From NCBI GenBank assembly GCA_029057785.1, contig JAIDZC010000042.1, forward strand, positions 1 to 43,835: a stretch of 43,835 nucleotides of DNA. The letters are read 5' to 3'. Positions 1 through 43,835 of this stretch are shown in pieces. Both the position numbers and the translations under genes were made by a program. The notes under the pieces were generated by a model. It ran no database searches, had not been told where the DNA came from, and was given only the letters and a program-made list of their open reading frames with translations. Source of the stretch: Anaeroplasmataceae bacterium. GTDB taxonomy: Bacteria > Bacillota_I > Bacilli_A > Acholeplasmatales > Anaeroplasmataceae. Position 1 is the stretch's first letter; each line of letters opens with the position of its first letter.

Positions 1-136
1 TATTATCTCCTTTCAAAACCTATTCATTATTAGCACTACACAAAAATATTTTAGCATATTGCTCTTATAAAGTAAATACCTATCAATTGAGAATAATTAT
101 CCACCAGCGCTATTCGTAATCCGCCTTCTGCTTCTT

Positions 137-332
137 TTACTTGCTACCCGTGAACGGGTCTCCCCCGAAATCAAAACTCAATTGTTCAAACTTTCTATCT
201 TCATCTAGTTGATTTCGGATGTATTCTGCTATTTTCTTTGAAGAATACCACCCTTCTATATTTTGGAACAAATACAATATGGCACTTACAATTCCACGTT
301 GTATGTGCTATATTATTTGTGACATCATTCAT
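137..332 (-). pseudogene. Internally deleted IS200/IS605-family transposase (tnpA remnant)
   Basis: The N-terminal piece starts at the ATG at 332 behind a G-rich ribosome site and reads MNDVTNNIAHTTWNCKCHIV followed by FVPKYRRVVFF, the usual start of IS200 TnpA. The frame then breaks near 240. In another frame the sequence reads KKIAEYIRNQLDEDRKFEQL and ends FTGSK-stop at 137, which is the usual TnpA C-terminus. Family TnpA proteins are about 150 residues, so roughly 80-90 codons are missing. The lost part includes the HUH metal motif and the catalytic tyrosine, so the protein cannot work. The ends could still be recognised by an intact TnpA elsewhere in the genome. Positions 1-136 hold only the likely right end of the element; I see no gene there. 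Confidence 0.85.
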
Positions 333-443
333 TTGATGTTCCCCCCCTTGTTGTATTTTTTGTTGTGCAGTTGGCGGACTACACTTCAATTATACAGCAA
401 GGGCTTTTTTTTATTCTATTCATAGCTATAAGCTCTTGGAAAC

Positions 444-462
444 TCCCCAGCCTAACTGGGGA
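444..462. repeat. Short hairpin, possible left-end structure of the IS200 remnant
   Basis: The arms TCCCCAG and CTGGGGA are perfectly complementary around a 5-base loop, about 110 bases upstream of the tnpA remnant start. IS200/IS605 elements carry subterminal hairpins that TnpA binds, so position and form fit a left end. The exact element boundary cannot be fixed from one copy. A second short palindrome (ACCCGT-GA-ACGGGT, about 145-158) lies in the remnant 3' end and may only be coding sequence. Confidence 0.45.
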
Positions 463-473
463 TTTCTAAAAGA

Positions 474-503
474 AAAAGATGCCTGAAAGTCACAGGCATC
501 TTT
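474..503 (-). terminator. Rho-independent terminator of the HTH membrane protein gene
   Basis: A 9-bp perfect stem (AGATGCCTG/CAGGCATCT, 7-base loop) lies 16 bases past the stop at 519. On the minus strand it is followed by a T-rich run. Confidence 0.85.
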
Positions 504-518
504 CAATATAATTCTTTA

Positions 519-1397
519 CTAATCAAAATCAATATCTTCTGGATGTTTATAGCTGATTACTAAAATGTATGGATAATATATTATTGCGAAGGCACCACTA
601 ATTAAGCAAGCTGCAATAAGCATAATTCCAGAAATTATAAATGAAATAATTCCAAACAGTATTTTTATAAGAATAAAGGATATAATTCCATTTAAATCTA
701 AAGTAAAGATAATTCCTGGAAATTTAATTCCGAAGCCAGCAATTGTAGAAAAACAGTTAGTAACTAAGTTATCTCCTAATAATGCACAAGCTATAATGAA
801 ATAAGCACATACACCTGCCACTGCTCCAACAATCATCCAATCCGTATCGCCACTATTCATAGCCATAGCAACAGAAATTCCAAATAAAACTGCAAAAGCT
901 GCAAGTCCTAGAACATATCCTAATATTCTTCTAAAACTGACTTTTTTTGCATGTTCTTTTGCTTCATAATCCTTTTGTATGTTACGAGCGGTTTGAATTG
1001 CGTTCCAACAGTTTGGACAATATGGTCCTTCTGTATGTCTTCCTTTTCCTCTCCTACTTCTAGTTTTTAATTGTGATGTAGGATACTGCTTGCCACAGCT
1101 AGTACATACTCCCATTGGTTCTGCAGATACAGCTGTTACAGGTGCTGGCGGTATTTCTTCTACAGCTTCTTCTGAATGTGGTTCGACCTTTTCAGGTGTA
1201 TAATCATTATTTAAAAATTCATCTAATGATACATTAAATAAGGAGGATAGTTGTTTTAAAGTGTCTATACTAGGTTCAACATCCTCATTTTCCCAACGAG
1301 AAACTGCCTGTGCTGTCACATTCAACTTATCCGCAACATCCTTTTGCGTTAATCCTAATTTTGTTCTTTGTTCTTTAATATTATTTCCTATTCCCAT
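519..1397 (-). CDS. XRE-type HTH, zinc-ribbon and membrane-anchored regulator
   Basis: The protein is 292 residues. Residues 5-60 form a Cro/CI-like helix-turn-helix (LGLTQKDVADKLNVTAQAVS). An acidic, proline-rich linker follows, then a CxxC...CxxC zinc ribbon near residues 97-130 (CTSCGK, CPNCWN), then about four hydrophobic segments from residue 155 to near the C-terminus. The start at 1397 is chosen because GAGAGGT precedes that ATG; a longer frame to 1469 would run into the operator-like repeats and has no ribosome site. HTH-plus-membrane proteins of this kind are common in Firmicutes and the target is usually unknown. The nearby inverted repeats suggest autoregulation. The gene is alone, with its own terminator. 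A membrane-tethered sensor-regulator is inference. Confidence 0.8.
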   Translation of the reverse strand: MGIGNNIKEQRTKLGLTQKDVADKLNVTAQAVSRWENEDVEPSIDTLKQLSSLFNVSLDEFLNNDYTPEKVEPHSEEAVEEIPPAPVTAVSAEPMGVCTSCGKQYPTSQLKTRSRRGKGRHTEGPYCPNCWNAIQTARNIQKDYEAKEHAKKVSFRRILGYVLGLAAFAVLFGISVAMAMNSGDTDWMIVGAVAGVCAYFIIACALLGDNLVTNCFSTIAGFGIKFPGIIFTLDLNGIISFILIKILFGIISFIISGIMLIAACLISGAFAIIYYPYILVISYKHPEDIDFD

Positions 1398-1468
1398 GTC
1401 TATACCTCTCATCACAAATAGTTTATAATCATTCATTATAATTGTAAAACAATTTGTTGTTGTTTTCA

Positions 1469-1502
1469 CTAAACATTTTGTTTAGTTTGTAAACATTTTG
1501 TT
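1469..1502. promoter_or_regulatory. Candidate operator for the HTH regulator
   Basis: CTAAACA-TTT-TGTTTAG (1469-1485) is a perfect inverted repeat. The word AAACATTTTGTT occurs twice, at 1471-1482 and 1491-1502, exactly 20 bases apart, about two helical turns. The site lies 70-105 bases upstream of the HTH gene start and before its AT-rich promoter region, between that gene and the end of pheT. A dimeric HTH protein bound twice on one DNA face is the simplest reading. Confidence 0.6.
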
Positions 1503-1537
1503 GAAAACAGCCAAAAATAGTATTTTTTTTAAGATTT

Positions 1538-3910
1538 TTAACGCAATTTTGCCTTATAAACATAGTCTAAACGATTCAAAATAGATTTAACAAGCTTATC
1601 TACATCTTCTGTTTCTAAGGTCTTTGTTGGGTCTTCAAATACAAGCTTAAATGCTAAAGACTTCTCATCAGCACCAACATTTTCTCCTGTATAAACATCA
1701 AATAATTCTACACAAGTTAATGTCTTTTTTCCCGTTTGTTTAATCAGTTTTGCGATGTCTTCTGCTGGGATATCATTTTTACATACAATCGCAAGGTCAC
1801 GAACAATTGTAGGGAATTTATTTAAAGGCTGATAATGGAATGGTTTCACTTCCTTAATAATTTCCTCTAAACAAATCTCTAAAGCTACTGTGGTTCCCAC
1901 TCCCATATCCTTACTGAATTTTGGATGAAGCTGACCTAATATACCAACCATCTTGTCTTGATAAACAATTGCAGCACATCTTCCTGGATGGAATGAGGCT
2001 ACTCCCTGATAAGGGGTAAAGGAAACCTCTATATTCAACTTTTGGAATAAGGATTCTAAAATACCTTTTAACAAATAGAAGCTAGCCTCTTGTTTTACTC
2101 CCTTCCATAAGTGAGAGGAATATAGACCTGATAATGCAATAGCAAGCTTGGTTTCTTCCTTATCTTTTGAGTATGTCTTACCAATTTCAAAGAAGGCAAG
2201 ATCCTCATTCTTACGTGCTTTATTGTAGCTGATTGCATCAATCACACCATTTAGCAAGCTTTGACGCATAACAGCACGATCCTCTGTCATCGGCATCAAA
2301 ACACTGATAGGATCTAATTCACAAGTTGTATAAAGGTTCAAATCTTTTTTCGCAATTAAAGAGTAGGATACTACTTCATTTAATCCCATATTCGCTAGAA
2401 TTTGGCGAATCAAACGGATACGCTTTTGTTCATAGGTTAAACCACCCTTATCTCTAGTTGCTGCTAGGGTAGTAGGAATATTTTCATAACCATAAATTCT
2501 TGCAACATCCTCGGCAATATCCTGAACAGATGGCTCTAAATCCATTCTGCGATAGGGAAGATTTATCGTATATTCTAAATTGTTTTTGGTATAGGAATAT
2601 TGTAAACGATTAAAGATATCCTCAACTTCTTCATTAGATAATGTTGTTCCTAAAATAGAATTTATTTTTTGGGCAGTAACAGTGACAGTTTGAGACTCAA
2701 GAACAACCTTTATATCACTTGCAACACCATCATAGATTTCAGCACCACACAATTCTTCCATAAGCTGTGCTGCATAATCTAGGGCACGCTCAACGCGTTC
2801 ATAATCAATCTTACGTTCAAAACGAATAGAGGATTCACTCTTCAATCCTAGTTTACTAGAAGTTCTTCTAATACATAGTGGATCAAAATATGCAGCTTCT
2901 AATATGATATTCTTTGTAGTCTCTTCTACCTCAGTTGTAAGACCTCCCATAACTCCTGCAACACAAACTGCTTCCTTGCCGTTTGTAATCACGATATCCT
3001 CATGATTTAGGGTACGCTCAATGTCATCTAATGTCTTAAGCTTTTCTCCATCATGAGCCATACGCACAACAATTTTATTTCCTAAACGATCTCCATCAAA
3101 TGCATGTAGAGGCTGTCCCATTTCCATCAACACAAAATTAGTAATATCGACTACATTATTAATTGGACGAATTCCACTTGCAATTAATCTTGCCTTCATC
3201 CATTGTGGTGAAGGTGCAATCTTTACATTAGCTAAATATCTAGCATGATATTTATAACAGTTTTCTGTTTCAACAGTTACAGAAACAGGATTCTTTTTAG
3301 AGCTTACCTCAAAAGAAGGTTCAATAGGTAAAACCTCTTGATTTAAAGCTGCACCTATATCATAGGCTGCACCCTCTATAGATAACAAATCAGAACGATT
3401 CGATGTTACATCTAAATCAATGATGGTATCATCCAAGCCTAGATAAGCTAAAGGATCTTCTCCAACTACAGCTTCATCATCTAAAAGGTAAATACCATTT
3501 TTAAATTCTTCATCCACATATTTTTCTTCAATACCTAATTCTTGTAAAGAACAAAGCATACCAAAGGATTCTACACCACGAATCTTAGAAGGCTTAATCT
3601 TAAAATCTCCAGGAAGCACTGCCCCAGGTAAAGCCACAATTACCTTAACTCCCTTCTTCACATTAGGAGCTCCACAGACAATCTGAGAAACCTCACCAGG
3701 CTTTACTTCAACCTGACAAACATGAAGGTGGTCACTATCTGGATGCATTACACATTCTAATACCTTGCCAATAGATAACAAAGAAGTATTAACTAGTTTT
3801 TTCATTGTTTCAATTTCACAGACACGGAAACTAATTTGCTTATATAATTCTTCATCAGAAATATGATCTAAATCTAAATAATCCTTTAACCAATTTTTAG
3901 AAATCTTCAT
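1538..3910 (-). CDS. pheT: Phenylalanine-tRNA ligase beta subunit
   Basis: The product is the 790-residue beta chain of the alpha2-beta2 phenylalanyl-tRNA synthetase, which charges tRNA-Phe in the cytoplasm. Visible parts in order are an EMAP/Myf-type tRNA-binding domain (about 40-150, with VEVKPGE and CGAPNVKKG), the B3/B4 editing region (LDVTSNRSDLLSIEGAAYDI, then GIRPINNVVDITNFVLMEMG), the B5 domain, a catalytic-like core (VVSYSLI, MTEDRAVMRQSLL), and a C-terminal FDX-ACB domain (FPTIVRDLAIV ... FDVYTGENVG). The length is typical of Bacilli. It follows pheS by one base, so the two are cotranscribed under the T-box. No clear terminator is visible after its stop. Confidence 0.98.
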   Translation of the reverse strand: MKISKNWLKDYLDLDHISDEELYKQISFRVCEIETMKKLVNTSLLSIGKVLECVMHPDSDHLHVCQVEVKPGEVSQIVCGAPNVKKGVKVIVALPGAVLPGDFKIKPSKIRGVESFGMLCSLQELGIEEKYVDEEFKNGIYLLDDEAVVGEDPLAYLGLDDTIIDLDVTSNRSDLLSIEGAAYDIGAALNQEVLPIEPSFEVSSKKNPVSVTVETENCYKYHARYLANVKIAPSPQWMKARLIASGIRPINNVVDITNFVLMEMGQPLHAFDGDRLGNKIVVRMAHDGEKLKTLDDIERTLNHEDIVITNGKEAVCVAGVMGGLTTEVEETTKNIILEAAYFDPLCIRRTSSKLGLKSESSIRFERKIDYERVERALDYAAQLMEELCGAEIYDGVASDIKVVLESQTVTVTAQKINSILGTTLSNEEVEDIFNRLQYSYTKNNLEYTINLPYRRMDLEPSVQDIAEDVARIYGYENIPTTLAATRDKGGLTYEQKRIRLIRQILANMGLNEVVSYSLIAKKDLNLYTTCELDPISVLMPMTEDRAVMRQSLLNGVIDAISYNKARKNEDLAFFEIGKTYSKDKEETKLAIALSGLYSSHLWKGVKQEASFYLLKGILESLFQKLNIEVSFTPYQGVASFHPGRCAAIVYQDKMVGILGQLHPKFSKDMGVGTTVALEICLEEIIKEVKPFHYQPLNKFPTIVRDLAIVCKNDIPAEDIAKLIKQTGKKTLTCVELFDVYTGENVGADEKSLAFKLVFEDPTKTLETEDVDKLVKSILNRLDYVYKAKLR

Positions 3911-3911
3911 C

Positions 3912-4952
3912 TTACTTAACCTCCTTAAACTGATTTAAGAAACGAATATCATTCGTATAAAAATTACGGATATCGTCAATACGATACTTAAGCATTGTAA
4001 TACGCTCAACACCAATACCAAAAGCAAAGCCTTGTATCTCCTCAGGGTCATAGCCACACATCTTAAGTACATTGTTGTTGACCATACCAGCACCTAATAC
4101 CTCAATCCAACCTGAACCCTTGCAGACAGAACAACCTTTTCCACCGCAAAGTCCACAAGAAACATCTACCTCTACAGATGGTTCTGTAAATGGGAAAAAG
4201 GATGGACGAAGACGAATCTCACGTTCTTCACCAAACATCTTTCGTGCCATTTCAAGTAAGGCACCCTTTAAATCAGCCAAAGTAATATCCTTACCCAACA
4301 CAAGTCCTTCAAATTGCATAAACTGATGAGAATGCGTTGCATCATCTGCATCTCTACGATATACCTTACCTGGACAAACAATCTTAATTGGCTTACCTTT
4401 TTCAGCTAGCATAGTCCTAACCTGAACAGGTGAAGTCTGACTTCTAAGTAATAGCTCTGGATTAATATAGAAGGTATCCTGCATATCTCTTGCTGGATGT
4501 CCCTTTGGAAGATTTAACTTTTCAAAACAATACTCATCTGTTTCAATCTCTGGTCCCTCAGCTATTTGATATCCCATACTGATGTATAAATCCTCTAAAT
4601 CCATAATCGTTTGATTTAAGGGGTGAATTCCACCTGTTGGCAAATGAACACCAGGTAGAGTTACATCAATGGATTCACTTTTAAGCTTCTTTTCAATTAC
4701 AGCATTTTCTATAGCTTGTCTTTTTTGTTCAAAGCGTTCCTCTAAAATCTGTTTAATCTTATTAGAACGCATACCAATTTCCTTTCTTGCTTCGACTGTT
4801 AAATCACGCATATTAGCCATCACAGTTGCAAGTGGGCCCTTCTTTCCAAGATAGTTGGCCTTCTTTTGTTGTAAAGCATTTAAATCATTAATGTCATTTA
4901 ATTCTGCATCTAATGAATCAACAACTTTATCTAACTGTTCTAATTCCTTCAT
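3912..4952 (-). CDS. pheS: Phenylalanine-tRNA ligase alpha subunit
   Basis: The product is the 346-residue catalytic alpha chain of phenylalanyl-tRNA synthetase. It has an N-terminal coiled-coil arm (about 1-90) for tRNA binding, then class II motifs: motif 1 near [20 protein letters not shown], motif 2 in [20 protein letters not shown], and motif 3 in [15 protein letters not shown] CxxC-x4-CxxC knuckle ([17 protein letters not shown]) precedes the phenylalanine-site loop, as in other Firmicutes PheS. The start has a strong AGGAGG-like ribosome site at the base of the T-box terminator, so antitermination and translation are adjacent. It is the first gene of the pheST operon. Confidence 0.98.
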
Positions 4953-4974
4953 TTTTCATTCCTCCTAATAAATA

Positions 4975-5204
4975 AAAAGTCCTTAAAAGATTTTACTCTT
5001 CTAAGGACGAAATTTTTCCGTGGTACCACCCTAGTTCTATATTTCTATAGCACTCATTTTTGGTTAACGCCCAACATACGGATGGTATTAGCATCACTCC
5101 AAAGGTGAATTCACAAAGCTATTTATCTGAGGCTCTCACCTAACCCTCTTCTCTTATCATAACATCACTTTGTTACTAGTCCTTTATCTTCATATTTCAT
5201 ATAC
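4975..5204 (-). ncRNA. T-box riboswitch leader, Phe specifier (UUC)
   Basis: On the minus strand the leader has the conserved T-box AGGGTGGTACCACGG (5018-5032). It is followed by a terminator stem of GTCCTTA and TAAGGAC (4979-5008) with a T-tract. Upstream is a stem I with the typical GAGAGCC element. The 3' side of the specifier loop reads GAATTCACCTTTGG, giving UUC (Phe) at 5107-5109. It therefore senses uncharged tRNA-Phe, matching the pheST genes it precedes. The 5' end is placed from the promoter and is approximate. Confidence 0.95.
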
Positions 5205-5210
5205 GCTTTA

Positions 5211-5239
5211 ATTCTATCAAAAATGAATTCATTTTTCAA
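5211..5239 (-). promoter_or_regulatory. Sigma-A promoter of the T-box/pheST operon
   Basis: On the minus strand TTGAAA (5234-5239), a 17-base spacer and TAGAAT (5211-5216) lie just before the T-box leader and two bases past the stop of the upstream gene. The spacer and -35 overlap an 18-bp perfect palindrome, AAAAATGAATTCATTTTT (5219-5236), which may be a weak hairpin for the upstream transcript. Confidence 0.65.
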
Positions 5240-5241
5240 TC

Positions 5242-6183
5242 TTATTTTAATTTTTCTTGTTTTTTGTGCAATGTTTTTTTCATTTGGAAGTAGGAGAAAA
5301 ATACACCAATACCTCCAAATACTACAGCTAAAATCATATCCGTGATAAAACCACTTTTAACTTCATCATCCAACTCCATAAGTTCAAATAAAACAGAGAG
5401 TGGATTTCCCTCTAATCCATTTTCAGCCATAACTGATTTAACAATTAAAATGTAGACAAGAAGCATGGAAATCACTACATAGCATAAGGTTACAATAGCT
5501 GATACAACAAATTTCATATTTGTGGCTTTCCCTTTCATCTTATCGTATCCTAATCCTGCTAAAATTGCAATTAAGAATGCAATCCATCCAGACATAACAC
5601 CAGCTAAAGCACCAAGAACAACCCAAACAATTGCGCCTAATGCACCACCAACAATGGCACCTAAAGTTCCTTTTAAATAATTGTTTGGAGCATTTTGAAA
5701 ATCTTGTTCTGCTTTTTCAATTTGGGCATTTAATAATTCAACACTTGCTTCATTTAAAAATACTATAAAATCATTATAATATAGTTTTCTCATAGTCGCT
5801 TCGTCAAGTGCGTCACCTGTAATTGGACAATATTCTTTGTTTTTGGCATTTTGAGAGTTTAAATAATTTGTTATGCGTTGAATGGTATCCATTAATGTAT
5901 CAAAGTGATTCATAACAGCAATGAATACTCCTATTTCTGTAACCTCATATCTTATTAAATGCATGCTTCTTTTGTTTTCTTTTATGAAAGCTTGAATGGT
6001 TGATAGTTGTTCAGCTTCTAAATGACTAAATACTTGAATTGTAGTAGACATCCCACCATACAAAGCATTTTGTGTTCTTTCTTGACCAATAGATACTTGA
6101 TAATCATTAACATATGAATATGCACTTTCAGATTCTATTGTAAAATTATTTTCTGTTAAAAATGTAATTAATTTTTTATTCAT
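5242..6183 (-). CDS. Unknown soluble-plus-membrane protein, 313 aa
   Basis: I do not recognise this protein. The first 165 residues are soluble and mixed helical, with a lone CPITGD turn near 119-124. A very glycine-rich hydrophobic stretch follows (about 170-213, GTLGAIVGGALGAIVWVVLG), likely two tightly packed helices. Two more membrane helices lie near 225-250 and 280-300, and the tail is lysine-rich. The start overlaps the stop of the previous gene as TAATG, so the two are translationally coupled. It is the last gene of the run that starts at cca; below it lies the pheST T-box leader. No signal peptide is visible. A membrane partner of the 135-residue protein upstream is inference from the coupling only. 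Confidence 0.75.
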   Translation of the reverse strand: MNKKLITFLTENNFTIESESAYSYVNDYQVSIGQERTQNALYGGMSTTIQVFSHLEAEQLSTIQAFIKENKRSMHLIRYEVTEIGVFIAVMNHFDTLMDTIQRITNYLNSQNAKNKEYCPITGDALDEATMRKLYYNDFIVFLNEASVELLNAQIEKAEQDFQNAPNNYLKGTLGAIVGGALGAIVWVVLGALAGVMSGWIAFLIAILAGLGYDKMKGKATNMKFVVSAIVTLCYVVISMLLVYILIVKSVMAENGLEGNPLSVLFELMELDDEVKSGFITDMILAVVFGGIGVFFSYFQMKKTLHKKQEKLK

Positions 6184-6590
6184 TATTCTTCCCTATCCTT
6201 TACTTTTTTATATTTTCTTTTTTTATAAAACGTTATACTATAACCATAAGTTAAAACAAAAATCACTATTGCAGGCATATAAATCCAACCTGTGTTATAT
6301 AACCATTTCCATCCCGTAAAGCTAAAAAATTTTCGATATAGCTGGGCAATAGAATCCAATCCAAAGAATATTCCTTGGAACACGGTTTGTGCATCTGGAG
6401 CACCTTTAAATATAAAACAGATAAAATCACCAATTCCATTAAAAATCATTGGTACAGTGATAATACTAAAAACGCCTTGAAGTATTCCATATTTTTTATA
6501 ATGGTAACAACACACCAAGAAAGGAAATATAGTGACTACAATTGCTAGTAAGATAACATAGATCTCATTTGATAACAACTTCTCTATCAT
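6183..6590 (-). CDS. Unknown small membrane protein, 135 aa
   Basis: I do not recognise this protein. It has three hydrophobic segments (about 10-30, 37-60 and 98-120), an aromatic-rich loop between the second and third, and a strongly basic C-terminal tail (KKRKYKKVKDRE). The ribosome site AAGGAG lies inside the end of yhaM, three bases upstream in the run, and its stop overlaps the start of the 313-residue gene. This tight spacing suggests the two unknown proteins act together, perhaps as a membrane complex. The surrounding genes (RNA decay, tRNA end repair, glycogen debranching) do not point to one function. Confidence 0.7.
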   Translation of the reverse strand: MIEKLLSNEIYVILLAIVVTIFPFLVCCYHYKKYGILQGVFSIITVPMIFNGIGDFICFIFKGAPDAQTVFQGIFFGLDSIAQLYRKFFSFTGWKWLYNTGWIYMPAIVIFVLTYGYSITFYKKRKYKKVKDREE

Positions 6591-6593
6591 TGT

Positions 6594-7472
6594 CTACTCC
6601 TTATAAATCTTAACCTTATCTAAAACACCTATCGTATCTGTAAAATGCTGTGACTCTGTCTTATTCAATTCTTCTCCTAAAACTCTAAACTTAGAATCAA
6701 TGGTATCAATATACCACAGCGCTACTGCCTCTGGTGTCATCGGACGCTTTGCTGCACCAAATTGGGGTTGTCCATGATGAGAAATCAGCATATGCTCTAG
6801 GCTTCTTACTTCAGATGTATTCCCATAGCCTAAGCGATCTGCTATCTTACTTATCTCTAGGGCCCCCATAACTAAATGACCTAAAAGCTGTCCATCTACA
6901 GTATATTCTGTAGCCTCTACTCCTGTAAGCTCATTGGTTTTACCTAAGTCGTGTAAAATGATTCCTGCATATAAATAATCTTTTTTTAGATATGGATAAT
7001 TTTTTATGAATGTTTCTGCAAGTTTTAGCATTCCTATTGTATGATAAGCCAAACCTCCAACATAGGTATGATGCATTCTAGAAGCGGCAGGATAAATAAA
7101 AAATTTCTTTTCGTTTGCCTCTAACAAGGTTTTAGTAATATCTAATACAATCTTATTTTCAATTTGTGTTATCGCATTATAAATGAATTTCTTAGATTCT
7201 TCTAAGCTATATGGGGAACTAGGATAAAACATTCTAAGAAATCTATCATTTTCCTCTATGCTTAAATTTTGAACTGCTTCATATTTTTCAACTACATAAC
7301 TAATACGTTCTTTGAAATTTTTCTCAACCTCAAAGATATACACATGTCCAATTTGAAAGGTAAGCTCTAAGGAAGCCTTGACGTTCCATGGAGCATTATC
7401 TTGATCTACAATAGAGAGATTTGCCATTCCATCTGAAGTATTTATTGCAACAACCTTACCAATAATCTGCAT
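6594..7472 (-). CDS. yhaM: YhaM-type 3'-5' exoribonuclease
   Basis: The protein is 292 residues and combines an N-terminal OB-fold nucleic-acid-binding domain (about 1-65) with an HD-family metal-dependent phosphohydrolase domain (about 125-250). HD ligands are visible in HHTYVGGLAYHT (134-145), ILHDLGK (172-178) and LISHHGQP. This architecture and length match B. subtilis YhaM, which trims single-stranded RNA or DNA ends with Mn2+. A strong AAGGAGG ribosome site precedes the start. The start overlaps the pulA stop by one base. It acts in the cytoplasm; no signal peptide is present. Confidence 0.9.
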   Translation of the reverse strand: MQIIGKVVAINTSDGMANLSIVDQDNAPWNVKASLELTFQIGHVYIFEVEKNFKERISYVVEKYEAVQNLSIEENDRFLRMFYPSSPYSLEESKKFIYNAITQIENKIVLDITKTLLEANEKKFFIYPAASRMHHTYVGGLAYHTIGMLKLAETFIKNYPYLKKDYLYAGIILHDLGKTNELTGVEATEYTVDGQLLGHLVMGALEISKIADRLGYGNTSEVRSLEHMLISHHGQPQFGAAKRPMTPEAVALWYIDTIDSKFRVLGEELNKTESQHFTDTIGVLDKVKIYKE

Positions 7473-9541
7473 TATTTCGCCTCCTTAAAAATATATATAC
7501 CTGCATCATCCAAAACATATTGATCTTGTTTAAGAGAAGATGCCTTATGACCATCAAATAGCATTTCACTATGATTTAACAAAAATGTATAAGATTCTTG
7601 TGTATTTTTCAATATAATTGTCAAACGATATTCTGTTCCATCTAAGCAATAACAAACTCTATGTTCATTAGATAATTCTTCAATAAAAATCATTTTTCGT
7701 TCTATATCACAAGGATTTTGCATACGGAATTCAGGATAATATCTACGAATTCTTAATAAGTCCTTTAATCCTTCAATGTCCTCATTAAATCTATTTCTTC
7801 TTGTATAATCAAAGTGATTGATAGATCCTTCCGATTTATAAGAATTTTCTACACCTTTTTTGGTACGATAAAATTCTTGCCCCGCATGAATAAATACCAT
7901 ACCTAAAGAAACTGCAATAATCTGTAAGGCAACTCTTCCACCACGTATAGCTGCTTCTTCACTAGCCCCTGCAGCATATACAGCGAAATCAAACAAAGTA
8001 TAATTATCGTGGCATTCTACATAATTTACACTTTGATTTGGGCTTTGAAATCTATAGCCATCCTGTAAACTACCTCCCATAAGATGGAAAATATCTTTTG
8101 GCTGTGCTTCTTGCCCAAAAGCATACCCTAAACAACGATTCCACTGACTTCCTTTAAAGGTATCTCGATATTTATCATTGAAAAATCCATAATTTGGTAG
8201 TTTATAAGAATTATAGGCATGAGGCCTATAGGCATCTGGTATTGTATTAGGCATATTCCAGCCTTCTCCATATAAGAGAATATTGGGATCAATTTCCTTT
8301 AATTTATGATGTGTAGCCTTTAAGGTTTCCATATCCAAAAGTCCCATCAAGTCAAAGCGAAAGCCTGATACTTGAAATATCTTTGTCCAGTAAACTAGAT
8401 TATCTACAATAAATCTTGAACACATTCTTTTTTCTGTTGCTAAATCATTGCCGCACCCAGATACATTTGTATAATTTCCATAGGCGTCCACTCTATAATA
8501 ATATCCTGGAACGAGCTTTTCAAATGGAAAATTCTTTCTATCATAGACATGATTAAAGACAACATCCATAACAACACGCATTCCTCTTTTGTGTGCTTCA
8601 TCAATCAAATGTAGATACTCATTTAAGCGGGAATAGGCGTCCTTAGGATCAAAGGAATACCAACCACTAGGAACAAAGTATTGTTCTGGATTATATCCCC
8701 AATTATAATATAAATCTCTTTTTTTATCATCTACTCCACCAAAATCAAAAACAGGCATAAGTTGAAGATGCGTAACACCTAAGGAAGAAATATAATTCAA
8801 TCCTTTATTCTCCTCTTCCTCCACTAAGCCGAGATATGTCCCCTTCAATTCATTAGTTAAATGACTTGTTAAATCTCTGATATGTGCCTCATAAACGACT
8901 GCATCTGTAGGTTGACCAGAAAAGTATGGCTTTTCATGTTGTATTTTATAGAGTTTATTTATATCAATAACATAATTAAATTCTCTGTTTTCACTGGCAG
9001 CTAGTCCATATGGATCTAATACTTTCTCATAGTAATCGAATATTTTGACATAATAGACATAGCATACACCATCTAAATCTCCATCTATGGTTGCTTCCCA
9101 TACTCCATGATTATGATAGTCAAGATCTTTTCTATCTAAGCTCCCGTCTGGATAGGATAAGCTGACATAAATGGCTTTAGCAACAGGACTCCAAACTCGA
9201 AAGGTTGTGGACTTCTTTGAGTAATCAAAGCCTAGTTTTCCATCATAAAAATATTCAGATTCAAACTCAGTTGTTCTTACGATACTTCCAGAGTACACAG
9301 GAACGTGATGCTTTAAATCATCTACTATAAAATAATTATGATGTAAAATCAGTTTTGTATTTACTCTCAAACTAATTTTAACCATATTATGTTCACTATT
9401 ACTATAATTAATACTTAATTCTTCTACAAATAAATCCTCATCATATAAATAAAAGTTCTTGGCTTTAAATCTATTTTTTCTTTGAACTAAGAACGTGATT
9501 TCATTGTAGTTATCAATAAATGCCATCATTGTATAACGCAT
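7472..9541 (-). CDS. pulA: Type I pullulanase / debranching enzyme, cytoplasmic (GH13)
   Basis: The protein is 689 residues. An N-terminal beta domain (about 1-95) is followed by a CBM48-like domain (about 100-185) and a GH13 (beta/alpha)8 barrel. The family signature YNWGYNP is at 279-285. GH13 region I is DVVFNH (326-331), region II GFRFDLMG with nucleophile Asp397, region III GEGW with acid Glu426, and region IV YVECHDN with Asp512. These match type I pullulanases that cut alpha-1,6 branches. There is no signal peptide, so it probably debranches glycogen or imported alpha-glucan fragments inside the cell. The ribosome site GAGGAA lies in the end of cca, three bases upstream, so it is cotranscribed. 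Confidence 0.93.
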   Translation of the reverse strand: MRYTMMAFIDNYNEITFLVQRKNRFKAKNFYLYDEDLFVEELSINYSNSEHNMVKISLRVNTKLILHHNYFIVDDLKHHVPVYSGSIVRTTEFESEYFYDGKLGFDYSKKSTTFRVWSPVAKAIYVSLSYPDGSLDRKDLDYHNHGVWEATIDGDLDGVCYVYYVKIFDYYEKVLDPYGLAASENREFNYVIDINKLYKIQHEKPYFSGQPTDAVVYEAHIRDLTSHLTNELKGTYLGLVEEEENKGLNYISSLGVTHLQLMPVFDFGGVDDKKRDLYYNWGYNPEQYFVPSGWYSFDPKDAYSRLNEYLHLIDEAHKRGMRVVMDVVFNHVYDRKNFPFEKLVPGYYYRVDAYGNYTNVSGCGNDLATEKRMCSRFIVDNLVYWTKIFQVSGFRFDLMGLLDMETLKATHHKLKEIDPNILLYGEGWNMPNTIPDAYRPHAYNSYKLPNYGFFNDKYRDTFKGSQWNRCLGYAFGQEAQPKDIFHLMGGSLQDGYRFQSPNQSVNYVECHDNYTLFDFAVYAAGASEEAAIRGGRVALQIIAVSLGMVFIHAGQEFYRTKKGVENSYKSEGSINHFDYTRRNRFNEDIEGLKDLLRIRRYYPEFRMQNPCDIERKMIFIEELSNEHRVCYCLDGTEYRLTIILKNTQESYTFLLNHSEMLFDGHKASSLKQDQYVLDDAGIYIFKEAK

Positions 9542-9544
9542 AGT

Positions 9545-10642
9545 TTATTCCTCTATTTCTAAACACTTTTGCAAAGCATCATTTTTATTTTCGACTTCAC
9601 CATTTAATATCAAGTTTTCTAAAAGCTTCGTAACCTTTCCTCTTTCTTTAGAAGCAACTCGGCTCCAATCAAAATCTATATCCTTAGAATTTTGAATAGG
9701 TAATGCTTTAATTCTTCTTTGAATATCTTCAACTAAAAGATTCGTTCCCTTTAATGCATTATAAAGTTCTACTGCTTCTTTCAACCATTTTAAGCTTCCA
9801 TAATATAAAGCTAGAGGATTAAAATCATTTCTAACCAAATAGGCAATGTCCTTTGCAAGCTTTATTTCTTGATTAGATATTTTTATGTTGGATGGTAAGA
9901 AATTGTGCTTACAAAAAAATAGTGCAAATATGTGCTTTGTATATTTTGTTTGATATGCTTCCTCACAAACCACCTGATAAAATGGAAATGCTCTAAATAT
10001 TTGATACTTGCTAATATATTTCAATCCAATAGGATAAGGATTACGAGCAATTTTTTCTATCATAGAAACTATATATTCTTCTTTAAGATAAGAAACATTG
10101 TCATAGACAAAACTTTTTAGAATATCATCATCTAAACAGTAATCAAAACGAGAAGCAAAATCTAACGCTCTTAGTACACGCAAGGCATCCTCATTAAAAC
10201 GAATTTTAGGATCTCCTATCATGCGAATTTTCTTGTTCTTTATATCCTCTATTCCATGATATAAATCCACAATCTTTCCTTCTCTATTCATCGCAAGAGC
10301 GTTCATCGTGAAATCTCGCCTAGATAAATCTTCTTCTAAAGTTTTTGCAGGAATACTTTGAGGATGTCTATGATCAATATAAGATACATCTCTTCGAAAC
10401 GTAGTCACCTCAAAGGTACACCCCTTATAGTGAATACGTGAACTTAGATAATTCTCTCCCTCCATTGAAACATCAGAAAAAATTTCTTTAATATCGCTAG
10501 GCTTGGCATTTGTCGTAAGATCAACATCTTTGATAGTGTCCTGTCTGATATAATCTCTAACCGCTCCACCTACAATATATGCTTCAAAGGAGTATTCATT
10601 CAATATATTTATAATTTCTAAGCCTAATTTCAATTTATCCAC
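9545..10642 (-). CDS. cca: CCA-adding tRNA nucleotidyltransferase
   Basis: The protein is 365 residues and a class II CCA enzyme or poly(A) polymerase-type nucleotidyltransferase that builds or repairs the tRNA 3' CCA end. The flexible loop and catalytic motifs are visible: GGAVRD (25-30), DVDLTT with metal-binding aspartates (39-44), the RRDFTMNALA motif near 108-117, and the neck region (RFNEDALRVLRALDFASRF). The start is GTG at 10642, with a GGTG ribosome site seven bases before it and almost no leader after the promoter. It heads a leftward run of six closely spaced genes. Some genomes split CCA addition between two enzymes, and that cannot be excluded here. Confidence 0.93.
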   Translation of the reverse strand: MDKLKLGLEIINILNEYSFEAYIVGGAVRDYIRQDTIKDVDLTTNAKPSDIKEIFSDVSMEGENYLSSRIHYKGCTFEVTTFRRDVSYIDHRHPQSIPAKTLEEDLSRRDFTMNALAMNREGKIVDLYHGIEDIKNKKIRMIGDPKIRFNEDALRVLRALDFASRFDYCLDDDILKSFVYDNVSYLKEEYIVSMIEKIARNPYPIGLKYISKYQIFRAFPFYQVVCEEAYQTKYTKHIFALFFCKHNFLPSNIKISNQEIKLAKDIAYLVRNDFNPLALYYGSLKWLKEAVELYNALKGTNLLVEDIQRRIKALPIQNSKDIDFDWSRVASKERGKVTKLLENLILNGEVENKNDALQKCLEIEE

Positions 10643-10659
10643 AAGTAAACACCAAATTA

Positions 10660-10711
10660 ATTATAAAACAAAACGAACCTATTTGCAAAGAAAAAATAAT
10701 CATTGTATAAT
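10660..10711. promoter_or_regulatory. Symmetric divergent promoter with one shared -35 (cca and yigZ)
   Basis: TTGCAA at 10683-10688 is its own reverse complement. Rightward, a 17-base spacer leads to TATAAT at 10706-10711 (yigZ). Leftward, a 17-base spacer leads to TATAAT on the minus strand (10660-10665; cca). Both -10 boxes are perfect and both spacers optimal. The expected start sites lie only about 10 bases from each start codon. Confidence 0.8.
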
Positions 10712-10727
10712 ATCTTTGGTGATATTT

Positions 10728-11357
10728 ATGAAATATATACAAGGAAAATGGGAAAATACGATAGTAATCCAAAAATCCAGATTTATTGCAGAGGCATATC
10801 GTGTGAACACTGTTGAAGAAATTGAAGAAATTTTGACTGCTATTCGTAAAAAATATTATGATGCAACACATCATTGTTTTGCCTATAGATTAAAGGATAA
10901 TATTCAAAAAATGAGTGATGACGGAGAACCAGCTAAAACTGCAGGAGCTCCTATACTAGATGTAATTTTAAAAAGAGATATCACAAATATTTTAGTTGTT
11001 GTTACTCGTTATTTTGGTGGAATTCTTTTAGGGGTAGGAGGCTTGGTAAGAGCCTATAGTGGAGCTGCCAGTGCTGTATTAGATCAAGCACCTTTATACA
11101 AGCTTTCTGAACAGAACAAATTCCAGCTGACTTGTAGCTATTCTTCCTATCAAACAATATTAAAAACAATGAAATATATACAAATAGAAAATACCTCATT
11201 TTTAACTGAGGTAACAATTCTAGGCTATTGTAAAAAAGAACTTTTTTCAAAACTGAAAGAGGATTGTTATACATATAAAATAGGAGATACACAAATTATG
11301 GATTTGGGCGTATTTCCAATCGAGGTTCCTGATGATGATGGTACTTTAATCGAGTAG
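10728..11357 (+). CDS. yigZ: YigZ/IMPACT family protein
   Basis: The protein is 209 residues, close to B. subtilis YvyE (about 217). The N-terminal UPF0029 core shows SRFIAEAYRVN, the HHCFAYRL segment, DDGEPAKTAGAPIL and TRYFGGILLGVGGLVRAYS, all typical of YigZ/IMPACT proteins. A ferredoxin-like C-terminal DUF1949 domain follows. The family is linked to translation control and may act on nucleotide or peptide substrates, but the molecular role is unsettled. The ATG at 10728 is chosen because GGTGA precedes it and the promoter -10 ends at 10711; an earlier in-frame ATG at 10683 would lie in the promoter. The 3' end overlaps the convergent spoIIID by 62 bases. Confidence 0.93.
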   Translation: MKYIQGKWENTIVIQKSRFIAEAYRVNTVEEIEEILTAIRKKYYDATHHCFAYRLKDNIQKMSDDGEPAKTAGAPILDVILKRDITNILVVVTRYFGGILLGVGGLVRAYSGAASAVLDQAPLYKLSEQNKFQLTCSYSSYQTILKTMKYIQIENTSFLTEVTILGYCKKELFSKLKEDCYTYKIGDTQIMDLGVFPIEVPDDDGTLIE

Positions 11358-11574
11358 CCTCTCCGCCACGTAAATGGCGGATTTTTTTATTATATTCTAA
11401 AAGCTCCTTAACCTCTTCATAAAGCAACGGATCAATTTTTTCTAGCTTAGTCGTTAAATCATGATGGACTGTTGATTTGGAATACCCTATTCTTTTAGCA
11501 ACCTCCCGAACTGTTCTTCTCCCCTCTAACATTAAATAGGCCATTTCTAATACCCGTGATTCATTTTCAATCAT
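11296..11574 (-). CDS. spoIIID: Sporulation transcriptional regulator SpoIIID
   Basis: The protein is 92 residues, the usual size. It holds the SpoIIID helix-turn-helix (RTVREVAKRIGYSKSTVHHD) and the family signature NKKIRHLRGGEATRLKY, which binds DNA with a basic C-terminal helix. In Bacillus, SpoIIID acts in the mother cell to switch on sigK and tune sigma-E genes. The ATG at 11574 has AGGTGA six bases upstream. The gene sits downstream of spoIIQ in the same order as B. subtilis. The last codons extend into the convergent yigZ gene, giving a histidine/proline tail (YHHHQEPRLEIRPNP) that differs from the usual acidic end. A mother-cell promoter is expected upstream, but I could not read one confidently. 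Confidence 0.95.
   Translation of the reverse strand: MIENESRVLEMAYLMLEGRRTVREVAKRIGYSKSTVHHDLTTKLEKIDPLLYEEVKELLEYNKKIRHLRGGEATRLKYHHHQEPRLEIRPNP
11363..11387 (+). terminator. yigZ terminator embedded in spoIIID coding sequence
   Basis: The stem CCGCCA/TGGCGG with a 6-base loop and a run of seven T lies six bases past the yigZ stop. On the other strand the same bases encode the conserved HLRGGE core of SpoIIID. Confidence 0.85.
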
Positions 11575-11627
11575 TGTTCTTCACCTAGTATTAGATATGC
11601 TGAATTATTCTTTTTTATGTTTCAGAA

Positions 11628-11652
11628 AAAAGAAAAGGCACTCTTGTGCCTT
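11628..11652 (-). terminator. Terminator after spoIIQ
   Basis: On the minus strand AAGGCAC/GTGCCTT (11635-11652) forms a 7-bp stem followed by TTCTTTTTT, just past the stop at 11663. It separates spoIIQ from spoIIID. Confidence 0.8.
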
Positions 11653-11662
11653 ATCCTTGGTA

Positions 11663-12355
11663 TTACTTACCTGTTTGTACTTCAGACAATTCTTTACCGA
11701 ATACTGTTGTTGGATTTACATATGCATTGTTGACCTTAACTTCAAGATGTACATGTACTCCAGCTTCAACGTCAGCTAGGGATGTTGATGCCTTACCGAT
11801 AACTTGTCCTACCTTTACAGTGTCGTTTACCTTTACGCTTACATTGCTTAAGGAGGAATAAATACTTACTACGTCATCAGCATGTTGAATCGTCACGCAA
11901 ACACCGTCTAGTTCATCCTCTTCTACAGATGTAACCTTGCCATCGTAAATTGAACAGACATCAAAAACGCTATTATCGGATTTTGCATAGCTAATTCCTT
12001 TAGACTCTACAAAGTATCCACCTACAGTAATGATTGCATCTTCTAGTTCTTCATCAGATAATGCTAAATCAAAGAAGATTCTTACAACTTCACATTCGCC
12101 TTGAACAGGAACAGCAAACTTAACCTTTGGTTGTTGTACAACTGGATTATCTGGAGTTGGATCATCATCACCTGGGTTAATTGTTGGTGTATCCCCATTT
12201 CCTGGATTTTGAATAGGATCATCATTTGATACAGGAGTATCATTTAAAGCAAGTGAAGCAATAGTAATTACTGTTGCAAATACTACAACAACTACCGCGA
12301 TGAATACTAATAATTCCTTCTTGTCTATGAAAAATCTCTTAATTTTGTCTTTCAT
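11663..12355 (-). CDS. spoIIQ: SpoIIQ-like forespore protein with degenerate M23 domain
   Basis: The protein is 230 residues from the ATG at 12355, preceded by GAGGTG; a GTG nine bases earlier overlaps that ribosome site. One membrane helix lies near residues 12-37 (numbering from the ATG), followed by an Asp/Pro/Asn-rich linker and an M23/LytM domain. The second zinc motif is kept as HVH in AGVHVHLEV, but the first motif reads ESKGISY, with Ser where the His and Asp ligands should be. B. subtilis SpoIIQ is also degenerate there, and acts with SpoIIIAH as a channel and zipper between forespore and mother cell. The neighbours (atp operon, DUF1146, spoIIID) match the Bacillus spoIIQ locus. Active peptidase function is unlikely. 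Confidence 0.85.
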   Translation of the reverse strand: MKDKIKRFFIDKKELLVFIAVVVVVFATVITIASLALNDTPVSNDDPIQNPGNGDTPTINPGDDDPTPDNPVVQQPKVKFAVPVQGECEVVRIFFDLALSDEELEDAIITVGGYFVESKGISYAKSDNSVFDVCSIYDGKVTSVEEDELDGVCVTIQHADDVVSIYSSLSNVSVKVNDTVKVGQVIGKASTSLADVEAGVHVHLEVKVNNAYVNPTTVFGKELSEVQTGK

Positions 12356-12372
12356 TTCTTTCACCTCACTTG

Positions 12373-12402
12373 TAGTATGGTCTACTCCCTAGGAGGTTAT
12401 AC
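12373..12402 (-). promoter_or_regulatory. Forespore (sigma-F/sigma-G type) promoter of spoIIQ
   Basis: On the minus strand GTATA (12398-12402), a 15-base spacer and GACCATACTA (12373-12382) match 9 of 10 bases of the Bacillus sigma-F -10. The embedded CATACTA is also a good sigma-G -10 at 18 bases from GTATA. It lies about 10 bases before the ribosome site. Confidence 0.7.
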
Positions 12403-12419
12403 AAAGAAATTAAAAAAAA

Positions 12420-12623
12420 TTAAAATTTAAATAAATTAACTAAATAATTCAATCCATAAGTAATTAAAAATGCAATTACAAAGGATAGAATAAAATAAGC
12501 AAGTCGTATATGAACAATTTTCCCTTTCTTAAAGCATTCTTCTAATCTTGATGCTTGTAGCACTAAAAAGGTTACTACAAAAAATATACAAAAGCCTACT
12601 GAAAAGATTACTCCTTCAATCAT
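12420..12623 (-). CDS. DUF1146 (YwzB-like) small membrane protein
   Basis: The protein is 67 residues with two membrane helices (about 4-24 and 42-64) around a short charged loop (ASRLEECFKKGKIVHIRL). Size, topology and location directly after atpC match B. subtilis YwzB and the DUF1146 family, whose function is unknown. The ribosome site AAAGGAG precedes the ATG. A terminator stands between atpC and this gene, so expression needs read-through or an unseen promoter. B. subtilis has ywmB, murAA and spoIID between ywzB and spoIIQ; none are here. Confidence 0.8.
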   Translation of the reverse strand: MIEGVIFSVGFCIFFVVTFLVLQASRLEECFKKGKIVHIRLAYFILSFVIAFLITYGLNYLVNLFKF

Positions 12624-12644
12624 TAATAAAACTCCTTTCTAGCG

Positions 12645-12669
12645 AAAAAAGAACTCTGCTTGAGTTCTT

Positions 12670-12672
<3 letters not shown>
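12645..12672 (-). terminator. Terminator of the ATP synthase operon
   Basis: AAAGAACTC/GAGTTCTTT (12648-12656 and 12662-12670) forms a 9-bp stem followed on the minus strand by a T-run. The stem begins inside the atpC stop codon. Confidence 0.85.
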
Positions 12673-15340
<2,668 letters not shown>

Positions 15341-15352
15341 TGTCTCACCTAC

Positions 15353-16858
15353 TTAAAAATTTTTAACAAACTCAGTTAAATAAGCATCCAGTTTTTCCTT
15401 TTCTGGTAACACCTTATTTCTTTGAATAAAGCTTGCAATCTCTTTTCCGGCTTCATTCACCTTTAAATCTAAATATAATTGATCTTCAAAGTGTGCTAAA
15501 TCCTCAACTGCAATTTGATCCAATAAACCACTCGTTAAGCAATATAAAATAATCGCCTCTTCTTCCATTGCTAAAGTCTTATGTAGACCCTGCTTCAAGA
15601 TTTCTTGAGTTCTCTTACCACGGTCAAGTCTTGCCTTAGTTGAAGCATCCAAATCAGAACCAAACTGTGTAAAGGCTTCAAGCTCTCTATAAGAAGCTAA
15701 ATCTAGACGAAGTGTACCTGACACCTTCTTAATTGCCTTTGTCTGAGCTGCTCCACCAACACGGGATACAGAAAGACCAGGATTAATTGCTGGACGAATT
15801 CCCTTGTAGAAATAGTCTGACTGCAAGAAGATTTGTCCATCTGTGATAGAGATAACATTTGTTGGAATATAAGCTGAGATATCTCCAGCCTGTGTTTCAA
15901 TAATTGGAAGTGCTGTAATACTTCCTCCACCTAACTTATCAGACAATTTTGCTGCACGCTCTAAAAGTCTTGAATGTAGATAGAAAACATCTCCTGGATA
16001 AGCTTCTCTTCCTGGTGGTCTATGTAATAATAATGACATCTCACGATAAGCAACTGCATGCTTAGATAAATCATCATAAACGATTAAAACATCCTTACCC
16101 TGAAACATAAAGTATTCCGCTAAGGAAACACCAGCATATGGTGCTAAATATAGTAATGGTGCTGGGTTAGAAGCAGATGCAGATACAATGATAGAATACT
16201 TCATTGCGTTATGACTCTTTAGTGTTTCATAGACATTAGAAACTGTAGATTCCTTTTGTCCAATCGCAACATAAATACATATTACATCTTGTCCTGCCTG
16301 ATTTAAAATGGTATCAATAGCAATTGCTGTTTTTCCTGTTTGACGGTCACCAATGATTAGCTCTCTTTGACCACGACCAATAGGTACTAATGCATCTAGT
16401 ACTTTAATACCTGTTTGAAGTGGTGTATTTACACTACTACGGTCCATAACACCTGTAGCCTTTACCTCAATAGGTCTCGTCTTGGTAGCACGAATTGCAC
16501 CATTGCCATCTAAAGGTTGTCCTAATGGATTGATAACACGACCTATGAATTCTTCACCAACAGGAATCTCTAATACTCTACCGCTACATTTTACAATGTC
16601 GCCTTCCTTAATCTTAGAGGAATCTCCTAGAAGAATAACACCAACGCTATCCTTTCTTAGGTCCTGAACCATACCATATACATCATTCGGGAAGATTAAA
16701 AGCTCAGATGACATTGCATTATCTAGTCCATATACTACGGCAATACCATCACCAACTTCTACCACACGACCAACATTTTCTGTATAAATCTGTTCTTTAT
16801 AAGCCTTAATCTGTTCTTTGATTAGGCTTGATATTTCAGATAAATTAATATTTGGCAT
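15353..16858 (-). CDS. atpA: ATP synthase alpha subunit
   Basis: The protein is 501 residues, the usual length, and the non-catalytic nucleotide-binding F1 subunit. Walker A is GDRQTGKT near 169-176. The arginine-finger region lies in the [20 protein letters not shown] to [10 protein letters not shown] segment. The N-terminal barrel ([22 protein letters not shown]) and the C-terminal helical domain are complete. It lies 14 bases after atpH. Confidence 0.98.
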
Positions 16859-16872
16859 ATATTTATCCTTTC

Positions 16873-17391
16873 CTATAGTGAATTCTTTAATTTTGTCAAC
16901 CTATTTTTCAAACTCATATCTAGGCTTTCTCCATTACAGATGATTTGTAGACCTGACAAAATTTTAGGATTCACTGTATTTTCTATTTTAAGCTTTTTGT
17001 TTGGATAACGCTGTTCTAAGCTCTTTGTGACTTCATTAAGTCTTTCCTTAGAAAGCTTTTCCGAACTAATCACTTCTATTTTCAATATAGAATTATAATC
17101 GCTTAACATTTGATTATATTCTTCTGTAATTTGTTCAATTAAAACAAATCGATCATTTTTAACAAGTACACACAAAAACTCTTTAAAGGTAGCATCCATA
17201 CTATTGAAAACAGTATGAACCATCTTTAGCTTTTCATTAATATCAACTAAAGGAGAAGCTAACATCTTATAAAAATCCTTGTTTGCACTCATCACATCTA
17301 AAATTCCATTTAAGGAATCTAAAAATAGCTCTGTCTTTTTTTCTTCTATAGCTAATTCAAATAATGCTTTGGCATATTCATATTCAACCAT
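16873..17391 (-). CDS. atpH: ATP synthase delta subunit
   Basis: The protein is 172 residues. The N-terminal six-helix domain ([20 protein letters not shown]) caps F1, and the C-terminal part ([28 protein letters not shown]) shows the conserved OSCP/delta ending. It joins the b-subunit stalk to the alpha subunits. The gene follows atpF by two bases. Confidence 0.95.
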
Positions 17392-17393
17392 GC

Positions 17394-17939
17394 TTATGCC
17401 CCCTTCAAAATCTCATCAACAACATCCATATATTTGTCTTGATCGATTTCTTTTGCTACAATCTTCTCTGCAGCAGCAAAGGCAATATCAACAATTTCCT
17501 TACGAATTTCTTTTTGCATATTATTCTTTTCTTGTTCTAATTCCATCTCTAGATTTTCTAAGCGCTGCTTTGCCTCTTGTTTTGCTTCGCTGATAATCTG
17601 TTCTCTTTTAATATTTCCATCTTTTTCAGCCTTAGCTAAAATATCTTGAACCGAAGCCTTTGCCTTTGCAAGTTCATCTGCTAGTTCTTCTTCTAAAGCC
17701 TTAGCATTTTCCTTAGAGTTTTTTGCATCCTCTAATGCTTGATCTATGGCTTGTCTTCTAGTCTCTAAAATATGTGTAATAGGCTTCCATAAAAAGACAC
17801 GAATCACAACAAATAAAAGAATTGTTGCACATAGCTGAATGAGTAAATCACGAATATCAGAGCCTGTAACCTTTAAATCCTTTAAAGGTCCTAAACAACT
17901 ATTGACTGCTTCAGCAATCTTTTCTAATATCTCATTCAT
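17394..17939 (-). CDS. atpF: ATP synthase b subunit
   Basis: The protein is 181 residues. A single membrane helix (about 28-48, IRDLLIQLCATILLFVVIRV) is followed by a long Ala/Glu/Lys-rich helix that dimerises as the peripheral stalk (ALEDAKNSKENAKALEEELA, EAKQRLENLE). The ATG at 17939 lacks a clear ribosome site (CTTAAGAACA precedes it), and a perfect hairpin lies just upstream. This may keep b synthesis low compared with the c subunit encoded immediately before it. Confidence 0.95.
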   Translation of the reverse strand: MNEILEKIAEAVNSCLGPLKDLKVTGSDIRDLLIQLCATILLFVVIRVFLWKPITHILETRRQAIDQALEDAKNSKENAKALEEELADELAKAKASVQDILAKAEKDGNIKREQIISEAKQEAKQRLENLEMELEQEKNNMQKEIRKEIVDIAFAAAEKIVAKEIDQDKYMDVVDEILKGA

Positions 17940-17949
17940 TGTTCTTAAG

Positions 17950-17967
17950 CATTGTCAGTTGACAATG
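17950..17967 (-). promoter_or_regulatory. Intercistronic hairpin between atpE and atpF
   Basis: CATTGTCA and TGACAATG form a perfect 8-bp palindrome separated by two bases, in the 43-base gap between atpE and atpF and about 10 bases before the atpF start. There is no T-run, so termination is unlikely. It could stabilise the atpE message or reduce atpF initiation. Confidence 0.6.
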
Positions 17968-17982
17968 TTCCTTTCTTTTATT

Positions 17983-18267
17983 TTACTTACCCAATAACAT
18001 TAACGCAATAATAAAGCCATAAAGACCTGTTGTTTCTGAAACTGCTTGTCCAATAAGCATTGTAATTGTAATCTTACCTGAAGCCTCTGGTTGACGGCCA
18101 ATAGCCTCTACTGCCTTTGCAGCAACACTACCTTCACCTAGGGCTGCACCAATACCTGTAAATACGGCAATTGCGGCTCCAATATATGCCATACCGCTCT
18201 TGAAAAATTCATTGTAAGTTCCAGCTGTTTCTGCTAATAAATTTGAAATAAATGTTAAAATTTGCAT
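17983..18267 (-). CDS. atpE: ATP synthase c subunit, two-carboxylate Na+-type site
   Basis: The protein is 94 residues, two membrane helices joined by the conserved RQPEA loop (58-62). Helix 2 carries the ion-binding Glu78 with Thr79, Thr80 and Tyr83 (GQAVSETTGLYG). Helix 1 has Glu45 (ALGEGSVAAK) where the Na+ enzyme of Ilyobacter has Gln32. The 33-residue spacing between Glu45 and Glu78 equals the 32/65 spacing of that family. The Glu/Glu pair with Ser/Thr and Tyr matches the two-carboxylate Na+ rotor described in Fusobacterium. Na+ coupling is therefore predicted rather than shown. The N-terminus is about 13 residues longer than in Ilyobacter. Confidence 0.95.
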   Translation of the reverse strand: MQILTFISNLLAETAGTYNEFFKSGMAYIGAAIAVFTGIGAALGEGSVAAKAVEAIGRQPEASGKITITMLIGQAVSETTGLYGFIIALMLLGK

Positions 18268-18279
18268 CTTCTTTTCTCC

Positions 18280-18972
18280 TTAATCTAAACTAAATATTTT
18301 TTCTTCATCCTTTATTTTCATCGACGTGAAGATAATCGATAATATTACAAACACTGCTGTTTGTATTAAACCAAAGCCTATATCAAATACAATATTAATA
18401 AACGGCATAATTGGAATGGCTGCCCATCCAGCAAAGCCCTTTATCAATAATGCGATAACCGATCCACTAATAATGTTACCAAACAAACGTAAACACAAGG
18501 ATATCGGTAAAGATATCTCACTAATTAGGTTCATTGGAAGCATTACAGGGTTCGGATCTAAAAATCCCTTTAAATATCCTAAAATTCCATTGGATGCTAT
18601 ACCTGCACCTTGTATCACAAAGAATGAACTCAAAGCTAATGCCAAGGTTATCATAATATAGCTTGTTGGATTTTCAAGTAGAAATACCGCTGAAATATTT
18701 GATATGAAAATAAATATAGCAATACTCAAAAACCACGGGGCAAAGGTTTTCCATCTTTTCCCTATATTTTGTTTTATGAAGGTATTGATCATATCTACCA
18801 GCATCATAAATGGCACTAGCCATAATGGTGTTTTTTGTAAAGGGTCTACCTTTTTAATTTTAAAACTTAGTAATATGAAAATAATGCACAAAACAACTAC
18901 GATGATTAATGTAGAAAGAATCGGCTTTGATATTGTTCCTACATCGCAGAAGCTGCGCCAAAATTCAGCCAC
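18280..18972 (-). CDS. atpB: ATP synthase a subunit
   Basis: The protein is 230 residues with five to six membrane helices. The essential stator arginine is in SLCLRLFGNIISG, and the C-terminal helices (INIVFDIGFGLIQTAVFVIL) form the ion half-channels facing the c-ring. It is the first core F0 gene, and its start overlaps the atpI stop by one base (TAATG). An acidic, charged tail follows the last helix (KDEEKIFSLD). Confidence 0.95.
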   Translation of the reverse strand: MAEFWRSFCDVGTISKPILSTLIIVVVLCIIFILLSFKIKKVDPLQKTPLWLVPFMMLVDMINTFIKQNIGKRWKTFAPWFLSIAIFIFISNISAVFLLENPTSYIMITLALALSSFFVIQGAGIASNGILGYLKGFLDPNPVMLPMNLISEISLPISLCLRLFGNIISGSVIALLIKGFAGWAAIPIMPFINIVFDIGFGLIQTAVFVILSIIFTSMKIKDEEKIFSLD

Positions 18973-19394
18973 TACTCACTCACCTTCCTTCTGAAAATCA
19001 AGTATACAATCACAAGAACCACCTTAACTGTTGCATATCCTCCAAAGGCAATCACCAAATTCCATGCTCTACTCTCATCTTCATTTTGGAAGACCTCCTT
19101 GAAGAAAATTGCTAAGAATATTCCTGCAAATACTAAGATTCTAAGTAACACACCTATCCAAGCTTGTCTTTTTGCCATCACTTGAGCTGTATCAGGATAA
19201 AGTTCAGATAAGCGTATTATTTTTCTATTCGTTTTCATCATCAATCCAAAGTTCAATAGTCCTGTACAAACACCTATGAGATAATACATCCAATCATAAT
19301 GTGTCGCCCATAAAACTATAGTTACTATTGCTGCTACAACCCATGTTATTGGAACAACAAATAAACTAATCTTCAGATCTATTGGTTTTTTCAT
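18972..19394 (-). CDS. atpI: ATP synthase subunit I-like assembly protein
   Basis: The protein is 140 residues with four membrane helices (about 10-28, 35-50, 82-100 and 113-133) and the basic loop KTNRKIIRLSELYP. Size, topology and position just before atpB match AtpI, which aids c-ring assembly in some species. Sequence conservation in this family is low, so location carries much of the call. The AGGAGG ribosome site lies in the end of atpZ, which it overlaps by 29 bases. Confidence 0.8.
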   Translation of the reverse strand: MKKPIDLKISLFVVPITWVVAAIVTIVLWATHYDWMYYLIGVCTGLLNFGLMMKTNRKIIRLSELYPDTAQVMAKRQAWIGVLLRILVFAGIFLAIFFKEVFQNEDESRAWNLVIAFGGYATVKVVLVIVYLIFRRKVSE

Positions 19395-19608
19395 TCTTGT
19401 TTTTATCCTCCTCTTTTAATAATTTTAAGAGAGTATAGATAAAGCTGACTAATCCGCATAGTGCTCCAATAGCAGCTAATACTCCTGGCCAAACGGATTC
19501 TACATCTATAGCTCTGCCAATAAAGTAGCCTATAACCGCAAGGACAATCATAGTAAGAATGCCTTGTGTTGTCAGCACGTAAAACCTAGCATATTTAGAG
19601 AACTTCAT
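19366..19608 (-). CDS. atpZ: AtpZ-type F0 accessory protein
   Basis: The protein is 80 residues from the ATG at 19608. It has two membrane helices with the AtpZ pattern (YVLTTQGILTMIVLAVIGYFIGRAID, then GVLAAIGALCGLVSFIYTLL) and a charged tail. AtpZ is thought to act with AtpI in assembly or Mg2+/Ca2+ handling. The start is fixed by the TAATG overlap with the upp stop; a longer frame to 19638 would read back into upp without a ribosome site. Confidence 0.8.
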   Translation of the reverse strand: MKFSKYARFYVLTTQGILTMIVLAVIGYFIGRAIDVESVWPGVLAAIGALCGLVSFIYTLLKLLKEEDKNKNEKTNRSED

Positions 19609-20231
19609 TATTTTGTACCAAATAAGCGGTCTCCACAATCTCCTAATCCAGGAACTATATATCCGTTCTCATTTAGCTTTTCATCTAAGGCCGCCAAATA
19701 AACATCTACATCAGGATGCTTCTTCTGTAAAACCTCCACACCCTCTGGAGCCCCTACTAGTCCTACATAACGGATATCTTTACATCCACGCATCTTAAGC
19801 ATAGATATAGCAGCAGCAGCGCTACCTCCTGTTGCAAGCATAGGGTCAACAACTAAGACAATAGAATCTGTAATTGTTTCAGGAAATTTCGCATAATACT
19901 CACAAGGTTCTAATGTCTCTTCATTACGATATAAACCAATGAAGCCTACCTTAGCTGTAGGAATTAATCTTCTAATTCCTTCTACCATACCAAGACCAGC
20001 ACGTAAAATAGGGACAATGACAACATCTTGCGCAAGTTCATGCTGAACAGTATCACAAATTGGTGTTGAAATTTCAACTTCCTTTAATGGAAAATTTCGT
20101 GTAATCTCATAAGCCATCAATCCTGCAATCTCTTCAACATTCTGATAGAAGTCTTTCATCTTTGTATCCTTCTTACGAATATTTGTAAGCTTATGTTTAA
20201 TCAAAGGATGATCCAACAATTTAAAACTCAT
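19608..20231 (-). CDS. upp: Uracil phosphoribosyltransferase
   Basis: The protein is 207 residues and converts uracil and PRPP to UMP in pyrimidine salvage. The PRPP-binding loop is [16 protein letters not shown] (near 131-146). The uracil-site segment is [18 protein letters not shown] at the C-terminus. The start overlaps the rpiB stop by four bases (ATGA). upp immediately before the atp operon is the classic Bacillus order, which supports cotranscription with ATP synthase. Confidence 0.97.
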
Positions 20232-20677
20232 ACATGTTCCTCCTCATATTTATTTATTTTCTCTACTCTTCTTGTATGCCTTTCTCCAAAAGAAAAGGGC
20301 GTATCGAGCCAAACGGAAATAATCTCCTTTGCTTCTTCTAAAGGTGTATACTTTGCAGATAACGCAAGGCAATTCGAATTATTATGCTCACGTGTAAGTG
20401 CTGCCTCTTCCTTATAATGGACTAACGCACAACGAACGCTTTTCACTTTGTTAGCTATAATAGACATCCCAATACCGGTATAACATATTAAAATACCACG
20501 CTCTGCTAATCCGTCTCTAACATCTTCAGCCACTTTAATTCCAAAATCTGTGTAATCACAGCTTTCATCGCTAAAAGTGCCATGGTCCTTTATTTCATGA
20601 CCCAATGCTTTTAAATAGTTAGAAACCTCATTCTTGAGTAATAATGCAGAGTGGTCACAGCCAATTGAAATCTTCAT
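20228..20677 (-). CDS. rpiB: Ribose-5-phosphate isomerase B
   Basis: The protein is 149 residues and interconverts ribose 5-phosphate and ribulose 5-phosphate. Family motifs are the N-terminal [25 protein letters not shown] with the active cysteine, and [15 protein letters not shown]. It heads the rpiB-upp-atp run; the ribosome site is AGGAG, eight bases before the ATG. LacA-type galactose-6-phosphate isomerases are related, but the gene context and single copy favour RpiB. Confidence 0.94.
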
Positions 20678-20699
20678 ATTTGGCGCTCCTCTTGTTTTT

Positions 20700-20708
20700 A
20701 TTTTACCA
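20700..20708 (-). promoter_or_regulatory. Possible extended -10 for the rpiB-upp-atp operon
   Basis: On the minus strand TGGTAAAAT reads as an extended -10 and would give a leader of about 15 bases. A second candidate, TGATATAAT, lies at 20738-20746. Neither has a clear -35. Confidence 0.3.
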
Positions 20709-20782
20709 TAATTTTACAATTATAATAATTCATTAAAATTATATCATAAATAAATGAAAATAAAAAGCATAATTCAAGAAGA

Positions 20783-20835
20783 TTTTTTCGAAAAAAACAG
20801 TCCGTCCCAACTCATTTATTTTAATAAAAATAAAT
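20783..20835. promoter_or_regulatory. Two palindromes upstream of the TetR gene
   Basis: TTTTTTCGAAAAAA (20783-20796) is a perfect 14-bp palindrome. ATTTATTTT-AATA-AAAATAAAT (20814-20835) is a perfect inverted repeat with 9-bp arms. They lie between the divergent rpiB operon and the TetR-type gene and could be operators. AT-richness raises the chance level. Confidence 0.4.
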
Positions 20836-20861
20836 AAGTGGCAACAAAATTAATTTACATA

Positions 20862-20870
20862 TGTTATAAT
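20862..20870 (+). promoter_or_regulatory. Extended -10 promoter of the TetR gene
   Basis: TGTTATAAT combines the TGn extension with a perfect TATAAT (20865-20870), about 45 bases before the ATG at 20916. The -35 is poor (GCAACA at 20841-20846). Confidence 0.5.
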
Positions 20871-20915
20871 ATCTTTATCGGTGTAATAGTTTGTAGAAAG
20901 ATGAGGAATTCTCTT

Positions 20916-21518
20916 ATGAAAGAAGATTTACGAATAGTTAAAACAAAAAAGGCATTAAAAAATGCCTTACTTGACTTACTTAAAACAGAAACGTTTGAAA
21001 AAATAAGTGTATCAAAAATTTGTGAATATGCAAAAGTGAATCGTGTAACATTTTATTCACATTATCAAGATAAATATGACCTTTTTCAAAGTTATATTGA
21101 AGAGATTAAAAATGATATTTTAAAGAACGCTTATTCTATAGTTTCTAAAACTAATTCTTCTGTAGAAAACTTAAACTACTTCTTCAGTAATATATTTATA
21201 AATATGATTAATGTCATCCATAAAGAACGAGAAATAATCATTCACTTTGGCAAACAGGAAAACTCAATGCTAATGTATATGATTAACACCTCTGCCTATA
21301 AGAGTCTAAAGGAGGTTTTTTCTCAATTGAAAAATCACTTTAGATTAAAATATGATGAGGAATATATTATTTCTTTTATCGTTGGTGGAACAAATTATAT
21401 GATACACAATTGGATGCTTAAAGATAAAATGCTTGAAATAGATCATTTTAAAAAACAGATCAAATCTTTTTTAAATGACTTGAATAAATCTGAATTGTTA
21501 TTTGAAAATATAAGATAA
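20916..21518 (+). CDS. TetR/AcrR-family transcriptional regulator
   Basis: The protein is 200 residues. The N-terminal helix-turn-helix (LKTETFEKISVSKICEYAKV NRVTFYSHYQDKYDLFQSYI) is a clear TetR domain. The C-terminal ligand/dimer region (FIVGGTNYMIHNWML) resembles the TetR_C group found with DhaS-like regulators. The ATG at 20916 has AGGA eight bases upstream; an in-frame ATG at 20838 precedes the promoter. It ends 21 bases inside the convergent glycosidase-like gene. Its neighbours suggest control of pectin genes or of the adjacent rpiB-atp run, but no target can be assigned from sequence. Confidence 0.85.
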   Translation: MKEDLRIVKTKKALKNALLDLLKTETFEKISVSKICEYAKVNRVTFYSHYQDKYDLFQSYIEEIKNDILKNAYSIVSKTNSSVENLNYFFSNIFINMINVIHKEREIIIHFGKQENSMLMYMINTSAYKSLKEVFSQLKNHFRLKYDEEYIISFIVGGTNYMIHNWMLKDKMLEIDHFKKQIKSFLNDLNKSELLFENIR

Positions 21519-23309
21519 CGCCAATAATAGGGCACCATTTCCCGGTAAATATAATGGCAAATCTTTTCTTGGAAGCTGAGGATTATGACCATTTTTAAGA
21601 TAAGTATTTTTGGCTACATTCATTTTCAAAATCCGAATAGCAAGTTCTCTTTCCCCTAGCCTATTGGCAACCATGGAAAGCATTGGAAAATCCCAGCCCC
21701 AAGTATGTTCAAAATCCCAACATTCTAATATTTTATATAAGGTATTTCTAATTCCATCTAAATCTACTATACGACTTTGAAAAAAAGAATACATTCCAAT
21801 CATTATAGGGTGATCATAATTATATTTTGTATAAGTTTGAGTACAACCTACATATGCTTCATAGCACCCATTATGAACCTCTAAAGGAACATGATTCTTA
21901 ATGATTTCTTCTATTCTAGTTGTATCATACAAGAAATGATATTCTTCTTTCCATTGTTTAAAAATTTCAAAAGCATAAATAGTATAGCACTCCTCAAATA
22001 TAGGTGTATCACAATCGTATGAAACATTTTCGTTTGCTGGAATCAGTGGTGAATCTAAATGGTATTTTCCATCCTTAAGATAATAAAAACTCACCATAAA
22101 ATCAATCAAGCCCTGTAATGTCGGCATCCATTCCTCTAATGAAATTGCTTTTTTATCCTGTTTCATAATCTCATCAAGCAGAACAAAAAGATGGGGCATT
22201 TGCCATATCAATAGACAGCCAATATTAGAAGGTGTATCTCCTCCTCTATAATCTGTCATTTTAGGAAAGCGAATCCCTTGATACCCTTGTTCTTTTGCTC
22301 TTTTCTTAGAGGATTCATAAATGGACAAATACCACTTTAATGAGGGAAGTACATAAGAATACAATCCCAAACGTATCAAGCCCAAATGATGCCACAAATG
22401 CATCTCTAAATGGAATTTGCCATACCAAGAATTGCAAGTTAATCCAGTTTCAGCAGGAGGATAAATTCCCAAAGCATTTACCTTCATTAAATATAAAGAT
22501 AAAACCATTCTACGATTTAGTTCTTCATCTTTAGTATCAATACTTTTAGCAGTGTTAAAATATTCCCCCATCTCATTATCATCTTGAAAATCACCATCTA
22601 GAGAAATCTTTAAATAAGAATAGTCTTCTACATCAAATGTAGAATCTCTTCTAAGCATATTTGTCTTATAAAATAATTTATAAGTTATGAATGGAGATTC
22701 AATCTTAATTTGTGAATCACTAAAATCGTATGAATTAAGGATTTCAAAAGTGGATCCAACTAATGAAGAGTCAGGTTTTAAAAATAACAGTTGAATCTGT
22801 AAATTTTTTAACTTTGTCTTTACATTAATTTGTAAATTATTATGCTCCTGTGGTATTTTTGTTTCAACATAAATTTTTTCATTTTGATACTGAAATTCTG
22901 ATTTAATCTTTCCTTCATAAATCAAGAGTTCCTGATAGATTTCTGTAACTTGATTTTTTTCTAAAGGACACCCTTTATACAAAAAAATTAATTTAAACAA
23001 ATCGAATTTAAAAGAATCATCTCGATATTGATGATATGTCTCAGCTTGAGTATCTGTCATATATTTTACTACTGTGTGATTACTTCTTTTAATATAATTT
23101 TGATAAGGCAACTCCCCCTTACCTTTTTGAGTTGCCCAAAACAAATTGGACATTGTACAAAGAGGAATACTTTCATATTCTTTATAAAAAGTTTGCAACC
23201 CCGTAACATCACATGTAAAAGCAAAATCACCATTTCCTACTGTTAAAGGATTATCTTTATCAAAACTTTTGTGAACTATATTAAATTTGGAAATAAATTC
23301 TTTTTTCAT
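21498..23309 (-). CDS. Six-hairpin glycosidase-like enzyme, unassigned family
   Basis: The protein is 603 residues. An N-terminal beta-rich part (NPLTVGNGDFAFTCDVTGLQTF, about 20-45) leads into an (alpha/alpha)6-type barrel with recurring aromatic and acidic residues: SWYGKFHLEMHLWHHLG near 293-309, TDYRGGDTPSNIG, and the terminal NGHNPQLPRKDLPLYLPGNGALLLALSYIF. This resembles six-hairpin enzymes related to GH65/GH95-like groups, with Glu in HLEMHLWH a possible catalytic residue. There is no signal peptide, so it acts in the cytoplasm. It is divergent from the GH105 gene and surrounded by pectin genes, so a rhamnogalacturonan or side-chain linkage is a fair guess. The exact family and substrate are unknown. 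Confidence 0.7.
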   Translation of the reverse strand: MKKEFISKFNIVHKSFDKDNPLTVGNGDFAFTCDVTGLQTFYKEYESIPLCTMSNLFWATQKGKGELPYQNYIKRSNHTVVKYMTDTQAETYHQYRDDSFKFDLFKLIFLYKGCPLEKNQVTEIYQELLIYEGKIKSEFQYQNEKIYVETKIPQEHNNLQINVKTKLKNLQIQLLFLKPDSSLVGSTFEILNSYDFSDSQIKIESPFITYKLFYKTNMLRRDSTFDVEDYSYLKISLDGDFQDDNEMGEYFNTAKSIDTKDEELNRRMVLSLYLMKVNALGIYPPAETGLTCNSWYGKFHLEMHLWHHLGLIRLGLYSYVLPSLKWYLSIYESSKKRAKEQGYQGIRFPKMTDYRGGDTPSNIGCLLIWQMPHLFVLLDEIMKQDKKAISLEEWMPTLQGLIDFMVSFYYLKDGKYHLDSPLIPANENVSYDCDTPIFEECYTIYAFEIFKQWKEEYHFLYDTTRIEEIIKNHVPLEVHNGCYEAYVGCTQTYTKYNYDHPIMIGMYSFFQSRIVDLDGIRNTLYKILECWDFEHTWGWDFPMLSMVANRLGERELAIRILKMNVAKNTYLKNGHNPQLPRKDLPLYLPGNGALLLALSYIFK

Positions 23310-23330
23310 CTTATCATCTTCTTAACTACT

Positions 23331-23359
23331 ATATTAACATAAACAGAGGAATAATTCAA
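23331..23359 (-). promoter_or_regulatory. Promoter of the six-hairpin glycosidase-like gene
   Basis: On the minus strand TTGAAT (23354-23359), a 17-base spacer and TAATAT (23331-23336) lie about 22 bases before the start. Confidence 0.55.
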
Positions 23360-23378
23360 CAAATGAAAAATCGATGAA

Positions 23379-23408
23379 TTGAAACATAGACCTGTTTCAT
23401 GCTATAAT
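23379..23408 (+). promoter_or_regulatory. GH105 promoter with an internal operator
   Basis: TTGAAA (23379-23384), an 18-base spacer and a perfect TATAAT (23403-23408) precede the GH105 start by about 19 bases. TGAAACA-N6-TGTTTCA (23380-23399), a perfect inverted repeat, covers the -35 and most of the spacer, the ideal place for a repressor. Confidence 0.75.
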
Positions 23409-23426
23409 AAAAATGAGGAAAGAAAA

Positions 23427-24548
23427 ATGAAAAAAATTGATGCAATAGAAAAATATATAGAGCGACTTTTAAATGAATCTACTCCAGAAGCACCCATTTG
23501 GAATGTAGAAATTTTAAAAGGCAGAAAAGCAAGTTGGAACTACATTGATGGCTGTATGCTTTCATCAATTTTAGAATTATATAGATTGCATAAGGAAAAA
23601 AGTTATTTGGATTTTGTTATCCTGTATACAGATTATTTCATTATGGATGATGGGAAAATAAGAACATATGAGCCTACAAATTACTCTCTTGATGATATGA
23701 GTGAATCTCGTATATTATTTGATCTATGGGGATTCACACATAATGAAAAGTACTTAAAAGCAATTCATTATACTTATAACCAAATAAAAACAAATCCAAG
23801 AACCTTTGAAGGAAATTTTTGGCATAAGCCTAGACATCCAAATCAAGTTTGGCTAGATGGCTTGTTTATGGCTCAAGTTTTCTATATGCGATATGAAACA
23901 TACCTAAATCATATGCAAAATTATTCTGATATTAGAAAACAATATGAAGTTGTTAGATTACATATGTTTAATGAAAATACAAAGCTATACTATCATGGAT
24001 ATGATGCAAGCAAGGAAGCATTTTGGTGTGACAAAGAAACAGGATTATCCAAAAGTCACTGGTTAAGAGCAATTGGATGGTATATCACTTCTCTTGTTGA
24101 AATCTTATCCGATATGGATAAAAAGCATTCTGATTTTGAATTTTATAAGAACTTATTAAATGAAGCTATCGAGGGAATATTACTATATCAAGATAAAAAA
24201 ACGAAGTTGTTTTACCAGGTCGTAGATCAAATGGATAAAAAAGGAAATTATTTAGAAACTTCAGGCTCAGCAATGATTTCTTATGTATTATTAAAAGGAA
24301 GCAGAATTGGTGTTTTACCTAAACGCTATCACGAAAAGGGTAAAGAAATTTTTGAAGGAATTTGTAGAACATATTTAACTATTACTGAAGACAAAATCAA
24401 TCTAGGTGGCATTTGTTTATTAGCAGGATTAGGGAATGCCTTATTTAGAGATGGAAGCTTTGAGTATTATATTTCCGAACCTATTGTAGAAAATGATGCT
24501 AAAGGGGTTGCGCCATTTTTGATGGCATATATAGAATTGTTAAGATAA
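23427..24548 (+). CDS. GH105 unsaturated rhamnogalacturonyl/galacturonyl hydrolase
   Basis: The protein is 373 residues with an (alpha/alpha)6 barrel. The family signature HPNQVWLDGLFMAQ (137-150) contains Asp144, equivalent to catalytic Asp143 of B. subtilis YteR. Asp89/Asp90 in YSLDDMSESR match the YteR Asp88 region, and HWLRAIGWY is also conserved. The enzyme removes the unsaturated uronic acid left at the non-reducing end by pectate or rhamnogalacturonan lyases. It has no signal peptide and so works on imported fragments. The start at 23427 is set by AGGAAAG five bases upstream; an upstream in-frame ATG at 23379 lies in the promoter. The gene is monocistronic. Confidence 0.9.
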   Translation: MKKIDAIEKYIERLLNESTPEAPIWNVEILKGRKASWNYIDGCMLSSILELYRLHKEKSYLDFVILYTDYFIMDDGKIRTYEPTNYSLDDMSESRILFDLWGFTHNEKYLKAIHYTYNQIKTNPRTFEGNFWHKPRHPNQVWLDGLFMAQVFYMRYETYLNHMQNYSDIRKQYEVVRLHMFNENTKLYYHGYDASKEAFWCDKETGLSKSHWLRAIGWYITSLVEILSDMDKKHSDFEFYKNLLNEAIEGILLYQDKKTKLFYQVVDQMDKKGNYLETSGSAMISYVLLKGSRIGVLPKRYHEKGKEIFEGICRTYLTITEDKINLGGICLLAGLGNALFRDGSFEYYISEPIVENDAKGVAPFLMAYIELLR

Positions 24549-24558
24549 ATACTTTATT

Positions 24559-24609
24559 ATAAAAATAAAAATGTCTCTAATTTTATTAAAGAGACATTTT
24601 TATTTTTAT
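24559..24609. terminator. Bidirectional terminator between GH105 and GH28 genes
   Basis: Two perfectly complementary 20-base arms (24559-24578 and 24590-24609) flank an 11-base loop; the GC-richer core is TGTCTCT/AGAGACA. T-rich arms serve both strands. The right arm overlaps the stop codon of the GH28 gene. Confidence 0.9.
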
Positions 24610-26144
24610 TCTTCTTCAAATTCTTCAACAAAGTTCTTGATATACTTTTCTTTTTTTAATCCTTCAAAAGTAACATTTTGAATACGAACATGATGAATAT
24701 AATTAAATAAAATACCTTCACCTACAAGAGGATCTAATCCATCCATCATAGCTGCAAGTCCTTCAACAGGATTCGGAGAATATTTGAAGTGAATATTTTC
24801 TAAGGAAATTGAATGAATTGGTGCTTCTGGAATTCCAAAGAATGTTCCAGCTGCAACATTAACATTTTCACATGTAATATTTTTAAAATGAAAATCGCCT
24901 AAATAAGGTGTTCTATCATCAACTGGAAGTTTCTGTTTTGTTTGAACATATTCGGAATGTCCATCTGGATCACAATAATAAAACATATTGATTACTAAAG
25001 GTGTCAATACATCCTTCATTTCTATGTTATCAAATGTTATTCCATCAATACGAGCATCTTTTCCTCTTCCTCTACGTGTCTTAATTCTAAGCCCACGATC
25101 CGTTTGGTTAAATAAGCACTGAGATACTGTAATATCTTTAATTCCACCACTCATCTCACTTCCTAATACCACTGCTCCATGACCGTAATTCATAGAACAA
25201 TTTCTGATAGTGAATCCTGATGATGGTTTTTTATATTTCCGGCCCATATATATTTTCCCTGATTTGATTGCTATACAATCATCACCAACACTAAAATATA
25301 CACCAATGATATCAACTCCATCACAAGACTCAGGATCACATCCGTCTGTATTGGGAGAGCTTTTTGGGCTTATTAGTTTTAAGTCGATAAAACGAATTTG
25401 AGAAGAAAAATAAGGATGTAAATTCCAAGATGGAGTATTTGTAACTGTAACCCCTTGAAATTGAATATTTTTACAATGGTTCAAGAAAACACCTCTTGGT
25501 CTCCAAGCTATTCTCTTTTCTTTAACATTAATCCACCAATCTGAGTTATGGGCATTTCCATCAATAATACCCTTACCAATAATTTTTACATTTTCAACAT
25601 TGATTCCTGTAATAATACTAGCAAAGCAATCTAAAGGATTTCCTTCCCATGAACCAAGATTATATTCATCTTTTTCATCAGAAGTATATGTCATTCCTGG
25701 TAAAATTGGATAATGAGTTCTATCTGTATCACCAATCAAATGAGCCTGTTCATCTAATTCTATTGTAATATTGCTCCTAAGTAACAAAGGACCAGTATAG
25801 TAATTTCCTTTTGGAATATATACTCTACCACCATTTGGACAGGCATAGATACATGTTTGAATAAAATTTGTATCATTAGAAATCCCATCCCCTTTGGCTC
25901 CAAAATCACGAACATTTAAACATACGAATTCATCATCTGTTTTAAATTGACACTCACAGCTTCCTATTTTTATTGTGTAAGTTGTATTTGGAATTAAATG
26001 ATAAACAGAATAGACATTTGTGCATACATCCTCCGCTATGCATTTCCCATTCAAATAAATATCATATGGCTTAGTAGAATATACATCTTTGTTATTTAAT
26101 TCTAATGTAATACTAGTGGAACTAGTAAATATTATATTAAACAT
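24606..26144 (-). CDS. GH28 polygalacturonase, cytoplasmic exo-type
   Basis: The protein is 512 residues. An N-terminal fibronectin-like beta domain (about 1-70) is followed by a right-handed beta-helix starting at VRDFGAKGDG. All GH28 motifs are present: NTDGCD (265-270, Asp267), GDDC (287-290, Asp288/Asp289), GHG (321-323) and RIK (353-355). The N-terminal FN3-like domain and the lack of a signal peptide fit exo-polygalacturonases that release galacturonate from imported oligomers. It is the last gene of the ABC importer operon and follows the 198-residue membrane protein by one base, with only a weak AGG ribosome site. Confidence 0.93.
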   Translation of the reverse strand: MFNIIFTSSTSITLELNNKDVYSTKPYDIYLNGKCIAEDVCTNVYSVYHLIPNTTYTIKIGSCECQFKTDDEFVCLNVRDFGAKGDGISNDTNFIQTCIYACPNGGRVYIPKGNYYTGPLLLRSNITIELDEQAHLIGDTDRTHYPILPGMTYTSDEKDEYNLGSWEGNPLDCFASIITGINVENVKIIGKGIIDGNAHNSDWWINVKEKRIAWRPRGVFLNHCKNIQFQGVTVTNTPSWNLHPYFSSQIRFIDLKLISPKSSPNTDGCDPESCDGVDIIGVYFSVGDDCIAIKSGKIYMGRKYKKPSSGFTIRNCSMNYGHGAVVLGSEMSGGIKDITVSQCLFNQTDRGLRIKTRRGRGKDARIDGITFDNIEMKDVLTPLVINMFYYCDPDGHSEYVQTKQKLPVDDRTPYLGDFHFKNITCENVNVAAGTFFGIPEAPIHSISLENIHFKYSPNPVEGLAAMMDGLDPLVGEGILFNYIHHVRIQNVTFEGLKKEKYIKNFVEEFEEE

Positions 26145-26145
26145 A

Positions 26146-26742
26146 TTATAAACCTGCTTTCATAGCTTTATTATATTTAATTCTCTTAATTGTATCGATA
26201 ATAGTATTTCTAATAAATAAGAAAACAAAGTCAACAACAATATAGGATAAGGCATATGTGAAAGGCTCTATGCCGGCATTTCCTGCAGTACCAAACAAAT
26301 CTAAAACAAGACCATTTGGACTCAAAACAAAAACGGTTATAAAGAATAAAATAATTGAAATAATGAGATGATATCCCAAATTAGCAAATAAGGATAGTAT
26401 ACCTTTTACATTGACCATATTGAAACGATGTGTATTATTCTTACGAGAATACATCATGTTTACAACAGGACGAATCATATAATTCATGAATAAACCCATA
26501 AATAAACCTAATATAACAATGATGACAATATCTGTTGATAAAACAGAAAGCGGATCATTCCCAGTTTCACTAAAATCAAGTCCAATAGATAAACCGCCAA
26601 TCAAACTAAAGAAAACGGCAGCCGCAGCTGCCCAATACTTTAGTAAAAGAATAATTAGCCATGACGGAATTTTAGATAACTTGTCCAAAGTACTTGGTTT
26701 ATTTCCTGTAACAAACTCTTCTTCTTTTACTTTTTTACTCAT
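26146..26742 (-). CDS. Unknown membrane protein of the importer operon, 198 aa
   Basis: I do not recognise this protein. It has a charged N-terminal 20 residues, then four to five membrane helices (about 28-55, 68-95, 110-145, 160-185) and a basic end (RIKYNKAMKAGL). The start overlaps the stop of the 206-residue gene as TAATG. It sits between the ABC ATPase and the GH28 gene, so it is made with the importer. A role in assembly, in gating the permease, or in membrane positioning is inference; no catalytic motif is visible. Confidence 0.75.
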   Translation of the reverse strand: MSKKVKEEEFVTGNKPSTLDKLSKIPSWLIILLLKYWAAAAAVFFSLIGGLSIGLDFSETGNDPLSVLSTDIVIIVILGLFMGLFMNYMIRPVVNMMYSRKNNTHRFNMVNVKGILSLFANLGYHLIISIILFFITVFVLSPNGLVLDLFGTAGNAGIEPFTYALSYIVVDFVFLFIRNTIIDTIKRIKYNKAMKAGL

Positions 26743-27362
26743 TAGAATTTTACCTTTTTATAATTTCTATTGTATCTAATAAATCCTAAAATACAACCAG
26801 CCAATGAACATAGCATTGATAAAATAACTGAGACAATAGACATAATTGTTGATGATGTAAATACATATCCACCAGTTAGGTTATGGCCTCCTTGTTCAAG
26901 AGGAATTGTACATAAATAACTTGAATAGAATATTTTTTGAATCCATAAAACTCCACAAACAATAATGACTGTAGAACAAATTGTAGAAATAATTACGGAT
27001 CCTAAATTTCTCTTTGAAGAAAGAGTCACACCATTAAAGATATTAATACATCCCATTAAAACAAGTATAAACATTAGCAAGCCTGAGAAATCTGCTTCAT
27101 TTTTTACATTGTTTACCAAGAAAATTACATTACTGTGAAAACCTAAAAAGAATCCAATAAATAAACCAGGTAAAGCAACTAAAATACCAGCTAATTTACA
27201 AGGGTTATATCTAAATGAATCAATGAAATTGTACCAAATTCCATATAAATAAGACAAGAATGGGTTCTTTTTAGCAACATTTTCATCTGCTACTGGTTGA
27301 GAAACAGCTTCACTTTTAGGTTCTGCAGTAGTAACTACTACTTCATCTTTTTTATCTTCCAT
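26742..27362 (-). CDS. Unknown membrane protein of the importer operon, 206 aa
   Basis: I do not recognise this protein. About 45 charged, Glu/Lys/Val-rich residues (MEDKKDEVVVTTAEPKSEAV) form a cytoplasmic N-terminus, followed by four membrane helices (about 55-78, 88-110, 118-142, 168-195) and a basic tail. It follows the ABC ATPase by eight bases and overlaps the next gene by one. Its general plan, a charged soluble end plus four helices with an extracellular loop between helices 3 and 4, is shared with the other unknown proteins of this operon. Confidence 0.75.
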   Translation of the reverse strand: MEDKKDEVVVTTAEPKSEAVSQPVADENVAKKNPFLSYLYGIWYNFIDSFRYNPCKLAGILVALPGLFIGFFLGFHSNVIFLVNNVKNEADFSGLLMFILVLMGCINIFNGVTLSSKRNLGSVIISTICSTVIIVCGVLWIQKIFYSSYLCTIPLEQGGHNLTGGYVFTSSTIMSIVSVILSMLCSLAGCILGFIRYNRNYKKVKF

Positions 27363-27370
27363 ATTAACAC

Positions 27371-28498
27371 CTACCTAATTCTGATTTCTGTTTCTTTATC
27401 ATAGAATAACATTTTTTCTGCTTGGAAACAAGCATCAATAACATTTTCCTTGATTTCTTCACGTCCGTTAATCTTAGCGATAATTTTTTCGCCACCGAAC
27501 TCACCGTATACTAATTTATATGAACCTAAGAATTCATAATAATCTACTTCTAGTTTAAATGACTGCTTTGCATTTGCTTTCAAAGTTGCATCATCAGTAA
27601 ATACATAATCAGGACGAGAAGCCATAACAACTTCTTTTCCAGCATAATCCTTTAACATCTTAGACTGATCAGCAGTTAAACCAATTTCAGCACCAGAAAC
27701 ATGAATAAATTTTGTTACTTTTTCATCAATCTTTCCGTTATAAAAATTACAAGGTGGAGTGCCTATGAATCCTGCAACAAATATATTTTCAGGATATTCA
27801 AACATTTCCTTAGGTGTTGCAATTTGTTGAACATAACCATCCTTCATAACTACAATACGAGAAGCTAATGTTAAAGCTTCAATTTGGTCATGTGTTACAT
27901 ATACGAAAGTAGACTGTAATCTATCATGTAATTCTGTTAGTTCTTTACGCATTTGGCCTCTTAGCTTAGCATCTAAGTTAGAAAGAGGTTCATCTAGTAA
28001 GAATACTACTGGATCACGAACGATAGCACGTCCTACTGCTACTCTCTGTCTTTGCCCACCAGAAAGCTGCTTTGGCTTTCTATTTAGATAAGGAATTAAG
28101 CCTAGTACAGTTGCAGCATACATAACTTGTTTATGAATGATTACTGGATCTGTTTTTCTAATCGTTAATGAGAAGGCAAGGTTTTGGTAAACTGTCATAT
28201 GTGCATAAAGCGCATAGTTTTGGAATACCATTGCTATATCTCTATCCTTAGGCGCAACATCATTAACACGTTTACCATTAATGATTAAATCACCACTAGA
28301 AATCTCTTCCAATCCTGCAATCATACGTAAAGTTGTAGACTTGCCACATCCAGATGGACCAGCAAGAACTATAAACTCACCTTTTTCAATATTAATATTA
28401 AAATCATAAACTGCATGAAACCCATTAGGGTAAACTTTGTTAACGTCTCGGAGTACAACGTCATAAATTGGTTCTTTAGATAATTCTTGATTTTCCAT
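27371..28498 (-). CDS. ABC transporter ATPase, MsmX/UgpC type
   Basis: The protein is 375 residues and carries both halves of a carbohydrate-importer ATPase. Walker A is GPSGCGKST (about 47-55), the Q-loop is in VFQNYALYAHMTV, the signature is LSGGQRQRVAVGRA, Walker B is VVFLLDEPLSNLDAKLR, and the switch His is in VYVTHDQIEAL. The C-terminal OB/TOBE regulatory domain (residues 240-375) is typical of MsmX, MalK and UgpC proteins. In Bacillus, LplB-type importers usually lack a dedicated ATPase and share MsmX; here the gene is inside the operon. The ribosome site GGGGG lies in the preceding gene's end. Confidence 0.95.
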   Translation of the reverse strand: MENQELSKEPIYDVVLRDVNKVYPNGFHAVYDFNINIEKGEFIVLAGPSGCGKSTTLRMIAGLEEISSGDLIINGKRVNDVAPKDRDIAMVFQNYALYAHMTVYQNLAFSLTIRKTDPVIIHKQVMYAATVLGLIPYLNRKPKQLSGGQRQRVAVGRAIVRDPVVFLLDEPLSNLDAKLRGQMRKELTELHDRLQSTFVYVTHDQIEALTLASRIVVMKDGYVQQIATPKEMFEYPENIFVAGFIGTPPCNFYNGKIDEKVTKFIHVSGAEIGLTADQSKMLKDYAGKEVVMASRPDYVFTDDATLKANAKQSFKLEVDYYEFLGSYKLVYGEFGGEKIIAKINGREEIKENVIDACFQAEKMLFYDKETEIRIR

Positions 28499-28500
28499 TG

Positions 28501-29106
28501 TTATACCCCCTTAGTAACATCCTGAGTTGACATATATGCAGCATACTTCTTAGCTCTTATAAGACCAATAATACCTGCAGCAACGAAAAGTACAGTTGTA
28601 ATAACTAATAAAACAATTGCTATAACAGCTCTTATATCAGCATTTTGAGTTAAATAAGCTTGTGTCTTATAATCCCCCATAATCGTTGGTCCTAAATGCT
28701 TGTTAAGATCAGGATTATTTGGATCTGCTTTATATTTGCCATACCAAATCATTAATTGTAATGGTCCCCAGAAAATTCTGGCAAAGCAGACAACTCCAAT
28801 TCCACATAATACATAACTATATTCTTTAGAATATGATTTCACTTTCTCTACAGAAAGGAAACCAAATAATAATATAATAATATTACCTAGAATTTTTATA
28901 ATTACAGACGCATTCCAAACAAGCGAATTCAAACTGATAAATGAAGCCAATACGCTACATAAAATTGCACCCATTCCAAGTTTATATGATAAAGAATTTG
29001 TACGATATCTAAGCATCTGACCTTCAATATTATTTGCATCATAATAAATCTTTTCAGTTGTAGATCTTACTACTTCATTATTTTCTACATTATTAGACAT
29101 TTGCAT
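28501..29106 (-). CDS. Unknown membrane protein of the importer operon, 201 aa
   Basis: I do not recognise this protein. The N-terminal 45 residues are polar; four membrane helices follow (about 45-65, 70-88, 95-118, 158-182), with an external loop of about 35 residues rich in Asn/Asp/Pro (YKADPNNPDLNKHLG). The ATG at 29106 is chosen because AAAGGA lies six bases upstream; a TTG codon three bases earlier and an ATG at 29100 are alternatives. It overlaps the preceding gene by 14 bases and precedes the ATPase by two. Its placement next to the ATPase suggests a transporter accessory protein. Confidence 0.75.
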   Translation of the reverse strand: MQMSNNVENNEVVRSTTEKIYYDANNIEGQMLRYRTNSLSYKLGMGAILCSVLASFISLNSLVWNASVIIKILGNIIILLFGFLSVEKVKSYSKEYSYVLCGIGVVCFARIFWGPLQLMIWYGKYKADPNNPDLNKHLGPTIMGDYKTQAYLTQNADIRAVIAIVLLVITTVLFVAAGIIGLIRAKKYAAYMSTQDVTKGV

Positions 29107-29842
29107 CAACCATCCTTTCAGATAATTCTACTTTTGTATCATCTTCAGCGATGTCTGCATTTACTTCTTCTTCAACTACATTAGATAACTCCTTACGAGT
29201 ATCTAAATATCTATATACTGCATATGCTATCATTGCACCAGAAGCAACAATGAATAAAGCAATTATTACAATAAAGATGATTAATGGTGTTGCATTAACT
29301 GAAAATGCGGAAGTATCTCCTGCCTTGAATTGGTCAACGGCACGATTATAATAATCGCCATTTGCTAAAGAACCCCAATTCAATAACTCATAATTTGCAT
29401 TAACTTCCCCTACACAAAGAATAATAAATACTATTGTGATAATGCTCATTATGATGCAAACACTTGGACAAGCAACACCTGATACCAAATTAGAGATATA
29501 GTATTTTTTTCTAGTTGCATTCGTACATATAAACATAATTGCTGACATTACCAATGAAACTGCTCCAAGATATAACATCATATTATTTGCATTTTGTAAA
29601 ACTGCGTTAACATCAAACATTAGACCATATAATTCACCATAACTGATACCTGTCTTAGAACAAAAAGTATTTAATCCTATTAATACCGTTGGTTTACCAG
29701 AAATTAAGAAATCTTCTGTATAATCTACCGCAATTCTACTATAAGTTGTCATAAACACACAACTCAATATAATAAATAAGAAACTAAACACTGCAAAAAG
29801 TATATAAAATAATTTTGCATTTTTCTTTAAAAATCGGGTCAT
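29093..29842 (-). CDS. Unknown membrane protein of the importer operon, 249 aa
   Basis: I do not recognise this protein. It has a basic N-terminus, four membrane helices (about 10-32, 85-108, 122-145, 185-210), two extracytoplasmic loops of 50 and 40 residues, and a strongly acidic tail (VVEEEVNADIAEDDTKVELS). The ribosome site AAGGAGG is strong. It comes straight after the solute-binding lipoprotein and an intercistronic hairpin. The large outer loops could touch the binding protein, but this is inference. Confidence 0.75.
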   Translation of the reverse strand: MTRFLKKNAKLFYILFAVFSFLFIILSCVFMTTYSRIAVDYTEDFLISGKPTVLIGLNTFCSKTGISYGELYGLMFDVNAVLQNANNMMLYLGAVSLVMSAIMFICTNATRKKYYISNLVSGVACPSVCIIMSIITIVFIILCVGEVNANYELLNWGSLANGDYYNRAVDQFKAGDTSAFSVNATPLIIFIVIIALFIVASGAMIAYAVYRYLDTRKELSNVVEEEVNADIAEDDTKVELSERMVDANV

Positions 29843-29870
29843 AATAAACCTCCTTACATGATAAATAATG

Positions 29871-29904
29871 GGTAGGAAAGAAGGAGTTTCCTTCTTTCCA
29901 TACC
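29871..29904 (-). promoter_or_regulatory. Intercistronic stem-loop after the solute-binding protein gene
   Basis: GGAAAGAAGG (29875-29884) pairs perfectly with CCTTCTTTCC (29890-29899) around a 5-base loop. GGTA/TACC extends the stem with one bulge. There is no T-run, and the operon continues past it. Such structures commonly protect binding-protein mRNA and lower downstream expression. Confidence 0.7.
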
Positions 29905-29921
29905 AATTAGAAATAATTTAA

Positions 29922-32054
29922 TTATTGACTAGCTGCACCTTTTTTAAGTCTTAAATAGTCATTGTAGAATGTTAAGTATACTTCGTCTGCTTTAGCCCAA
30001 GTAGCTCTTAATGATTCTTTAGTTGTAGTAGTCCATCCATCATTAATTACAGCTCTCCAAGCAGTATTACCCATACCTTGCTTCCAGAAGTCAACTAATT
30101 CAGTAATTTCTGTTGTAGTTGCATTTTGAGAATAATATGCAGGAACAGTAGCACCGAATCCAGCTGGACGAGCAGTTGTAGCACAAACTACAGCACCAGA
30201 AGCAACTGCACTTAATAAGTTATTTAAACCTACCTGTCCAACAGGGTGAGTAACTTGATAATCTAAACCATCAGAACGAACATGTCCCATACCTTGAGTT
30301 GTACCAACAACATCTCTCATCCAGTCATTCCAACCTAAACCAGATTTATTGATAGCAGTAAATACACTAGTTTTAATCTTATCATATTGAACACCAGCTA
30401 ATGTGATTTTACCATCAACATAAGCAGCTGGACCATAATCTTGTAAAGCTGCACCAGCATCACCATAGAAATAGTCGATTAATTGACAAGCTGCGATAAT
30501 TTGTTCTTCATCAGCACTCTTGAATACAACAGATCCAGCACTCTTGAATGCACGAGTATCTTCAGTATATCTTGTATATAGATATTCATTAGAGTTAATA
30601 TAGTTATCTTCCCATTCAGTTACAGGAGGTAACACTGGCATTAAACCATTATATTTTGAAGTTGATGTACCGATACCTGTAGTTGCATCTAACTTATTAT
30701 TAACAACCTGAGTAGCATTGTAATCATAAATCATTAATGCAGCACCACTAGCACCTGTTAAATATTGATAATAGAATGTACCATTCTTAGCACCTTCAGC
30801 ATCCCAACCATCAATAATTAATCCTTCTTGTTTTAATTGATGTAACTTGTCTAATGCATCCAATGCCTTTTCAGTAGTACGTAGGTCAACTAAGTTACCA
30901 TTGTTATCATAATATAGCATATCTTTTTCAGATGTTAAACCACGAACACCCCAAATTTGAGCTAATTGAAGAATTGTAATAACACGGTTATTAGCTTGTC
31001 CACGTGGAACGATACCATGAACTTTTCCTGGTTCGCCATATAAATAAACTGAGTTATTTACAGCACAACGCATTAAAGCAATCATATCATCAGTTGAATA
31101 ACATGCCTTTTCAGAATTAAATACTTCTGAACGTTTAGTATATTCACCAGAAGTCATATAAGCCTTGTCGATATATTCTCTTAAAGCTTCTGTATAAGTC
31201 TTACCATTCTTAGTTGCTAACTTATTTTGAGCTTCAACTGGGTTTGTAGCTGCTTTTACAACTAAATCTTTTGCTTTTCCACCATCAGAAATTAATACTT
31301 TATAATCTTTTGAAGTATTGATAAATGGTTGATAAGCAGTTTCTGCAGCTGCAGTTTCATCAAATGAAGGATTTTCTTCATCTAATAATTTTTCTACTAA
31401 TTCAGTATTGAAAATGAACATCTTTTCAACTGAATCCAATCCATCAAAATATGGAGCCAAATATAAATTTCCATTAGCATCAACTAGCTCTGAATATACA
31501 GATGGGTGCTCTTGGAAGAATGTATATAAGTTTGGCATATATTGGAAATAATCCGCTAAGTTAACTAAATGGTTATCTGTAGCATACTTAACAGCATTTG
31601 CTGAGTTGGTCATCATAATATCAATATTCTCGATATTTCTGTCTGAACCAATTGCTGTATAAATCTTATCTTCACTATCTTGAGTATAAGCATCAGCAGT
31701 AAAATCTCTTACAGCATCATGAATAGTAACACCTAATCTAGATTCAACTTCACTCCACATTGGCATTAAATCGCCTCTAGCATAAGTCTTACCATCAATA
31801 GGGTTTTGGTATGTAGCTCCTAACTTAGACTCATTACCAGTGTATGTAACACCAGATTTTGCCTTATAGTTAAGGTACATATTCATTGTTTTACCAGATA
31901 AACGACTAGTTGTGTCAAATGTGATATCTGGCAATTTGACTTCTGTTCCACCAGTTGGAGGAACTACAGGTGGTCTTGTATTTTTTCCACCACAGCTTGC
32001 TAATGTTACAACAGATAAAGCAGCAACACCAGCTAATAATAATTTCTTTTTCAT
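29922..32054 (-). CDS. Solute-binding lipoprotein of the oligosaccharide importer
   Basis: The protein is 710 residues from the ATG at 32054, which has GAAGGAAGG upstream; a longer frame to 32117 overlaps the permease gene. The signal peptide MKKKLLLAGVAALSVVTLAS ends in a lipobox LASC, so the mature protein is lipid-anchored outside the membrane. The fold and length match the large LplA/YtcQ-type binding proteins that pair with LplB/YtcP permeases and take up complex oligosaccharides. The pectin-gene context suggests oligogalacturonides or rhamnogalacturonan fragments. It lies 25 bases after the second permease gene. Confidence 0.9.
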   Translation of the reverse strand: MKKKLLLAGVAALSVVTLASCGGKNTRPPVVPPTGGTEVKLPDITFDTTSRLSGKTMNMYLNYKAKSGVTYTGNESKLGATYQNPIDGKTYARGDLMPMWSEVESRLGVTIHDAVRDFTADAYTQDSEDKIYTAIGSDRNIENIDIMMTNSANAVKYATDNHLVNLADYFQYMPNLYTFFQEHPSVYSELVDANGNLYLAPYFDGLDSVEKMFIFNTELVEKLLDEENPSFDETAAAETAYQPFINTSKDYKVLISDGGKAKDLVVKAATNPVEAQNKLATKNGKTYTEALREYIDKAYMTSGEYTKRSEVFNSEKACYSTDDMIALMRCAVNNSVYLYGEPGKVHGIVPRGQANNRVITILQLAQIWGVRGLTSEKDMLYYDNNGNLVDLRTTEKALDALDKLHQLKQEGLIIDGWDAEGAKNGTFYYQYLTGASGAALMIYDYNATQVVNNKLDATTGIGTSTSKYNGLMPVLPPVTEWEDNYINSNEYLYTRYTEDTRAFKSAGSVVFKSADEEQIIAACQLIDYFYGDAGAALQDYGPAAYVDGKITLAGVQYDKIKTSVFTAINKSGLGWNDWMRDVVGTTQGMGHVRSDGLDYQVTHPVGQVGLNNLLSAVASGAVVCATTARPAGFGATVPAYYSQNATTTEITELVDFWKQGMGNTAWRAVINDGWTTTTKESLRATWAKADEVYLTFYNDYLRLKKGAASQ

Positions 32055-32079
32055 TTTTTTCCTTCCTTCTTTCTTTTTT

Positions 32080-32949
32080 CTATTCTTTAACTCCACCAAC
32101 GTTAACACCCGCTGCAAAATACTTTTGTATTTTCGGATAAATAACGATGATAGGAATGATAGAACATACTAATAATGCATATTGCATTGAATATGGGGAG
32201 TAATTTACTTCTGCTCCTGATTGATCACCTTGCATAACGTCTTTCAATACGGTACGAATATAAACCTGTAATGGTTGATCATCAGGGCCTAATAACATTT
32301 GTGCCCATAAGTAGCCATTCCAACGAGAAATAGCATAGAACATTGTTACTGTTGCAATAGATGCCTTTGACATTGGGATATAAATCTTTGTCAACAATTG
32401 GAACTCTGTTGCACCATCAATTGTAGCTGCTTCTTCGATTTCAGTTGGAACAGATGAGAAATAATTTCTCAATAAGATAATATTAAATGCATTAAAACCT
32501 AAAGCAATAATATACATATATCTGTTATCTACGCCTAATTGAACAAAGTTGTTATATGTAGGAATCATACCTGCACTAAACCACATTGTAAATACTAGCA
32601 TAAAGTTAAATCCTCTACCAAACATTAATCTTGATTTTGATAAAGCATAAGCACCTGTAATTGCTACTAGCATTGAAACAAGTGTACCATACATTGTATA
32701 GAACAAGGTGTTACAATAAGATAACCAGAATCTTGATTGGCTGAAGATTTCAGCATATGCATCAATTTGCAATCCACCACCTTGAGGGTTTGGCCATAAA
32801 TAAACTTTACCTGTATCTACAGCAGCTTTACTAGAAACTGATGCTGATAATATAAAGATAAATGGATATAAACATACTAATGCAAATAATGTTAGAATTA
32901 CATAGGCAAAAATTTTAAATATAATTTCAGAACGGTCTAATCTTTTCAT
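32080..32949 (-). CDS. ABC permease, YtcP/LplC-like (CUT1)
   Basis: The protein is 289 residues with six membrane helices (IIFKIFAYVILTLFALVCLYPFIFILS is the first). The EAA loop that docks the ATPase is visible as EIEEAATIDGATEFQLLTKI, with downstream IYIPMSKASIATVTMFY. It pairs with the LplB-like permease 20 bases upstream to form the membrane channel. The C-terminus ends in AAGVNVGGVKE, the usual ending of YtcP/LplC proteins. Confidence 0.94.
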   Translation of the reverse strand: MKRLDRSEIIFKIFAYVILTLFALVCLYPFIFILSASVSSKAAVDTGKVYLWPNPQGGGLQIDAYAEIFSQSRFWLSYCNTLFYTMYGTLVSMLVAITGAYALSKSRLMFGRGFNFMLVFTMWFSAGMIPTYNNFVQLGVDNRYMYIIALGFNAFNIILLRNYFSSVPTEIEEAATIDGATEFQLLTKIYIPMSKASIATVTMFYAISRWNGYLWAQMLLGPDDQPLQVYIRTVLKDVMQGDQSGAEVNYSPYSMQYALLVCSIIPIIVIYPKIQKYFAAGVNVGGVKE

Positions 32950-32969
32950 AATTCATTTCCTCTCTTCTA

Positions 32970-33989
32970 CTAGAATAATGAAGTAGATGATACCCTTCTA
33001 CTAATAGCATTTGCACCTAATACAAGACACATTGCAATTAATGAGTTAAAAATATCAGCAACAACACCTAGATTTTGAGCTGCACCATTAGCGATTGTAA
33101 TCTGATTGTTTTCACTTCGACCAGAACAACGATATACGAACGTTGATATAACTTCTGATGTTTCATATGATGACAATTGATCACCAACTAATAGAATTAT
33201 TTTCTCATAACCTACATTTAAAATCTGTCCAATACGCATAATTAACATTATTGTTAAAGTTGGCGCCATACCAGGCAGAGTTACATAACGAATTTGCTGC
33301 ATTTTTGATGCACCATCGATTCTTGCAGCCTCATAATTTGTAGGCGAAATCGCCATTACGGCAGCAAAGTATACGATAGAACCATATCCTGCACCTTCCC
33401 ATACACCCGAAATTTGATAAATCGGTCTAAAGAAACGTGGTGCAGCGAGTACATCTGCCTTAATACTATTCATTCCCATAGCTGATAGCATTTGGTTAAT
33501 AATACCAGCAGAGTTACTTGCAGTTTCTCTTTGACACCACAATGTAATTAACGTTGTAACTACAACGGCAGATACAAAGTGAGGCAAATAACAGCAAACT
33601 TGAAGCACACTACGATACTTATCATTCTTAATTTCACTAAATAATAATGCAAGGAAAATTGGAATAGGGAAGCCGAATAATAAACCATACATACTATTTA
33701 CAAAGGTATTACGGAATGCACGCCAGAAATCAGCAGCAAACGAACCAGTGAATAGCATTTGTGCATAAAATAAACCGCTCCATTGATCATCTCTGAACTG
33801 ACCAGCCTCTTTCCATTTAAAGCCCTGTAAGATACCAGCGATAGGTAAATACTTATAAAGCAAAAGGAAAGCTAGCATTGGAATCAACAATACATAAAGC
33901 CTCCAGTCTTTAGCTAATGTACGAAGAGTTCTTTTCCAGTGTTCGCGTTCTACTTGATCAACTACTTTTTGATCAACTACTTTCTCCAT
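32970..33989 (-). CDS. ABC permease, LplB-like (CUT1)
   Basis: The protein is 339 residues with six membrane helices, beginning WRLYVLLIPMLAFLLLYKYLPIAGI. The EAA motif is NYEAARIDGASKMQQIRYVTLPG. It matches LplB/YtcO permeases for oligosaccharides. The ATG has AAAGGAG nine bases upstream. It overlaps the preceding gene by 17 bases. The first codons contain an in-frame tandem duplication of KVVDQ. Confidence 0.94.
   Translation of the reverse strand: MEKVVDQKVVDQVEREHWKRTLRTLAKDWRLYVLLIPMLAFLLLYKYLPIAGILQGFKWKEAGQFRDDQWSGLFYAQMLFTGSFAADFWRAFRNTFVNSMYGLLFGFPIPIFLALLFSEIKNDKYRSVLQVCCYLPHFVSAVVVTTLITLWCQRETASNSAGIINQMLSAMGMNSIKADVLAAPRFFRPIYQISGVWEGAGYGSIVYFAAVMAISPTNYEAARIDGASKMQQIRYVTLPGMAPTLTIMLIMRIGQILNVGYEKIILLVGDQLSSYETSEVISTFVYRCSGRSENNQITIANGAAQNLGVVADIFNSLIAMCLVLGANAISRRVSSTSLF
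33954..33983. repeat. Perfect tandem 15-bp duplication at the lplB-like gene start
   Basis: TTGATCAACTACTTT occurs twice without a gap (33954-33968 and 33969-33983). It adds five codons (KVVDQ) to the permease N-terminus in frame and also spans the stop of the overlapping upstream gene. Confidence 0.9.
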
Positions 33990-34641
33990 CTTTTAAATCT
34001 CCTTTCTCTTTTTCTACATTCTCTTCTTCTATGTTCAATCTAAAGTCAGAATCATCAATCCTCTCCTGACTTTTTTCTTTCATATCCACTTCAACATCTA
34101 TTAAAACATTTTGTCGTTTAAAACAATATACACCAACTAATAATAAAACAAACGAAAATGCATTCCATGCCAAAAATCCCAAAATCAAAAAGTCTTTAGA
34201 TGCAGTGAATGCCATATATAACAAAGATAAGGTCACTTGTGAAACAACAATATCCATCAAGCATAGTCCCAAAGATAAGCCTATACTTTTGAATGTCTTA
34301 TTATAATCAATATATTTAAACCAAATCAAATTCACAGAAAGCGATAATAACGATCCTAATGTTGATAAGTATAATTCCCAGCCATATAAAGCTCTAAAAT
34401 CTAAATGCGGATTAAAGAAACGACCACTTATTATAGTGGCAAGTGCTAAGAATGGTGCACAAATCAATCCCTTCCATCTCCACCTTGTAATAGCTACTAC
34501 CATTACTAATAAAGAAACGGCCGAGGTAATCACAGTCGCTCTTAGCATAAAATTGAATACAAAAATCCCTAATGCTTCTATAACGACCCCTATTCCTATT
34601 AACAATGATAAATCTATTAACATATATTTTTTTAACTTCAC
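33973..34641 (-). CDS. Unknown membrane protein, first gene of the importer operon, 222 aa
   Basis: I do not recognise this protein. It starts with GTG at 34641, with AGGGA six bases upstream; an ATG six codons later is an alternative. Five to six membrane helices fill residues 8-172, and the last 50 residues are strongly charged (KEKSQERIDDSDFRLNIEEE). It stands where some Bacillus clusters have the DUF624 protein YesL, also a membrane protein next to LplB-type permeases, but I do not see a clear YesL match. It is the promoter-proximal gene, so it is likely made in stoichiometric amounts with the permeases. Confidence 0.75.
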   Translation of the reverse strand: MKLKKYMLIDLSLLIGIGVVIEALGIFVFNFMLRATVITSAVSLLVMVVAITRWRWKGLICAPFLALATIISGRFFNPHLDFRALYGWELYLSTLGSLLSLSVNLIWFKYIDYNKTFKSIGLSLGLCLMDIVVSQVTLSLLYMAFTASKDFLILGFLAWNAFSFVLLLVGVYCFKRQNVLIDVEVDMKEKSQERIDDSDFRLNIEEENVEKEKGDLKDGESS

Positions 34642-34704
34642 TAGAATCCCTACTTATACTTATAATGGAAATTATTGCGATATTTTTAGTAAAATCAAGC
34701 TTAA

Positions 34705-34717
34705 AATAACGCTTTCA
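34705..34717. promoter_or_regulatory. LacI/CcpA-type operator downstream of the importer promoter
   Basis: On the minus strand TGAAAGCGTTATT begins 13 bases after the -10. It resembles the CcpA cre core and a nearly identical word at 39800-39812. Confidence 0.55.
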
Positions 34718-34730
34718 GTAATTCATATGT

Positions 34731-34759
34731 ATTATATCACTTTTATTTTATGGTGTAAA
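34731..34759 (-). promoter_or_regulatory. Sigma-A promoter of the importer operon
   Basis: On the minus strand TTTACA (34754-34759), a 17-base spacer and a perfect TATAAT (34731-34736) lie about 90 bases before the first gene. Confidence 0.8.
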
Positions 34760-34760
34760 T

Positions 34761-34773
34761 AGAAAACGCTTAA
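34761..34773. promoter_or_regulatory. Second LacI/CcpA-like half or operator, upstream of the -35
   Basis: AGAAAACGCTTAA on the plus strand directly abuts the -35. With the site at 34705-34717 it brackets the promoter, with centres 56 bases apart. Confidence 0.45.
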
Positions 34774-34849
34774 TTTTTTTTAAGATGCTTTTGTATTTAT
34801 ATTTTATTTGAGTGTTTACAAAAAAATCATTGACTTTTAAAGGGAGTAA

Positions 34850-34886
34850 GAGTTGGTATATATTTTTATGTTATATATACCAACTC
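34850..34886 (-). terminator. Long hairpin after the PL9 lyase gene
   Basis: GAGTTGGTATATA (34850-34862) pairs perfectly with TATATACCAACTC (34874-34886) around an 11-base loop, eight bases past the lyase stop. There is no clear T-run on either strand, so it may act as an mRNA 3'-end stabiliser or weak terminator. Confidence 0.6.
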
Positions 34887-34893
34887 ATGCGTG

Positions 34894-37800
34894 TTATCTT
34901 AAAGAAATTTCATCAGCAAATTGCCAAATATGTTCTAAATCAAACTCTAATGTTTCTTTGAAGAATTCACTTTTCTTTAAATTGTTTTCGAAATCATCTG
35001 TTCTACTATCGTAATCTGAAACGTATTCTCCAATGGATGCATAGCAGTTTGTAACATATGTATGACCGCCATTATTACTTGTTGTAGAACGACCAATGAT
35101 TGGACTACAATTCTTTAAAGCAATGGTAAATTCTGTTCCATTATATACACATTCAAACTTACTTACACAATCTTTCAAATTAATTAAACTGTGACCATAA
35201 TTGAAGCCACCAACTATACCACCAGCATATGTTCCAGCAACAATTTTTCCTTCAAAATATACTTTTTCAATATCTAAAGTCATCCAGCTTTGACGGTTAT
35301 CAAAACGGCCTAATACACCACCAACATATTGGTCTCCAGATTTACCGACATTAGCTTTTACATAACAGTTAGATACATGGATTTCTAGTTCTGTAGCCTT
35401 TGTTTCATTTTGTACGAATCCAATAATTGCTGCTGAACGGCTTCCTGTAATAATATGATTTTCATCATTAATTACAGAAATTTGAGAGAAATAATTTTTC
35501 CCAATACCTACTTGACCAACAACACCACCAATTCTATCAGAACCTACTGAATTGATATTCTTAATATGAACATTATGGATATAACCACCAGACATTGTAG
35601 AAATAATACCTACTCTCTCTTTGTCTGCCTTGGCACTATTTAAAGTGATTTCTTCAAAATCAAGATTCATAATAGTACCATTAGACATTTTATTTATAAG
35701 TGATTCAGCAGTTGTAGTTATATTACTTACTTTATGTCCTAAACCATTTAATAAACCTTTGAATTGTGCCGAACTAGAACCCCATACCTTATCAGTAAAG
35801 TCTAAGTCATTTTGTAATAAGTAAATTGTTGTACTTTCAGAAGATCCGGTTAATAAATTATAGAATTCAGCTTCTGTAGTAATATTTGTAACTTTGATTT
35901 CTTTCTTATAAACTGCAGATGTCTTACTTCCACTCTTATTTTCTACAAGATAATGAATGAAATATCCGCTGTCATTGGATTGATCAACATCAAAAGAAAC
36001 AACATCATTTCTAAATTCAAATTTTTCTCCAGATTCTTTAACTTGCTCAGCAGTAACAGTTTCTTCATTATTCGCTAATATGTAGATATTACCAGTAACG
36101 TTGCTTAGTTCTCCTGTTAAATTGAATCCATCACGATGAACAGAAACACTAACAGAGCCTACAAAATCAACTTCTGATGCTGGACTACATACATAAACTG
36201 TATAACTGTAGTTTTTAACTTTTGTCGCATCATCCTTCATTTGTACTTGATGAGTAACAGTATAAACGCCTGGTCTTGAAGAATAAACAGCATCAACTGC
36301 ATATGCTTTAGCTGTTTTAGACTCCTGATATGTATAAGTAGTCTTTAAGTTATATAAATCCTTAGATAATTCTTTTCCAGAATAATCAGCTAAATTTGTA
36401 ACAACTAAAGATGGTTCAAAGAATCTTTCAAATTGATCAATAATCACTTTGTCATCTTCAACATTCTTAACATAGATTTCTCCTATACCTGGAGTATCTT
36501 GCATAACATTTAATACAAATTCTTTTTTCTTTGAACTATTGTTATATTCAATTTCTGCTGTAAGAGTTACTTGTTTTGTTTCACTTGTTCTAAATACAGA
36601 AATTATAATCTCCTGAGTTCCAGAAATAGAATTTCTAATCTCATCACCAACAGAAACTAAGTTTGTATCTGAAGAACTCCAATAGATGCTACATCCAGCA
36701 AAATTAGCTGGAGCAAGGAAATCTTGGTATACAGCAGTTGCATTACAATTTACACGTAAAGCATCATATGCAGATTGCACTTTAATATCATCTTCTGTCA
36801 TATCTTCATTTAATTCACTAGGTGTATAATGAGGATATTCATCATATGAAGTTTTTGTTAAATCTGCGCCAATATTAGAAGATTTAAGCTCTCCTGGAAC
36901 CAAACTCAAGAAATCACCCAACTGTACAGAACCATCAGCATTTCTCATTGTTTTATGAATATCACGATTATTTAATCCATTTACCGCTGTTAAAGATTTA
37001 AAGGATTCGTTATTCAATCCATTAAATGGTACACCGCATTTAGAAGGATTTAAACAAGATGCATCTAAATGTTCTGTGATTTTTAGATAGTTTCCTGTAC
37101 CAGAGTAGAAAATAGAATTCTCTGTTGATCCTAAATAACGATCTGGTTGAGTTGTAGCATTTGTTGCATAAGATAATAAATTTGTATAATTATTATAACT
37201 ATTTGAATCTCTTGCTATATCAAAATTGCTTGATTCTGCTTCATTAGATCCTTTTGTAGTATCTTCTGGAGCTAAAACAACACCATTTTCATCAATCGCA
37301 GCACAGTTATTATAACAAGTACAGTTATTTACAGAAATAACACCAGGGTTGGAATTATCACCAATACCATGTAGACGGTTATTGAAAGCCACGCAGTTTT
37401 CCATAACAACGTCACCCTTCATTGTACTACCGCCAAGCTTAAATCCAATACCATCACCATCACGTGTAATAAAACGCTCTACTCCTGCTTCTGTAGTCTT
37501 GTTTAATAAGAATCCATTTTCAAATGATACACAGTTGTATAGGAATACAGTACCAATGTTACCACTATCTTGTTTTGCAAATAAATCCCAGCCATCATCA
37601 CTATTACGATAAGCAATACAGCCATCAAATACATTTCCATAACCAACTGTTAGCTTAGCCGCAAATCCATCCGCATTCTCACCAAATGTTACATCATCAT
37701 AATTATTGTAAGATGTACAATTTTTAATCAAATTATAAGACGGCCAATCTTTAATATTGTCATATGAACCACTTCCACGTCCTAATTGAAGACCTGTATC

Positions 37801-38283
37801 ACGATTTTCATGGAACTGACAATTTTCAATAATATTATGACTTCCACCAATATATAAACCATTATCACCAGCATTAACTATTTCAAGATTTTTAAAATGC
37901 CAATAATTACCATTCAATTCAATACCACGGTTTAAACTATTAAACTCTAAAGCACTAAAGTCAAATATAGCCGGCTCAGTTGAATCATTTTCTAAAGTAA
38001 TATAATTAAATGGATCACCGGAGATAGTAAGATTTAATCTTCTTGGAACCATATATCTACCAGGTAATACTTTCAAAGTATCTCCTTTTTTCAATGCCCC
38101 AACACCCGTCAAAATATCATATGGGTTTGTTTCAGAACCATCGTTCTTATCATTTCCATTTGGACTAATGTATATTGTTTTTACTCCTTCATCCACAGGT
38201 GGAGTCTTTGGTTCTTCTTTACATGCCACCAAACTTAATCCTGCTAAAAGGAGTGTTGGAATTATCAAAAATTTTCTTTTCAT
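34894..38283 (-). CDS. Surface PL9 pectate lyase lipoprotein, modular
   Basis: The protein is 1129 residues with signal peptide and lipobox LVAC (lipid Cys21). A right-handed beta-helix (about 35-450) carries the PL9 site: Asp205, Asp229, Asp230 and Asp233 repeat exactly the 24/25/28 spacing of the Ca2+ ligands in Dickeya Pel9A. Lys282 in GIGFKLGG is the likely catalytic base. After it come beta-rich Ig-like modules (about 500-830) and a C-terminal region with GLUG-like repeats (IGGVVGQVG, VGGVLGRFD, AGGIVGGFN). The enzyme would cleave polygalacturonate or rhamnogalacturonan outside the cell by beta-elimination, giving the unsaturated ends used by GH105. It follows the Ig-like lipoprotein gene by 20 bases. 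Confidence 0.9.
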   Translation of the reverse strand: MKRKFLIIPTLLLAGLSLVACKEEPKTPPVDEGVKTIYISPNGNDKNDGSETNPYDILTGVGALKKGDTLKVLPGRYMVPRRLNLTISGDPFNYITLENDSTEPAIFDFSALEFNSLNRGIELNGNYWHFKNLEIVNAGDNGLYIGGSHNIIENCQFHENRDTGLQLGRGSGSYDNIKDWPSYNLIKNCTSYNNYDDVTFGENADGFAAKLTVGYGNVFDGCIAYRNSDDGWDLFAKQDSGNIGTVFLYNCVSFENGFLLNKTTEAGVERFITRDGDGIGFKLGGSTMKGDVVMENCVAFNNRLHGIGDNSNPGVISVNNCTCYNNCAAIDENGVVLAPEDTTKGSNEAESSNFDIARDSNSYNNYTNLLSYATNATTQPDRYLGSTENSIFYSGTGNYLKITEHLDASCLNPSKCGVPFNGLNNESFKSLTAVNGLNNRDIHKTMRNADGSVQLGDFLSLVPGELKSSNIGADLTKTSYDEYPHYTPSELNEDMTEDDIKVQSAYDALRVNCNATAVYQDFLAPANFAGCSIYWSSSDTNLVSVGDEIRNSISGTQEIIISVFRTSETKQVTLTAEIEYNNSSKKKEFVLNVMQDTPGIGEIYVKNVEDDKVIIDQFERFFEPSLVVTNLADYSGKELSKDLYNLKTTYTYQESKTAKAYAVDAVYSSRPGVYTVTHQVQMKDDATKVKNYSYTVYVCSPASEVDFVGSVSVSVHRDGFNLTGELSNVTGNIYILANNEETVTAEQVKESGEKFEFRNDVVSFDVDQSNDSGYFIHYLVENKSGSKTSAVYKKEIKVTNITTEAEFYNLLTGSSESTTIYLLQNDLDFTDKVWGSSSAQFKGLLNGLGHKVSNITTTAESLINKMSNGTIMNLDFEEITLNSAKADKERVGIISTMSGGYIHNVHIKNINSVGSDRIGGVVGQVGIGKNYFSQISVINDENHIITGSRSAAIIGFVQNETKATELEIHVSNCYVKANVGKSGDQYVGGVLGRFDNRQSWMTLDIEKVYFEGKIVAGTYAGGIVGGFNYGHSLINLKDCVSKFECVYNGTEFTIALKNCSPIIGRSTTSNNGGHTYVTNCYASIGEYVSDYDSRTDDFENNLKKSEFFKETLEFDLEHIWQFADEISLR

Positions 38284-38303
38284 TTTTATTTTCCTTCCTT
38301 TCC

Positions 38304-39740
38304 TTATGCTGTAACCTTTATAGATGCTATTCTACCAGCACGTGTAGCAGTAATATTTGTAGGTTGTGAAACATTAGTTGAATCATCAACGCCACTCACA
38401 AAGGTAATTGTATAAGTTCCTGCAGGTAAAGAGAATTCTACAGTTGTATTTGTACTAGAACTATAAATAGAAATATAACCTACTGATGTTTCTGGCACAG
38501 ATGTGGATTGATGTTGTAATTCACCATCAGAGTTCGTTACTTTTAATAATGATGTGTTCGTTCCTCCATTAGATGAAACTGACATTGTCAACTTAGAAGT
38601 TCCTTCGATAGTAAATGATATAGAACCATCTTGTGCTACTTCAACACCTGAAACACTTACTTTATCTGACTTAAAGTATTTTAGAACTGTTCCTTGTAAT
38701 GTGAAGAAATCATCTACCTCACTAGCAGGAAGTGGTTGTTTTCTATTGCTCTCTACTTGAACACCTTCTGTAACACCCAAGCTAGAAGCAACTAAACTCT
38801 TATTGATATGATAGTCTGCGTTTGGATTAGGTAATACTTTTACAGGAACAGAAATTACTTTTGTAACATCCATTTCTTTATAAGCAACACTACAATTTAT
38901 AGTTCCTGACTTGAAAGTATCTATAGTAGAATTTGAAAACTGTGTATTATTAATCTCTGCAGTTGCACCACTCGCATATGTAACTAATACTTTCCAATCA
39001 TCTGTACTAAATTTAGATCCATATTCAAATTCAGTAGTTCCTTCAATAAAACTTATAGATTCTACTGGATCTGTTACAGTAATTAAAACAAAGTTTTTCA
39101 CTGTCACTTCTTCACTAGCACTATCTTGTGAATAATTTTCAGAATACTTAATGACAAGTGGATAGATATTAGGCTGTGTCATATCAACTAGCCCTTTATC
39201 AATAACATAGTCATCGGCAGTTAAGTCTTTTGTCGTTTCATCAGAAAATACAGCGGTAACTTTTAAATCTGTTAAAACCAATTCTGTATTTATTGAAAAC
39301 TCAACCTGTTCTTTTTCTACTTCAAGTCCTACAACATGTGGATCAATCATATCTGCTATTGACTTCACAGTAACATCATATGAATTTCTACGAACCCTAC
39401 CCTCATATTCATATGAAATAATTATAGGATAGCTACCGACAACTGTATTGTCAAAACTGTCAGAATTAACAATTACATCATCAGAAACATCTGAAGATGT
39501 ACCATCAGTAAATCTAGCGGTAACTTTTAAATTGTCTTTGCTAAATTCCTCTCCTAAATAATAGGTATCTTTTACATTAACAGTATTAAGTTGTATTGAG
39601 CTTATTGATTTCTTTAAAACTGGTGCTGGTGGTGTAGGGGGATCTACAGGATCAACCGGCTGGTTCGTTTTACATGAAACCATAAAAAAAATACTGCCAA
39701 CAAGTAACATTGATGATATTACTTTTCCTATTTTTTTCAT
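38304..39740 (-). CDS. Surface lipoprotein with bacterial Ig-like repeats
   Basis: The protein is 478 residues. The signal peptide ends in MVSC, a usable lipobox. A Pro/Val-rich linker leads to three Ig-like repeats of the Big_3 type (about 50-135, 140-220 and 225-305), each with the pattern YxLGEEFSxDxLKVTxxFxDG and GxYPIIISY. The last 170 residues form a beta-rich domain (GSISFTIEGTSKLTMSVSSN ... PAGTYTITFVSG) resembling carbohydrate-binding modules attached to pectin-active enzymes. No catalytic residues are recognisable. As the promoter-proximal gene with the PL9 lyase, it is probably a surface glycan-binding or scaffold protein; that is inference. Confidence 0.8.
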   Translation of the reverse strand: MKKIGKVISSMLLVGSIFFMVSCKTNQPVDPVDPPTPPAPVLKKSISSIQLNTVNVKDTYYLGEEFSKDNLKVTARFTDGTSSDVSDDVIVNSDSFDNTVVGSYPIIISYEYEGRVRRNSYDVTVKSIADMIDPHVVGLEVEKEQVEFSINTELVLTDLKVTAVFSDETTKDLTADDYVIDKGLVDMTQPNIYPLVIKYSENYSQDSASEEVTVKNFVLITVTDPVESISFIEGTTEFEYGSKFSTDDWKVLVTYASGATAEINNTQFSNSTIDTFKSGTINCSVAYKEMDVTKVISVPVKVLPNPNADYHINKSLVASSLGVTEGVQVESNRKQPLPASEVDDFFTLQGTVLKYFKSDKVSVSGVEVAQDGSISFTIEGTSKLTMSVSSNGGTNTSLLKVTNSDGELQHQSTSVPETSVGYISIYSSSTNTTVEFSLPAGTYTITFVSGVDDSTNVSQPTNITATRAGRIASIKVTA

Positions 39741-39799
39741 TTTATTCTTCCTTTCCTTCCTTACCTCAATATATTGGGGTAAACTTTACAAAAAGCTAT

Positions 39800-39812
39800 A
39801 ATAGCGTTTTCA
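39800..39812. promoter_or_regulatory. LacI/CcpA-type operator at the surface-lyase promoter
   Basis: On the minus strand TGAAAACGCTATT begins 12 bases after the -10, the same placement as at 34705-34717. The shared word is TGAAARCGYTATT. Confidence 0.6.
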
Positions 39813-39824
39813 TAGTTCTTTTAT

Positions 39825-39853
39825 ATTGTATCATTTAAAAACTATCTAGTCAA
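39825..39853 (-). promoter_or_regulatory. Sigma-A promoter of the lipoprotein-PL9 operon
   Basis: On the minus strand TTGACT (39848-39853), a 17-base spacer and TACAAT (39825-39830) precede the Ig-like lipoprotein gene by about 85 bases. Confidence 0.75.
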
Positions 39854-39882
39854 CAATTCAAAACTTTTTTTTCAAATCTCTA

Positions 39883-39911
39883 TATACAAAAAAAAGAAAA
39901 TCTTTTATAAT
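39883..39911 (+). promoter_or_regulatory. Promoter of the pectin methylesterase gene
   Basis: TATACA (39883-39888), a 17-base spacer and a perfect TATAAT (39906-39911) lie about 23 bases before the start codon. Confidence 0.65.
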
Positions 39912-39934
39912 ATTTATGATTGAGGTGAATGCTT

Positions 39935-40852
39935 ATGGTGATTGAATTGAATCATTTACAAAGTATAAATAATGCTTTGGCTCAAATGTCTTCGGGTGAT
40001 GTCTTGATTCTTAATGATGGAATTTATCAAGAAAAAGTTGAGATATGGTTAAATAATATTGTTATTCGTGCTAAGCATCCTGGGCAAGCAATTCTCTCTA
40101 ATAAAGATTATTATCACAAGATTATGCCAGATGGCAATGAATGTAACACATTTCATACCTACACACTCTACATTGGTGGAGATCATATCACTTTAGAGGG
40201 CCTCATTATACAAAATGAGGCTATGCCTTCTGAAATTTATGGGCAAGCTGTTGCCTTACATGTGGATGGCAATCATTTCCTTTGTGAAAATTGTATCATT
40301 ACAAGTGCACAAGATACTTTATTCACAGGACCTCTTCCACAGGATTTATGTAAAAGATATGCTTCCTTCTATCCACCTGAAAAATTAAAGGGGCTACCTT
40401 CTAAACAAATTTATAAGCACTGCACAATAAAAGGAGATGTAGACTTCATTTTTGGTTGTGCAACAGCTTTATTTGAAGAATGCACAATACTCACCTTAGA
40501 TTCTAAAAAAAACACCCCTTCTTTTGTTTGTGCTCCAGCACATCCTAAAGAGCTTCCTTATGGATATTTGTTTTATCATTGTGAGTTTATAGGGAATGAT
40601 AAAACATATCTTGCAAGACCTTGGCGAGATTATGGGTGTGCTTCATTCATAGATTGTAAATTGGGTAATCATATCCTCCCAGAAGGCTTCAATAAATGGA
40701 ATGATACAAATCGCGATAAAACGGCTCGGTTTTATGAACATACAAAAGGAATTGATATGAAGGACAGGGTACCTTGGTCACATCAACTCACTTCCCTTGA
40801 AGCAGAGAATTATATCAAAAACTTTTATGCATATTTACTAAAAAAAACTTAG
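39935..40852 (+). CDS. Pectin methylesterase (CE8), cytoplasmic
   Basis: The protein is 305 residues, a right-handed beta-helix esterase that removes methyl groups from galacturonate units. Key residues are Gln104 (GQAVAL), Gln126 and general acid Asp127 (AQDTL), nucleophile Asp170 (VDFIFG) and Arg228/Trp230 (LARPW). There is no signal peptide, so it acts on imported oligomers before GH28 and GH105. The ATG at 39935 is chosen because GAGGTG lies seven bases upstream; an ATG at 39929 is too close to it. The gene stands alone, divergent from the lyase operon. No terminator is obvious after it. Confidence 0.93.
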   Translation: MVIELNHLQSINNALAQMSSGDVLILNDGIYQEKVEIWLNNIVIRAKHPGQAILSNKDYYHKIMPDGNECNTFHTYTLYIGGDHITLEGLIIQNEAMPSEIYGQAVALHVDGNHFLCENCIITSAQDTLFTGPLPQDLCKRYASFYPPEKLKGLPSKQIYKHCTIKGDVDFIFGCATALFEECTILTLDSKKNTPSFVCAPAHPKELPYGYLFYHCEFIGNDKTYLARPWRDYGCASFIDCKLGNHILPEGFNKWNDTNRDKTARFYEHTKGIDMKDRVPWSHQLTSLEAENYIKNFYAYLLKKT

Positions 40853-40873
40853 AAAAAATCATTTTGTATAGAT

Positions 40874-40945
40874 TTCGACAATACTCGACACTTTTGACTA
40901 AATAGTTGATTTTTTGCAGAAATAATCTTCCATTTATTTGTCGAT
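40874..40945. promoter_or_regulatory. Cluster of Spo0A boxes upstream of spo0A
   Basis: Against the 0A box TTTGTCRAA (reverse TTYGACAAA), the sites are TTCGACAAT (40874-40882, 8/9), CTCGACACT (40884-40892, 6/9), TTTGACTAA (40893-40901, 8/9) and, in forward orientation, TTTGTCGAT (40937-40945, 8/9). The first three are spaced about one helical turn apart. Confidence 0.75.
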
Positions 40946-40980
40946 TTGATAAAAAGATTTTATAAATTTTAAAAATTCTC

Positions 40981-41009
40981 TTGTATTTCCTAAAAATATC
41001 CTTTATTAT
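40981..41009 (+). promoter_or_regulatory. Sigma-A promoter of spo0A
   Basis: TTGTAT (40981-40986), a 17-base spacer and TATTAT (41004-41009) lie about 30 bases before the ATG, downstream of the 0A boxes. I did not find a convincing sigma-H promoter. Confidence 0.6.
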
Positions 41010-41038
41010 ATCTCTTGTAAATACGGGAGGAATAATAT

Positions 41039-41821
41039 ATGACTAAAATTATTGTGGCTGACGACAACAAAGAATTATTAAATATGGTCAGCGAATTTTT
41101 GAAAATGCAACCTAATATGGGGGTTGTAGAAACTTTTACTGGTGGTAAAGAATTATTAACTTACTTGGAGTCTAATACAGCAGACATTCTGTTATTAGAT
41201 GTATTTATGCCTGATTTAGATGGTGTTAATGCTTTAAACGAAATCAAGTCTAATCCAAAATACAACAGACCTAATAAGATTGTAATCATCACTGCATTTA
41301 ATACAGAATCTATCATGGCAAAAACCTCAGCCCTAGGTGCTGACTATTTTATTGTTAAACCAATTGACTTAAATAATCTACACAAAACTTTAAATCAACT
41401 GGTTAATGAAGAATCTACAAAAGGTATTACTTATAACCTAAAAGAAAAAAGTAAAAGCGCAAATGTTGATTTGGATACAGAAATAACTGAAATACTTCAT
41501 GAAATTGGTGTACCAGCACACATTAAAGGATACTTATATCTAAGAGAAGCCATTACTATGGTTTATAATAATGTAGATATACTAGGAGCTATCACAAAAT
41601 ATCTTTATCCTACAGTAGCTAAAAAATATAAAACTACTTCATCACGAGTTGAAAGAGCTATTCGTCATTCTATTGAAGTTGCATGGAATAGGGGAAATGT
41701 TGAGGCTATTTCTCAAATCTTTGCCTATACCATTAGTTATAACAAAAGTAAACCTACAAACTCTGAATTTATTGCAATGATTGCTGATAAACTTAGACTT
41801 GCACATAAAGTTGTATATTAA
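41039..41821 (+). CDS. spo0A: Sporulation master regulator Spo0A
   Basis: The protein is 260 residues. The N-terminal receiver has acidic Asp8/Asp9, phosphorylated Asp54 ([12 protein letters not shown]), Thr85 and Lys107. The C-terminal effector domain (about 145-260) holds the Spo0A-specific recognition helix [20 protein letters not shown] (201-220), found only in endospore formers. Phosphorylated Spo0A starts sporulation. The ribosome site GGGAGG lies eight bases before the ATG. 0A boxes upstream imply self-control. It is monocistronic; the usual partner spoIVB is not next to it. Confidence 0.97.
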
Positions 41822-41825
41822 AAAA

Positions 41826-41860
41826 GAAGCCTAGATAAAAAATCTAGGTTTCTTTTGTTT
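41826..41860. terminator. Bidirectional terminator between spo0A and the methyltransferase gene
   Basis: An 11-bp stem (41826-41836 with 41842-41852, one G-T pair, loop of five A) is followed by TTTTGTTTT on the plus strand and flanked by A-runs for the minus strand. The TAG stop of the minus-strand gene (41844-41846) lies inside the stem. Confidence 0.85.
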
Positions 41861-42971
41861 TAAAACATAATTTATACAAAGTTTGCTCAAACTCTAGCTG
41901 TTTCATCCATTGTTCAACTTCTTCTATCAATGAACTAGCAGGAGCAATATTTTCCAATTTTGCTCTAATTAGAATGTTTTTAGGAGTTGCCTCCCAATCA
42001 ACAAATTCCAATACCTGAGTTTTATATCCAAAATATTCTAAAATATTTGTGCGAATGGAATCCGTTAAAATAGCTGCAAAGCGTTCCTTTAACAAGCCAT
42101 GCTTACTAATTGGATTTATACTTTTATTTTTTATTTGAAGATTAATTTCATGCTGACAACAAGGAACCGAAAAGATATATCTACATTTCATTTGAATAGC
42201 ATGAAATAAAGCATAATCTGTTGCGGTATCACATGCATGAAGTGTAACAATCATATCAATATCCCGTTCTGCTTTAAATTGCGAAATATCCCCTTGAATA
42301 AATTTCAATTTCTCATATCCATATTTTATTGCTATTTCATTGCAATGCTTAATAACATCACTCTTTAAATCTAGACCAATGATTTGACAGTCTATTTTTT
42401 TAATATATGTCAAATAATAATATATTACAAAGGTTAGATAACTTTTACCACAACCGAAATCGATTATTTTTAATTTTGATTCTTCTTTTATGCTATCTTC
42501 AATCATTTCTAGAAAACGATTAATTTGCTTAAATTTATCAAATTTGGCTTTGACAACTTTACCTTCAGAAGTCATAACACCTAGATCAATGAGTGGAGGA
42601 ACTATCATTCCTTCTTCTATAAGATACTTTTTCGTCTTATTATGTTCTAAGACAACAAAATCATGTTTTTGCTGTTTTTTGTTTGTTAAAAGTTTCCCTT
42701 TGCTTGATATTTTATATGCATATAAATATTCTTTTGTATAAAGCTCTAAACTTCTAAATTTTTGGTCTAACATTTCATTCAAATAGTCTTCTAGGTTATT
42801 TAAGGAAATATTCTCATGAAATACTTGTTGTTGAGTATATAAGCTGACTTGAATAACTTCTTCATTTTTGATGCCAATGCGTTGTAGTTTAGCTTTTAAA
42901 TAGGGCTGATTCTTAACTTTAGGAATAGAAAAAATTCCTCTTATAACATCATTAGGAAATGATATTTTCAT
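41844..42971 (-). CDS. SAM-dependent methyltransferase (Methyltransf_32 type)
   Basis: The protein is 375 residues. A soluble N-terminal domain of about 165 residues precedes a Rossmann methyltransferase domain: motif I IIDFGCGKSYLTF, motif II IIGLDLKS, then FIQGDIS, the family pattern VTLHACDTATDYAL, and VPCCQHE. The DFGCGKSYLT/HACDTATD/PCCQHE set matches the Methyltransf_32 family, relatives of eukaryotic METTL25-like proteins. The substrate is unknown; tRNA or protein targets are plausible. The ribosome site GGAG precedes the ATG. A terminator stands just upstream, so it has its own weak promoter or relies on read-through. Confidence 0.85.
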   Translation of the reverse strand: MKISFPNDVIRGIFSIPKVKNQPYLKAKLQRIGIKNEEVIQVSLYTQQQVFHENISLNNLEDYLNEMLDQKFRSLELYTKEYLYAYKISSKGKLLTNKKQQKHDFVVLEHNKTKKYLIEEGMIVPPLIDLGVMTSEGKVVKAKFDKFKQINRFLEMIEDSIKEESKLKIIDFGCGKSYLTFVIYYYLTYIKKIDCQIIGLDLKSDVIKHCNEIAIKYGYEKLKFIQGDISQFKAERDIDMIVTLHACDTATDYALFHAIQMKCRYIFSVPCCQHEINLQIKNKSINPISKHGLLKERFAAILTDSIRTNILEYFGYKTQVLEFVDWEATPKNILIRAKLENIAPASSLIEEVEQWMKQLEFEQTLYKLCFKTKET

Positions 42972-42989
42972 AGTTTCTCCTTTCTAGAA

Positions 42990-43017
42990 AAAAGGGCATC
43001 AGCTAAACCTGATGCTC
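42990..43017 (-). terminator. Terminator after the YegP-repeat gene
   Basis: GCATCAG/CTGATGC (42996-43002 and 43009-43015) forms a perfect stem; on the minus strand CCCTTTTTT follows. It lies 24 bases past the stop at 43041. Confidence 0.85.
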
Positions 43018-43040
43018 AAAAATTTCTTTTATTTCGTGAA

Positions 43041-43835
43041 TTACTTCTTTTCTTCTATTTCTGCATCCTTGAAATAAGATGCTACAGAAAGTGCAGCAGA
43101 TTCTGCTAATTGCTTTGAGTTATAAGATTCACCAATTGTAGCAAGTCTTCCACTAGCAGTATAGATGTTATAATGGAAGTTACCATTTTTATCCTTAAGA
43201 ATCTTAAAGGTTCCAGTTTCTACATTCTTTTTAAAACTTTCAATTGAGCTTAATGCACCACTCTTAGATGTGTAGCCTTCAGCTTGACAAAGAATTTGAC
43301 CATTGGATGCTTTTAAATCCCAACTAAATTCTCCATCATATTTTTCAACGATATATTTTCCGCCTGTTTTCACATCTGCAATAGTAATGTCTATATATGG
43401 TTCAACAATATTATCTTGATCTGCAGGTGTATCAATTTCAACAGTAGTTGCTTTTAAAGCAAAGTTTTTAAATGACTCTGAGGAACGTACCGCACTCTTT
43501 TCAGTTGAATAGCTTGAGCCTAAAGCTAATACTCTATAATTCTTAGAAGTTAATTTAAATTTGTATAGACCGCGCTTATCTTTAATTATTCTAATCTCGC
43601 CATCTTCAACATTACGCTTTACAGCATCAATAGCTTTCAATGCACTATCTTTAGTAGTATAAACTTCACTTACAACTAAAACTTCACCATTAGAAGCTTT
43701 TAAACGATATTGATAACCATCTGCACTTGGATAAACTTCATATTTTCCACTATAAGCTCTACTCTTATCTTCAGCAGGTGTTGCTGCAGTTGTTGTTTTC
43801 TTTGCTGGAGCTTTCTTTGGCTCCTCTTTCTTTTC
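43041..43835 (-). CDS. YegP/DUF1508 repeat protein, partial at the right edge
   Basis: At least 264 residues are visible, and the frame is still open at the window edge, so the true start is outside. An in-frame TTG at 43640 is not the start, because 65 further codons upstream continue the same protein. The visible part begins with a Lys/Ala/Pro-rich linker (KKEEPKKAPAKKTTTAATPA) followed by four YegP-type units in two tandem pairs. Each unit has the pattern GKYxVxxxxDGxxxxxLKASNGxxL and a SKSGALxSIESFKKN helix. YegP proteins are small dimers of such units; function is poorly defined. The linker suggests a preceding domain or membrane anchor. Confidence 0.85.
   Translation of the reverse strand, partial: EKKEEPKKAPAKKTTTAATPAEDKSRAYSGKYEVYPSADGYQYRLKASNGEVLVVSEVYTTKDSALKAIDAVKRNVEDGEIRIIKDKRGLYKFKLTSKNYRVLALGSSYSTEKSAVRSSESFKNFALKATTVEIDTPADQDNIVEPYIDITIADVKTGGKYIVEKYDGEFSWDLKASNGQILCQAEGYTSKSGALSSIESFKKNVETGTFKILKDKNGNFHYNIYTASGRLATIGESYNSKQLAESAALSVASYFKDAEIEEKK

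Follow-up and report, generated by a model that had tools for sequence, protein, structure and literature searches.

Bidirectional promoters as described by Warman, Grainger and colleagues carry a common, near-symmetric -10 element with transcription starts 7-25 bp apart (PMC10268837, PMC12825309), and such two-way promoters with a common -10 are now known to be frequent. At the divergent fepA/fes promoters (PMC4469952) the polymerases are near enough to compete for DNA; in the accessible part of that source supercoiling is the topic, and a palindromic common -35 with equal spacers does not appear there. For a two-way promoter with a common -35 no direct precedent was found in the literature. 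From its sequence elements, the gap between cca and yigZ analyzed here is a back-to-back pair with a common candidate -35, a conserved case that forms a variant beside the known common -10 kind. As in the Warman/Grainger promoters, symmetry would let the polymerase use one element in either orientation, binding in one would exclude binding in the other, and mRNAs are made both ways (here predicted). Unlike in those promoters, it is the -35 that would be common while the -10s are separate. These -10s are 40 bp apart and thus do not overlap reciprocally, and the predicted starts lie about 65 bp apart, outside the range of 7-25 bp. Both predicted promoters fall within an 85-bp gap and are closer than one polymerase footprint, which places them among back-to-back overlapping promoters.

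The window, that is the whole stretch of 43,835 nucleotides that was analyzed, is part of a 1.76-Mb Anaeroplasmataceae genome of an uncultured mollicute (G000). In it cca and yigZ are divergent and 85 bases lie between them. The cca gene heads a run with a type I pullulanase gene, a YhaM-like gene, two unknown genes, pheS and a next gene, which is probably pheT. The features are as follows.

9545..10642, minus strand: cca, CCA tRNA nucleotidyltransferase (NF009814, E 4.6e-69, below the curated cut-off)
10649..10653, minus strand: GGTGT, cca ribosome site, read from the sequence, at the predicted 5' end
10660..10665, minus strand: TATAAT, predicted cca -10 (ATTATA on the top strand), from the promoter scan; identical in 9 of 10 genus genomes
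10666..10682, minus strand: cca spacer, 17 bp, from the alignment of seven species
10683..10688, both strands: TTGCAA, palindromic candidate common -35, from scan and alignment
10689..10705, plus strand: yigZ spacer AGAAAAAATAATCATTG, 17 bp, from the alignment of seven species
10706..10711, plus strand: TATAAT, predicted yigZ -10, from the promoter scan; identical in 10 of 10 genus genomes
10718..10722, plus strand: GGTGA, yigZ ribosome site, read from the sequence, at the predicted 5' end
10728..11357, plus strand: yigZ, IMPACT/YigZ family (TIGR00257, E 2.2e-48, 164.5 bits against a cut-off of 167.95)
11362..11381, plus strand: terminator-like hairpin 3' of yigZ

The ATG start of yigZ at 10728 is kept across relatives; cca starts with GTG at 10642, and relatives show ATG at the aligned position. 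As a side observation, cca diverges much faster than its neighbours: in G007 and G004 it is 56-58% identical, against 81-83% for yigZ and 76% for the pullulanase.

The original prediction had placed a perfect TATAAT on either side of the palindromic TTGCAA, at a distance of exactly 17 bp, and its coordinates and spacings proved exact. In the promoter scan both promoters are among the joint best matches between 9 and 13 kb, each with 10 of 12 positions, TTGCAA itself agreeing with TTGACA in 4 of 6. Single promoter-like matches in the scanned region do not exceed chance (19 against an expectation of 16.9), and being no commoner than in shuffles they would suit the explanation that AT-rich DNA merely looks symmetric here. 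What exceeds chance is the symmetric triple, together with its conservation: ATTATA-N17-TTGCAA-N17-TATAAT occurs once in the window without a mismatch, whereas a shuffled window is expected to hold 0.05 such triples even when up to two mismatches are allowed.

The triple, with spacers of 16-18 bp, was found in 7 of the 11 genus genomes, once per genome and solely at cca/yigZ. The cca/yigZ locus itself was found in 10 genus genomes, and the seven species with the layout (G000, G001, G002, G004, G006, G007 and G010) all have the spacing 17/17. Among these seven there is not one change in TTGCAA, in either -10 or in the entire yigZ spacer. In the cca spacer 7 of 17 columns vary while the length is 17 throughout; the eight bases adjoining the -10 are nearly invariant and the remainder is variable. 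This constancy stands against fourfold sites of yigZ that share 86, 63, 55, 45, 44 and 37% identity with the window in the other six species, the three most distant being down to 37-45%, and against a cca protein identity that drops to 55%. The upstream regions of both genes have high identity for the divergence of the proteins, although they are approached by a few others in the window. Since both -10s, TTGCAA and the yigZ spacer are unchanged despite the low fourfold identity, the element is under selection, and a palindromic hexamer 16-18 bp from both -10s is kept in all seven species. That the orthologous place keeps the layout in seven species despite near-saturated fourfold sites leaves a mere resemblance in AT-rich DNA extremely improbable, and shuffles and conservation together rule out chance as the source of the conserved layout.

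A tree calculated with FastTree from eleven concatenated proteins has the topology (G009,(G008,(G003, seven species))), in which the carriers of the layout form one clade. Alignment of the relatives, as originally proposed, gave a divided answer: seven species keep TTGCAA and both 17-bp spacers, and G003, G008 and G009, all outside the layout clade, have lost or lack the palindrome or the spacing with the genes still divergent, which the original prediction had named as grounds for refutation. In these three the distance from the cca -10 to the yigZ -35, counted by eye, is 29 bp (G003), 28 bp (G008) and 31 bp (G009), and the yigZ -35 reads TTGAAA, TTGCAA and TTGTAA, respectively. The common -35 thus probably arose via a deletion of 11-12 bp on the branch to the seven species. 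The yigZ half would be the older and fixed one, the deletion in the seven-species ancestor would have put the cca -10 at 17 bp, and the -35 captured in this way already was, or later became, palindromic. In genus g2, too, cca and yigZ are frequently divergent; in several genomes the -10s lie about 33-34 bp apart, cca has an extended -10 (TGATATAAT, TGGTATAAT) and the yigZ -35 is TTGAAA. This comparison indicates that the tight cca/yigZ pair is old and that the common -35 is one recent form of it. If so, cca/yigZ illustrates how a promoter can capture the -35 of a neighbour through deletion, and the sister species, which hold the same genes before the change of 11-12 bp, offer a natural before/after comparison of sharing.

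We consider it probable, with moderate confidence, that the gap holds a compact back-to-back pair of sigma-A promoters in which TTGCAA serves both genes. RNA polymerase bound one way would use TTGCAA-17-TATAAT and make the yigZ mRNA; bound the other way it would read TTGCAA on the opposite strand and make the mRNA of the cca operon. The usable palindrome and the fixed 17/17 spacing support the claim that one -35 can serve both genes. In G003 and G008 the cca -10 and eight adjoining bases are the same and no better -35 is present at 16-18 bp; as these two species keep the left -10 without a clear -35, the cca promoter may work without TTGCAA. It is accordingly possible, though we hold it to be rather unlikely, that TTGCAA is used by yigZ only, that cca is driven by its -10 with the aid of the adjoining T-rich TTTTGTTT, and that the 17 bp on the left are a by-product of the deletion. 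This would agree with the retention of TTTTG(A/T)TTTATAAT in G003 and G008 and with genus g2 and G009, in which the left promoter shows an extended -10 (TGATATAAT, TGGTATAAT or TGATATACT) but lacks a common -35. Moreover, G008 keeps TTGCAA in the absence of the left 17-bp spacing, so conservation of the hexamer is explicable by yigZ alone. However, the extended TGn was lost in the seven species, where the spacer holds its length of 17 while its letters vary, and there has been no drift to TTGAAA, a commoner -35, which would break the left copy. The constant length of the cca spacer is suggestive, not strong, as a sign that cca uses the common -35. Even with use by yigZ only, the two promoters may exclude each other through overlapping footprints.

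The invariance of the yigZ spacer exceeds, as far as the seven aligned species indicate, the usual expectation for sigma contact. Conservation might instead reflect a protein operator at the palindrome or at the spacer, rather than contact with sigma, since 17 invariant nucleotides in seven species are unusual for a spacer and TTTGCAAA is an 8-bp palindrome. We regard this as improbable, because the invariant stretch beyond TTTGCAAA is non-palindromic and no regulator gene was recognised adjoining the locus. In addition, a regulon would require further copies of the 30-bp yigZ promoter, but with up to three mismatches allowed the genome contains no second one, and a genome-wide motif was rejected. 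As a separate observation on the yigZ spacer (10689-10705 of the window), ATAATCATTGTATAAT recurs at G000:C15:80580.

TTGCAA would be a moderate -35 in this genome. The pattern TTGNNA-17-TATAAT has 110 sites in G000, while the reversed pattern has 26 and a spacer of 23 bp gives 43, and by our own count TTGACA and TTGAAA make up nearly half of the sites listed. For TTGCAA-17-TATAAT 9 sites were found against 4 at the control spacer, an excess of about twofold, from which the hexamer is graded as a moderate -35, a cost of palindromy.

With +1 set seven bases past each -10, the predicted starts are 10653 (cca) and 10718 (yigZ). The predicted leaders are 10-11 nt long and both open with GGTG, in line with the expectation of starts about 10 bases before the start codon and of a ribosome site that opens the transcript; the first G of GGTG would be the first base of both mRNAs. 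Over 889 kb of sequence from the genus and the family, GGTGA with a start codon peaks 5-7 nt past TATAAT (mode 6; 22 of 62 sites within 40 nt), several of these sites being yigZ orthologues, and AGGAG is rare before 10 nt past TATAAT. Within 444 kb of G000 the start codon of 12 genes lies 14-18 nt past the end of a TATAAT, with GGTG in 10 of them, and among the divergent family sites listed, TATAAT and GGTGA are 6-8 nt apart in 96 of 102 (the pattern allowed 3-8). By these counts, mRNAs that open with the ribosome site and have a leader of about 10 nt seem to form a regular class here. GGTGA may represent the 3' half of a full ribosome site, which would fit the short gap to the start codon. 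Genes with AGGAG have longer leaders than the GGTGA class.

Since the -10s are 40 bp apart, holoenzyme footprints would overlap whether or not the -35 is a palindrome, and only one complex would be accommodated at a time. Competition between cca and yigZ is thus plausible. It is possible rather than expected, because five two-way promoters of natural strength in E. coli showed no competition, which appeared only after strengthening of one direction (PMC12825309). We propose, tentatively and with considerable doubt, that a common -35 made by deletion and then retained works, with no regulator protein involved, as a built-in switch that lets either yigZ or the cca operon (tRNA CCA-end synthesis, pheS) be transcribed, or else sets the ratio of the two, and that comparable arrangements evolved independently between further divergent genes of the family.

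Of the 44 other family genomes, 11 contain the triple, at 12 scattered sites in all, and none of these is at yigZ. With GGTG on one side it occurs in 6 of the 346 genomes of the class; five of the six belong to the genus and one is a stray, by which the layout was ruled out as a trait of the family or class. G018 and G036 have the same symmetric TTGCAA layout, with spacers of 16-18 bp, between a peptide deformylase gene and an unknown gene, and this pair has GGTG leaders on both sides (L083 and L088, 1501-1552). In design and leaders cca/yigZ resembles this and other compact divergent promoters of the Anaeroplasmataceae; the genes differ. Recurrence at an unrelated pair supports the layout as a usable design. 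Two matches at MscL/VanZ (L084, L085) lie partly within or near coding ends and are less clear.

A favoured distance of 40 bp between -10s was rejected: among the 102 divergent family sites, which are the matches listed with coding-looking rows left out, distances spread over 26-50 bp with no clear peak at 40. At L109:12409-12497 (G000:C14:72409-72497) the -10s of another divergent pair overlap in ATTATATAAT, and 17 bp from each stands a separate TTG -35; this is a common -10 arrangement like that of the published bidirectional promoters. Divergent -10 pairs with GGTGA leaders and a central AAAACGACAACTTTTTTAT-like block were seen at G012:C114:18046-18123, G014:C11:1622-1699, G024:C122:6520-6598 and G037:C6:26668-26733; conservation of this block between the divergent genes may mark it as an operator.
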